From: Granulosicoccus sp.
Lineage (GTDB): Bacteria; Pseudomonadota; Gammaproteobacteria; Granulosicoccales; Granulosicoccaceae
Length of the DNA stretch: 44,823 bases
Direction: 5' to 3'
Assembly (NCBI GenBank): GCA_023300375.1
Contig: JALZWO010000117.1
Span: 1 to 44,823, forward strand
In this document: in pieces, positions 1 through 44,823 of the stretch
Numbering within the stretch: position 1 is the stretch's first letter
Layout of the letters: each line of letters begins with the position of its first letter
Notes under the pieces: generated by a model
Seen by the model: only the letters and a program-made list of their open reading frames with translations
What the model was told of the DNA's origin: nothing
Database searches by the model: none
Made by a program: the position numbers and the translations under genes

Positions 1-252
1 TAATAGCTAATGGATTAAAGCATCTAAATGCATTATTTAGACGACACATCTGGTGAGCAAACCGTAGCAAGATCTCTTGAAAAGGCATCTCAGAAATATT
101 TCTGAGACCAAACACACAGATATTGTGTAAAGAAGACGTGAACAAGTCTCTCTTTCTATTTGCAGCACTAAGTTCCGTAACCTTGCTGCCGACACATGAA
201 CCACTAAGAGTGGAGGAGCTGTTTTATCTGCATTCACCAAAAGGAATGATTG

Positions 253-678
253 ATGAAGCAAAACTCGGGATTCACCCTAATTGAACTCATGGTCGTGCTG
301 GTTATTACCTCGATACTGGCAGGTATTGCAGTACCCTCCTACTCTTTAGCGGTCGGCAGACAAACCGTGAAAGGGGCTCAGCAAGATCTGGAGCTACTTT
401 CGTTACAGCTTGAAAAACGCTATCAGCGAGTTCTTTCATACCCTACCGTCAATCACGACAACACCGTCTCGTTACAATCTTTAATAACGAAATGGATCCC
501 CACTTCAAGTGCGGAGGTCTTCAATTTTTCAAGCGAAAACGCTCTTGCCACAGGCTATACCGTAAATGCAACAGGGCTCTCAGGACTGGTAGAAGATTGC
601 ATCATATCGTTATCTAACGATGGAATTAAAACAATATTGAATTGCGATGATTTAGCACCTAACGGAACGTGGCTTTGA
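253..678 (+). CDS. pilE: Type IV pilin-like protein (PilE/PilA type)
   Basis: Pilin-type subunit of a type IV pilus, made as a prepilin, cleaved and methylated by a PilD-type peptidase and assembled from the inner membrane. The N-terminus shows the class III signal: a short basic leader, then G|FTLIELMVVLVI with Glu at mature position 5, followed by the hydrophobic helix. Two Cys residues near the C-terminus (in EDCII and LNCDD) could form the pilin disulfide loop. I chose ATG 253 rather than TTG 250 because AAGGA at 241-245 lies 7 bases upstream; this gives 141 residues, a usual size. It is the first of five overlapping genes and the next start lies inside its 3' end. It may be a minor pilin PilE rather than the major pilin, since it heads a minor pilin cluster. 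Confidence 0.85.
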   Translation: MKQNSGFTLIELMVVLVITSILAGIAVPSYSLAVGRQTVKGAQQDLELLSLQLEKRYQRVLSYPTVNHDNTVSLQSLITKWIPTSSAEVFNFSSENALATGYTVNATGLSGLVEDCIISLSNDGIKTILNCDDLAPNGTWL

Positions 679-1169
679 AGACGCTCGCTCACGGGTTTAG
701 CTTGACCGAACTACTGGTGGTAGTTGCTGTGTCGGGAATACTATTGGGCAGCACTGTTCCATTGGGTTCACACTGGATTAAAAGTGCACGTCTGTCATCT
801 GTAGACGGAGAAATGTCACATGCCATTGGCATTGCCATTGCCACATCAATTAGAAACGAACAAGCATTAGATAGCACAGAACCTGCTGCCGCCTTATGTT
901 TGTCTGACACCAATCAACTTTTGGTACTGGAGGCAAACGCGAGCGTGATGCCCAATTGCACAGCCGGTACAGGTACAGGTACAGGTACATTGGTGTGGTC
1001 TGCCTCAATGCCCAACGATGTAAAAATTTCAGTCAACGGAAGTGACATACGCTGCCTATGCTTCACCCCTTATGCTCAGCTCACAACAACTAACTGCCTA
1101 GGCTGTTCTACTGCAACAGAGTTAGATCTTAGCGTCGATAATGTCCAAAGGGTGCTGTATGTACGCTGA
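669..1169 (+). CDS. fimT: Minor pseudopilin, FimT/GspH family
   Basis: Minor pilin expected to take part in the initiation complex of a type IV pilus. The prepilin motif G|FSLTELLVVVAV, with Glu at position 5, starts around residue 9; the rest fits a GspH/FimT-type globular domain of about 150 residues with several Cys (CLSD, CTAG, CLCF, CLGC), which suggests disulfides in the periplasm. The start is GTG 669, ten bases inside the preceding gene, so translation is probably coupled; TTG 675 is an alternative. No strong Shine-Dalgarno is visible. A run of four GGTACA hexamers (966-989) encodes a Gly-Thr tract, an in-frame microsatellite. FimT proteins have been linked to DNA uptake in some gammaproteobacteria; nothing here proves that role. 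Confidence 0.8.
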   Translation: MALKTLAHGFSLTELLVVVAVSGILLGSTVPLGSHWIKSARLSSVDGEMSHAIGIAIATSIRNEQALDSTEPAAALCLSDTNQLLVLEANASVMPNCTAGTGTGTGTLVWSASMPNDVKISVNGSDIRCLCFTPYAQLTTTNCLGCSTATELDLSVDNVQRVLYVR

Positions 1170-1530
1170 CAAAACACGCGGTAGCGCTATAGTTGAAGCA
1201 CTAGTTTCGATGATTCTAGTGGCTATCTTGCTTAATGGAGCAGGCTATCTCTCATCTAGAGCAATAGCATCTCATACAGATCAACAGCTACTGGATATGG
1301 CAATAGCGCAAATGCGCGCAAGCATAAGCAATGACGACATCTGTGCAAATGCCCCCACTGTTGTATTGCCCAACAACGTTATATTAACAACAACAGCTCA
1401 AGGATGTGATGAGACAACCATGACCATCGCAGGGCATAAAATAACTAATGTGCCTACACCGCTCGGACTATCCGTAGACTCTGACATCCTGGGTGGTCAG
1501 GTTGTCGTTGGTGGAACCTGGAGGAACTGA
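1159..1530 (+). CDS. pilV: Minor pilin, PilV-like
   Basis: PilV-type minor pilin. After a short leader the cleavage site reads RG|SAIVEALVSMILVAILL, with Glu at mature position 5, then a long hydrophobic helix. The mature part is small (about 115 residues) with two Cys. ATG 1159 is preferred over ATG 1141 because AAAGGG at 1147-1152 lies at ribosome-binding distance and the resulting leader has a normal length. The gene overlaps the end of the fimT-like gene by 11 bases and is followed 3 bases later by the pilW-like gene, so the set is one translationally coupled operon. Naming rests on order (after fimT, before pilW and pilX) and the N-terminal motif, not on the poorly conserved C-terminal part. 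Confidence 0.75.
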   Translation: MYADKTRGSAIVEALVSMILVAILLNGAGYLSSRAIASHTDQQLLDMAIAQMRASISNDDICANAPTVVLPNNVILTTTAQGCDETTMTIAGHKITNVPTPLGLSVDSDILGGQVVVGGTWRN

Positions 1531-1533
1531 CAC

Positions 1534-2235
1534 ATGTATAAAAACTTTACCCAACCTTCAAGTAGGCATACTCAACAGGGCATGACGTTAATTGGCTTAA
1601 TGCTCAGCCTCGTTCTAACGTTGGCATCTGCTCTGGTCGGCATAAATTTGCACATCAACAACCAACGTACCGTTGATTCGATTCGTAATGCCACAGCGCA
1701 CAATCTAACACTCATGACATCGTTGGTTGTCATCCAGAAGAAAATTCAAGCAGCTGGATTCGGAATAGTTGGTGCCAATGAAAATGATGTAACAACAGTA
1801 TTCATCCCATCGACCCCTGACACACCTGCATCTCGTGCCATTTTTTGGCGTTTCATCGAAGGCGGTGCTACTAAATGCTATGGAATTCGCGAAATTGGAA
1901 TAACTCCGAACGGTCAATCTTTTCGGCAACTCGATACCATTACGTCGGTGTCAGATTGTAATACAACTGGAGCTCTCGAAAGTCTTGCATGGGATGGACC
2001 CTCGAAACGTCTAGGTCGTTGGGGTATTGACAGCTTACTCAGCATCTATCTTGCTACCAATGGAACCCTTTTTAATTTTCAGCTAAGCAAAGCAGATTGC
2101 TCAATCTCTAGATTGACGACTTCTAACGAACACTCAAAAGTCACCGTTACAGTACCCAACACCGCAGGACTCAATGGTCATGCAATACCATCAAACATCA
2201 TCGAAATTTGCCTTACCAATGTTCATCCAAACTAG
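1534..2235 (+). CDS. pilW: Minor pilin, PilW-like, lacking Glu5
   Basis: PilW-type minor pilin of 233 residues. The leader ends in TQQG and is followed by MTLIGLMLSLVLTLASALVG, so cleavage after Gly is expected. The residue at mature position 5 is Gly where nearly all type IV pilins have Glu. In the type II secretion pseudopilin tip, GspK is the one that lacks Glu5 and sits at the apex; here both this protein and the following PilX-like protein lack it. The domain that follows contains the phrase IQAAGFGIVGAN, which resembles the I-x-x-AGY/F-G stretch of PilW proteins. Start ATG 1534 lies 3 bases after the pilV-like stop, with GGAGGAACTG just upstream. The 3' end overlaps the next gene. Confidence 0.75.
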   Translation: MYKNFTQPSSRHTQQGMTLIGLMLSLVLTLASALVGINLHINNQRTVDSIRNATAHNLTLMTSLVVIQKKIQAAGFGIVGANENDVTTVFIPSTPDTPASRAIFWRFIEGGATKCYGIREIGITPNGQSFRQLDTITSVSDCNTTGALESLAWDGPSKRLGRWGIDSLLSIYLATNGTLFNFQLSKADCSISRLTTSNEHSKVTVTVPNTAGLNGHAIPSNIIEICLTNVHPN

Positions 2236-4285
2236 ATCATTAAAATTGCAAAAGCTAGCACAGTCACCTACTTATCAAAGAGGTGCTACTTCATTAGTTT
2301 TTGTCTTTCTTGTTTCTCTGGTGGTAATGGCAACCACCACTGAGGCATTTAAAACGGTTCAAAAATCTCAGGAAGTCGGAACAGCGATTAATGCCATATC
2401 ACACGCTGAATCCGCCACCTTGACAGCAGCAGAGGCATTTCGCTTATACCTGGAAGACGCTGACCCATCGACTATCAGATTCTTGAGTAGCAGTATTGCC
2501 TTAGAGATGGAGCCCATCTATGGCTCTATGACAGTAGAGAATATTGCTGTTCTTGAAACCAGCCCCAATGTATTTCAAATTGATGCCACCTTTATCAACA
2601 AACATGCTGCAGCTCGTAGCTCAGCGAAATTGCAGGTTGTTTATAATGTGTCAACAGCAGCAGCAAACTCTACTCCTCTCGGCTGGCCAAGCTCAGCCAC
2701 CGTAAACTTCAGCGGCGACCTGAACATTAACGGAGGCATTAATTTAGAGAATAATGGAAATGCTGTCGATCTAGTGGTTGATGGCGATATTGACATCGGT
2801 GGTGTCAGCGTTAATCCGATTAATGCGTTGCGTACATCGGGCACAGTAACTATCGGTAGTCGGGTAACGGTTAACAGTATATTTGCTGATGACGATGTCA
2901 ATCTTGCCAATACTCAGTCTAGCCTTGTCAGAACCATGGGTGACTTTCGAGCCACAGGCGATGCATCAATTAGTGTGGTTCAGGCTAACGGCAATATCGA
3001 AATCCAGGCAAGTGGCAGATTTGATGAGCTCAGCACTTTGCAGAACATCACCATAACGTCCGGTGGAGGGAGTCAGGGGTACTTACTCGCAGGGCAAAAC
3101 ATTAATGCAGCTAGTACACGCTCTATCGACTCAGCAAGTGCCGTTGGCGACATCATAATAGGTAACTGGTTTCGAGTTAATAGTGCCATAAGCATGGGAG
3201 ACATAAACTGTCCCAGTCGGTACTGGCAATTAACCGGCAGCTTGTCAGCGAACGGATCATTAATCAATTGCCCCACCAACAGCGGTTCACTGCAAGCAAA
3301 CTCTGGGGCGTCAAACGTCGTCACGCCCCCAGCTACAATAACCCCCGTTTCACTAAATACCCCATCAATAGACGTCTGGTCACTTAGGGACGAAGCAAAT
3401 TACTTTGTAGAATATGATGCGAGTAATAGCCGCATTAAGGTCACTGTTAAATATGTCAATGGTTTTATAGATGACACTGAATATACCTTGGCAACTTTCA
3501 GTGGCTCAGGTACACCCTACAGGGATTACCTGTGCTCTGATGTTAATCAAGCAGGACACTGCAACAGCCCGTCAACACCTACATTACCTCTGTGCTTTGG
3601 ACAATCGCTTTACAACGATTGCATATCGTATAACACCGGTACAAACACTTTTACTATCAATCCTAACCAAACTGTTCCAGGAGTTATGTTTATAGATGGC
3701 AACATTAGCTTAGGCAATGGGCATAGCATAACGACCATACTAGCCAGTGGAAATATCACTACCAATGGTCAGTTTCAACATTGGGCAGCAAACCGAGGTG
3801 GTTACGAAAAAATCTGCGAAGCAGAAGCTAGTCATGCTAAAGGCGGCGTTCAAAGGCGATACACAGAGGCTTATTCAACACACTTCCCAACCAACTTGTG
3901 TGACACCACCAATTCCACCTACCTACCAACACGCACTGGCAATATTGGACTTGCTGCTGGTGGAATAAATCCCGATCTTGGTGTTAATCCGGACGGCTTA
4001 TATACCGGAGGTGATATCGATCTGGGTGCCAGTACAAATATAGTCGGTGCGGTGCTCGCTGGTAATATATTAGGCACCACGGGGCAAGTTGTCATACAAG
4101 GAGCAGTGTCGGCTGGCGCGTTTGGTGATGAGAATTCAGGTAGCAATTCATTGGGCGGCAGCACAACGATAGACTTCAATGAGATCGGAGATTTCAAGCC
4201 ACTTGACTTACCCGATATGGCACCACCCGAGCCAGTTGGTCCCAGTATCACAACGGCCAGTGTGCTGTGGAGTCGACCGTTGTAG
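2219..4285 (+). CDS. pilX: Giant PilX-like minor pilin with bactofilin-like repeat body
   Basis: About 688 residues, several times a normal PilX (about 150-200). The N-terminus shows QRG|ATSLVFVFLVSLVVMA, a PilX/GspK-like start with Val instead of Glu at position 5, then an amphipathic stretch ending near the AEAFR-like segment. From about residue 165 to the end there are repeated short strands of the kind GDLNINGGI, VDGDIDIGGV, VTIGSRVTV, GDIDLGAS and VVIQGAVSAG, typical of bactofilin (polymer-forming) beta-helices. A Cys-containing insert (CSDVNQAGHCNS, CFGQSLYNDC) interrupts the helix. ATG 2219 is chosen over ATG 2174 because it gives a short basic leader and a small overlap (17 bases) with pilW; neither has a clear Shine-Dalgarno. 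There is no pilY1 downstream, so this protein may act as tip adhesin or cap; that is inference. Confidence 0.7.
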   Translation: MFIQTRSLKLQKLAQSPTYQRGATSLVFVFLVSLVVMATTTEAFKTVQKSQEVGTAINAISHAESATLTAAEAFRLYLEDADPSTIRFLSSSIALEMEPIYGSMTVENIAVLETSPNVFQIDATFINKHAAARSSAKLQVVYNVSTAAANSTPLGWPSSATVNFSGDLNINGGINLENNGNAVDLVVDGDIDIGGVSVNPINALRTSGTVTIGSRVTVNSIFADDDVNLANTQSSLVRTMGDFRATGDASISVVQANGNIEIQASGRFDELSTLQNITITSGGGSQGYLLAGQNINAASTRSIDSASAVGDIIIGNWFRVNSAISMGDINCPSRYWQLTGSLSANGSLINCPTNSGSLQANSGASNVVTPPATITPVSLNTPSIDVWSLRDEANYFVEYDASNSRIKVTVKYVNGFIDDTEYTLATFSGSGTPYRDYLCSDVNQAGHCNSPSTPTLPLCFGQSLYNDCISYNTGTNTFTINPNQTVPGVMFIDGNISLGNGHSITTILASGNITTNGQFQHWAANRGGYEKICEAEASHAKGGVQRRYTEAYSTHFPTNLCDTTNSTYLPTRTGNIGLAAGGINPDLGVNPDGLYTGGDIDLGASTNIVGAVLAGNILGTTGQVVIQGAVSAGAFGDENSGSNSLGGSTTIDFNEIGDFKPLDLPDMAPPEPVGPSITTASVLWSRPL

Positions 4286-4329
4286 AGGTTATTTTTACAC
4301 TTCTATACGCGCCTATTCTTAAATCTGTT

Positions 4330-4359
4330 TGAGTGATTTTATAACAATAAGATCACTCA
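4330..4359. terminator. Hairpin between convergent pilX-like and davB genes
   Basis: Perfect 8-bp inverted repeat TGAGTGAT / ATCACTCA with a 14-base loop, lying 45 bases after the pilX-like stop and touching the davB stop codon. Its place between convergent genes suits a bidirectional transcription stop. No long T-run follows on either strand, so it is a weak candidate. Confidence 0.35.
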
Positions 4360-6018
4360 GTCCAACAATTCAATGGGCCCCCATTGTGGGTATATATCGC
4401 CAGGACCTGGATTGTCTGGATGTGCACTACCGCCTAGGTGGTTCATCACACCCCACACAGCGTTCAGCGAGGAATGCACCGCGCCCTCCACCCAAGCGGG
4501 TGTCCAGCTAACGCCATCGCCCGCTATAAACACACCACGTTGTTCTACCGGTAGTTCTGCCTGCATAAACTGTCCAAACATGCGGCAGTTATATCGATAG
4601 TGGCCAGGCAGAGCACCTTTAAACGCGCCAAGAAAATTTCTATCGCTTTCCCAACTCACCGTAATGGGGTCACCCAAAATATGCTGTCGTATATCCACGT
4701 TCGGGTATATTTTTTCGAGTGCCGATAAGGCCAGCTCTACTCGCTGCTCAACCGGTAATGGCAACATTTTTAGTGCGTCGGTCATCCACGTGTAAGTAAG
4801 ACAAATGACGGCGGGCTTATCTGGCCCGTTATCGAAAAAATAGGTTCCACGCGTTAGGCGGTCGGTCAGAGTCATCGACATCACATCATGTCCTGTCTCT
4901 GGATTTTTATCTTTCCAAAACGGACGGTCGACCATGACAAAGGTTTTGGAGGCTTGCATATAGCGAGTGCGATCGAGAGCCATCCACAATTTTTGATCAA
5001 ATAGGTCTTCTTGAGTGTCGATCGCGGTTGTTAGCAAATGAGTTTGGCACGTAACGATAACTGCGCTGTATTCTTCGCAGCGCCCCCACTGATCTGTAAT
5101 TTGCGTGTTGGATTCTTTACGTGCGATGCGGGTGACACCCGGTCGAGTTGCACCACCGTTCAATAGACAAAGCGTAGTGCCTTTATCCCAATGAGTGATC
5201 GACTGGGGCTCATGTTGCCATAGTTTGTGCAACACTTGCTCCACACCGCCGACGATATAGCGCTGATCATCATCAAGCTCTGTAACGTTGACTCGCAGAA
5301 TTTCTAGCATTGAATTAGGAAAGTCAGAATCCCAACCGCCAGTGCCGAAGCCTACTTGCCCAAAGATCTCACGATGACGAAAAGACAGTGCCTGAAAGGC
5401 TTTGGAAGAGACGATGAAATCATAGAATGTGCGTTCATCCCAGTCTCGTACAATGGGATTCCAAATTGCTTTTATACGTGCTGGGTCTCGGTCACGAATC
5501 GCCTGTTTAAGCGCTGAGAACTGTAGGCTCTCTTCCAGTGCAGCATGGTAAGCCGCCGCCACTTCTTGGTAAATAAGCGGTAAATCGCTGAGTGTTTCGG
5601 CATAGTGTGTTTCACCTTCCAAATCAATAACAGTGGAGCCCGCCGCTGCTGTTAACGGATTAGGGAAAGGCCTGCTTTGTGCACCCACCTGATCCACATA
5701 GTGGTAGAAGCCAGTTGATGCTACAGGGAATCTCATTCCACCTAGCTCTGCGATAACATCAGTAGTGCCTTCGAAAACCTGAGAACGCAAGCGACCGCCA
5801 AATTGCCCAGACTCATAAACAATGGGGCGCAAGCCCATACGCATTAATTCATAGGCGGCAATGATGCCTGCAGCACCTGCACCAATTATCGCAACTTTGT
5901 CTCCATGCCTTGCAACCGGAATTTCACCCAAGCCAGCCGGGTGACCTATCCAGTCGTCGTAGGCAAAAGGAAAATCCGGACCAAAAGCGGTAACGGGGTT
6001 TTGAGTGGTCTGTGTCAC
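4357..6018 (-). CDS. davB: L-lysine 2-monooxygenase (DavB)
   Basis: FAD enzyme that oxidatively decarboxylates L-lysine to 5-aminovaleramide, the first step of the aminovalerate route. The protein matches my memory of Pseudomonas DavB over its whole length: FGPDFPFAYDDW at the start, the dinucleotide-binding GAGAAG (residues 46-51), GQFGGRLRSQ, ELGGMRFPV, GFGTGGWDSDFPNSMLE, DRPFWKDK and near the end GVFIAGDGVSWTPAWVEGAV. It belongs to the flavin amine oxidase family with tryptophan 2-monooxygenase. An upstream ATG (6117) would overlap davA by 89 bases; I chose GTG 6018 because GAGGAAG sits just upstream and it lies 10 bases after the davA stop, giving 553 residues, close to the family length. 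Phenylalanine or tryptophan monooxygenase activity is possible, but the davA neighbour favours lysine. Confidence 0.9.
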   Translation of the reverse strand: MTQTTQNPVTAFGPDFPFAYDDWIGHPAGLGEIPVARHGDKVAIIGAGAAGIIAAYELMRMGLRPIVYESGQFGGRLRSQVFEGTTDVIAELGGMRFPVASTGFYHYVDQVGAQSRPFPNPLTAAAGSTVIDLEGETHYAETLSDLPLIYQEVAAAYHAALEESLQFSALKQAIRDRDPARIKAIWNPIVRDWDERTFYDFIVSSKAFQALSFRHREIFGQVGFGTGGWDSDFPNSMLEILRVNVTELDDDQRYIVGGVEQVLHKLWQHEPQSITHWDKGTTLCLLNGGATRPGVTRIARKESNTQITDQWGRCEEYSAVIVTCQTHLLTTAIDTQEDLFDQKLWMALDRTRYMQASKTFVMVDRPFWKDKNPETGHDVMSMTLTDRLTRGTYFFDNGPDKPAVICLTYTWMTDALKMLPLPVEQRVELALSALEKIYPNVDIRQHILGDPITVSWESDRNFLGAFKGALPGHYRYNCRMFGQFMQAELPVEQRGVFIAGDGVSWTPAWVEGAVHSSLNAVWGVMNHLGGSAHPDNPGPGDIYPQWGPIELLD

Positions 6019-6028
6019 CGTAGCTTCC

Positions 6029-6826
6029 TCATGAGGTGTATAGCTCGCTGCGTAAGTCATGTAAATAAGGTGTTGCCTTACGCGCATCTTCAATGCTTTG
6101 ACGAGAGAGGGATGCAATAATTAACGCTTCGCCCTCTTGTGTTGCGCGTGCAATGTCTTCACCTAACGGGTCGCAAATACACGACAGACCACAGTAGGTA
6201 AATTCACCCTCACAACCCACATAGTTTGCATAAGCAATATAGATTGCGTTCTCCTGAGCACGGACAGGTACCATGTTGTTCGCTACGCTATAAAATGGCA
6301 CCATGTTGGCCGTAGGCGCAAGGATGAGTGTCGCGCCAGATTGAGCATAAAAGCGTGCGACCTCCGGAAACTCAATGTCGTAACAGATAGCCATAGCTAT
6401 TTGCCAACTTTTATAAGTAAAAGGCGTGCAAAGCACGGCTCCAGCAGAGAACTGGGCTCGATCAACATCACCATATAGATGAGTTTTTCGATAAACGCAC
6501 AAAGTTGCACCGCTAGGTTCTATGAAAGCCGCACTGTTATAGACAAGGTCGTCCTCAGCCAATTCTGGGAACCCAACCACTATGGCGATGTTGTGTGTTT
6601 TTGCCAATGCGGCGACTTGTTGCAGCATGTTTCCATCAATTTTTTGAGCGGCAGCGCGCACAGCTGGCACACCGATATTGTAGCCCGTTAAAAACATCTC
6701 GGGCGTAATCAGAATATCAGCCTGCTGTGCTGCAGCACGCTCTGCAGCCCTGCTAAGAGATTGTAGGTTGTTGGTCAGCGCATTATTGCCGCTAACCGGA
6801 GTTGTTTGCATGATGCACAGTTTCAT
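6029..6826 (-). CDS. davA: 5-aminovaleramidase (DavA), nitrilase superfamily
   Basis: Carbon-nitrogen hydrolase expected to convert 5-aminovaleramide to 5-aminovalerate and ammonia. At 265 residues it has the usual single nitrilase fold. The catalytic triad is visible: Glu43 in TPEMFLTGYN, Lys113 in YRKTHLYGD and Cys147 in AICYDIEFPE. It precedes davB by 10 bases on the same strand, so the two products act in sequence on lysine. The later genes (aminovalerate transaminase, glutarate semialdehyde dehydrogenase) are not in the window. Start ATG 6826 is the first Met and opens directly into the first beta strand (MKLCIMQTTP); the ribosome-binding site is weak. Another amide as substrate cannot be excluded on motif grounds alone. 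Confidence 0.87.
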   Translation of the reverse strand: MKLCIMQTTPVSGNNALTNNLQSLSRAAERAAAQQADILITPEMFLTGYNIGVPAVRAAAQKIDGNMLQQVAALAKTHNIAIVVGFPELAEDDLVYNSAAFIEPSGATLCVYRKTHLYGDVDRAQFSAGAVLCTPFTYKSWQIAMAICYDIEFPEVARFYAQSGATLILAPTANMVPFYSVANNMVPVRAQENAIYIAYANYVGCEGEFTYCGLSCICDPLGEDIARATQEGEALIIASLSRQSIEDARKATPYLHDLRSELYTS

Positions 6827-6908
6827 AGCGGGGTTATTTTCACGACTGCCGATGCTTTGGGTGATTCTAGTTGGAATACTTTGGCTTGTCTTAACTCACG
6901 CAATATAA

Positions 6909-6923
6909 GCAAATCGCATTTGC
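6909..6923. promoter_or_regulatory. Palindrome upstream of davA
   Basis: GCAAAT-CGC-ATTTGC, a 15-base inverted repeat with a 3-base centre, 83 bases upstream of the davA start and followed by a tandem GCGCAGTT GCGCAGTT. It is placed where an operator for the davAB operon would be. No matching known site was recognised. Confidence 0.25.
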
Positions 6924-7077
6924 GCAGTTGCGCAGTTGAGGAGGCTGCACTACGCTAGAACTCTAGAGAGGCCCTTTCTCACTGGATCAACTCGCCATCG
7001 CCTCTGTCTAGCGTGGAATATTTTACATCAAGGAGCCTTCTCATCATTGATGCTCAAAACCCTAAAAATCTGCGCAT

Positions 7078-7494
7078 CTACGATTTAGAAGTCGAGTACT
7101 TTAGTCTTGGGGTAGCGGCTATCAGCTGCTGCGTATAGGAATGTGTCGGAGTGTCTAACACGGTATTGGTATTGCCACACTCTACAATACTCCCTTGAGA
7201 CATAACAAGAACCCTATCGCATGAGTGTCTCACCACATCAAGATCGTGCGTGATTAACAGATAGCTATAACCTGCACTACTCTGCAAAGATGCCAGTAAG
7301 TTGAGAATTTGAGCTTGCACAGAAACATCCAACGCTGATGTGGGTTCATCCAGTATGATCAATTTGGGCTTTAACGCTAGCGCTCTGGCAATGGCCACTC
7401 TCTGAGCTTGCCCACCCGACAAGTCGCCAATTTTTCTGGCCATAAGCTCTTCACTTAAACCCACCTGCCCCATTAGCAAAACTACACGTTTTAC
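7078..7494 (-). pseudogene. 3' remnant of a peptide-type ABC transporter ATPase
   Basis: Only the second half of an ABC ATPase is present. Seen in order: the end of the helical domain (VGLSEELMARK), the signature LSGGQAQRVAIARAL, Walker B LIILDEPTSALD, the H-loop LLITHDLDVV, and a tail with HSYTQQLIAATPRL that is typical of the dipeptide/oligopeptide (Dpp/Opp, YejF) group. The Walker A half is missing, so it cannot bind ATP normally. Upstream it is joined to the decayed fic gene: the reading frame continues into fic-derived codons (QDLVNV) and the seam lies near 7494. No permease or binding protein genes flank it. It may be a gene fragment left by a deletion. Confidence 0.8.
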
Positions 7495-8110
7495 ATTGAC
7501 GAGATCCTGATCTGTACATTTTTGTCAGCTCACCATCGCATATACCGGTTATCAATGCTGCCATCTGATCGCGAATCCCAATAACGAATGCAAGTGTAGT
7601 CTGCGCAGTCTTGGATACAGCGTTAAGGATATAGAGAATCCAGTTTTGCCAAGCAATACTTTTATCAGGTTCGTCATCAGACTCTCTTATTGCTTGAAGC
7701 AGCAGATAGTACTCCGCCTTGTTCTCGTAAATGTATCTAATCAATTACAAGATAGGCGTATCAAGCAATCCAGTACGTGCTAGATACAGTACGTTAAGGT
7801 TACGACCAATACGATCGTTCCCATCTGGGAAGAGATGTATGCTCTCGAATTGATGGTGCATTAGCGCCATCTTAATCAGAGGATCTAGCTCGCATACCTC
7901 GTCGTCGTTAACGACACATTTCAGTGCTGTCACGTGTCGATTGATGTTATCTGGAATCTAAGGTGGGACGTACACGACATTGCCGCCTAAGCTCAGCTAA
8001 ATGTCGGTTCACTTCAGCAAGTGCTTTATAGATCTCGAGAATTTCCAGCTAAGCTAGCGGAGGGAAGTCTGGGATTTGATAGGCCGACTGGTGGCAAGTC
8101 AATTGAGAAA
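7495..8110 (-). pseudogene. Decayed Fic (AMP-transferase) family gene
   Basis: A Fic/DOC protein gene broken in several ways. Reading the minus strand: AYQIPDFPPLA, an in-frame TAG (8049-8051), then LEILEIYKALAEVNRHLAEL, the usual Fic N-terminal helix; a TAA at 7947-7949 and a frame change with internal loss; then [17 protein letters not shown] and the catalytic loop [12 protein letters not shown], where the family has HPFxDGNGRxGR (Pro to Leu and Gly to Asp changed); then an in-frame TAA (7745-7747) replacing what is usually Tyr in PILYLxRYI; then YIYENKAEYYLLLQAIRE and WILYILNAV, the C-terminal helices; then a +1 shift near 7507 and the join to the ABC remnant. It makes no full protein. Intact relatives modify targets by AMPylation or act as toxins. 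Confidence 0.85.
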
Positions 8111-8137
8111 TATGTCTAAACAAAAAAATATCCGGTT

Positions 8138-8159
8138 ACATCACCCAACTGGGTGATGT
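8138..8159. promoter_or_regulatory. 22-base palindrome upstream of the fic remnant
   Basis: ACATCACCCA-AC-TGGGTGATGT: 10-bp perfect arms with a 2-base centre, between the 5' end of the fic remnant (minus) and the lipoprotein gene (plus). The tiny centre makes it more like a dimeric repressor site than a terminator hairpin. It may be the old fic operator or serve the plus-strand gene 127 bases away. Confidence 0.4.
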
Positions 8160-8285
8160 GCTGAGCTCCACTATTTGCAACTATGTGCATTGACACCTGA
8201 CCAGCTATTGGCTCTTTTCTAAAGGGGACAACTGCCATCTTGGGTCGTGGTTTTCAATCAAACTTCTCAGAACAATGGAGCTCCA

Positions 8286-8660
8286 ATGAAATTTGTCGCA
8301 ATGATCGTATTCACAGCATCCGCGTTAACTGGTTGTGCCGCTGCCGTTCCTGAACCACCCAAAGTTCGAATTTCATCTGCAGCCGAACTCACACCACTCT
8401 TTGGAAAGAGGCTGACATTTAAAACGTACCATTCAGTCATTAACGAAGACAACACAATAACAGGAGAAGCAAGTGGTACCCAGATCGGAGGCACTTGGAA
8501 ATTTGTCGATGGGTATTTCTGCAGGGAAATGACAGAGGGCCCTGAAGGGGTTATGAAGATACCCCGTGATTGTCAAGTGCTGGAGGTAGCAGGCGATACA
8601 CTTTTCGGCACTCGTGACAAGGGTAATGGGACTGATTTTTATTTGGAAATACAGCAATAA
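8286..8660 (+). CDS. Small lipoprotein of unknown function
   Basis: 124-residue predicted lipoprotein. The signal peptide MKFVAMIVFTASALTGC has a lipobox (ALTGC) with Cys17, followed by AAAVPEPP. The mature part has a pattern seen in small secreted proteins often left unnamed: FGKRLTF, a Trp-Lys-Phe-x-Asp-Gly-Tyr-x-Cys-Arg stretch (WKFVDGYFCRE), a second Cys (RDCQVLEV), then DTLFGTRDKGNG and a final strand; the two mature Cys may pair. ATG 8286 is preferred to ATG 8247 because it starts the signal peptide directly and GGAG at 8277-8280 is well placed. No operon partner is seen. I do not recognise the function. Confidence 0.7.
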   Translation: MKFVAMIVFTASALTGCAAAVPEPPKVRISSAAELTPLFGKRLTFKTYHSVINEDNTITGEASGTQIGGTWKFVDGYFCREMTEGPEGVMKIPRDCQVLEVAGDTLFGTRDKGNGTDFYLEIQQ

Positions 8661-8916
8661 ACCACTCGCAGTCCTTCACTCCGAATTAGTACTTTGCTCA
8701 GAGCATCTCTCCAGTGCCAACAAGGGAGGACGACGTCGATCCAAATGGTGAGCCGGCAAAGGACCAATCCGACTCACTCTCTGGGGTCAACGCAGCAATT
8801 TTCAGCCCTGCAACGACAGCCTCCTTCTCTTGTTGCCTTAAGTAGGTACATGCAACATGCCGTTTGAAGCAGAGCTCCCTAACACCTAAACAAGCTCATG
8901 AAAACCTAAACTCGAA

Positions 8917-8934
8917 AACGTTTTACAAAACGTT
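8917..8934. promoter_or_regulatory. Palindrome in the 8661-9051 gap
   Basis: AACGTTTT-AC-AAAACGTT, 8-bp perfect arms, 118 bases before the next gene. The 390-base gap holds nothing else I can identify. Candidate operator for the gene at 9052, or chance in an A/T-rich stretch. Confidence 0.25.
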
Positions 8935-9051
8935 CAGCAGCACCACAAACACATCAAAACGAAATGCAATCAATTGTCAGATCACCCCAACATCACTTGA
9001 ATAACAACGCACACACCCCGAAATTAAAGATGTACTTAATGGAGCATCCTC

Positions 9052-9546
9052 ATGGATCTGACAAAACGTAAGTCGTTAAAACGAATAGCTGGTGTCGTAG
9101 TGGCAGGAAGTGGAATCAGCCTTGCACAAAACTCTCTGGCAACAAACTCATACAACGTAAAATTTAACAATTCAGAAAATGAGGATTCATTGTCGAGTCT
9201 TCATGTCTATACAAGAGTTTCAGCGTCTACCAACGACATTGAAGTTGTCATTGCCAACACAGGCAAAGAGTCAGCACGCATCACGCAAATGACTCCATCA
9301 CAAACAAGCACTGCACGTGGCGTATTCAACTTTGCGCAACTGATGGAACAGGGTGATCTTGTGCTTGAGGCGGGGCAATCTGTATCAGTACCCATGACAA
9401 AGCATCCGGTAGTTGTAGGAACCCCTGTTAACGCGGCAAAACACGCATCGTCACTGACACAATCACTACGCTCATCGTTTAGTGTTATTACCGATAACGA
9501 TGCATTCGCACGTGTCGATGTTACTGGCAATTTCCAACTGAGCTAG
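9052..9546 (+). CDS. Small exported protein of unknown function
   Basis: 164 residues. The N-terminus is strongly basic (KRKSLKR) followed by a weakly hydrophobic IAGVVVAGSGISLA and a likely cleavage near NSLA|TNS, so it is exported; it resembles a Tat-type leader but lacks the twin arginine. The mature part looks like an immunoglobulin-like or beta-sandwich domain: DIEVVIANTGKESARITQM and LEAGQSVSVPM match the usual 'gain of dipole' phrases of periplasmic beta-sandwich proteins, with FARVDVTGNFQLS at the end. No Cys. GGAG at 9042-9045 supports ATG 9052. It stands alone between gaps. I do not recognise the family. Confidence 0.65.
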   Translation: MDLTKRKSLKRIAGVVVAGSGISLAQNSLATNSYNVKFNNSENEDSLSSLHVYTRVSASTNDIEVVIANTGKESARITQMTPSQTSTARGVFNFAQLMEQGDLVLEAGQSVSVPMTKHPVVVGTPVNAAKHASSLTQSLRSSFSVITDNDAFARVDVTGNFQLS

Positions 9547-9598
9547 GAGTTTTGCGCGGTACAAAATAATCAGTAGCCGCATAGCTTCGCAGAAGTCA

Positions 9599-10813
9599 TT
9601 AGTTAACGCTAGGCGCACTCACTCGGGCCAATGGTTTTTCATTGATAGGCAAATGTATTGCCGCAGCCAGAAGCCCGAGTACAACCCCTGCCCACCACAT
9701 ACCGTTATAACTACCCGTGGCGTCATAAAGAACACCTCCCAACCAAACACCCAGAAAGCTTCCGATCTGATGGCTTAAAAATACAATGCCAAACAGCGTT
9801 GCCATATAACGAATACCAAACACCTGAGCTATGATGCCCGTGGTTAGCGGTACAGTTGAAAGCCACAACACTCCCATTGCCGCAGCAAACACAAGCACCA
9901 CCAATGGCGTTTTGGGCAAGATCATCAGCGCTGTAATCAGCACCGCACGCAGTACATAAATAGCTGACAGTGCGTACTTCTTACTGAACTTGTGTCCAAC
10001 AAAACCTGCCAAAAATGAGCCTGCAATATTGAACAATCCAATCAATGAAAGACTCCAGGCGCCAATCGCTGGCTCCATTCCCAAATCACGTAAATAGGCT
10101 GGAAAATGCACTGTGATAAAGGCTACGTGAAACCCACATACAAAAAAGCCTATTGTCAGCAACACAAACCCTCGGTGGGCAAATGCTTCTGTCATCGCCA
10201 CCCGTAAGCTCTGGTCTACCGCGCTCTGGCGTTCTTGGGCTGTCGCCGATGGAAGTACAAACGCCAACGGGATAAGAAACAACACAACTAACGCAAGCAT
10301 AGAAAGCGCTGAGGGCCAGCCAATCGTTTGTATCAAGCCTTGCGACAATGGTGAGAAAACAACTTGCCCAAGCGATCCGGCTGCCGTTCCAAGGCCTAGA
10401 ATGATCGAACGTTTCTCTGGCCCCACCACCTTGACCATGGCAGCCAAGGCAAGTGAAAAAGCAGAAAACGCAATACCCAATCCACTTAAAATACCAGCGC
10501 TTGCATAAAGCATCGACGCTGATTCAACAGTACCCATCAAATACAGGCCCATGGCGTACACCAGTGCGCCCGCCATGATGACTCGGGAGGCACCCAATTT
10601 ATCCGCCAGCATGCCAGCGATCGGCAAGCCCAGCCCCCAGAACAAATTTTGTAATGCGAGCGCCAAAGCAAACGTTTCACGTGACCACCCACGAGCCTGC
10701 GTCATGGGCTCAAGAAACAGCCCAAGTGCGGATCTGGCGCCGAACCCGATAGCCGCAATCAGGCAACCAGATAAGATCACAACAATAGGTACACGCCACT
10801 GGCTTGAAGACAT
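9599..10813 (-). CDS. MFS transporter, monocarboxylate/OFA-like
   Basis: 404-residue major facilitator with twelve hydrophobic segments. Seen: GFGARSALGLFLEPMTQARGW in TM1 and its loop, the A-motif region GLPIAGMLADKLGASRV between TM2 and TM3, and a central charged loop (TAQERQSAVDQ). The TM1-loop phrase SALGLFLEPMTQARGWSRE is typical of the oxalate/formate-monocarboxylate branch of MFS, which exchanges small organic anions; the actual substrate is unknown. ATG 10813 is chosen over 10879 because AAAGGAA lies just upstream and the hydrophobic helix then begins near the N-terminus. It is monocistronic, with long gaps on its upstream side. Confidence 0.8.
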   Translation of the reverse strand: MSSSQWRVPIVVILSGCLIAAIGFGARSALGLFLEPMTQARGWSRETFALALALQNLFWGLGLPIAGMLADKLGASRVIMAGALVYAMGLYLMGTVESASMLYASAGILSGLGIAFSAFSLALAAMVKVVGPEKRSIILGLGTAAGSLGQVVFSPLSQGLIQTIGWPSALSMLALVVLFLIPLAFVLPSATAQERQSAVDQSLRVAMTEAFAHRGFVLLTIGFFVCGFHVAFITVHFPAYLRDLGMEPAIGAWSLSLIGLFNIAGSFLAGFVGHKFSKKYALSAIYVLRAVLITALMILPKTPLVVLVFAAAMGVLWLSTVPLTTGIIAQVFGIRYMATLFGIVFLSHQIGSFLGVWLGGVLYDATGSYNGMWWAGVVLGLLAAAIHLPINEKPLARVSAPSVN

Positions 10814-11547
10814 AGAAAATTCCTTTGTGAAGATAACAAACACGAATTGCCTGCTCCAACAATGCATGACAGCCTGCATTCAAGCAGATTGTCGCAGTTC
10901 GTCTGCATTATCCCTTGAGATCGAATGTTGAATCAAAAAAATCTCTATCTCTTTTTTGAATGTCGATTGTGGTTATCGATCGACCATTCTTAGCCGGGTA
11001 CCCACAGCTCTTGAGATGAGTGGCAAACCCAGCGTATCAATCGCCTAATCTCCACAAACGCTCTTTTTGATACCACGCCAGCGTCATAGTGATGCTGGCT
11101 CTAACAACTATGTCTCTGGCCACAGGATAAGTCGTGATCATCCAAATCAAGATCTTTAGCTATGTTGCAGCAAGACACGTTAAGCATTCAATTTTAGCGA
11201 AGAGCAAAAATATGTTTCAGAGGTGAGTGTAAGCAGGCATTTTTTTGTAAAGTCGGCTGCCATGAAATATTAATTTTTTGCAATGTAAAAATAGCAAGTA
11301 AGAAAAATACATCCAGCCTTAGGGTTGGACTCCCCATTGGCTTAGGGAAACTGTTTACAAGTACGAGTCATTTAATTGCCAGGCAATACTTTTGTGAACA
11401 TTGTGTTGTCCAGCTCCATCCATCACTTGCTTTCAGCAATGCCTATATCTGTTATCGTGTCGTCGTTGTTCATTCGGTACGTCGAGTTGCACTTGGCTTT
11501 CGGATGCAGGGAATATTATTGTCTTGTAATAATTGATAGGGAACGTC
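10814..11547. other. Intergenic region, 734 bases, no gene
   Basis: Between divergent genes. I see no coding remnant. One tight hairpin is present at 11077-11099 (GCCAGCGTCA, loop TAG, TGATGCTGGC; one G-T pair in a 10-bp stem), without a T-run. Around 11318-11347 the short phrase GCTTAGGG/CCTTAGGG occurs twice (AGCCTTAGGG and TGGCTTAGGG). No known riboswitch core could be matched upstream of the gene at 11548. Confidence 0.5.
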
Positions 11548-12921
11548 GTGAAAAAAAGTCTATTTTTGGTTTTGTGCGCGCTTGCTTTTAACATCTACGC
11601 CAATGATCCTTCCCCAATACCCGGCTTGACTGTCAGCGATAGCAGAATCACTTGGTCAAACAGACAAGGGTGGATGCAAGTTCAAGACGCTGAGAACTTT
11701 GCGGTGGTGGAGGGATGCGAAGGGCAAATCATCACATGCGCTGTTACTAACGGTCGCGTGTACCTGGTAACCGATCACACCAATAATTGGAAATCAACCA
11801 ATGTCAGAGCATCAGTGGGCGACGTAGCCCCTGAAAGCTCAAGTACCTGCAAGGCTCAATACAGCTTCCCAGAAGACGACGCCTGGTATCAATTGCAAGA
11901 AAAAAATACGTACTCAACCGTCTGCAAGACCTCTGGTACTGCTGCGCTGGCACCACCGTGCTCACTCGATCCCGGAACGTATCAGCTGGTCGAGTTTCGC
12001 AGCGGCACAATATCCGCTGCTGATACAGAAGTTCGCTGTGATGTGCCAACAAGTTCTATCTCAACAATAAGCCCCAACTCATCAGCAAATTCTGTCTCAT
12101 CATCAGGATCGTTAGACACAACGGAATTTACTAACTTCCCAATAGCCACAGGTGTGGGCTACGGCTCATTTAGAAACACTACGTGGCAAACCATGATGCG
12201 AAACGCCAGCATGATATGGGCTGGATCTACTTCCAATATCAGAACCGCTAACGTCAACGGTCGAAAAGCGCAAATTCACAGGATGAACCCAACGCCAACT
12301 AGCCGCAACGGAGGCACAGACAGGGTTAATGGTGCGTTTAATATATCCCGAAGAACAGAGGCAACGCTTGTTCAATGGGTAAGAATGGAGCCAAACTATG
12401 CGATGGGGCGGAAACAACAAGGGGGCAAATGGGGCTTCGGACTGGTCGGTGGGTCAGTGCCCACTGGCGGTAGTAGCGCCACCGACGGATTCTCCATAAG
12501 GCTCGCACCCTACGGTGATCTATCACAGCCTGATACAAAATCTGAAGTGGGAATGCATCTTTACGTCTATTCTGCCGACAAGGTCAATCGACGTTATGGC
12601 GATGAATTGCCACTGATAGATCCCAAAACCAATCAAACCTTTGTAATGCCTCGTGATGGCTCGTGGGTGCAGTTTGCTATGTACGCCAAGATGAACAGCT
12701 CAGTAGGTGCGCGTGATGGTATTTTGCGAGGCTATGTCAATGGCGTTCTCATGCTTGAGCAAACCGGTAAACAGTGGTACAGCTCCGGCAAGTCTGGAAG
12801 CCCCCATATCGATCAAATTCTTGTCAACACATTTATGGGCGGCAATTCCGGCGCGTGGGCTCCTTCAAAGGCCAACGAAATTATGTTTTCCGACATTAGC
12901 CTTGGATTTAGCGACAAATAA
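11548..12921 (+). CDS. Secreted PL14-like lyase-fold protein
   Basis: 457 residues with a signal peptide (VKKSLFLVLCALAFNIYA|ND). Residues about 20-165 form a Cys-containing N-terminal region, then a Ser-rich linker (SSISTISPNSSANSVSSSG). The C-terminal 250 residues carry the pattern of polysaccharide lyase family 14 / heparin-lyase-like jelly rolls: GKWGFGLVGG, GFSIRLAPYG, MHLYVYSAD, DGSWVQFAMYAKMN, DGILRGYVNGVLMLEQ, IDQILVNTFMGGNSGAWAP and a final FSDISLGF strand. PL14 enzymes act on alginate or glucuronan, so an algal polysaccharide is the best guess, but a non-catalytic binding role is possible. GTG 11548 follows AGGGA at 11538-11542; TTG 11533 is less likely because it puts residues before the basic leader. 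Confidence 0.65.
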   Translation: MKKSLFLVLCALAFNIYANDPSPIPGLTVSDSRITWSNRQGWMQVQDAENFAVVEGCEGQIITCAVTNGRVYLVTDHTNNWKSTNVRASVGDVAPESSSTCKAQYSFPEDDAWYQLQEKNTYSTVCKTSGTAALAPPCSLDPGTYQLVEFRSGTISAADTEVRCDVPTSSISTISPNSSANSVSSSGSLDTTEFTNFPIATGVGYGSFRNTTWQTMMRNASMIWAGSTSNIRTANVNGRKAQIHRMNPTPTSRNGGTDRVNGAFNISRRTEATLVQWVRMEPNYAMGRKQQGGKWGFGLVGGSVPTGGSSATDGFSIRLAPYGDLSQPDTKSEVGMHLYVYSADKVNRRYGDELPLIDPKTNQTFVMPRDGSWVQFAMYAKMNSSVGARDGILRGYVNGVLMLEQTGKQWYSSGKSGSPHIDQILVNTFMGGNSGAWAPSKANEIMFSDISLGFSDK

Positions 12922-13203
12922 GCGTCACGCAAGTTGCTGAAGTACAGCTCACGCCAACGCTGTTCAGAATACGTTTATATCGTTCTTCGCCGAGCAAAAT
13001 TGCACGTAACAGGAATTGCTAATGGGAATGGTGGTTAGCTTGCATTAGCACAGCTCAGGATTTCATAAGTCCGAATCATAGCTTTCGATTCCTTGTCCTT
13101 ACGGATAAGCCACGTTGCATTTGTTCGGTCAATTGTTGTCAACTAACTTATTCATCGCAGCAACGCTGTACCATCATAGTAAGCTGAGGTTGAACCATCG
13201 TTC

Positions 13204-13699
13204 ATGGTAAGACTCTTGGCAATAATGGCTTTTCAAAAAGATCTCTTTAAGTCGATTACCAGAAGCAACACGGGAACAACACGAGACTTCATCTTCCGAT
13301 TCCTCGGATTTATAGTTGCTCTGATGCTCAGTACCTCAGCGTGGTCTCACAGTGGCCACGACCATGGCGATGACAAACCCGTTGTAGCAGCTGATGTAAG
13401 CTCTTCACGATTTGCGTTTGAAACCAGCTTTCTTTAACTGCTGATAGGCGAGGCCCAAGGCGAGGTGCTCACTCTTTATCTCGACACATTTGAAACAAAT
13501 GCTCCTGTGGCAGGCGCGCTCTTAAATGTTACCGATGGGGCCGACGACCAAGTTGCAGAGGAGAGTTCCACCGAGACCTATAAGATCTCTGGCGACTGGG
13601 TAGCAATCAGTGGCCAACATGATCTCATCATCTCGATCACTGCAGGCGAGGATGCGGATTTGATGCTGGCCGAACTTATCGTGCCAGAGCCAAGGGCAC
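13204..13699 (+). pseudogene. Broken gene for metal-efflux adaptor N-terminal domain
   Basis: Two in-frame pieces separated by a TAA at 13435-13437. The first has a signal-like hydrophobic segment (FIVALMLSTSAWS) followed by HSGHDHGDD, the His/Asp-rich start seen in CzcB/CusB-type RND periplasmic adaptors; the second reads GEVLTLYLDTFETNAPVAGA and ITAGEDADLMLAELIVP, the typical first beta-domain of those adaptors. Read through the stop, the sequence is continuous (FETSF-stop-LLIGEAQGEVLTLY), so this looks like a nonsense mutation. After LIVPEPRA it runs into a different gene remnant near 13700, so the rest of the adaptor (coiled coil, barrel) and the RND pump are gone. Confidence 0.75.
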
Positions 13700-13959
13700 G
13701 GTAATAACTACTTAAAGCTTGAACTACCCAATACCGCTGAATCACTTGGTGCCGTCGCCACGGCTAATCTGGCATCCGGAAAAAACTAGTCAAACACTTT
13801 ATTACTAGTGAAGGCTTAGGTTCTGGCAGCACGCACTTACTGTATTTTGGCCTTGGAAAAAACGAAACCATAGACTCAATTAATATTCAGTATCTTACAG
13901 GAGCTATTCAAACACTGGAAAATCCGGGTATTAACAAGACGGTTAAAACCGATGAATAA
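13700..13959 (+). pseudogene. 3' remnant of an ASPIC/UnbV-type (CRTAC1) gene
   Basis: A tail of an ASPIC/UnbV domain, found by translating the gap. GNNYLKLELPNTAESLGAV starts the domain in one frame; after a run of six A (around 13782-13787) the match continues in the next frame as VKHFITSEGLGSGS, HLLYFGLGKNETIDSINIQY and LTGAIQTLENPGIN, ending at TAA 13957-13959. These phrases match the domain usually found after FG-GAP/VCBS repeats in large secreted proteins (HFGLG, V-x-W-P-S-G-x-x-Q). The 5' bulk is absent; the fragment abuts the adaptor remnant, which implies a deletion joining two genes. The frame break at a homopolymer could also be a sequencing error. Confidence 0.75.
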
Positions 13960-14455
13960 TGATAAGCCAATGACCACCACCCCTAACAATTGGCTCGTTA
14001 TCACAGGCTTACTTGGGATGTTCGCTGCATTGGTCACGGGGGTAGGAGAATACTTTTTATTGTATGCACCCGAATTAAAGCATGGTGCAGAAAATAATTA
14101 CGCCAATTTTCTACACCCTACTGAGCAACAATTGAAGCTTGGATATTATCTACGTGCCTTTGGTGCGCCGTTCTACATTATTGGTTACTGGCATATCGTC
14201 TGTATGCTTAAGCAACGAGAAAAATGGATGGGCTGGCTGATTTTAGCATTCGCCCTATTCGGTTTTATGTCTGGCCTTGTATGGTTACTATCAAACGCCT
14301 ATCAGGGGATTTTAGTACAGGCGGTAGCCGCCAATAGTGGTGATGTGGCAACAAAATTATTAGAAGTTCAAACCAAGGTAGACAAACTCAGCGCCCCCTT
14401 ATTGCAGGTAATTCGTATTCAAGTGTTGGGCTTACTTCAATACACGGCCAAATAA
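13952..14455 (+). CDS. Small integral membrane protein, possibly truncated
   Basis: 167 residues. Hydrophobic segments are visible at about 13-34 (WLVITGLLGMFAALVTGVGE), 70-88 (AFGAPFYIIGYWHIVCML), 94-118 (WLILAFALFGFMSGLVWLL) and possibly 146-160. Between the first two is an acidic, aromatic loop (NYANFLHPTEQQLKLGYYLR). The end, VIRIQVLGLLQYTAK, stops abruptly inside what looks like the start of another membrane helix, so the gene may have lost its 3' end. Its start overlaps the stop of the UnbV remnant (ATGAATAA). I do not recognise the function. Confidence 0.55.
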   Translation: MNNDKPMTTTPNNWLVITGLLGMFAALVTGVGEYFLLYAPELKHGAENNYANFLHPTEQQLKLGYYLRAFGAPFYIIGYWHIVCMLKQREKWMGWLILAFALFGFMSGLVWLLSNAYQGILVQAVAANSGDVATKLLEVQTKVDKLSAPLLQVIRIQVLGLLQYTAK

Positions 14456-14479
14456 AATGTAAACCATTGGTCTTGTAAT

Positions 14480-15685
14480 CTACATTGACTCCACTGTCGA
14501 CAACGATTTTTCAAGATCATCAATAGTTAACGACGATTTGACGACCATGGCATTTGTTCGGACGAAAGCCCTGTCACTAGAAAAGAAGTGAGCGTAATGC
14601 TTACCTCCCCCATGTACTGCTAATGAAGCATACGAGGGATACACAAACCGTTTATCCACCAGCTCAAGCACCTTTACTTTCGAATGACAGAACATAAGAT
14701 TTGTCAGCCCCGCCCCTGTTTGGCTAACAATCAAGTTCGCATCTCTAAATACTGCGATTTTTTGAAATAGAGTTAGCGGTGTGAGTTCGATAACATCGAA
14801 TCCACGGTTTTCCAGAAACTCACGCACCTCTTTTTCATTCAGAAACATACGATTCGGCGCATCACTCCGGGAAATGTAGACCTTCTTGCCTGCCACAGAC
14901 GGAGTGCTTGCTGCTTTTTCTAGTAACGTTTTGTTGTACTTATCGATTGCCCAGCCTGGAGAAATCGCCGAACCTTTGCCCCTTGGCGCACTGCTCGCTA
15001 ACAAGCAGTCGAACTGCAAACATTCCAGTGGTCGAAGTTCGATTATCTGAGAACGTTCAAATCCTAACGCAGCCAAACTGTCCCACTGAAAATCATATTT
15101 CAATGGAGGAACCAGAACGTGATCAATTTTATCTAACGAGTGAAAACGCTCTATTAGGAACAATCGCGCCAAAGCATCAACAAACCAATGGAAGTAATTA
15201 CCTTCTGCCGCAACAACATTGCCATAAAGATTTGCAGTGACACCACTAACGACCTTTGATACCGCTAGGTGCCGCCTAGAGGGTACTCGCACTTTTCCTC
15301 GATTATAGGAAAGCTTCCCAATACGTTCGCCCGTTCGAGCGAAGACAGAGCGATGAGTTGATTCATTGGTATAGCTGGTGGCCGCATATATTTGATGCAC
15401 AACGTGCTCGTGTTGAGTATGGACTAGCCCGTCATCAAGCACGTGATCCTCAACCCGAGTAACCGTCCCTAGATTAAAATAGCTCAAATCGATGGCACGC
15501 GTTTCATGGCAGTGCCATTCGTCAGCAACCGGATCAAGAGGAAGATTTGGCCCTAGATCAACACGTTTTTTAAAATACAATGGTAAACCCATCAACGGTT
15601 CTTTAACTAGCGTTTTGACTTTCTCACAACGATTAGCCGAAAAATAACGCTTTAAAAGTAAGCTGATTTCGTTAATAATTTGCAC
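14480..15685 (-). CDS. Glycosyltransferase family 61 (DUF563) protein
   Basis: 401 residues. The GT61 pattern is clear: NYFHWFVDALARLFLIERF in the middle, DHVLVPPLKYDFQWDSLAALGF, VYISRSDAPNRMFLNEKEV, and the C-terminal SQTGAGLTNLMFCHSKVKVLEL that closes the nucleotide-sugar site. Such enzymes add a sugar to capsule, LPS or other polysaccharides in the cytoplasm. The start GTG 15685 is backed by a strong GGGGAGG about 7 bases upstream. It is not inside a polysaccharide cluster; the only related neighbours are the secreted propeller-like protein upstream and the PL14-like protein further away, so acceptor and sugar are unknown. Confidence 0.85.
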   Translation of the reverse strand: MQIINEISLLLKRYFSANRCEKVKTLVKEPLMGLPLYFKKRVDLGPNLPLDPVADEWHCHETRAIDLSYFNLGTVTRVEDHVLDDGLVHTQHEHVVHQIYAATSYTNESTHRSVFARTGERIGKLSYNRGKVRVPSRRHLAVSKVVSGVTANLYGNVVAAEGNYFHWFVDALARLFLIERFHSLDKIDHVLVPPLKYDFQWDSLAALGFERSQIIELRPLECLQFDCLLASSAPRGKGSAISPGWAIDKYNKTLLEKAASTPSVAGKKVYISRSDAPNRMFLNEKEVREFLENRGFDVIELTPLTLFQKIAVFRDANLIVSQTGAGLTNLMFCHSKVKVLELVDKRFVYPSYASLAVHGGGKHYAHFFSSDRAFVRTNAMVVKSSLTIDDLEKSLSTVESM

Positions 15686-16002
15686 AAACCAACCTCCCCT
15701 TTGTAACCAAGATGCGAATTATTACATACACACGGGAGCATCTAGCGGATGCTACGTGCGTTTTGCTCTCCCAGTCGCAATGTCGAACGCCTTTTCTCGC
15801 TCGATCATGATCGCGCAATGAATCATGAGTGTTGTCACGCTCGACAAATCGCTAGGAAGAATAACTGTAAAAAAGGTTTACCACAGTTTGTCCCGAAATT
15901 AGAGCACTCGCTCACAAAAAACCTCTGCATGTCCATTGAAAAGAACATTCAAGAAGAAGCTAACTCATTGATCTAATAAGAGGTTAGGGATAGAACCGAA
16001 TT

Positions 16003-16113
16003 GCCAACCACGTTGTGGCAACCACGAACTGCCAACCACGCTGTGCCAATCACGCTGCAGCAACCATGCCGTGACAATCACGTTGTGGCAGACACTGCCG
16101 TGCCACAACATGG
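16003..16113. repeat. Degenerate 13-15 base tandem repeat with hairpin
   Basis: Eight imperfect copies of a unit near GCCAACCACGCTGTG, starting at 16003, 16018, 16031, 16045, 16060, 16073, 16088 and 16102. The last part can fold: GTTGTGGCA (16082-16090) pairs with TGCCACAAC (16101-16109) over a 10-base loop. It lies in the 576-base gap between the GT61 gene and the propeller-like gene, in which no gene is seen. Function unknown. Confidence 0.6.
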
Positions 16114-16239
16114 GATTTTCAGCCCGTTAACGACGAACTATTCCTTTAGATTCAGAGAGTTAGAAGCTAGCAAAGGCATAACGCCGATGCGACCTTGATG
16201 ACGAGCAGCGGCTACCCTGAGTTTGCCTCATTGGTATAA

Positions 16240-16257
16240 GCGCATAGAACGATGCGC
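16240..16257 (-). terminator. Hairpin after the propeller-like gene
   Basis: GCGCAT-AGAACG-ATGCGC, a 6-bp stem with a 6-base loop, starting 4 bases after the stop of the minus-strand gene at 16262. On the minus strand it is followed by TTATACC rather than a clean T-run, so it is a modest terminator candidate. Confidence 0.45.
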
Positions 16258-16261
16258 CTAT

Positions 16262-17632
16262 TCAGGGACGCTGGTGGCTGGGGAGCTCAATGACGTAACT
16301 ATCGACCGTGCCTGAATCGTACCAATCAGACCCGTAAAGCAGGCGTGTTCCGCTAGGACTGATGGTGACGTGTGGTTCGCCAAAATAGGGCCTGTATTCT
16401 CCATTCTTCGCCAGCTTGCCAGTTGAACGGTGATGAGCCAAGCGACACACTTCAGTGTCGGATGGATCAGTATTGACCAGATATATTTCGCTGAAGAAGG
16501 TGGTGGCTTTTTTCTTCCCATCCAGAAATTTCAGTTGCTCTGGGTAGCCTACACTCGACATTGCGACCCAACCCGGTTTTTTGTATGCCTGCGATGAAAT
16601 GTGTGTGCTACTCGTTGTGTACGGGTAGCCTCCGCTTTCGCCAATGACTGTTCGACACTTGCCCGTTTCGAGGTTGTACTCGGTAAGATGCCCAACACCG
16701 CGATCAGGGTCACCGTCGCAGCCCTTGGGTGCATGATCAAACGTCACTTGATACAGCGCATCCTGCCCATCCCACGTTTTCCCCAGGTTGGCATGTTCAT
16801 GGAATTTTTTCATATCGAGCTTGTGCACTACCGACTTTAAATCTGGTGTCAGTATTTTCCCCTGAAGCCAAATGTATTTACTCGAAGCTGTCGCGATGGG
16901 TGCGCTCCACGAGTTCCAGTCCGTTCCCGGTCCCATGCGCATACTGTGAGTCTCACCTGTGCTGATTCTATACGTCACGCCAAAGTAGTGCTTTTCCTCG
17001 GACGAACGGTCCCAGCAACGAAACCCGAAAAGGTCATCATCCAGCGACTGCATGTGGACATCGCCACCGGGATGCGTGACCGTGCCACCGCAAATGTTAG
17101 AAAAATCCTTGATGAGTGTCCTCTCTTTCGCTTCAACATTGACGCTGTATAGCTTGCCGCCCTCACGATGAGCTTTGCTGGAGTAATACAGTATGTCCGG
17201 ATCCGTGTGGCTCCAGAATACGTCTTCGAGGTCACTGGGAGTAATATCCAGTTTACGTATCACTTCATAAGAATGACCATCTAGAAGATAGTGTCCAGAT
17301 TGACTGCCAGTGCGATAGAGCACCATACGGCTTTCATCAGCATTCCATGCTTGTACAGTGCTATAGACCGGCTTGAATACTTCGCCAGGCTGGCTATCAG
17401 TTATGCGTGTTACTCGAGTGCCGAAAACAGGTTCGCGATAAGCTGCCATGTGGGGAGGCTTGGCAACCAAGGGAATCGCTACCGGATCATTGTGTGTGAT
17501 CAAACCTTCGCATAAGCTGGCTACAGCGAGGTTCGGAACAAGCAATAAACCACCTATGAACGGAGCAATCCGCAGACGAGCAACATTGCGGCCTCTATCT
17601 GATAGGCGTGCACTGCGTAGTTGATGGGGCAT
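16262..17632 (-). CDS. Secreted beta-propeller-like protein
   Basis: 456 residues. A basic N-terminus (RSARLSDRGRNVARLR) precedes a hydrophobic stretch (APFIGGLLLVPNLAVAS), so export is likely. The body repeats propeller-blade phrases: STVQAWNADESRMVLYRTG, TDPDILYYSSK, GKLYSVNVEAKE, GYLTEYNLETGKC-like (GHLTEYNLETGKCRTV), and GEPHVTISPSGTRLLYGSDW, each a strand plus a turn with N/D/S-P-x-G. At least eight Cys suggest disulfides. The general look is close to the oligogalacturonate-lyase (PL22)/TolB-like propellers, but I cannot place catalytic His residues with certainty (HEHAN, FGEPH are candidates). A carbohydrate role would fit the nearby GT61 and PL14-like genes; this is inference. Confidence 0.6.
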   Translation of the reverse strand: MPHQLRSARLSDRGRNVARLRIAPFIGGLLLVPNLAVASLCEGLITHNDPVAIPLVAKPPHMAAYREPVFGTRVTRITDSQPGEVFKPVYSTVQAWNADESRMVLYRTGSQSGHYLLDGHSYEVIRKLDITPSDLEDVFWSHTDPDILYYSSKAHREGGKLYSVNVEAKERTLIKDFSNICGGTVTHPGGDVHMQSLDDDLFGFRCWDRSSEEKHYFGVTYRISTGETHSMRMGPGTDWNSWSAPIATASSKYIWLQGKILTPDLKSVVHKLDMKKFHEHANLGKTWDGQDALYQVTFDHAPKGCDGDPDRGVGHLTEYNLETGKCRTVIGESGGYPYTTSSTHISSQAYKKPGWVAMSSVGYPEQLKFLDGKKKATTFFSEIYLVNTDPSDTEVCRLAHHRSTGKLAKNGEYRPYFGEPHVTISPSGTRLLYGSDWYDSGTVDSYVIELPSHQRP

Positions 17633-18067
17633 GAACTGATGGTCTCCGTTGAATGGCTATCTGGCCAAGTGTTGCACATATTTTGCCACTATTCAGCCTC
17701 TGATATCGGCTATCAGAGCAGGGAACTAAATCTTCCTAGAAGGAACAGACCGAATCTTGAACGTCGAGAGTATCGAATTATTTACATTCGGCCGCTATGC
17801 TAATTAACGAGGATTGTTGCACTAACTCTCAAACGGGCTTTGAGTTGCGTTATCTCACACTCTCAGGGCCTTTAAACCGATAAACATCCGCCCTTGTGCT
17901 AACAAATACCTAGTGCGCAAGAGTTAACAGTTCTGTCAATTAAAGCGCATAATCCGTATTGCTTAACATTTTTTAACTGGATCTTGGCGCCAAACGGTAT
18001 CAATACCACCCTTCCCATTCCTCATTCACGCGATACTTGCCCCAGTCAATTTTTAAGGTAGGCAAGT
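17633..18067. other. Divergent intergenic region with two hairpins
   Basis: 435 bases between the divergent propeller-like and Pro-repeat lipoprotein genes. Two perfect inverted repeats are present: CTCTGATA-TCGGC-TATCAGAG at 17698-17718 (8-bp stem) and CTCAAA-CGGGC-TTTGAG at 17828-17844 (6-bp stem). They may be operators or transcript structures. No gene or remnant is seen. Confidence 0.45.
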
Positions 18068-20056
18068 ATGAAAGTTCAACTTCTAGCACAATTAGTTTCT
18101 GAGCGCATCAGTGAACTAGCACCAGATAAAACGCGCACCACATCGTTACTGGCCATGTCTCTCCTTCTCACCGCGTGCGGATCATCGGGCGGCGACAGTA
18201 GTAACGGTGCATCTGCCACGACACAGCCCAGTGATAACGAAAGCATCACAATCGGCATTCCTATTGAAAACGACACCACGCCATCAACACCTCCCAGCTC
18301 TAGCGACGATGATAGCGTGACAACTCCGCCTGCTGAACCAGTCACGCCAGTTGATCCGCCTGCTGAACCAGTCACCCCAGTTGATCCTCCTGCTGAACCA
18401 GTCACGCCAGTTGATCCGCCTGCTGAACCAGTCACGCCAGTTGATCCGCCTGCTGAACCAGTCACGCCAGCTGATCCTCCTGCTGAACCAGTCACGCCAG
18501 CTGATCCTCCTGCTGAACCAGTCACGCCAGCTGATCCACCTGCTGAACCAGTCACGCCAGCTGATCCGCCTGCTCAACCAGTAGCTCCAGTTGAACCACC
18601 AGCGCCTGTCATTACATCAACTCTAGTAACGTTCGACATCACGGTACCTGTGCATGTCTCAGATGAGTTGCAGCTGGATGTATTCTCGGGAGACAACGAA
18701 TTACAAGCGGCCTGGGTGGTTGATGAAACCTGGACGGTTACTGATACCTTGCCAGCAAACTCAGTGTCAGAACTACGCGTTGTTTTCTATGATCACTTTG
18801 GTTCAACCACACTGGCAACTTATGATTCAACTGTGGAAACAGCAGAACGGGAAGCTCAGGATTTTACGGTTAACGCCGACGAATTTGACTCAACCATCTG
18901 GGATAACGATGGCGATGAGATAAGCAACCTGGATGAATTGATTGCAGGTACAGATCCAGACTTTGCTGAACTTGTTGGCGCACCCAACGAGCCACCTGGC
19001 TTAACCAGTGTTCAATACTCTGGTTTCGATTTGGAACTTTTCTGGTCGCGGGGCACAGATGACGACGGCGTGGTTATTGGCTACGACATTTTTCGTGATG
19101 ACGAACAAATCACTGATCGCTTGGATGCCTTGAGTTTCTATGATGGCAGTGTTCAGCCAGAAACCGACTACACCTACGACATCTATTCGGTAGACAACGA
19201 TGGTCTTCGAAGTCGTGCAGCAACACTTTTGATTACAACGCCTGAAGATACCCCAGTAAACGGCCCAGCGAATGCCGCTTCACTGACCGGTGGTGGCAGC
19301 GCCTCTTGGTTTATAAGCGATGGCTTAACAACCACTAGCGGCACAGGACCTAGCGGTTCGTGCTCTTACTCTGGAGGCGCTGGTTCTGGTGTGGGCATTA
19401 GTGATTCCAGACTGCCGAACAATGGTGATGCCTTCGACCTGGGATCACTGATGTGGGTTAACGGCGTGCAAGTGGGCGGGTTTTTGCGATCAGCGACAGC
19501 TTCAACGTCTAACTTTGCTTCTGTACCTATCGCTAACTTACAAGTCCACACAGAATTTCATGCAATCAGTAGCTTGCCTGTTTTGAGAAACCTGACCTCT
19601 TTCACTAATGACACGAGCGAAGATATTTTCGTTGTCATTAATTGGGCTTCTAACTTTGGAGCAGATAGTGGCAATCGCATCATCACAACCAGTAGTGGCG
19701 ACAACACGTTTGCAGCTAACGACCGATGGGCGATAACTGATGACGCTAGCGATGGTAGTCGTGATCCTGCGAACACCACTGTATTCTACGGCCCAGACTC
19801 ACCAGTATCCATGTCTGTATTTACCAACACTTCAGTGTTCAATTGCCACGGCTCAGAGGGTCTAACAGCACGTATTGATGTCACAATACCAGCCGGTGAA
19901 ACTCGAGCCTTGATGCTTTTCCATGGAATGTCGGTAACACAAGACAACGCTCGTAGCTTGGCTAGCATGTTCGATGACACGCCAACACTTGCTAGTCCAT
20001 TGACAGAGGGGTTGACTGAAGCACAGTTACTTAATGTGATTAACTGGAGCTACTAA
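18068..20056 (+). CDS. Large lipoprotein with Pro-rich repeat and FN3-like domain
   Basis: 662 residues. After a long charged leader comes SLLAMSLLLTAC with a lipobox Cys at 37, then a Ser/Gly/Thr-rich linker. Residues about 85-178 are eight copies of a ten-residue unit (EPVTPVDPPA, later EPVTPADPPA) plus one degenerate copy, a stiff wall- or envelope-spanning spacer. Then a beta domain (TFDITVPVHVSDELQLDVF), an EF-hand/thrombospondin-type turn DNDGDEISNLDELIAGTDPD that probably binds calcium, and an FN3-like domain (PPGLTSVQYSGFDLELFWS...GYDIFRDDEQ...YTYDIYSVDNDG). The C-terminal 250 residues are unassigned. AAGG(TAGG) lies before ATG 18068. Surface display is inferred; ligand unknown. Confidence 0.75.
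   Translation: MKVQLLAQLVSERISELAPDKTRTTSLLAMSLLLTACGSSGGDSSNGASATTQPSDNESITIGIPIENDTTPSTPPSSSDDDSVTTPPAEPVTPVDPPAEPVTPVDPPAEPVTPVDPPAEPVTPVDPPAEPVTPADPPAEPVTPADPPAEPVTPADPPAEPVTPADPPAQPVAPVEPPAPVITSTLVTFDITVPVHVSDELQLDVFSGDNELQAAWVVDETWTVTDTLPANSVSELRVVFYDHFGSTTLATYDSTVETAEREAQDFTVNADEFDSTIWDNDGDEISNLDELIAGTDPDFAELVGAPNEPPGLTSVQYSGFDLELFWSRGTDDDGVVIGYDIFRDDEQITDRLDALSFYDGSVQPETDYTYDIYSVDNDGLRSRAATLLITTPEDTPVNGPANAASLTGGGSASWFISDGLTTTSGTGPSGSCSYSGGAGSGVGISDSRLPNNGDAFDLGSLMWVNGVQVGGFLRSATASTSNFASVPIANLQVHTEFHAISSLPVLRNLTSFTNDTSEDIFVVINWASNFGADSGNRIITTSSGDNTFAANDRWAITDDASDGSRDPANTTVFYGPDSPVSMSVFTNTSVFNCHGSEGLTARIDVTIPAGETRALMLFHGMSVTQDNARSLASMFDDTPTLASPLTEGLTEAQLLNVINWSY
18331..18600 (+). repeat. 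30-base tandem repeat, nine units
   Basis: Nine consecutive 30-base units (TGCTGAACCAGTCACGCCAG then TTGATCCGCC or variants); the first eight differ at only a few bases, the ninth is degenerate. They encode the ten-residue Pro-rich unit of the lipoprotein. Near identity at DNA level points to recent expansion and possible length variation. The repeat is free of stops in several frames, which creates false ORFs on the other strand. Confidence 0.95.
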
Positions 20057-20057
20057 A

Positions 20058-20097
20058 AGAAAGGGCAGATCCGAATCATTGGTTCTGCCCGTTTTCT
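20058..20097 (+). terminator. Rho-independent terminator after the Pro-repeat lipoprotein gene
   Basis: Stem GGGCAGA (20063-20069) / TCTGCCC (20084-20090) preceded by AGAAA and followed by GTTTTCT, starting 7 bases after the stop codon. The flanking A- and T-tracts extend the stem. A convincing intrinsic terminator. Confidence 0.8.
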
Positions 20098-20565
20098 CGA
20101 TCCGACTAACGGGTGGTTTTTTATTCAACTAAACACCCAGTCTTTCCCCGCACTACCAGAGGTGCGGTAAGCCTTACAGCATCATTGGCTTGGGCCCAAG
20201 GATGATTGCGAAAGCCCTGTGTTTGCTAATCTTGTGCAGTGACAGTGTCGCTGTTGCAGGAACGACCGTAATCAATAACATTGAGTCAGTACACGAGTCG
20301 CCTCTCTGCCTTGATCAATTGGGCACGACTAGTACGCTACTAGCACGGCAACTCGACTCCACACTACATTTCAAACTGCTGCATACCCTGCATATTGCGC
20401 TTATATGCGCCTGAACTATTGAACTACTACGGCATATAATGGGTCGAGAGTCTTGTGTGCTGGACGATGCCTGATTGTTGGGTTGAGTGGGAGATCACAT
20501 TGGCTTCACACCTCTCAAATTTTCTGGATTTGCACAAACCCAACGCCATATTTCAGCCGTAAGAA
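20098..20565. other. Intergenic region upstream of the NRPS locus
   Basis: About 470 bases without a convincing gene. A short frame from 20202 (MIAKALCLLILCSDSVAVAG) looks like a signal peptide but has no spaced ribosome-binding site and no recognisable continuation. The promoter of the adenylation gene should lie here; I could not assign -35/-10 boxes with confidence. Confidence 0.4.
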
Positions 20566-22158
20566 ATGTGTGAATTTACTATTCCCAATAGAGCTAGAGT
20601 TGCTGCATCCAGCGAATACAGTTGTATGATTCCTGATGACTTTAGTTTTGCGACAGCCAAGTATCCAGACAATATCGCGCTTTGGAGTGAAGATCAGGTA
20701 CTCAAGTACAAGGAGTTAGATCAACTCACAACATCACTAAGTGCTTGGCTGAACAATCGCTTGCCTGGGCATGGACATCGTATTGCGGTACTGATACCCA
20801 AGTCTACTGAGGCAATAATCGCGATCATTGCGGTGCTTAAATCAGCCAACACGTATGTACCCCTCAGTGAAAGCTGGTCCGATGGGCGAATATCGAGAAT
20901 ATGTGAGGATAGTCAGTTTAGTTTTGCACTGTCATCCATCGATATGTCAGGTTTTCAAGTACCCGAAAACAACACGCTAATGACAGGTACGCCTCAATGG
21001 CGCGAAGCAATCCACTACCCATCAACCAGCAACTACAAAGCACCCATTGTTGCTGAAGCATCGTTGGCCTACATACTCTACACCTCGGGCTCAACTGGCA
21101 CACCTAAAGGTGTTTGCGTGTCTCACAGAGCCGCATATCACTTTCCGAATTGGGCGAAATCCGAATTCGAAATCAGCGATCAGGATCGTGTAGCTTCCGT
21201 TTCCCCGCTCACATTCGATTTAACAACTTTTGATCTATTTGCCACCTTTGCAGCTGGAGCCACCCTATACCTTGTGCCAGATAAGCTTAAAGTCTTTCCT
21301 GCGCGCTTATCAGAATTTTTACAACATCATAAAATTAGTGTCATTTACGCAGTGCCATCAACATTGATTTTGCTTTTGCAACGTGGAAAGCTAGACCATC
21401 GAAACCTGGAGTCAATAAAAACTGTGCTGTTTGCTGGCGAAGAGTTTCCTGTTGCACAATTCAAGCAATTAAGACAATTGCTACCAGCACACATCAACTA
21501 CTGTAATTTATACGGACCAACAGAAACGAACGTGTGCAGCTTTTATCGTGTGCCTGAAAAATTAGACGTGACTACAATGCCTATTGGTTACGCTCTACCT
21601 GATACATTATTGTTTCTACGCAATGAATCTACAGATTCAAGCAATGTAACTACTGGAGAGCTCTGCGTTGCTGGTCCAACAGTAATGCGTGGATATCATG
21701 CTCACAATGATTCAGCTGCCAGTTATTTTTTAAATGATCCACGTGATATAGAAACCCGAGCGTACGCTACTGGCGATCAGGTCAGTCTTTCTATCAATGG
21801 CATTTTAAATTTCCACGGAAGGCTTGATAAAATGGTCAAGATATGGGGATATCGAGTTGAGCTAGGTGAAATTGAATCGTGCTTGCGAGAGTTAGACAAC
21901 GTGACGCAGGCCGCAGTCGTAAAACGCCAAAAACCAGCATCAGGCGGCGAAGAATTAGTCGCATTTGTAAGCCTGCAACACAACATAGCCGACAACGATG
22001 AAAGTGCATCCAATGTATTTAGCAAAAAAGCTTTTGCGCACTGTAAAAACAATTTGCCACCCTACATGGTCCCAAGAAAAATCAGTATTCTTGAAATACT
22101 ACCACTTAACGGTACTGGGAAAATTGATCGCTTACAGCTTGAAAAGCTTGCCAACTAA
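20566..22158 (+). CDS. Stand-alone adenylation enzyme, predicted L-prolyl-AMP ligase
   Basis: 530-residue free adenylation domain. Core motifs: A3 LYTSGSTGTPKG (171-182), A4 FDLTTFDLF, A5 NLYGPTETNVC, A7 YATGDQ, A8 GRLDKMVKIWGYRVELGEIE, A10 NGTGKIDR with Lys519. Aligned to GrsA-PheA by motif, the specificity residues are D218 L219 F222 Y261 L288 A290 L315 V323 C324 K519. From memory, the L-proline ligases PltF and RedM of pyrrole pathways read D-L-L-Y-L-A-L-V-C-K, one change away; proline as substrate is therefore a strong inference. It would load the carrier protein encoded 31 bases downstream. ATG 20566 has only a weak site (GTAAGAA); Met21 is an alternative start close to the family N-terminus. 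Facing genes supply the oxidase and NRPS. Confidence 0.85.
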   Translation: MCEFTIPNRARVAASSEYSCMIPDDFSFATAKYPDNIALWSEDQVLKYKELDQLTTSLSAWLNNRLPGHGHRIAVLIPKSTEAIIAIIAVLKSANTYVPLSESWSDGRISRICEDSQFSFALSSIDMSGFQVPENNTLMTGTPQWREAIHYPSTSNYKAPIVAEASLAYILYTSGSTGTPKGVCVSHRAAYHFPNWAKSEFEISDQDRVASVSPLTFDLTTFDLFATFAAGATLYLVPDKLKVFPARLSEFLQHHKISVIYAVPSTLILLLQRGKLDHRNLESIKTVLFAGEEFPVAQFKQLRQLLPAHINYCNLYGPTETNVCSFYRVPEKLDVTTMPIGYALPDTLLFLRNESTDSSNVTTGELCVAGPTVMRGYHAHNDSAASYFLNDPRDIETRAYATGDQVSLSINGILNFHGRLDKMVKIWGYRVELGEIESCLRELDNVTQAAVVKRQKPASGGEELVAFVSLQHNIADNDESASNVFSKKAFAHCKNNLPPYMVPRKISILEILPLNGTGKIDRLQLEKLAN

Positions 22159-22189
22159 CAAATCATAAACACATGATAAATAGCTCTAG

Positions 22190-22465
22190 ATGACACAACT
22201 AACCACACATGAACGCATTATCAATTTGATATGCAACGACGTTGCCGTAGGTTTATCCGTTGATGAAGTCTCCAACGAGTCGTCATTGTTTGATGATCTG
22301 AGCCTCGATTCTATCCAACTGGTTGAACTTTTCACCAAGTTGGAGGCAGAATTTTTAATCGAACTTGATGACGACGATTTAGACTTCCAACATTTTGCAT
22401 CAGTTAATTCTCTTGCCAGTTTTGTAGATACTATGGTGACAGCTGGCGGTGGGGATGGTGCTTAG
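22190..22465 (+). CDS. Free-standing peptidyl carrier protein
   Basis: 91-residue carrier protein. The phosphopantetheine site is Ser41 in DDLSLDSIQLVEL, with the acidic helix II after it (KLEAEFLIELDDDD) that carrier-protein partners dock on. It follows the adenylation gene by 31 bases, so the pair resembles PltF-PltL and RedM-RedO, where proline is held as a thioester while a flavoenzyme oxidises it to a pyrrole. The activating phosphopantetheinyl transferase is not in the window. The stop codon lies inside the start of a further short coupled frame (22458-22577). Confidence 0.88.
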   Translation: MTQLTTHERIINLICNDVAVGLSVDEVSNESSLFDDLSLDSIQLVELFTKLEAEFLIELDDDDLDFQHFASVNSLASFVDTMVTAGGGDGA

Positions 22466-22577
22466 AAAACCGCTGAGATGGTTGGATAAACCGCATTTTC
22501 AAAAACAAGTGTTCTTTGTCGATTTTGCGGGTGTTGCTTTAACTCCTGTTGGCCGAGGCAACAAACCTATCCACTAA
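22458..22577 (+). pseudogene. Short frame coupled to the carrier gene, possible truncated gene
   Basis: GTG 22458 overlaps the carrier stop in the form GTGCTTAG, with GGTGGGGAT upstream as ribosome-binding site: the architecture of a translationally coupled third gene. It encodes only 39 residues (VLRKPLRWLDKPHFQKQVFF then VDFAGVALTPVGRG and a stop) and its end runs into the convergent hydrolase gene at 22539. It may be the 5' stub of a gene lost by deletion. The phrase DFAGVALTP faintly recalls class V aminotransferase N-termini, too weak to name. It may also be chance. Confidence 0.35.
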
Positions 22578-23408
22578 CCAAGTTGATATCGAATCGGTCA
22601 ATAGCTGTCTATCTTGTGATAATGGAAAAACGTGGTCTGCGTCCTCCAGATAGAGTATTTGTATATTGTCACCAAACGTGATTTCAGGAAATGCATCCAC
22701 ATGCTGATCTTTATAATTATATGGCCAACTACCAGTAAAGATGCATAGATTGCTTGCATCCCTGTCAATGAATGTTTGATACTCCAGTGCGGTTCTTTTC
22801 CGATCAGGCACTGTCCATCTGAAAGGAATAGTGATTGATTCGAAGTTTGGTATCGACGTTTTTTTTCGAATTTTATCGACATATTCGCTTATGTTAGACA
22901 GTCTAGATTTCCACGCGCGTTTTTTAAATAACTGGGGTATCTTTCGATGTACTACTTCATTAACATAATAACGCGGTGTCTTAAAGTAATAGCCATCGAT
23001 GCCAACGGCGCCCACGATACGCGTATCTGCCAGCATGGCTCGGTGAGCATTATCAGCTCCTGTGCATATCCCCATCACAACAAATTTTTGATCGTTGAAC
23101 CTGCTTTGCAGATAATCCATTGCTGCTTTAACATCTTCAATTTGCTGTTTGTCTCTTGCAAGACTGTCACTACGCCTTTCACTATCACCAATGCCTGATA
23201 TGTCAAAGCGAAAGCTCTTGAATCCGATGCTACTAAAGTGTCTGGCTAATCGCACGTATAAGCGATAAGGTCCCACGTTAGGCAGTAAGCCAGAGTTCAG
23301 CAATAGCACAACAGGGCGCCTTGTCAGGTCCTTATTTAACTTTTTAGCATCCGTGTAAACACCAACTAAAGCCGACTCTGTACCAAAATCACAAGCAATT
23401 TCACGCAT
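22539..23408 (-). CDS. Alpha/beta hydrolase with Cys nucleophile (thioesterase-like)
   Basis: 289-residue alpha/beta hydrolase. The nucleophile elbow reads MGICTGADNA, with Cys115 where Ser is usual; His259 in EDADHVFPLS is the likely catalytic His, and FRFDISGIGDSE is the strand-4 region. Its start ATG 23408 overlaps the NRPS stop (ATGCGTGA), so the two are made together and it probably acts on the NRPS-bound intermediate: release, proofreading or acyl transfer. The Cys elbow and small size recall the 'hydrolase 1' that accompanies exosortase clusters (as I remember, G-x-C-x-x-A). Cys nucleophiles are also known in dienelactone hydrolase and in the thioesterase of obafluorin. No signal peptide; cytoplasmic. 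Confidence 0.75.
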   Translation of the reverse strand: MREIACDFGTESALVGVYTDAKKLNKDLTRRPVVLLLNSGLLPNVGPYRLYVRLARHFSSIGFKSFRFDISGIGDSERRSDSLARDKQQIEDVKAAMDYLQSRFNDQKFVVMGICTGADNAHRAMLADTRIVGAVGIDGYYFKTPRYYVNEVVHRKIPQLFKKRAWKSRLSNISEYVDKIRKKTSIPNFESITIPFRWTVPDRKRTALEYQTFIDRDASNLCIFTGSWPYNYKDQHVDAFPEITFGDNIQILYLEDADHVFPLSQDRQLLTDSISTWLVDRFVASANRS

Positions 23409-26400
23409 CTACTTTATCCATGATGCATCTAACTATAGTAAACACACTTTTTCCAGGCAACCAAGCCAGTAAATCGTCATGATTTTGAATAGACGATATA
23501 TTGTCGTTAACCTGTTCAAACACCAAGCGTTCGGTCACACGATTAAGACGTTCTGCTAAGGCCGTAAAGTGCGCAGTTTGTTGATTAATAACTAGATGCA
23601 CAGTTGCACAGCTTGTTAGAAGTGGGCCATTGAGTAAATCTAGTTTCTCCAGATCACGTCGTATGTTGTCAGTGCAATGAAACCCTAAAATTTCAAGATT
23701 AGATTGATTGACAATATTTTTCTTGATCGCTTTTGAATTCTCTATTGAATGCAAGTACCGGTTTTCGAATAAATTAATAAACTCACCACTACTGATAACT
23801 GGCTCCCACAGAATAAATTTTTCAACTGACACGTTTGACAGGCTAGCTGCAAGAGTTGCTCCGTAACGAAAGCCTACGATTGATAGTTTGCTAAAGCCTG
23901 ACACTTCAATCAATTTTTGAGCTGCGGTATTTATATCGTGTTGCCAACGCTCTGGACTACCGTCTTCGTCTTCACCCAAGGAATTGCCACACCCAAAATA
24001 GTCAAACCGCAAAACATAATAACCTTCCGAGGCGAGTAAGGAGGCCAGCCGGTGATATCCCCATGCAATGTTGTTAGCTTCAGTAAATATTGAATTACAT
24101 AGTAGTACCGCGCCACGTGGGCTTTGAGCTTGCGACGGCTCATGCAGTCGTGCATACAACTCATCGTTGGCAAAGAAGAATGTTGTCATTGACGGCAGAG
24201 ATTGTTTGTTTGGCGAGTTAACACACTCCACAGTTTCATCATCAAAATCTTGCAATAACTCGCGAATCGTACCTGACGCCATAGCGACAGGATCTATTTT
24301 GATATGCAATTCGCTTCGAATTCTGGACAACACTTGCATAGCGAGCAGCGAATGCCCGCCAAGATCGAAAAACGTTTGATTTACCGGTACCGTTTCAGTT
24401 TGCAGTACATCGGTCCAAATCTCAGCTACCGCCTTTTCCAGCCGCGTTTTTGCTGTCAACAAAGTTGAATTTGTGTTCACACCTTCCACTACTGATATTT
24501 TTTTGGACTGCCTGTCTAACTTTCCATTGGGTGTCAGCGGTAGCGCGTCCAGATAAATCAGGCTTTGTGGAACCATGTAAATAGGTAGTGACTGTTTCAG
24601 GCTATCGCGTAGCTGGTCAATCATCTCTTTTACAGGTTCGTCCGTCTCAAAACAGGCGACTAAACGCTGATCCCCATTACGATCTAAAAGAACGGTAGCC
24701 ATAGCTTGTTTTACAGCGGGGTAAGCATTCATTTGAAATTCAATTTCACCCAACTCAATCCGGCGCCCGCGCACCTTGACCTGACTATCAAGCCTGCCAA
24801 TGCATTCAATGTTGCCATCCGAACGATACCTTGCCGCATCTCCAGTGGCATAAATCCGCTCTTCGGCGTGAAATGGATTCTGAGTATATTTTTCTCGGGT
24901 TAGCGTTTCTCGCCCTAGATACCCAATCGTCACTCCAGCACCTCCAATGTACAACTCCCCCACCCCTCCCGGACACACAAGTTGCTTGTGCTCGTCTAAG
25001 ATATATAAGACGGTATTATCAATAGGCTTGCCAATGGGGATACGAGACTCTGTCTTGGTCACTTGATAACAGCTCGACCAAACGGTTGTCTCTGTTGGGC
25101 CGTACATATTCCACAGTTCACCGGTTCGCACACGAAGCTCATCAGCTAGATCAGGTGGCATAGCTTCTCCGCCACACAAGCCCTTGAGCGATGCGTTACC
25201 ACGCCAGCCAGTGTTGATGAGCATTCGCCACGTTACTGGGGTGGCTTGCATTACAGTCACCTTTTCACTTATCAAAAGCTGTGAAAGACGTCCCCCATCA
25301 ACCGCATCATTCCGAGAGGCCAGAATACAGGTAGCACCGCAAAGCAAAGGTAGCCATATCTCGAGTACCGCTATGTCGAACGATAATGTAGTAACCGCAA
25401 GCAAGCGATCTTCATCGCTTAGGCCAGGCCTCTTTTGCATACTGCAAAGAAAATTAACCACATTTTTATGACTGACTGAAACGCCTTTCGGCTTACCTGT
25501 AGAGCCAGATGTATAAATGAGGTAAGCGGTGCTATCAGAACTGTGACTCCTTGGTGTCGGCAGGGCCAATTCGCTCAAATTGTTTATCTCAACCTGGAGT
25601 TCGTCGAGCACAAGAGCCTTAGCGCCATTATTGGGAAAACGTTTTAGTGTGTCCGAATGGCAAACGAGAAAGCAAGTTTCCGAATCACTCATCATATGGC
25701 TGATGCGACTATCGGGATACTCATGATCAATTGGCAGATAAGCCGCTCCCGCCTTAAGAATTGCCAGTGCAGCTAGAACCATATCAATCGATCGATGTAA
25801 GCATATTGCAATTACATCGCCAGGCTTAACTCCTGATTGCTGTAGATAACAAGCCAATTGATTAGAGCGTGTATTCAACTCGCGGTAAGTTAGCTGTGTA
25901 CCTTCCGATCTAAGTGCCACCGCTGTTGGTACTAATTCACATCGATTAACTATGAGTTCATTAATTGTTTTTTCAGCTGGGAAATTCTGCGTAGTCTCAT
26001 TGTATTCCAGAGTAAGCTTGTGTTTTAACGCATCGTCAATTAACGTCAGATTGTTGAGTTTTGTTGTCGGTTTTTTTACTAGCGCTTTGAGTAGCACAAT
26101 ATATTTGTCTAGCAACCAATCCATCTTGGCGCTATCAAAAAGTGAGCTGCGGTATTCAGCTTGTATAAAACACTGACCTGCACTTTCACGAATTGTAAAA
26201 GTTAGATCATATCGAGCGCGGCAATTTTTCAGCTGAATACTTTCTATTACTATACCTTCGAAATCCAAACCACTTTCTTGATCAACAAGGTGTGAGAAGC
26301 GTACATCGAAGAACGGATTACGTTGATAGTTTCGCTCCTCGTGGAGCTCTTCAACGAGTGCTTCGAAAGCTATATCAGAGTAGCGATAGGCGTTAAAACA

Positions 26401-27432
26401 TGATTTCTGAACGGCTTTGAGAATTTCGTAAAAATCTTGCTCACGATCCAATGTGGTTCGTAAGACCAAGGTATTGAGTAAAAAACCGATCATTTTGTCG
26501 GCTCCCAGGGAGCGTCTATCGGCATAGTGTGTACCGACGGGAATGTCTGTTTCACCAGTCCACAACGACAATAATATTTTACACACTGAGAGCATCGCCA
26601 TAAAAAAACTGGCTTGCTGTTCATGAGCGATAGCTCTCATAGCAATGACTAGATCGTCAGGCAATGGTTTTTCTAGACGAACACCTGCGCTTGACGGTAT
26701 GGACTCTCTATCATGATCAAGCAGCAAGCTTATTGGCTTACTGTCGTTGAGTTTTTTTGTCCAGTATTTGTGTTGTCTGGCAATAGCAGCGCCGTGGTTG
26801 CGATCCTCACTAAAACGTACGTAGTCTGAAAATTGAGCCGCCAACGGTGCAAGCGTTAGTGGCTTGCGGTGCGCAAAATGATTGTAAAATGCGCCAAGTT
26901 CGAGATAGAGAATTGATTTGGATAGGTGGTCAAAAATAGTATGGTGAGCCACAAACACAAATAAGTGTTCGTCACCTGCATCGGTCGAAAACAGGGTACA
27001 CCTGAATAAAGGCGCCTCATGTAAGTCGAATGGCTGGTTTATTTGATTGTTCAATACATCTTGCTGTTGTGCGTCTGACAACTGAGCAGGTATTCTTTGC
27101 TGACTTAGCAGCTGAAAATGGTTTTTCGTTTCTGTAGTGGAAATTGTTTGAATTAACCGTGTAAGACGGTCAGATTCAAGTCGGAAGCTGGTTCTTAGGG
27201 TTTCATGTCTATTGACAACAGCTCTTACGCTAGCCTCAAGAGCCGTCGTGTTAACTTGCCCTGCAAATCTGAAATTACAGCTAACGTTGTAAGCTGGATT
27301 TTCTGGATTGATACAATGTAGAACATACAACCCCTCTTGTGCACGAGTGCTGCTTGCGAAACAAATGTCTTCGCTCTGGTTTTGTAAATTCATAGCTAAA
27401 CGTGTACCGTCACCATTGTCCTCGAGATGCAT
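23401..27432 (-). CDS. NRPS, C-A(Gly)-PCP with C-terminal hydrolase domain
   Basis: 1343-residue one-module NRPS. C domain about 20-460: RAQEGLYVL, RHETLRTSF, HHTIFDH (163-169; His164 is the catalytic second His, Gly of HHxxxDG is His), IGFLLNTLVLR, RNPFFDVRFS. A domain about 480-980: LIYTSGSTGKPKG, YGPTETT, YATGD, NGKLDR with K971; pocket residues D686 I687 L690 Q729 L752 G754 M776 V784 W785, a glycine code. PCP 990-1065 with Ser1028 in LGGHSLLAM. C-terminal domain from about 1080 is an alpha/beta hydrolase fold (VLRFDYFGCGNS) whose elbow is GFRYGATLA, Arg1189 replacing Ser, so it cannot be a normal thioesterase. No upstream A domain exists: the donor must come in trans, presumably from the free carrier protein. 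ATG 27432 lies 24 bases after the flavoenzyme stop and lacks a clear ribosome site; Met14 is an alternative. Confidence 0.93.
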   Translation of the reverse strand: MHLEDNGDGTRLAMNLQNQSEDICFASSTRAQEGLYVLHCINPENPAYNVSCNFRFAGQVNTTALEASVRAVVNRHETLRTSFRLESDRLTRLIQTISTTETKNHFQLLSQQRIPAQLSDAQQQDVLNNQINQPFDLHEAPLFRCTLFSTDAGDEHLFVFVAHHTIFDHLSKSILYLELGAFYNHFAHRKPLTLAPLAAQFSDYVRFSEDRNHGAAIARQHKYWTKKLNDSKPISLLLDHDRESIPSSAGVRLEKPLPDDLVIAMRAIAHEQQASFFMAMLSVCKILLSLWTGETDIPVGTHYADRRSLGADKMIGFLLNTLVLRTTLDREQDFYEILKAVQKSCFNAYRYSDIAFEALVEELHEERNYQRNPFFDVRFSHLVDQESGLDFEGIVIESIQLKNCRARYDLTFTIRESAGQCFIQAEYRSSLFDSAKMDWLLDKYIVLLKALVKKPTTKLNNLTLIDDALKHKLTLEYNETTQNFPAEKTINELIVNRCELVPTAVALRSEGTQLTYRELNTRSNQLACYLQQSGVKPGDVIAICLHRSIDMVLAALAILKAGAAYLPIDHEYPDSRISHMMSDSETCFLVCHSDTLKRFPNNGAKALVLDELQVEINNLSELALPTPRSHSSDSTAYLIYTSGSTGKPKGVSVSHKNVVNFLCSMQKRPGLSDEDRLLAVTTLSFDIAVLEIWLPLLCGATCILASRNDAVDGGRLSQLLISEKVTVMQATPVTWRMLINTGWRGNASLKGLCGGEAMPPDLADELRVRTGELWNMYGPTETTVWSSCYQVTKTESRIPIGKPIDNTVLYILDEHKQLVCPGGVGELYIGGAGVTIGYLGRETLTREKYTQNPFHAEERIYATGDAARYRSDGNIECIGRLDSQVKVRGRRIELGEIEFQMNAYPAVKQAMATVLLDRNGDQRLVACFETDEPVKEMIDQLRDSLKQSLPIYMVPQSLIYLDALPLTPNGKLDRQSKKISVVEGVNTNSTLLTAKTRLEKAVAEIWTDVLQTETVPVNQTFFDLGGHSLLAMQVLSRIRSELHIKIDPVAMASGTIRELLQDFDDETVECVNSPNKQSLPSMTTFFFANDELYARLHEPSQAQSPRGAVLLCNSIFTEANNIAWGYHRLASLLASEGYYVLRFDYFGCGNSLGEDEDGSPERWQHDINTAAQKLIEVSGFSKLSIVGFRYGATLAASLSNVSVEKFILWEPVISSGEFINLFENRYLHSIENSKAIKKNIVNQSNLEILGFHCTDNIRRDLEKLDLLNGPLLTSCATVHLVINQQTAHFTALAERLNRVTERLVFEQVNDNISSIQNHDDLLAWLPGKSVFTIVRCIMDKVDA

Positions 27433-27456
27433 TCATCAAGAACGCTTAGCGGCAAA

Positions 27457-28761
27457 CTACCAGTACGTTTCTGACATGCGAGTCATATCGAAACCCAAGG
27501 CCGACTTTCCCGCATAGAGCACACATTCGTCACTGGTTGCTGGCATTAGCCCTCCACAACGAGCATCGCGATAGTGTCGTTCAAGAGGAAGTCGTTTTGC
27601 TATTGTTGCTCCACCACACAGCCGCATGGCCTGAGAGGCTAAATGTGGTGCTAACTCCCCAACTAGGTACTTTGAGCGGTGCACCGCTTCATTGGTTTCT
27701 ATCGTGCCCGGGTTTTCATCCACTTGTCTGGCTGCATCGTAGACCACGGTGCGGCATGATTCCATTGCTATGGAAAGCTCACCCACTTGATGCTGGACTT
27801 GTTCGCTGCTGACTACGGATTCCTGTGTGCCAGGCTTGTTTTTGTTTTTCAAGTAATTTGTCATGAAATTAAATGTGACGCTGCATATACCTAAGTAGAC
27901 ACCGATATATCCTGCAATCGTCCAGTGAGGCTCTCTAACCAGCTTTAGCATACCTAACCCTTGTGTACCGAGGAACAAGCGGTTGGTAGGTACAAACACG
28001 TCTTTTAAGTGCATCATGTTTGTGTTGGTAGCTCGCATTCCAAGCGTGTCCCAGATGACTTCGATTTCAATCCCCGGGTTCTCAGCCTCTATAACGAAAA
28101 ACGATAGATCAGGAAATTCACCTTGTGCGCCTTCTTTTTTCGCAGCGGTGACGTAGTAGTCAGCAAAGCCAGACATTGACACCCACGATTTGAGCCCATT
28201 GATAATATACCCCTCGTTGGTTTTGCGATAAGTGGATTTCAACTTACTGAAGTGCGCACCGATGCCTGGTTCTGAGTTTGCTGAAGCGAAGAGCTTTTGA
28301 TTTTCAACAATTTCCTTAAATGCCCAATCTCTGAAATTGTTAAGCACTTCACCTCTTTTGCCTGAAAGAGCGCCGACCTTGGCTTCTGCTAATGTGCCAG
28401 CCGCGATGTTATGCATATTAAAAGCCAGAGCGGTAGAGGCATCTCCCATAGCAAGTTGCTCTAGTGCTTTGGTGTACGTCAAAAAATCTGCACCAATTCC
28501 GCCCTTATCTTTTGGAACCATAAGAGAGAGCAAGCCGCTTTCGCGAAGTTCCTGAAAATTCTCAACAGGAAATTCCCGTGTAGCATCGTAATGTGCGGCA
28601 CGTTCGCTAAATCCTATCGACAGATTTTTGCAGTGATCAATTATTTCACTCGAACTCGAATCAAAATTTAACGGCAGAGCACGTCGCTCCACTAGCGGGC
28701 TGAGTTGACTCATATTCTTAAAAGCTCTAGGTCTGAATGGCGTCTGGACAACGCGTTTCAT
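27457..28761 (-). CDS. Acyl-CoA-dehydrogenase-like flavoenzyme of the NRPS locus
   Basis: 434-residue acyl-CoA dehydrogenase fold protein, likely FAD-dependent. Visible: GLLSLMVPKDKGGIGADFLTY (N-terminal helical domain), ALAFNMHNIAAGTL, FASANSEPGIGAHFS and GYIINGLKSWVSMSGFADYY (FAD-binding beta domain), TLGMRATNTNMMHLKDVFVP, and AMRLCGGATIAKRLPLERHYRDARCGGLMPATSD (C-terminal helical domain). It heads the flavoenzyme-NRPS-hydrolase operon. In pyoluteorin and prodigiosin pathways a protein of this fold (PltE, RedW) oxidises prolyl-S-PCP to pyrrolyl-S-PCP, and the proline-type ligase and carrier nearby make that role likely here. It is longer than typical family members (about 380) at the N-terminus. 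Met17 (28713) is an alternative start; both ribosome sites are weak. I could not assign the catalytic base by eye. Confidence 0.82.
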   Translation of the reverse strand: MKRVVQTPFRPRAFKNMSQLSPLVERRALPLNFDSSSSEIIDHCKNLSIGFSERAAHYDATREFPVENFQELRESGLLSLMVPKDKGGIGADFLTYTKALEQLAMGDASTALAFNMHNIAAGTLAEAKVGALSGKRGEVLNNFRDWAFKEIVENQKLFASANSEPGIGAHFSKLKSTYRKTNEGYIINGLKSWVSMSGFADYYVTAAKKEGAQGEFPDLSFFVIEAENPGIEIEVIWDTLGMRATNTNMMHLKDVFVPTNRLFLGTQGLGMLKLVREPHWTIAGYIGVYLGICSVTFNFMTNYLKNKNKPGTQESVVSSEQVQHQVGELSIAMESCRTVVYDAARQVDENPGTIETNEAVHRSKYLVGELAPHLASQAMRLCGGATIAKRLPLERHYRDARCGGLMPATSDECVLYAGKSALGFDMTRMSETYW

Positions 28762-29298
28762 ATAATGTGCTACGTATCTCAGTCACCAGCTGGTTCTCTC
28801 ACTGACTAACGCGTGTGGGCATAGACTACGGTTGTTAAATCTGCAGTGTTTGTGAAAGTTGGCTCGCTCAATTTGATAAAGACGACGCGTATCAGATTAT
28901 TGCTGAAACTCGGACCATCAAATCACGGTAACAGGTTCAAAAAACTCCTGAGTCGCATTAAGTTCAAATGGCGCTCACAAAACTAATCAATCATCACTTT
29001 GGAGTGCGCACATCGCGACTAAAGACCTCTTGATAGACAGGGGGAAATCGCTTTAGTTCCTGCAGAGAAACCGTGGGAATTCACATTCCGGCTGGAAATA
29101 AAAAACTCTACAATTAAGCCAATTGACATGCCCCACCCTGAGGCATGTCAACTGAGGAAGGCTGGGCACCTGCGACGATCCAGATACCGGCCAACACCTT
29201 CACTGATGGTAGCTACCAACGCGTTGAACTCTATATAGACTTAAGACACAGGCAATCTGGAGTCCCACTAGCATCTGCCCTTGAGACCATACTCAACC
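28762..29298. other. Intergenic region upstream of the flavoenzyme operon
   Basis: 537 bases between the gluconokinase stop and the flavoenzyme start, both on the minus strand. It must hold the promoter of the flavoenzyme-NRPS operon. No coding remnant was recognised. The one clear structure is the hairpin at 29123-29151. Confidence 0.45.
29123..29151 (-). terminator. Hairpin downstream of the sugar-acid operon
   Basis: TTGACATGCC / GGCATGTCAA, a perfect 10-bp stem with a 9-base loop, 148 bases after the gluconokinase stop. On the minus strand a T-run (TTTTTT) follows about 20 bases later, so it may end the long ABC/gluconate operon, though the spacing is not classic. It might also be a regulatory site for the flavoenzyme operon. 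Confidence 0.4.
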
Positions 29299-29799
29299 TT
29301 ATCCAGTGCAAGCTTTGACGTATGACATGGCATCACCTACCACTCGTTCTATAGCCTGATTAATATTCACAACTATACCCATCTCGTCATCGCTCAATGG
29401 CTCAAGCAATTGCATTTGACTATCGAGAAGACTTACCGGCATAAAATGGTCTGCGCGCTGTGAAACACGTTCTCCGATAACAGATTGATCCGTGTGCAGA
29501 TGAATAAAACCAATCGGTGCTTTTGCACTGACTAACAGGCGCTGCCTATAGACTCGGCGCAATGCAGAGCAACTGACGAACACCGGCGTACCGGACCGTT
29601 TCATAGCCAGCCCAACACGCTCAAGCCAAGGCCATCGATCTTCATCAGTTAACGGCTCACCAGCTCGCATCTTAGCTAGATTATCTGCCCCATGTAATGC
29701 ATCAGCTTCAATCATCTGAGCGCCTAATTGCCTCGCAAGGCCCGCTGCAACTGTACTTTTACCGCAACCAGATACGCCCATGACAACAAAATATTTCAT
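29299..29799 (-). CDS. gntK: Gluconokinase
   Basis: 166-residue kinase that phosphorylates D-gluconate to 6-phosphogluconate with ATP. It has the P-loop GVSGCGKST at residues 8-16, then the GntK-specific EADALHGADNLAKMRAGEPL, the LTDEDRWPWLERV motif and CSALRRVYRQRLL. Length matches the GntK/IdnK family. ATG 29799 lies one base after the stop of the dehydrogenase gene and begins directly at the first strand; the ATG at 29853 would add a hydrophobic tail made of the overlapping frame and is rejected. As the last gene of the operon it sends the gluconate made by the preceding enzyme into central metabolism. Confidence 0.9.
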   Translation of the reverse strand: MKYFVVMGVSGCGKSTVAAGLARQLGAQMIEADALHGADNLAKMRAGEPLTDEDRWPWLERVGLAMKRSGTPVFVSCSALRRVYRQRLLVSAKAPIGFIHLHTDQSVIGERVSQRADHFMPVSLLDSQMQLLEPLSDDEMGIVVNINQAIERVVGDAMSYVKACTG

Positions 29800-29800
29800 T

Positions 29801-30562
29801 CTACAAAGAAACTGAAATACCACCATCAACGTACAAAGTATGACCGTTAACAAAACTAGAAGCCGGAGCAGTTAAGAAAACACAGGCTCCCACGAGCTCG
29901 TCTACATTGCCCCAGCGCCCAGCAGGTGTGCGTGTTTCAAGCCAGCTTGAAAAAGTGGCATCTGCAACTAATGCGGCATTGAGTGGAGTATCGAAATAGC
30001 CGGGTGCGATCGCATTGCATTGCAATCCGTGTTTGGCCCAATCTGTTGCCATGCCCTTAGTTAAGTTGCCAACCGCACCTTTGGTTGCCGTGTATGGAGC
30101 AATGCCGGGGCGTGCTAAGGCAGTCTGAACACTGGCAATATTGACAATTTTCCCCTCACCACGCTTGATCATATGCCGCCCTACTGCTTGAGATACGTGG
30201 AAAACGCTTGCAACATTCGTTTGTAACAAACGCTCGAATGCCGCTGGTTCGAAATCTTCTAATGGCGAGCGGTGCTGCATGCCAGCGTTGTTAACAAGAA
30301 TATCTATAACCGTCCCGTCGGCCTCCAGCTTATCAACAGCCGTCTTTACGGCATCGTGGTCGGTAACATCGAACACACTAGTCTGCACGACTGCTCCAGA
30401 CTCACGCATCTTGTCGGCAGCACTACTCAGCTTATTAGCATCACGACCATTGAGAATAATACACGCACCAGCTTCGGCTAAGCCTTTCGCTAGTGCCAAT
30501 CCAATACCTTGTGATGAACCTGTTATGAGCGCAGTGCGACCCTTTAGACTAAAAAGTTCCAT
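29801..30562 (-). CDS. idnO: Gluconate 5-dehydrogenase-like SDR
   Basis: 253-residue classical short-chain dehydrogenase. TGSSQGIG (14-21) binds the cofactor; NNAGMQHR (91-98) is characteristic of gluconate 5-dehydrogenases; the catalytic set is Ser144, Tyr157, Lys161 (YTATK); the C-terminus has NGHTLYVDGG. The expected reaction is interconversion of 5-ketogluconate and D-gluconate with NAD(P)H. 2-deoxy-gluconate 3-dehydrogenase (KduD) is the nearest alternative. The gluconokinase gene begins one base after its stop, which supports gluconate as product. A long 309-base gap separates it from the isomerase gene upstream, so an internal promoter is possible. ATG 30562 has AGGAAA upstream. Confidence 0.85.
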   Translation of the reverse strand: MELFSLKGRTALITGSSQGIGLALAKGLAEAGACIILNGRDANKLSSAADKMRESGAVVQTSVFDVTDHDAVKTAVDKLEADGTVIDILVNNAGMQHRSPLEDFEPAAFERLLQTNVASVFHVSQAVGRHMIKRGEGKIVNIASVQTALARPGIAPYTATKGAVGNLTKGMATDWAKHGLQCNAIAPGYFDTPLNAALVADATFSSWLETRTPAGRWGNVDELVGACVFLTAPASSFVNGHTLYVDGGISVSL

Positions 30563-30871
30563 ACCTAAATTTTTCCTGTTGGTGCTTACTTTAATTTGAA
30601 TGTTATGGGTAGCATATGAATAGCTTCAGCCTTATTTATAGTAACACTGGTGTGTTTTTTCGCTCAGCCCAAAGCCTCTAACGGTCACTATCCACGCAGC
30701 AAGTCAGGCCGGGCCTCTTGTTGGCAAGCGAGTCCTCATCACTGGCAAGAAGGTACAACTCGATTTCAATTAATCGCACCGCAGCATGTGTAGGTAGCCA
30801 ATTCAATAAGCGAGCTGTGCTCCCAGAGCGCCATTGGCTGATACATAAGCTACTTTGCCTGTTTAGTCCTA
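30563..30871. other. 309-base gap inside the sugar-acid gene set
   Basis: Between the isomerase and the dehydrogenase genes, both minus strand. A weak inverted repeat GCCTG...CAGGC (30857-30877) overlaps the isomerase stop. No gene or remnant recognised; the dehydrogenase-kinase pair may have its own promoter here. Confidence 0.35.
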
Positions 30872-31666
30872 TCAGGCAGGCTCACTAAAGCGCCGAAAAG
30901 CGTCGAGCCACCCCAGTCCAGATTCAACAGATTCTCCACGCGGTTTATACTCCGCACCAATATATCCCGAATAGCCTTTTTCATAGAGCTTTTCAAGCAA
31001 AAAGGGATAGTTTATTTCCCCGGCGTCCGGTTCGCCACGGTCATGCACCGCAGAAATCTGGATATGGCCGATCTGTTCTATATGTTGTAGTAGAAGTGTT
31101 GTCAGATCACCCTGAACGATCTGTGTATGGAAGCAATCAAACATCAGCTTTAGATTACTTTCAGCCACACACTCGATAGTAGATAGGGCCTGCTCGATAG
31201 TGCTGAAATGATAATTGGGAACCGAGCGCGGATTCAATGGCTCGATAACGATGTTAATACCTGATTCAGCTGCAAGCTTGCAGGCATAGCGCAAATTGTC
31301 TTGGAACACAGCTTCCGACGTTTTATGAAGTTTGCTGTTAGCACCAGCCACAACATTGACATTCCTAGCCTCTATGGCCAAGGCATACTCTACCGCCTGA
31401 TCAATATAGCTACGTGCTAGCTCCTCTTTGCCCACTGCTGCAGCAACACCGAATAGACCCTCACCTTCTGGTCCTAGTAAGGTATTGATACCAATCATTT
31501 CTATATTGTTGGCCTTCAAAACACCGCTAATCTCCCCAGATTCATGAGCATAAGGAAAATGGCATTCAACCGCATCGAAGCCCGCTTGGGCTGCCGCAGC
31601 TATACGATCAGGTAGTGACAGATAATCCCAAAGAAAGCCGACGTTAGCTGAATACTTGTGTTTCAT
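30872..31666 (-). CDS. hyi: Hydroxypyruvate isomerase-like TIM barrel protein
   Basis: 264-residue sugar-isomerase-type TIM barrel of the Hyi/OtnI group. Visible: ANVGFLWDYLSLPDRIAAAA at the N-terminus, GFDAVECHFPYA, INTLLGPEGEGLFG, VIEPLNPRS with Glu142, MFDCFHTQI with Asp177 and His180, and IGAEYKPRG with Glu239; the Glu/Asp/His/Glu set is the metal-binding and catalytic set of the family. The 'GEINYPFLL' segment is typical of hydroxypyruvate isomerase. Family members convert hydroxypyruvate and tartronate semialdehyde or isomerise 2-oxo-tetronates. In this operon it presumably isomerises a sugar-derived keto acid; the substrate is not fixed by sequence. Start ATG 31666 lies 25 bases after the lactonase-like gene. 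Confidence 0.8.
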   Translation of the reverse strand: MKHKYSANVGFLWDYLSLPDRIAAAAQAGFDAVECHFPYAHESGEISGVLKANNIEMIGINTLLGPEGEGLFGVAAAVGKEELARSYIDQAVEYALAIEARNVNVVAGANSKLHKTSEAVFQDNLRYACKLAAESGINIVIEPLNPRSVPNYHFSTIEQALSTIECVAESNLKLMFDCFHTQIVQGDLTTLLLQHIEQIGHIQISAVHDRGEPDAGEINYPFLLEKLYEKGYSGYIGAEYKPRGESVESGLGWLDAFRRFSEPA

Positions 31667-31691
31667 AATTTACACCCGATGCTCAACGGGA

Positions 31692-32834
31692 CTACTGAAA
31701 AAAACGAATATAGTTAGGCGACGGTATCTCGTATTGTTCACCCGTTGCCGTCACCAATCCAGTGTCCACATCACGGTGAAACAATTTGATATTAGAAGAA
31801 TCCTGATTGGCGATGAGAACCGCTTTACCGCATGGACTTATTGCAAAGTGACGAGGAAACTTACCACCCGTTGGCACAACATCAATACGTTCAAGTTTGC
31901 CGTCATCTAGCACCTTGAATATCGCTAGGGAGTTGTCACCACGATTTGACACATATAAGAATTTTGCATCGGGTGATAACTTGATCTCAGACACATAGGA
32001 GACCTGCTCACGCTCATCCAGTGTTGACTCATACTGCAGCGGAATTAATCGTGGTTTGCTCACCTCTGGATCTGAAGCATCGAGCGTTGCTACACACACC
32101 GTATTAAACAACTCGTTAGACACATAACAAAGATCCATAGTGGGATGCATAACCATGTGTCTAGGACCCGAACCAGGCTCGAACTCTACGTGAGTATCTG
32201 GCTCCAGCTTTTTCAGCTTAGGGTCATATCGATATTGGAACACCGCATTTTCTCCAAGATCGGGGATGAACACCCAGTCTTTCCAAAAGTGCGCGCAATG
32301 CGCATGTGGTCCGACTTGTCGGTTAGTCCAGTGATCTTCTCGATGAGCAACCTGACGCCACTGACCTTCTTCACGGTAGTGCTGCTTGAAACTTTGGATA
32401 ATCTCACCGAGCTGCCCATCTTCACTCACATGCAATACATCAATGATGGCATCCCAGTAATTGATAACAATCGCAACGTCCTTAGCGGGTGACATACCCA
32501 AGTAACACGTTGACTTGCCTGACGCCCTGAATGAACCTTGTAGAGTGAGTGCATAATCACTCTCGATTTCATACTGCAGAACAGTGCCGGTATCCTGGAT
32601 AGTTTCAACAATGGCGTACATCATTTTATTGTTGCTGTGCGGCAGTAGCACCGCTGGATTCAAAGCCTCTACAACTTCCCGCTCAACCAACGAACCATCA
32701 GCAGTCAAGGTTAAACCGTATATTCCCTTGCCTGAAGAGGGTGCGTGCGGCTGATGTGCTAACGCATCTAAATCTGAATAAGTGCCAACAATTAAGGGGT
32801 ATTCTTTATCCAGCGAAATTTTTACTGCGCTCAC
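31692..32834 (-). CDS. Lactonase-family beta-propeller protein
   Basis: 380-residue cytoplasmic propeller of the 6-phosphogluconolactonase (YbhE)/3-carboxymuconate cyclase-like family. It shows the family's blade phrases: YPLIVGTYSD, GKGIYGLTLTADG, QVGPHAHCAHF, EFEPGSGPRHMVMHPT, YVSEIKLSPDAKFLYVSNRGDNSLAIF and GKFPRHFAISPCGKAVLIANQDSSNIKLF. The conserved 'GPHAH', 'GPRH' and 'SNRGDNS' segments line the presumed active site. It likely hydrolyses a sugar lactone to the acid that the downstream isomerase, dehydrogenase or kinase handle. Start GTG 32834 has GGAGA 6 bases upstream. There is no signal peptide. Confidence 0.85.
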   Translation of the reverse strand: MSAVKISLDKEYPLIVGTYSDLDALAHQPHAPSSGKGIYGLTLTADGSLVEREVVEALNPAVLLPHSNNKMMYAIVETIQDTGTVLQYEIESDYALTLQGSFRASGKSTCYLGMSPAKDVAIVINYWDAIIDVLHVSEDGQLGEIIQSFKQHYREEGQWRQVAHREDHWTNRQVGPHAHCAHFWKDWVFIPDLGENAVFQYRYDPKLKKLEPDTHVEFEPGSGPRHMVMHPTMDLCYVSNELFNTVCVATLDASDPEVSKPRLIPLQYESTLDEREQVSYVSEIKLSPDAKFLYVSNRGDNSLAIFKVLDDGKLERIDVVPTGGKFPRHFAISPCGKAVLIANQDSSNIKLFHRDVDTGLVTATGEQYEIPSPNYIRFFQ

Positions 32835-33026
32835 TTACTATCTCCAAAACTGTATGTTGTTATTGTCAATCTTGTTCTAATCACGTCGAACAAACGGCAT
32901 GTCATTAGCCATCACTGATATGTTTAAAACGTTAGCCTCTTTAGGCAAATTCACTATCTACAAACTGGCAGCACATACGGGCTTTACAGGGATAGTTGAC
33001 TCACCCATGATTGTTCCATTCGTTAC

Positions 33027-33116
33027 TCAAACATGCCAACCGCTTTGGCTTAGCGCAATAACAACCACCCGTCCAATACCACCGCCACCACCTGTGATAA
33101 CTGCTAATTGTTGCAT
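33027..33116 (-). pseudogene. 5' stub of a short-chain dehydrogenase gene
   Basis: A 29-codon frame hidden in the gap between the permease and lactonase genes: ATG 33116, MQQLAVITGGGGGIGRVVV and IALSQSGWHV, then TGA at 33027-33029. TGGGGGIG is the cofactor-binding TGxxxGxG of short-chain dehydrogenases, with the right strand before and helix after. Nothing SDR-like follows in any frame I read, so most of the gene has been lost. It suggests that the operon once had a second dehydrogenase. Confidence 0.7.
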
Positions 33117-33180
33117 AGTAATCTCGATTTATAGCGTTATTGGTCAGACACATTTTCTCTATCAAACCTTTGCCTTCAAG

Positions 33181-34125
33181 CTAGCCTTTAACTGCACCAG
33201 CAGTCATGCCAGTGATAATTTGACGAGAGGCAAATAGCGTAAAGATAATCGGTGGTATCGCAAGCAACATACCCGTGGCCATAATCACACCCCACTCCAC
33301 ATTGAATTCAGACATATTGTTGACAATCAAAATGGGAACAGTTTTCGTATCTCGATCTGACAAAGCAGACGCTAACAAGTATTCGTTCCATGCAATACGA
33401 AATGTAAATATGGCTGCTGCTGCGAGCCCAGGCTTAATTAGTGGCAACACAACTTTAAAGAACACCTGAAAGGGTCCAGCCCCATCCATTCGAGCGGCCT
33501 CCTCAAGCTGACGTGGTACCTGAACAATGAAACTCTGCAATATCCAGATGACGAACGGCAAGTTCATGGCAACGTAAATAAGGATAATGCCTGAATGTGT
33601 TCCGGCCAAACACACATCACCTCGTCCCCCAAACTCGTCTCTTATTAAGGAACCCAGCCACGAGGTCTTGGAAATACAAAACTCATTATTCCAAAGACCA
33701 AACACCGGAACAAGCAGTACTGCTGGAGGAACCATACGTACCATTAGAGTTGAACCAGATACAGCGTCGCGCCCCATAAACCGGAATCTCACCAAAGCAT
33801 AGGCAGCCATACATCCGATAACCAAGGTGAGAATGGTTGATACTAAAGCTATGACAAGCGAATTAACAAAGGCACCACCAAACTTAAGAGCACAAAAATC
33901 TAAGTGCTCCATCTCATAAGGCAACACATCACACAATGCCGTTTCGTAGTTTTGAATCGTCGGCAGAAATAGCAACCCCGATGTACCGGAGATAATATCC
34001 ACATCCAATTTAAATGAATTCACAAACATCAAAGCGATAGGACCTATCGCCATGATGATCAGCATCACGACCACCATATAGAATGCTGGGTGCTGTGACT
34101 GATGCGTCTCACTAGAGCTACTCAT
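33181..34125 (-). CDS. Carbohydrate ABC transporter permease (MalG type)
   Basis: 314-residue inner-membrane permease with about six helices. The EAA loop is EEAARMDGAGPFQVFFKVVLPLIKPGLAA, the contact site for the ATPase. The TM1 phrase AIGPIALMFVNSFK and the C-terminal MTAGAVKG tail are typical of MalG/UgpE-like subunits. An extended periplasmic loop after TM1 holds Cys (CDVLPYEMEHLDFCAL). Its start overlaps the MalF-type stop by one base (TAATG), with GGAGGA upstream. It forms the heterodimer pore with the next gene's product. The SDR stub and then the lactonase-like gene lie downstream. Confidence 0.9.
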   Translation of the reverse strand: MSSSSETHQSQHPAFYMVVVMLIIMAIGPIALMFVNSFKLDVDIISGTSGLLFLPTIQNYETALCDVLPYEMEHLDFCALKFGGAFVNSLVIALVSTILTLVIGCMAAYALVRFRFMGRDAVSGSTLMVRMVPPAVLLVPVFGLWNNEFCISKTSWLGSLIRDEFGGRGDVCLAGTHSGIILIYVAMNLPFVIWILQSFIVQVPRQLEEAARMDGAGPFQVFFKVVLPLIKPGLAAAAIFTFRIAWNEYLLASALSDRDTKTVPILIVNNMSEFNVEWGVIMATGMLLAIPPIIFTLFASRQIITGMTAGAVKG

Positions 34126-35036
34126 TATATGTCCTCCTCAATGATTCTGATAGCACGAGCAGCACGATATTCTTGCACTCGGTTGTAAGCCAACATAATG
34201 ACTGTCAGCACTAGCAACATCATCAATAAGTAATTGGACATGGCAGCGGCAACACCTAATTCTCTGAATTCAGTAGCGGTCCTTGAAATTCGTAATGCCA
34301 GGATCTCAGTGGAAAGCCCCGGTCCACCTTCTGTCATCACTAGGATCACCTCCAACACCTTGAACGCGTCAATTAGGCGAAGAAGACCGGTGACAATCAG
34401 AACAGGCATCATCAAAGGCAGCTTGATATGAATGATTTGTTGCCAGGCCGTAGCCCCATCAATACGCGCAGCTTCTAGAGCTGAGCGTGGTAGGGACTGC
34501 AACGCCGCCAACGATAATATAAAAATGAAGGGAGTCCATTGCCAGATATCCGCTAAGATCACAGCCAGTAACGCATGTTGCCCGAGCCAATCAATAGACT
34601 CAAAGCCCAATGATTTTAATGTGTTGTTGAAAATTCCAACGCTTGGGTGATACATATATCGCCAAATAAGACCCACAACCACAGGGGCGATCATCATTGG
34701 CAAAATAAATAAGGTTCGCAGCACCGACATGCCACGAATATTCCTGTCTAGCAGTAGTGCCAGACCAACACCGATGAACATTTCTACGCTCACAACCGAT
34801 GCCGCAAATTTTAATGTCACGCCCGCACTTTCATGAAAGCTGGGGTCGTTCCAAAGAGTGACGTAGTTAGCCAACCCAACAAAGGTTGACTCGCCTAGAG
34901 CTTGACTTGGATCCCATGCTCGAAAGCTGCCGTATATCATGTATCCAAGTGGATACAAAAGTGCCAGAGCCATGATGACCACAGCCGGCGCCAGAAACAG
35001 GTACGGCGTAAGACGATTGAATGTCGCTGTACTCAT
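34125..35036 (-). CDS. Carbohydrate ABC transporter permease (MalF type)
   Basis: 303-residue partner permease with six predicted helices, the first being LTPYLFLAPAVVIMALALLY. EAA loop: LEAARIDGATAWQQIIHIKL, followed by the typical VLEVILVMTEGGPGLSTEIL of MalF/UgpA-like subunits. It pairs with the MalG-type protein encoded next. The binding protein gene ends 78 bases upstream. It lacks the long extra periplasmic domain of E. coli MalF, as most members of the family do. Confidence 0.9.
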   Translation of the reverse strand: MSTATFNRLTPYLFLAPAVVIMALALLYPLGYMIYGSFRAWDPSQALGESTFVGLANYVTLWNDPSFHESAGVTLKFAASVVSVEMFIGVGLALLLDRNIRGMSVLRTLFILPMMIAPVVVGLIWRYMYHPSVGIFNNTLKSLGFESIDWLGQHALLAVILADIWQWTPFIFILSLAALQSLPRSALEAARIDGATAWQQIIHIKLPLMMPVLIVTGLLRLIDAFKVLEVILVMTEGGPGLSTEILALRISRTATEFRELGVAAAMSNYLLMMLLVLTVIMLAYNRVQEYRAARAIRIIEEDI

Positions 35037-35114
35037 GAAAGGTTGAAGTCTGATCGGTTGACTGAGGACATCAGACCATCGAGCAACTCGTGCCCGATGG
35101 TCGCGTTGAACTAA

Positions 35115-36443
35115 CTACTTCCAGGTGTAGTAGCCCGCTTCTTCCATAATGGCGGTGGTTCGCTCTGCAACACCATCAAGCGCTTCTTGAATGTCTAAAT
35201 CTTCAGTAAGCACTTTTGACAGGGTCGTACCAAGATCAGCATTCACTTTCCCCCAAACAGGGATGATTGGACGCCAGTCTGGATCGGCATGCTGAAGCGC
35301 TTCACCGAATGTCTTCATATGTGGAAACTTAGCATTGACGTCTGCATCATCATGAGTCGAGAACCGTGATGGGTTTCCGCCAGCCAATGCCACAAGCTTG
35401 TCGCCTTCTTTAGATGTTAACCACTGCATTAACAGAAACGCTGCTTCTTTATTCTCTGCGTTCTTGGGGATACCAATACCAAATCCACCTGTCTGACTTG
35501 CCCGACGCTCACCCATGGGATGCATTGCCCAACCCACCTTGCCCACTACTTTCGACTTGTCAGGATCGTCAATTTGACCCGCCACGATTGTTGTATCCAG
35601 GAACATTGCTGTATCGCCAGCAAGGAAGGAACCCAGTGCTTCACCGAATCCAAAACTGGCTGCGCCTTCAGGGCCACAATCAACAATCGTTTTCAACGCA
35701 TTGGCAGCTTGTACACCTGCTTCGTTGTTCATCGTTGGGTTCCAGCTGTCATCGAAAATACGACCGCCCAATGGTGCTAAATGCAACAAAAACGCATGGG
35801 CTGCGTGATGACCTGAAGCCGCTCTAGAACTCAGACCACCCATACCAGGCTCAAGCTCCGGAATCTTGCACGCAATGTCGAGCATTTCGTCGTACGTTTC
35901 TGGTACCGACAAGCCGTGCTTTTCGAAGATATCCTTGCGATACCCCAATACTGATGTCTCTGATCCATAAGGCATACCAAACAAAGAACCTGTCTTGCCT
36001 TGTAAATAGCCTTTATCACCGCCAGCAAAACCAATGTTATAAACGTAACCATCGATTAAATCTGCCGAGTCATAACTAGGATCTGCTAACTTGGGATTCA
36101 TGAAATAGCGAGCAAGATTCTCAAGTTGGTCGGCATACACATAGTCAGCCTTTGAGAAAACAACATAAGCGATGAGGTCATAATCACCTTCATCCTGACC
36201 TAACTCCAACGTTTGCCTTTCACGCATTTTCAAATAAGGAAGCTGATCAACCTCCACTTCGATTCCCGTCTGTTTGGTAAATTCAGGCAAGATTTTTCTT
36301 ACAGCATCGTAGTGTGGATGCGCTGGAAAATTCACTACGAGAGTTTGACCAGCATAGTCATCGTATGGTCCTGCAACTGCTTGTCCAGCCAGCAGTACGG
36401 TGCCTGCTGCTGCACAAAGCAGTGACTTTTTAAATTTAATCAT
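35115..36443 (-). CDS. Sugar-type extracellular solute-binding protein
   Basis: 442-residue periplasmic binding protein, solute-binding family 1. Signal peptide MIKFKKSLLCAAAGTVLLAG with likely cleavage AVA|GP. Seen: GQTLVVNFPAHPHYDAVRKI at the mature start, IEVEVDQLPYLKMRERQTLEL, DYDLIAYVVFSKADYVYADQL, the hinge region MPYGSETSVLGYRKDIFEKHGL, and AFLLMQWLTSKEGDKLVALAG near the end. GGAGGAG 5' of ATG 36443 is a strong ribosome-binding site, as expected for the most expressed subunit. It delivers ligand to the two permeases. Ligand unknown; the operon points to a sugar, sugar lactone or glycoside that ends as a gluconate-type acid. Confidence 0.9.
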   Translation of the reverse strand: MIKFKKSLLCAAAGTVLLAGQAVAGPYDDYAGQTLVVNFPAHPHYDAVRKILPEFTKQTGIEVEVDQLPYLKMRERQTLELGQDEGDYDLIAYVVFSKADYVYADQLENLARYFMNPKLADPSYDSADLIDGYVYNIGFAGGDKGYLQGKTGSLFGMPYGSETSVLGYRKDIFEKHGLSVPETYDEMLDIACKIPELEPGMGGLSSRAASGHHAAHAFLLHLAPLGGRIFDDSWNPTMNNEAGVQAANALKTIVDCGPEGAASFGFGEALGSFLAGDTAMFLDTTIVAGQIDDPDKSKVVGKVGWAMHPMGERRASQTGGFGIGIPKNAENKEAAFLLMQWLTSKEGDKLVALAGGNPSRFSTHDDADVNAKFPHMKTFGEALQHADPDWRPIIPVWGKVNADLGTTLSKVLTEDLDIQEALDGVAERTTAIMEEAGYYTWK

Positions 36444-36500
36444 TTACTCCTCCAATTGACACTTTTAAAAAAAACACTGATACCACGTAATGAGTAAGCG

Positions 36501-37592
36501 CTAGCCAATGGCTTGTTCGCTACTCACGTCGAAAAAATGTGTTTCAGCAAGATCAACTCTGAATTTAAGCTTCTCGCCAAGCCGTATTGGTGAATCTGAC
36601 TTTATTTCCACCATAACTTTTTCACCACTGCAATCACCAATCAACACGGATTGAGCACCAACGTATTCAGATACCACCACATCAACTTCTATGGATTCTT
36701 CGGCTACGGCACTTGCATCAAACAATAAGTCTGATGGTCTTATCCCCATAACGATGCTTGAGGAACTTGCTTGGCTGAGTCGGTTTGTTGTTGCAACATC
36801 ACAACGTAGTTTGAAACTTCGACCAAGCAAATAGGTGCCATCACCTTCCTGTTTGATTGTGGCTTCCAGAAAATTCATCGGTGGTGTACCGAGAAACCCA
36901 GCAACAAATTTATTAATCGGCTTTTTGAAAAGCTCTTCTGGTGTTCCTTGCTGCTGAACGATGCCAGCATGCATCACTACGATACGATCAGCCAAAGTCA
37001 TCGCTTCTATTTGATCGTGCGTCACGTAAATCATATTTTTATGAACACGTTGACGCATCAGAGCTAGCTCAGCGCGCATTTGTGTTCGAAGCTTGGCATC
37101 TAGATTTGATAGAGGCTCATCAAACAGAAAAGTTGAGCTATCGCGTGTGAGAGCTCGACCCATCGCCACACGTTGGCGTTGGCCACCTGACAACTCGGCA
37201 GGCTTTCTGTGTAGAAAATTAGTAAGACCTAACATTTCTGCTACGTCACCCACTTTCTGATTGATCTCCTTCTTAGGCCGTTTTTGTAACCGAAGTGCAA
37301 AGGACATGTTCTTGGCTACGTTCATATGCGGATAAAGCGCATAGTCCTGAAACACCATGGCCAGATCGCGCTCTTTGGGCTCAAGTTTACTTACGGGACG
37401 CCCATCGATGTATATCTCGCCATCTGTTACAGACTCTAATCCCGCTATCATTCGAAGGGTTGTCGATTTGCCACACCCAGACGGCCCTACCAATACGGTG
37501 AACTCAGCGTCCTCCATTTCAAGGTTTATACCGTGTAAAACTTCAACCTTGCCATATCGCTTTGTCAGGTTTTCCAGCTTGATTTTCGGCAT
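36501..37592 (-). CDS. Sugar ABC transporter ATP-binding protein (UgpC/MsmK type)
   Basis: 363-residue ATPase. Walker A GPSGCGKST (36-44), Q-loop VFQDYALYPHM, signature LSGGQRQRVAMGRAL (134-148), Walker B TFLFDEPLSNLD (154-165), H-loop IYVTHDQIEAMTLADRI. After about residue 235 comes the C-terminal OB/TOBE domain (FLGTPPMNFLEA...GIRPSDLLF) that marks the MalK/UgpC/MsmK group. It is the first gene of the operon, 109 bases or less from a promoter with a GntR-type palindrome. It powers import through the two permeases encoded downstream. Confidence 0.93.
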   Translation of the reverse strand: MPKIKLENLTKRYGKVEVLHGINLEMEDAEFTVLVGPSGCGKSTTLRMIAGLESVTDGEIYIDGRPVSKLEPKERDLAMVFQDYALYPHMNVAKNMSFALRLQKRPKKEINQKVGDVAEMLGLTNFLHRKPAELSGGQRQRVAMGRALTRDSSTFLFDEPLSNLDAKLRTQMRAELALMRQRVHKNMIYVTHDQIEAMTLADRIVVMHAGIVQQQGTPEELFKKPINKFVAGFLGTPPMNFLEATIKQEGDGTYLLGRSFKLRCDVATTNRLSQASSSSIVMGIRPSDLLFDASAVAEESIEVDVVVSEYVGAQSVLIGDCSGEKVMVEIKSDSPIRLGEKLKFRVDLAETHFFDVSSEQAIG

Positions 37593-37646
37593 AGTTAAAT
37601 AGTCGCTACGTTTAACAAAAAATCTGGGTTAAAGACTGCGCCCAGA

Positions 37647-37668
37647 CAAATGTTACCGGTAACATTTG
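37647..37668. promoter_or_regulatory. GntR/IdnR-type operator
   Basis: A perfect 22-base palindrome whose core is ATGTTACCGGTAACAT, flanked by CAA and TTG. This core equals, as I recall it, the consensus of the E. coli gluconate repressors GntR and IdnR (LacI family). It lies 55 bases before the first gene of the ABC operon, just downstream of a predicted -10 box, a position for repression. The regulator gene is not in the window. Confidence 0.85.
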
Positions 37669-37676
37669 TATAGCCT

Positions 37677-37706
37677 ATGATACAACCAACCCCTATTTAT
37701 TAGCAA
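37677..37706 (-). promoter_or_regulatory. Predicted promoter of the ABC/gluconate operon
   Basis: On the minus strand TTGCTA (37701-37706) and TATCAT (37677-37682) are 18 bases apart, a fair sigma-70 promoter. The GntR-type palindrome follows it directly. Inferred by eye. Confidence 0.45.
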
Positions 37707-37858
37707 GTGCTTTTTTGCTGAAGTCTCTGACTGATCCAATTTGTACATGCTGAATGACGTTTTATTGCATGTGTGGCAGTATCACTTAGCTACCAAGCAG
37801 GGATCAAAAATCAACGAAACGACATACACCTCCTGCTGCGACTAGTCGATTCTCCACC

Positions 37859-37938
37859 CTTGGGGTTATACCCCCAAAGACTAGATTTCATCCTGGGGTA
37901 AAGCCCAAAAGACATGGGTTGTTAGCCCATGCCTTTTT
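37859..37938 (-). terminator. Hairpin cluster after the CHRD lipoprotein gene
   Basis: CATGGG (37913-37918) / CCCATG (37926-37931) with a 7-base loop; TTTTT follows on the plus strand and AAAAA precedes on the minus strand. A second stem, TTGGGG / CCCCCAA (37860-37877), and GGGGTAAAGCCC in between add structure. Placed just past the minus-strand CHRD gene, it probably ends that transcript before the ABC operon promoter. Confidence 0.55.
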
Positions 37939-37988
37939 GAATTCACTGAAACTTGTCAGCTCCAAACTGGAATTGATCGCCTAGTAAG

Positions 37989-39164
37989 TTAGGGCTGGAT
38001 CTGACCTCTTATCTCACCCGTAGGATTTTCGGGTGTGTGAACATTAAAATACAAACCACTTTCTCTCAATGTTGCGATCTGGGCTTCGGTAACTGTTTCT
38101 GCTAAGACACTATAGATGCCTAGATCATCTGCACTTTGTGTCAACCCAATGATCACAGGGCCATTAACACCAACGGCGGCCTCATGAATGTGACCAGCAT
38201 TGGATGTAGGTGCTCCCTCGACATTCACAAACGCCGTTACAGTGCTCTCATTCTCATTGAGAGTGAGTACTGCGTTACCCGACGCTAGGGTGCTAACAGT
38301 GGGTACTTCCTGTTCACCGCTCAACGTGGCCCTGAGTAGTGTCACGCCCGCCGGCAATACCTGTCCGCGTAATTCTCCGGCCGGGTTTTCATCAGTATGT
38401 ACATTAATATACGTACCACCACTCTGAAAACTAGCCACGTCTGCAGGCGACAAGACAGCATCTGCGCTACTACTAAAATTACCAACTACATTGGCATTCT
38501 GCTCGAGACCCTGCAAAATTCCGCCATTATTACCTGCGAATGCGCCGTGTATATGCGCTGCGACTGGCGAGATCAGACCCGTAGTTATCACATTGATAAC
38601 AGAAGCCCCTGTCGTTTCATTAACGGTCAGGTAGGCGGTACCGGATGCAGAGGTGGTAACAGCGGGAACCTCGCTGCTGCCATCCAATGCCGCCAGCACC
38701 ACTGATATACCAGCCGGCGCTAACTGCGCACGAATTTCGCCAGCCGGATTGGCATCGGAATGAATATTAAGATAATAACCCCCGGTCTGCATTGAGGCTT
38801 GTTGATCAGCGGTAAGGATGGTGTTGTCTGGTACCGTTATCGTTGCTCCATCCACATCAAGCTCTATAATAATGCCGCCATTGGTCCCGGCAAAACCTTC
38901 GTGAATGTGAGCTGCAATGGTGGTGATTCCAGTCGTTGCTACACTACCGGTCAATACACCAGTGGTTTCGTCCAGCATCAGCGTACCAAAACCTGATGCT
39001 GCAGAACCCGTTGCCGGTATTTCCTGTGCACTATCCGCTGCAACAGAGAATGCGACAGTATCAGTACTCGTATCAATACCCGCAGCGAGAGAGTCAGAAT
39101 CATCGTCGCTACTGCACGCGGCGACTGTGAGGAGGAGTCCTATCGATATCAGCGTATGCTTCAT
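37989..39164 (-). CDS. Lipoprotein with three CHRD domains
   Basis: 391 residues from ATG 39164. Signal peptide MKHTLISIGLLLTVAAC with a lipobox Cys17, then an Asp/Ser-rich linker. Three copies of the CHRD domain follow, each with the hallmark HIHEGFAGTNG / HIHGAFAGNNG / HIHEAAVGVNG loop and ending in YxNxH(S/T)xxNPxGEIRxQ. CHRD was named from chordin; bacterial members are secreted proteins of unknown role, often in organisms of aquatic habitats. The His-x-His and Asn-x-His motifs could bind metal. Upstream ATG 39200 and TTG 39212 would only lengthen the leader. Monocistronic, divergent in control from its neighbours. Confidence 0.85.
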   Translation of the reverse strand: MKHTLISIGLLLTVAACSSDDDSDSLAAGIDTSTDTVAFSVAADSAQEIPATGSAASGFGTLMLDETTGVLTGSVATTGITTIAAHIHEGFAGTNGGIIIELDVDGATITVPDNTILTADQQASMQTGGYYLNIHSDANPAGEIRAQLAPAGISVVLAALDGSSEVPAVTTSASGTAYLTVNETTGASVINVITTGLISPVAAHIHGAFAGNNGGILQGLEQNANVVGNFSSSADAVLSPADVASFQSGGTYINVHTDENPAGELRGQVLPAGVTLLRATLSGEQEVPTVSTLASGNAVLTLNENESTVTAFVNVEGAPTSNAGHIHEAAVGVNGPVIIGLTQSADDLGIYSVLAETVTEAQIATLRESGLYFNVHTPENPTGEIRGQIQP

Positions 39165-39836
39165 CGAGAGCTTCTTTAGTGCGATGGTGACAGCGTTCAT
39201 ATTTATACCCAATGTTATCTCTTACTAACGAAAAGCGAATTCTCTTCGGCAGTGACACAGGGCTTAACAAGTTTCACTCTATGATGCGATCCGCTCAGAC
39301 ACGACTTCAAAAAGCCGTAACCTTTTTCACGTATCTCCATAGATTTCAACGTTTTCATAAGCCCTACACCAGTGAGTAGTCAGCAGAGCTCGAATCGGTT
39401 CAAATTGTTGAAAAATAAATTCTAATGAAGCCACAAGACACTGGACGGGATGTGGCAGAAGCTGTGCTGTTACTCAGTTCAGATGCAGCTGGGTTTGGTG
39501 AGCAACATCGCCATCTGCCCACGGCACACTCTAGCGCTCAGCTAGACTCGGCGCGAATGAACCACATCAAAAGGCCCTTCGGCACACACTGTCAAAAATG
39601 AGTGCTACCTCCTAAATAAACCCTAGCCCATCTCAGTTGTGGCATCGTGTGCTTGGCAATTTTAAGTATATGTGAGATAACAATTCCGACTTTAGCCGTT
39701 GATCCTTCACCCTAGGTCGAGTAGCCAGTGAAAAGCCAAGTATTTATCGCGGCTGTACGCGTTAACTCATTGCTTATTGAGCGATCACTTCAGTGCAACA
39801 CAAATTTTTCAAATTTCAATCAATGGAAACCAAGCG
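39165..39836. other. Divergent intergenic region, about 670 bases
   Basis: Between the CHRD lipoprotein (minus) and the next lipoprotein (plus). I found no coding remnant, strong palindrome or known RNA element. It must hold both promoters. A lac-operator look-alike (TGTGAGATAACAATT at 39671-39685) is treated as chance. Confidence 0.4.
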
Positions 39837-40799
39837 ATGAGAATAATTAGTGGACTCTTTTGGGGAATCCCATTGATTACCCTTATTGGATGCAATAGCA
39901 GTGATTCCGATGTTATTGAAACTTCTTCGGATGAAACAATAGCCGAAACAACTGAAACCATTGAATCGGCACCAGAACTTACTGTGGATCAATTTGCAGG
40001 CGCAACTTTTGTCTCTGCGGATATATTGGAGAGTACCGATAGAGGGTTGACTCCAAGTCACTGGACATTGAGCTTCACTAACGACATGGTTAGCTGGACA
40101 CAGTCTGAAATAGTTGAGCTGGGTACCTTTGAATTCGCAGCAGGTTCAAGCCGGCTTGCCGAATTTTCTGAACGTGACATTGCCTTTAGTAGTAGTGGCA
40201 ACGACTTATTCTGGGACTCACAAATCTATTACCGCATTTCATCTTCATTGTTCGACTCTCAGGAAACCTTGATAGCGAATTTTGATGGCACTAACTACAA
40301 CAACGTTGAAAACGATGAGCTGTCTGTACGTTTTGAAAGAGATCAGTTGTTTATACAGCAACAAAATACTATTGACTTGGGCACTTATTCATTTATTGAC
40401 AATACACGCTTCAACATAAACATTGCTAACCAAAACACACCAGCATATTCGCTGTTCAGCGATCGATTACTGTTGAATTCGACCCTCTACGAGAGAGACT
40501 TCAGCAATCTATTCGACTCACAAGAATCACTGGTAGAATTTCTCGATGGTACGACCTATAGATCAGCAAGCTTGCAACAAACTGGGGAGGCTGTTGATGG
40601 CATGGCCTCAATAGGGTTTTGGTTTATCAGCTTTACTGACAACACCTTCATGCTATCCACACAAAACGGTGACGAGGCAGGTACCGTTGATTTTCTGTCA
40701 GGTAATTCTTTTACAGCCATTTTTGCCAATAGAGAAGCCGTTGTAGAAACACAGGGCAATGATCTTTTGTTGGACGGCGTTAGATATATGAAGCAATAG
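39837..40799 (+). CDS. Repeat lipoprotein of unknown function
   Basis: 320 residues from ATG 39837. Signal peptide MRIISGLFWGIPLITLIGC, lipobox Cys19, then an Asp/Ser/Thr/Glu-rich linker. The body is three related blocks of about 75-90 residues, each holding a (Q/L)FDSQE(T/S)L or similar loop, a (A/N)FDGT(N/T)Y turn, a strand with WTLSFTND / ELSVRFERD / FWFISFTDN, (V/D)(E/D)LGT(F/Y)xF and a closing (D/N)xLxxxxxxYxR. No enzyme motif seen. ATG 39777 would add 20 residues before the signal peptide and is rejected; GGAA at 39825 supports the later start. Acidic and beta-rich; likely outer-membrane attached. Confidence 0.75.
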   Translation: MRIISGLFWGIPLITLIGCNSSDSDVIETSSDETIAETTETIESAPELTVDQFAGATFVSADILESTDRGLTPSHWTLSFTNDMVSWTQSEIVELGTFEFAAGSSRLAEFSERDIAFSSSGNDLFWDSQIYYRISSSLFDSQETLIANFDGTNYNNVENDELSVRFERDQLFIQQQNTIDLGTYSFIDNTRFNINIANQNTPAYSLFSDRLLLNSTLYERDFSNLFDSQESLVEFLDGTTYRSASLQQTGEAVDGMASIGFWFISFTDNTFMLSTQNGDEAGTVDFLSGNSFTAIFANREAVVETQGNDLLLDGVRYMKQ

Positions 40800-40950
40800 T
40801 CAACGCAACATGATGAGTTCTTAGAAAAGTGCGTGATCCGAGGGTTTGTGAAAACGCGAATCACGCTTGCAAATTCTGCCAACATGGTCCGCTGTTGCCA
40901 ACAGATAAACTGTTCAATGTGCAACGCCAGATTGCGGCAACGTGCTGGAA

Positions 40951-42366
40951 CTAAGGATACTTACGAGCGGCTCGCGTGTATTCTATTTTGTCTTTCCACG
41001 CATAATAAGAAACAGCTGCTGGCAGAAACCAAGGTTTACCTGTGTATAAAGGCTTTGTAGGAAATGGCAGGTTATCCAATGGCGTGATGCCTTCAACATT
41101 GCCAACAATTTTCTGACCCGCTCGCATACCTAGATAGCTGGACATAGACACACCTGAACCACAAAACCCCATGGCGTAGTGAAGGCCGTTGTGAACACCA
41201 GTATGAGGCATTTCGTCGAAGGTGTACGCAACGGTTCCAGTCCAAGAGTGCGATATTCGAGTGTCACGCAGCTGTGGAAATATGCGGCACATTTGATGAT
41301 GTAACCGTGGCCCGCTCACCAATGGATTCGTTTCATTGGCGGATACACGTCCTCCAAACAAAATTCTTTTTCTATCAGGGGATGCTCGGTAGTAGTAAAT
41401 CACTTTACAACTATCACTAGCCACTCTGTGGCTTGGGAAAAGCTCGTTCATCAGTTCGGTAGGCAGTGCCTCCGTGGCTATGACATAGCTGCCTATGGGT
41501 ATAACGCGTTGTTGAAACCACGGTGTCAGATTAGTGGTGTAGCCGTTGGTCGCTATCATCACATTGCGGGCTTGGATAGTGCCTTTTGCCGTTTGTATGG
41601 AGAACTGACCATCGCCAGTTTTATTATGCCGAATAATCGAGTTAGCAGGACAGTGCGGTACAAAAGAGACGCCCAAGTTGAGCGCCTTTTTAACCAAGCC
41701 TTGATGGTATTTGGCTGCATGAATAGCCGCGTGCTTTGGAAATACAACACCCCCATAGTATGCATCGCTGCCTAACTCTGTTCGTTGATCACTGCGTGGC
41801 ACACTATAGGCTTCTTCAAACCCTTCTTCTCGATTTAGTTGCTCAGCATCTCGTGACATTTGCTCATAGTGCAAGGGCGTGTGTGCTGCGTGATACAGCC
41901 CGTTTCGTTCAAAGTGACAATCTATAGTTTCGTCTTTAACATATTCTTCAATCCACTTGAGCGCATTGATGCCTTCTTGACGAATAGCCTTAGCTTTTAT
42001 CAAGCCTAGTTTCCGAGCAAGTTGTTGAACGCTAGGTTTTATACTCGTATCAATTTGCCCGCCATTGCGTGAGCTACACCCTTGCCCTACTTCGCCGCTG
42101 TCGATGATCACGGTTGCGCGTCCTGCAGCAGCTGTCTGAATAGCTGCGTGCAAGCCTGTGTAACCCGAGCCTATAACAACGACATCTGCTGAGACAGGCA
42201 GCACGGCGTTGGGCACTGTGAAATCTAGGACATCCTCTAGCCAATACGACGCTTCTTTATAATCGTCTGTGTACAGTGAGTCTGAGGGTGTCGAACGTTG
42301 CCCGATAGACAAAAACGTGCTTTTCCTTAAGTGTGTGAACAGGTGGATCGCTCTACAGTTTTTCAT
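40951..42366 (-). CDS. FAD oxidoreductase, OrdL/PuuB (DAO) family
   Basis: 471-residue D-amino-acid-oxidase-fold enzyme. It opens with the family phrase SYWLEDVLDFTVPNAVLP, then the FAD-binding VVVIGSGYTGLHAAI (63-77), GQGCSSRNGGQIDTSIKP, the substrate domain with WFQQRVIPIGSYVIATEAL, FGGRVSANET, and the C-terminal GTVAYTFDEMPHTG and GFCGSGVSMSSYLG. These are typical of gamma-glutamylputrescine oxidase PuuB and related OrdL enzymes that oxidise a secondary or primary amine with oxygen. Without other puu genes nearby the amine is uncertain. The first 30 residues look unlike the family and a later start is possible; the ribosome site at 42366 is weak. Confidence 0.82.
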   Translation of the reverse strand: MKNCRAIHLFTHLRKSTFLSIGQRSTPSDSLYTDDYKEASYWLEDVLDFTVPNAVLPVSADVVVIGSGYTGLHAAIQTAAAGRATVIIDSGEVGQGCSSRNGGQIDTSIKPSVQQLARKLGLIKAKAIRQEGINALKWIEEYVKDETIDCHFERNGLYHAAHTPLHYEQMSRDAEQLNREEGFEEAYSVPRSDQRTELGSDAYYGGVVFPKHAAIHAAKYHQGLVKKALNLGVSFVPHCPANSIIRHNKTGDGQFSIQTAKGTIQARNVMIATNGYTTNLTPWFQQRVIPIGSYVIATEALPTELMNELFPSHRVASDSCKVIYYYRASPDRKRILFGGRVSANETNPLVSGPRLHHQMCRIFPQLRDTRISHSWTGTVAYTFDEMPHTGVHNGLHYAMGFCGSGVSMSSYLGMRAGQKIVGNVEGITPLDNLPFPTKPLYTGKPWFLPAAVSYYAWKDKIEYTRAARKYP

Positions 42367-42598
42367 TCGATATCATCGGAAAGCGTAGGATGCATTAAAC
42401 ACGTATCGTTACCAAACTGCCACTAAAATAGATGAGGGTGCGACATTGTTCAACATCAATTGACTATTTATCATAGAAGATCAGGAACCTAATCAATTCA
42501 TAGCTAATCGTAGCCTGTCACCCATTTAAAACGAACTTGGCACCAGCCCTTGCCAGTGGAAATCTACACTTTACAAAAATCCCGTTCAGATTAAACGC

Positions 42599-43315
42599 CT
42601 AAAAAAACAACTGCCAAACAATCGGCAATAAAATAGCCGTAGCTAGCGCATTCAAGCCCATCGCCAATCCAGCAAACGCGCCGGCAAGTTCATTCACCTG
42701 AAGCGCACGAGCCGTTCCAATACCGTGGCTGGCAACGCCAATCGCCATACCCCTTGCAGACCAATCTTTAATTTTCAGAAGGTTTAATACCAACGGTCCT
42801 AACATGGCACCACAGATGCCAGTAACAATAACCAGCACCGCGGTTAACGATGGCAAGCCCCCCAATTTCTCAGAGACACCCATAGCAACAGGTGCGGTGA
42901 TTGACTTGGGTGCTAACGATACGATCGATGTCATTTGTGCACCCAGCAACCAAGAAATTCCCGCAGCACTGATCACTGCGGTACCACTACCCAACAGCAA
43001 ACTGACCACAATGGCTAAGGCTGCGCGCCTGATCCTATGAAACTGACGATACAAAGGAATAGCCAGAGAGACTGTGGCAGGTCCAAGCAGAAAATGTACA
43101 AATTGTGCGCCGTCAAAATAGGTGTCATAAGACGTGTTAGTCGCTAACAACAAACACACAATGACAATCATACTGATCAATACAGGATTGGCTAGCGGAT
43201 TACGCCCACTACGCACAAAAATGGCAGAAGCACCCACAAATACGATTAACGTTAGCGTCAAGTGCAACAGCGGACTCGCACTGAGATAAACCCAAGTCTC
43301 TTGTAAATCTTTCAT
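42599..43315 (-). CDS. lrgB: LrgB/CidB family membrane protein
   Basis: 238-residue membrane protein with about seven helices. Typical LrgB phrases: NPVLISMIVIVCLL, FVHFLLGPATVSLAIPLYRQ, LAPKSITAPVAMGVSEKLGG, VIVTGICGAMLG, and the C-terminal GVASHGIGTARALQVNELAGAFAGLAMGLN. LrgAB/CidAB were described as holin/antiholin-like and are also linked to pyruvate uptake and plastid glycolate/glycerate transport (PLGG1). It overlaps lrgA by 4 bases (ATGA), so both are co-translated. The regulator (LytR-type or LysR-type) is not in the window. Confidence 0.92.
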   Translation of the reverse strand: MKDLQETWVYLSASPLLHLTLTLIVFVGASAIFVRSGRNPLANPVLISMIVIVCLLLATNTSYDTYFDGAQFVHFLLGPATVSLAIPLYRQFHRIRRAALAIVVSLLLGSGTAVISAAGISWLLGAQMTSIVSLAPKSITAPVAMGVSEKLGGLPSLTAVLVIVTGICGAMLGPLVLNLLKIKDWSARGMAIGVASHGIGTARALQVNELAGAFAGLAMGLNALATAILLPIVWQLFF

Positions 43316-43710
43316 TGATCGGCACCTCTTGGTGAAGGCGCATCGAGGCCTCCGCCATCTAACATGCTCGATGGCTTTCTTTTGTTAAACCACACCATCA
43401 CGAGTGCTGTTACGGCTATCGTCAGTAAAGTACTGACAACCAGCGCAACCGACAACGGGATCAGCTCAGCTCCCAACAACTCAAAATGCAGCATAACCCC
43501 AACACCTGCAGGTACAAACAATAGAGATAAACTACTCAACAGGGCGTCAGAAACTTTACCAAGCTCATCTGGAACAAAGCCACGAATGACAAGAAGACAA
43601 AATAGCAACAGCATACCCACTACAGGTCCAGGAAGCGGCAAAGCCAATGCCGTAACCACCAACTCTCCGAGTAACTGGCAAAACAAAATCAGAGTAAAGT
43701 TTTCTAGCAT
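43312..43710 (-). CDS. lrgA: LrgA/CidA family membrane protein
   Basis: 132-residue protein with four helices. The family core LALPLPGPVVGMLLLFCLL is seen at 24-42, followed by SDALLSSLSLLFVPAGVGVMLH and VALVVSTLLTIAVTALVM. The C-terminal tail is short and charged. It is the first gene of a two-gene operon with lrgB; ATG 43710 has GGGAAC upstream. Together they form a membrane system implicated in lysis control or transport of small carboxylates. Confidence 0.9.
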   Translation of the reverse strand: MLENFTLILFCQLLGELVVTALALPLPGPVVGMLLLFCLLVIRGFVPDELGKVSDALLSSLSLLFVPAGVGVMLHFELLGAELIPLSVALVVSTLLTIAVTALVMVWFNKRKPSSMLDGGGLDAPSPRGADQ

Positions 43711-43882
43711 GGCGTTCCCAAGGTAATAAGCAAATCACGGCAAAACATTGTATCTAAAGATCTGGCTTCGAGTATTAATGCCGGATTTAATTATAGGTGT
43801 AGAGATTGAGCGCAACTATTTTTCTTACACAGGGCTCACAGCATTAATAACTTTGTCGAAAATGTGCAGTCGGAGTTTAACG

Positions 43883-44815
43883 TTATTCAAAACTCGTAGT
43901 GCGCTGGCGATGCACATAGGTCTCATCGTATCGCCTCGACAAGTGATCGCCTGCCAGCGTTACCTCATCACTCCCGCTCGTTGCTACATTAACGTCAAAG
44001 CGAGGATTGAAGAAGAACGGCACAGAAATACGCTCTTGATTTCCCCCAATAACCCTATGGGGTGTTGCTTTGATTTGACCCTTTGTCCACATTTGAATCA
44101 TTTCACCAAAGTTGATAACGAACGTACCCGGGCTGGCATTTACTTTTATCCAGTCACCGTTCCTGCTTTGTATTTCAAGACCGGGGGAACCGTCTATGGC
44201 CAGTAATGTGAGGCATCCGTAATCTGTGTGTGGTGCAATACCGAAATCGTTGCTGGCAGCAGTCGCTGGTCGCGATGGGTAGTAGTTGCCGCGTAGTAAT
44301 GCCATTGGCTTATCAAACTTGTCAGTAAAATAATCGCCTGGCTGGCCAATCGAGCGCGCTACGGATGATAACAACGCCAAGGATAGCTCTCTGGCCTGTT
44401 CATAGTAATCCTGAATGACGCTTTGGAACTCTGGGGGATACTCTGGCCATAGATTAGGTGCATAGTAGGTGTGGCTTAGTAACGGGTCGCCATCTTCCAG
44501 CTCTAGCCCACAATCAAAAACCTCTTTGTAATCCGGATTCGCGTTGGGGTCTACCTGTTCCGAGCCAGGTTCGCCCCAACCTCTATTGGAGTTAGTCTTG
44601 GTCATGCTATAAGCCAATTTTTGCTCATACGAGCACATAAAAAATTGCCGATAGACATCCATGACCCTTTCAACCGTACTGTGGCTCATGCTTGTATTGG
44701 TTATTGTCATGAAACCAACCTCCTCAGCTGCAACCCTCACCTTTTCAAGCGATGAAGCATGCGCTGCGTGTTGCGAATCGAACAAACAGGCTGCGTTGAT
44801 TTGGGGAATGATCAT
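43883..44815 (-). CDS. 2-oxoglutarate/Fe(II) oxygenase, isopenicillin N synthase-like
   Basis: 310 residues. The N-terminal DIOXN-type part has VRVAAEEVGFMTITN; the catalytic jelly roll shows APHTDYGCLTLL (iron ligands His196 and Asp198), INFGEMIQMWTKGQIKATPHRV (His253) and ERISVPFFFNP (Arg262 binding 2-oxoglutarate). It belongs to the IPNS/flavonol-synthase-like group, cytoplasmic, which hydroxylates or cyclises small molecules; the substrate is unknown. ATG 44815 lies 9 bases from the window edge, so an upstream in-frame start outside the window cannot be excluded, although MIIPQINAA looks like the usual family start. It runs toward lrgA with a 172-base gap. Confidence 0.88.
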   Translation of the reverse strand: MIIPQINAACLFDSQHAAHASSLEKVRVAAEEVGFMTITNTSMSHSTVERVMDVYRQFFMCSYEQKLAYSMTKTNSNRGWGEPGSEQVDPNANPDYKEVFDCGLELEDGDPLLSHTYYAPNLWPEYPPEFQSVIQDYYEQARELSLALLSSVARSIGQPGDYFTDKFDKPMALLRGNYYPSRPATAASNDFGIAPHTDYGCLTLLAIDGSPGLEIQSRNGDWIKVNASPGTFVINFGEMIQMWTKGQIKATPHRVIGGNQERISVPFFFNPRFDVNVATSGSDEVTLAGDHLSRRYDETYVHRQRTTSFE

Positions 44816-44823
44816 GCGAGTTG

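Follow-up and report, generated by a model that had tools for sequence, protein, structure and literature searches.

The window analyzed in this work, a stretch of 44,823 nucleotides from the marine bacterium Granulosicoccus sp., contained between positions 20566 and 28761 five genes that appear to form a compact two-residue NRPS pathway, probably joining a modified proline to glycine. According to the reading that we consider somewhat better than an even chance, proline would be loaded onto a peptidyl carrier protein (PCP), N-oxygenated there and coupled to glycine, after which a split pair of hydrolases would free the dipeptide. The compound made is likely to be N-hydroxyprolyl-glycine, the corresponding nitrone, a cyclic hydroxamate or a transferred form. 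The two-residue logic proposed in the initial annotation of this locus is retained here, whereas the oxidation of proline to pyrrole is not.

Gene content and recurrence of the cassette

The free adenylation (A) domain, free PCP, acyl-CoA dehydrogenase (ACAD)-like flavoprotein and C-A-PCP NRPS named in the initial annotation were real ORFs with Pfam domains above the cut-off, whereas the tandem hydrolase release module, consisting of a fused domain and a separate gene, was absent from its list of parts. The free A domain (20566–22158; AMP-binding, 234 bits; start probably ~20 codons downstream of the ORF start, as judged from orthologues) and the free PCP (22190–22465; PP-binding, 38.1 bits; serine in a DSI motif) are located on the forward strand. 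The reverse strand carries hydrolase 1, an alpha/beta hydrolase (22539–23408), the NRPS (23401–27432; 1343 aa, with 1330–1370 aa in orthologues; start probably near 27393 by the same comparison) and the flavoprotein (27457–28761; start probably 28713), with the hydrolase 1 gene overlapping the NRPS end by 8 bp. The following domains were delimited in the NRPS by Pfam, all on the reverse strand: condensation (C) (26014–27348; 262.9 bits), adenylation (24520–25938; 307 bits) and carrier (24250–24432; 48.4 bits). The core motifs HHxxxD, A3 and GGHSL were intact in all five orthologues; in the condensation motif, HHTIFDH, the G of the usual HHxxxDG is replaced. The PCP serine and the hydrolase His were visible in the translations of genomes G027 and G009.

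The search of genomes for the same gene set, which the initial annotation had proposed as a check, found the five genes together and in an identical convergent layout in every genome with a flavoprotein orthologue (5/5, the genome of the window included). These five genomes belong to one family (Granulosicoccus and its kin), and each of the three loci matched in a scan of genome contigs was a member of the cassette. The dN/dS values relative to the orthologues of genome G008 were 0.044 for the flavoprotein, 0.123 for hydrolase 1, 0.152 for the NRPS, 0.168 for the hydrolase-2 domain, 0.183 for the free A domain and 0.199 for the PCP.

Both residue codes given in the initial annotation were reproduced by alignment, and the substrates it had assigned to them, proline and glycine, were supported. 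The code of the free A domain, DLFYLALVCK, was found in four of the five cassettes (DLFYIALVCK in G009) and was identical in 3/3 plasmid A domains adjoining a Glu-bearing ACAD, as well as in 3/3 chm-like loci of one genus. A different code, DLFIAGLACK, was obtained from the A domain of L118, the Streptomyces locus examined for this feature. The top single-A-domain chain in the PDB was the L-prolyl-carrier ligase 6o6e (233 bits). The NRPS A domain has the code DILQLGMVWK in four of the five cassettes and DILQLGMIWK in G027, a type that we take to specify glycine. A literature search on the code strings of the A domains found no paper. The 91-aa protein with its PP-binding domain corresponds to the free carrier protein of Plt/Red/Clo-type cassettes. 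By its code and homology, the free A domain is predicted to activate L-proline and load it onto the free PCP.

Catalytic positions and phylogeny of the flavoprotein

The flavoprotein contains the N, M and C domains of acyl-CoA dehydrogenases, and it looks like an oxygen-adding enzyme rather than a pyrrole-forming one. Glu is missing at both known ACAD base positions in all five orthologues: in the window protein, Thr281 (27919–27921, reverse strand) stands where isovaleryl-CoA and prolyl-PCP dehydrogenases carry their catalytic Glu, and Pro407 (27541–27543, reverse strand) occupies the site of the medium-chain-type catalytic Glu. The same analysis found the Glu kept in 8/8 rows of the prolyl-dehydrogenase (prolyl-DH) clade and in 5/5 ACAD1 sequences ("prolyl DH", "ACAD1" and "ACAD2" being working names assigned from neighboring genes). 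The nearest relatives outside the cassette were the ACAD2 proteins of chm-like loci (identity = 37–38%, 263–292 bits), while the prolyl-DH-type rows were among the weakest (54–105 bits). The cassette flavoproteins and the Glu-less ChmG-like ACAD2 rows formed a clade (support 96/93), and the helix motif REPHW-[TM]-x-[AS]-GY was common to the flavoprotein and 5/5 ACAD2. By this clade and motif, the cassette has the Glu-less ChmG-type ACAD of a chm-type cassette. The ACAD2 relatives sit in Streptomyces and other, probably Pseudomonas, clusters with a gene content like that of chmF-J; a search for ACAD2 in one genus (g278) gave no match in 25 genomes.

A single clade of the cassette flavoprotein and prolyl-PCP-dehydrogenase-type enzymes was rejected by the AU test (p = 2.96 × 10−5), for which the prolyl-DH group was completed after the first tree had been seen. 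Six near-identical rows (L090, L091, L092, L094, L095 and L101) were left out of the first tree; the AU-test set further omitted L003, L004, L005, L031 and 15 isovaleryl-type rows, and the tree giving the 96/93 clade omitted three more isovaleryl-type rows.

The single-sequence scores do not favor an oxygenase. In the PDB search, a short-chain acyl-CoA dehydrogenase (124 bits) ranked above 3m9v (94.7 bits) and 6cxt (88.9 bits); among the family models, RedW and PigA (102 bits; RedW 101.9) outscored the monooxygenase models HsaA (71 bits) and DszC (69 bits), and Rv1679/FadE16 scored higher than RedW (167 bits). The score of the flavoprotein with NF045652 was 101.9 bits, where the cut-off is 650; this threshold is strict, as it was reached in 0/369 genomes, and the Glu-bearing enzymes of the relatives themselves scored 303 and 344. 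The AlphaFold2 model of the flavoprotein, built from four sequences, had a pLDDT of 37.

A 2024 report on chalkophomycin biosynthesis demonstrated N-oxygenation of prolyl-S-ACP by ChmG, an enzyme that lacks the Glu (PMC10849742). By its clade, lost Glu and gene context, the cassette flavoprotein is predicted to N-oxygenate prolyl-S-PCP as ChmG does, which would yield N-hydroxyprolyl-S-PCP or a two-electron-oxidized form. A flavin reductase lies immediately 3′ of ACAD2 on two Streptomyces plasmids; none was seen in the cassette, and the genome of the window has four flavin-reductase-domain matches. The reduced flavin would be supplied by a general cellular reductase.

An identity of 37% to ACAD2 fixes the fold and the clade, not N- versus C-oxygenation, and the flavoprotein could be an oxygenase that hydroxylates carbon or acts at the glycyl or dipeptidyl stage. 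We regard this as unlikely: the next-nearest clade does lie near flavin reductases (model-confirmed in 5/9 neighborhoods), in loci that look catabolic by eye, but the cassette flavoprotein is closest to the ACAD2/ChmG-like clade, in which all three loci of one genus have proline-type A domains.

The hydrolase pair and its predicted role in product release

The fused hydrolase 2, an alpha/beta-hydrolase-like domain (23401–24207, reverse strand; residues ~1076–1343), forms the C-terminal end of the NRPS, the usual site of a thioesterase. Its score was 25.2 bits with Pfam Hydrolase_4, just under the cut-off of 27, and 87.7 bits with TIGR03101 (cut-off 202.75); hydrolase 1 scored 62.9 bits with TIGR03100 (cut-off 168.45). 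The pair has the signature of exosortase A hydrolases 1 and 2, that is, Cys at the nucleophile position of the first (GICTGA) and no nucleophile in the second (Arg, GFRYGA). This position of hydrolase 1 was Cys in 29/29 aligned homologues, the five of the cassette among them, and that of hydrolase 2 was Arg or Gly across the 29 loci compared (GVRFGA in L068). In a search of the phylum, a hydrolase-2 relative adjoined or was fused to hydrolase 1 in all 22 loci found outside the window; a search of a phage collection with hydrolase 2 gave no match. No paper on TIGR03100/TIGR03101 was found in a literature search on exosortase A-associated hydrolases, and we know of no system where the role of such a pair is proven.

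Hydrolase 1 is the predicted trans-acting partner of the NRPS. The C domain would couple the N-oxygenated prolyl residue to the glycine tethered to the carrier domain of the NRPS; the co-occurrence and fusions of the two hydrolases suggest that hydrolase 1, through its Cys, releases the dipeptidyl thioester in trans and that hydrolase 2, in the place of the thioesterase, docks it. As one half of the pair is built into an NRPS with a predicted substrate, the action of the exosortase A-type pair on carrier-bound substrates becomes testable.

The pair might instead be an acyltransferase moving the dipeptide onto a glycan rather than freeing the acid, which seems to us improbable. The names of the family models refer to exosortase A systems (L070 is above both cut-offs and L068 above one), polysaccharide export genes follow the Variovorax pair L075, and glycan genes occur near the cassette: the window has GT61, G008 has two GT2 and a UDPGT, and G009 and G026 have GINT1-type proteins. 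However, these genes vary among genomes within the flanks retrieved, the ORF list of G027 (10.4 kb contig) shows none, and the GT61 of the window is 4.9 kb from the cassette. A decidedly speculative extension of the preferred release step, to which we give little credence, is a minimal metallophore of an unseen class: N-hydroxyprolyl-glycyl-S-PCP would become a six-membered N-hydroxy-diketopiperazine via the N-OH nitrogen, with the Cys hydrolase and its NRPS-built, nucleophile-less partner as a two-protein offloading unit, found repeatedly in Pseudomonadota in fused or split form, that closes the ring, or allows its closure, and stands in for the thioesterase.

Ring oxidation and comparison with known systems

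A Glu-bearing ACAD1 adjoins ACAD2 in all five ACAD2 loci, and the cassette has none; with an ACAD1 query, the cassette contigs of the five genomes matched nothing but the cassette flavoprotein itself, in two of them. A ChmG-type step in this cassette would therefore have to be useful alone, and since a dehydrogenase partner is lacking, ring oxidation would end before pyrrole. A prolyl-type dehydrogenase encoded elsewhere could complete the ring in trans after N-oxygenation, giving N-hydroxypyrrolyl-glycine. Three of the five genomes (G027, G009 and G026) do have a Glu-bearing enzyme of this type on another contig. We nevertheless find this quite unlikely: in G027 and G009, the gene is accompanied by an A domain and NRPS genes belonging to its own locus, and in G026, it lies on a 3 kb contig. 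The top ACAD1 match reaches about 100 bits in G000 and G008 and, in G000, falls in the isovaleryl-type group; as all assemblies are drafts, absence from a genome weighs little. The leading reading of the initial annotation, in which a prolyl-PCP dehydrogenase gives pyrrole-2-carbonyl-glycine, is hardly tenable: despite the resemblance of the gene set to PltF/PltL/PltE and the match to the RedW model, which Rv1679/FadE16 outscores, the lost Glu, the rejected clade, the weak scores of prolyl-DH-type rows and the grouping with Glu-less ChmG-like enzymes place the flavoprotein far from prolyl-PCP oxidases, a placement named beforehand as counting against pyrrole. If the preferred reading is true, prolyl N-oxygenation, reported in 2024 as a step towards N-hydroxypyrrole (PMC10849742), operates here with no oxidation of the ring, and the pathway, with five genes, is compact enough for full reconstitution. 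A literature search for an N-hydroxyprolyl- or pyrrole-carbonyl-glycine product found nothing relevant beyond the chalkophomycin preprint.

The exosortase A hydrolases 1 and 2 are likewise paired, with Cys in the first and Arg in the second; however, the cassette pair scores below both curated cut-offs, and its hydrolase 2 is fused to the NRPS. The Azospirillum-type loci (L076, L082 and L084) share with the cassette a free carrier, aminoacyl activation, a Glu-less ACAD and the hydrolase 2/1 pair, but they have, in place of the A domain, a protein annotated as amino acid--[ACP] ligase, a pair that is one fused protein, DUF1839 and GH2 genes, and an ACAD only 21–25% identical to the cassette flavoprotein. 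A special tie of the cassette flavoprotein to these ACADs, considered since both lack Glu, was rejected in view of this low identity and the separate branching of the flavoprotein.

The pyrrole sets PltF/PltL/PltE and RedM/RedO/RedW contain a free proline A domain and a free PCP, as does the cassette, whose flavoprotein, in contrast, is without the catalytic Glu and outside the prolyl-PCP-dehydrogenase-type clade. Finding a proline A domain, a PCP and an ACAD together should suggest pyrrole only where the Glu of the ACAD is conserved. The chalkophomycin and hormaomycin systems (ChmF-ChmJ and HrmK-HrmN) have a proline-specific free A domain, a free carrier and a Glu-less ACAD-fold oxygenase acting on the prolyl-S-carrier (PMC10849742, PMC11085572), as predicted for the cassette; the likeness to ChmG rests on the ACAD2 rows of chm-like loci rather than on its own sequence. 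The cassette flavoprotein has Thr where ChmG and ACAD2 carry Met, and a ChmH-type dehydrogenase is present in the chm system but absent from the cassette. The hydrolases at the place of ChmF gave no match to hydrolase 1 at E = 1 × 10−3 and were not close to hydrolase 2 (26 bits, E-value = 8 × 10−4). Unlike both systems, the cassette has a dedicated glycine module fused to a pseudo-hydrolase.

Gene organization, conservation and predicted substrates

The genome carrying the cassette (G000) is a 4.58 Mb draft, and the window corresponds to its contig 117. ORF calls and Pfam searches recovered the genes and domains of the initial annotation in the 20566-28761 region at their reported coordinates, and its observation, including both A-domain codes, was sound. 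The genes form two convergent operons, with the free A domain and the PCP on the plus strand and the flavoprotein, the NRPS and hydrolase 1 on the minus strand. The stop ends of the PCP and hydrolase 1 genes are 73 bp apart, the NRPS gene end overlaps the hydrolase 1 gene by 8 bp, and the NRPS carries a C-terminal fourth domain (hydrolase 2) missing from the original description.

A flavoprotein orthologue (E ≤ 1e-60) was found in 5 of 57 genomes, own genome counted, namely, 4/27 of its own genus and 1/9 of the other genera of the family, and in 0/21 genomes outside the family. Of the three named contigs retrieved with the flavoprotein, two come from Granulosicoccus MAGs and the third from a Granulosicoccaceae MAG. 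All five genomes contained the complete five-gene set in an identical layout. The dN/dS values of the cassette genes relative to their orthologues in genome G008 were 0.04-0.20, and the genes are therefore maintained. The flanks were otherwise mostly unlike between genomes, except that CHRD-like and LrgAB-like neighbours (identified by eye) were common to G008 and the window; in G009, a phosphopantetheinyl transferase gene adjoins the cassette.

GINT1_N-type glycan enzymes (L016:8438-10177 and L013:16472-18181, 37% identical) adjoined the cassette in G009 and lay some 6 kb from it in G026, and no relative was found in the window. The window also encodes a predicted lipoprotein in which PPAEPVTP(V/A)D is repeated eight times (18068-20056) and a 456-aa protein resembling oligogalacturonate lyase by eye only (16262-17632), both without a Pfam match at E 0.01, as well as an amine-oxidase-like ORF (by eye) that overlaps a nitrilase-family ORF (4357-6826) and had no NCBIfam match at E 1e-20.

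Among single-A-domain PDB chains, 6o6e, an L-prolyl-carrier ligase, gave the top score for the free A domain (233 bits). Multidomain chains exceeded this in total: 8xjz_C reached 310 bits over the whole chain, and linear gramicidin synthase scored 159 and 163 bits for its two A domains taken singly. The code of the free A domain, DLFYLALVCK (DLFYIALVCK in G009), was also found in three chm-like loci and in three plasmid A domains adjoining Glu-bearing acyl-CoA dehydrogenase-fold proteins (ACADs), from Mycetohabitans (L072), S. clavuligerus (L073) and Microvirga (L074). The NRPS code, DILQLGMVWK (DILQLGMIWK in G027), is of the Gly type. The code-based predictions of Pro for the free A domain and Gly for the NRPS are good.

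Flavoprotein and predicted extent of proline oxidation

In ACAD-fold dehydrogenases, the alpha-proton is taken by Glu, as stated for AnaB and Bmp3 in PMC10849742. Alignment placed Thr281 and Pro407 of the window flavoprotein at the two known Glu positions, and Thr and Pro occurred there in all five cassette orthologues; the clade of putative prolyl-PCP dehydrogenases (prolyl-DH-type) had Glu at the first position in 8/8 rows. The tree set the cassette flavoproteins apart from these rows, and a forced common clade was rejected (37 rows; lnL 77.7 lower, p = 2.96e-5), with five of the eight prolyl-DH-type rows assigned from an earlier tree. Pyrrole formation, as proposed in the initial annotation, thus failed the refutation test set there, a placement of the flavoenzyme remote from the prolyl-PCP oxidases; judging by alignment and tree, the flavoprotein does not belong to the pyrrole-forming enzymes.

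Simple scores give a less clear picture of dehydrogenase versus monooxygenase than the tree. The top family model was Rv1679/FadE16 (167 bits, cut-off 600), the PigA and RedW models gave 102 bits, and those of the monooxygenases HsaA and DszC gave 71 and 69 bits. In PDB, short-chain acyl-CoA dehydrogenases (124 bits) ranked above 3m9v, which we take to be a KijD3-type N-oxygenase (94.7), 6cxt (88.9) and 5zw0 (62.5). Structure 6cxt is Bmp3, according to PMC10849742.

A search of the cassette contigs of the five genomes with ACAD1, the Glu-bearing ACAD of chm-like loci, returned nothing beyond the cassette flavoprotein itself (G027, G009). Glu-bearing prolyl-type dehydrogenases were present on non-cassette contigs of G027, G009 and G026 (L147:7107-15000, L148:1-14648 and L149:1877-3003, respectively), the last on a 3 kb contig; those of G027 and G009 were accompanied by NRPS genes, an A domain and an ORF that looked PCP-like by eye, and the codes at these two loci were DMLYVAHVCK and DMLYIAVQCK. 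G000 and G008 gave ACAD1 matches of about 100 bits only, and that of G000 fell into the isovaleryl-type group of the tree. Since a partner dehydrogenase was not found in G000 and G008, the cassette is expected to take proline no further than N-oxygenation, at least in two of the five genomes, with the reservation that the assemblies are drafts. The predicted product, N-oxygenated prolyl-glycine, is better supported than the pyrrole: the Pro and Gly of the two-residue product proposed initially were retained, and its pyrrole oxidation state was not.

Paired hydrolases and their possible role in product release

For hydrolase 1, the closest model was exosortase A-associated hydrolase 1, and for the C-terminal domain of the NRPS it was exosortase A-associated hydrolase 2, yet both scores were under the cut-off. 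Hydrolase 1 relatives (E ≤ 1e-8) were found in 22 of 398 genomes, own genome counted, and all 22 hydrolase 1 loci outside the window had a hydrolase 2 relative, either as a neighbour or within one protein; the weakest, at L068, was confirmed with 141.8 bits. The nucleophile position of hydrolase 1 was Cys in 29/29 aligned sequences, and hydrolase 2 had Arg there in 21, as well as in L068, and Gly in 7 (n = 29); these sequences include the five cassettes and are therefore not independent. We infer that hydrolase 2 is a putative docking partner and hydrolase 1 the putative catalyst, perhaps acting on glycyl-type thioesters.

The pair adjoins NRPS genes at L075, L077, L079 and L080. The last A domain ahead of it was Gly-like at L077 (DILQLGLIWK) and L080 (DILQIGVIWK), as in the cassette; codes without clear Gly likeness were DIAQWGVVWK (L075), DALWLGGTFK (L079) and DPHTQGLVAK (L083). 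In Azospirillum-type loci, the pair is a single protein next to another Glu-less ACAD and a protein annotated as amino acid--[ACP] ligase. Three genomes (L076, L082, L084) share one gene set, in which an ACP and a Glu-less ACAD are accompanied by an amino acid:carrier protein ligase, a DUF1839 protein, a GH2-like protein and a hydrolase 2-1 fusion protein.

Comparison with chm-like loci

The top plasmid match of the flavoprotein (252 bits, 36.5% identity over 97%; runner-up 187 bits) was the second of two neighbouring ACADs on two Streptomyces plasmids, in the order alpha/beta hydrolase, A domain, ACP, ACAD1, ACAD2, flavin reductase. A search with this ACAD2 across 398 genomes of a gammaproteobacterial family (f160) gave strong hits at three loci (399-460 bits), none of them outside genus g277. 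Each locus combines a hydrolase and an ORF that looks MFS-like by eye with an A domain (DLFYLALVCK), ACP, ACAD1 and ACAD2. ACAD1 had Glu and ACAD2 had Met in 5/5 chm-like loci; in the two loci scored, the top models were RedW for ACAD1 (186 and 217 bits) and FadE16 for ACAD2 (114 and 134 bits), as for the window flavoprotein. Pantothenate-type genes also occur in such sets, namely, panD, annotated as aspartate decarboxylase, in Streptomyces (L118:12180-20926) and an ORF that looks PanB-like by eye in the g277 genomes (L134:4401-11458).

PMC11085572 lists ChmF, ChmG, ChmH, ChmI and ChmJ at 264, 395, 383, 92 and 517 aa, and the counterparts here had 259-265, 393-395 (one locus has 414 if its longest ORF is taken), 375-386, 86-87 and 511-515 aa; gene content and sizes fit that table. 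According to PMC10849742, ChmG has Met instead of Glu and N-oxygenates prolyl-S-ChmI, and the ring is then oxidised by ChmH. With ChmG as the only enzyme, the main species was consistent with N-hydroxydehydroproline, and superoxide dismutase and catalase shifted the balance towards the less oxidised product. Clusters of the chm type are reported from 97 organisms, including Pseudomonas fluorescens.

The next clade outward comprised 17 proteins (28-34% identity), all of which carry Met and Pro in place of the two Glu residues; a flavin reductase was near in five of nine neighbourhoods (model-checked) and in a sixth by eye only, and none was seen in three. The cassette flavoproteins and ACAD2 formed one clade (support 96/93) and had the helix motif VREPHW[TM] in common, whereas the Glu position is occupied by Met in ChmG and by Thr281 in the cassette flavoprotein.
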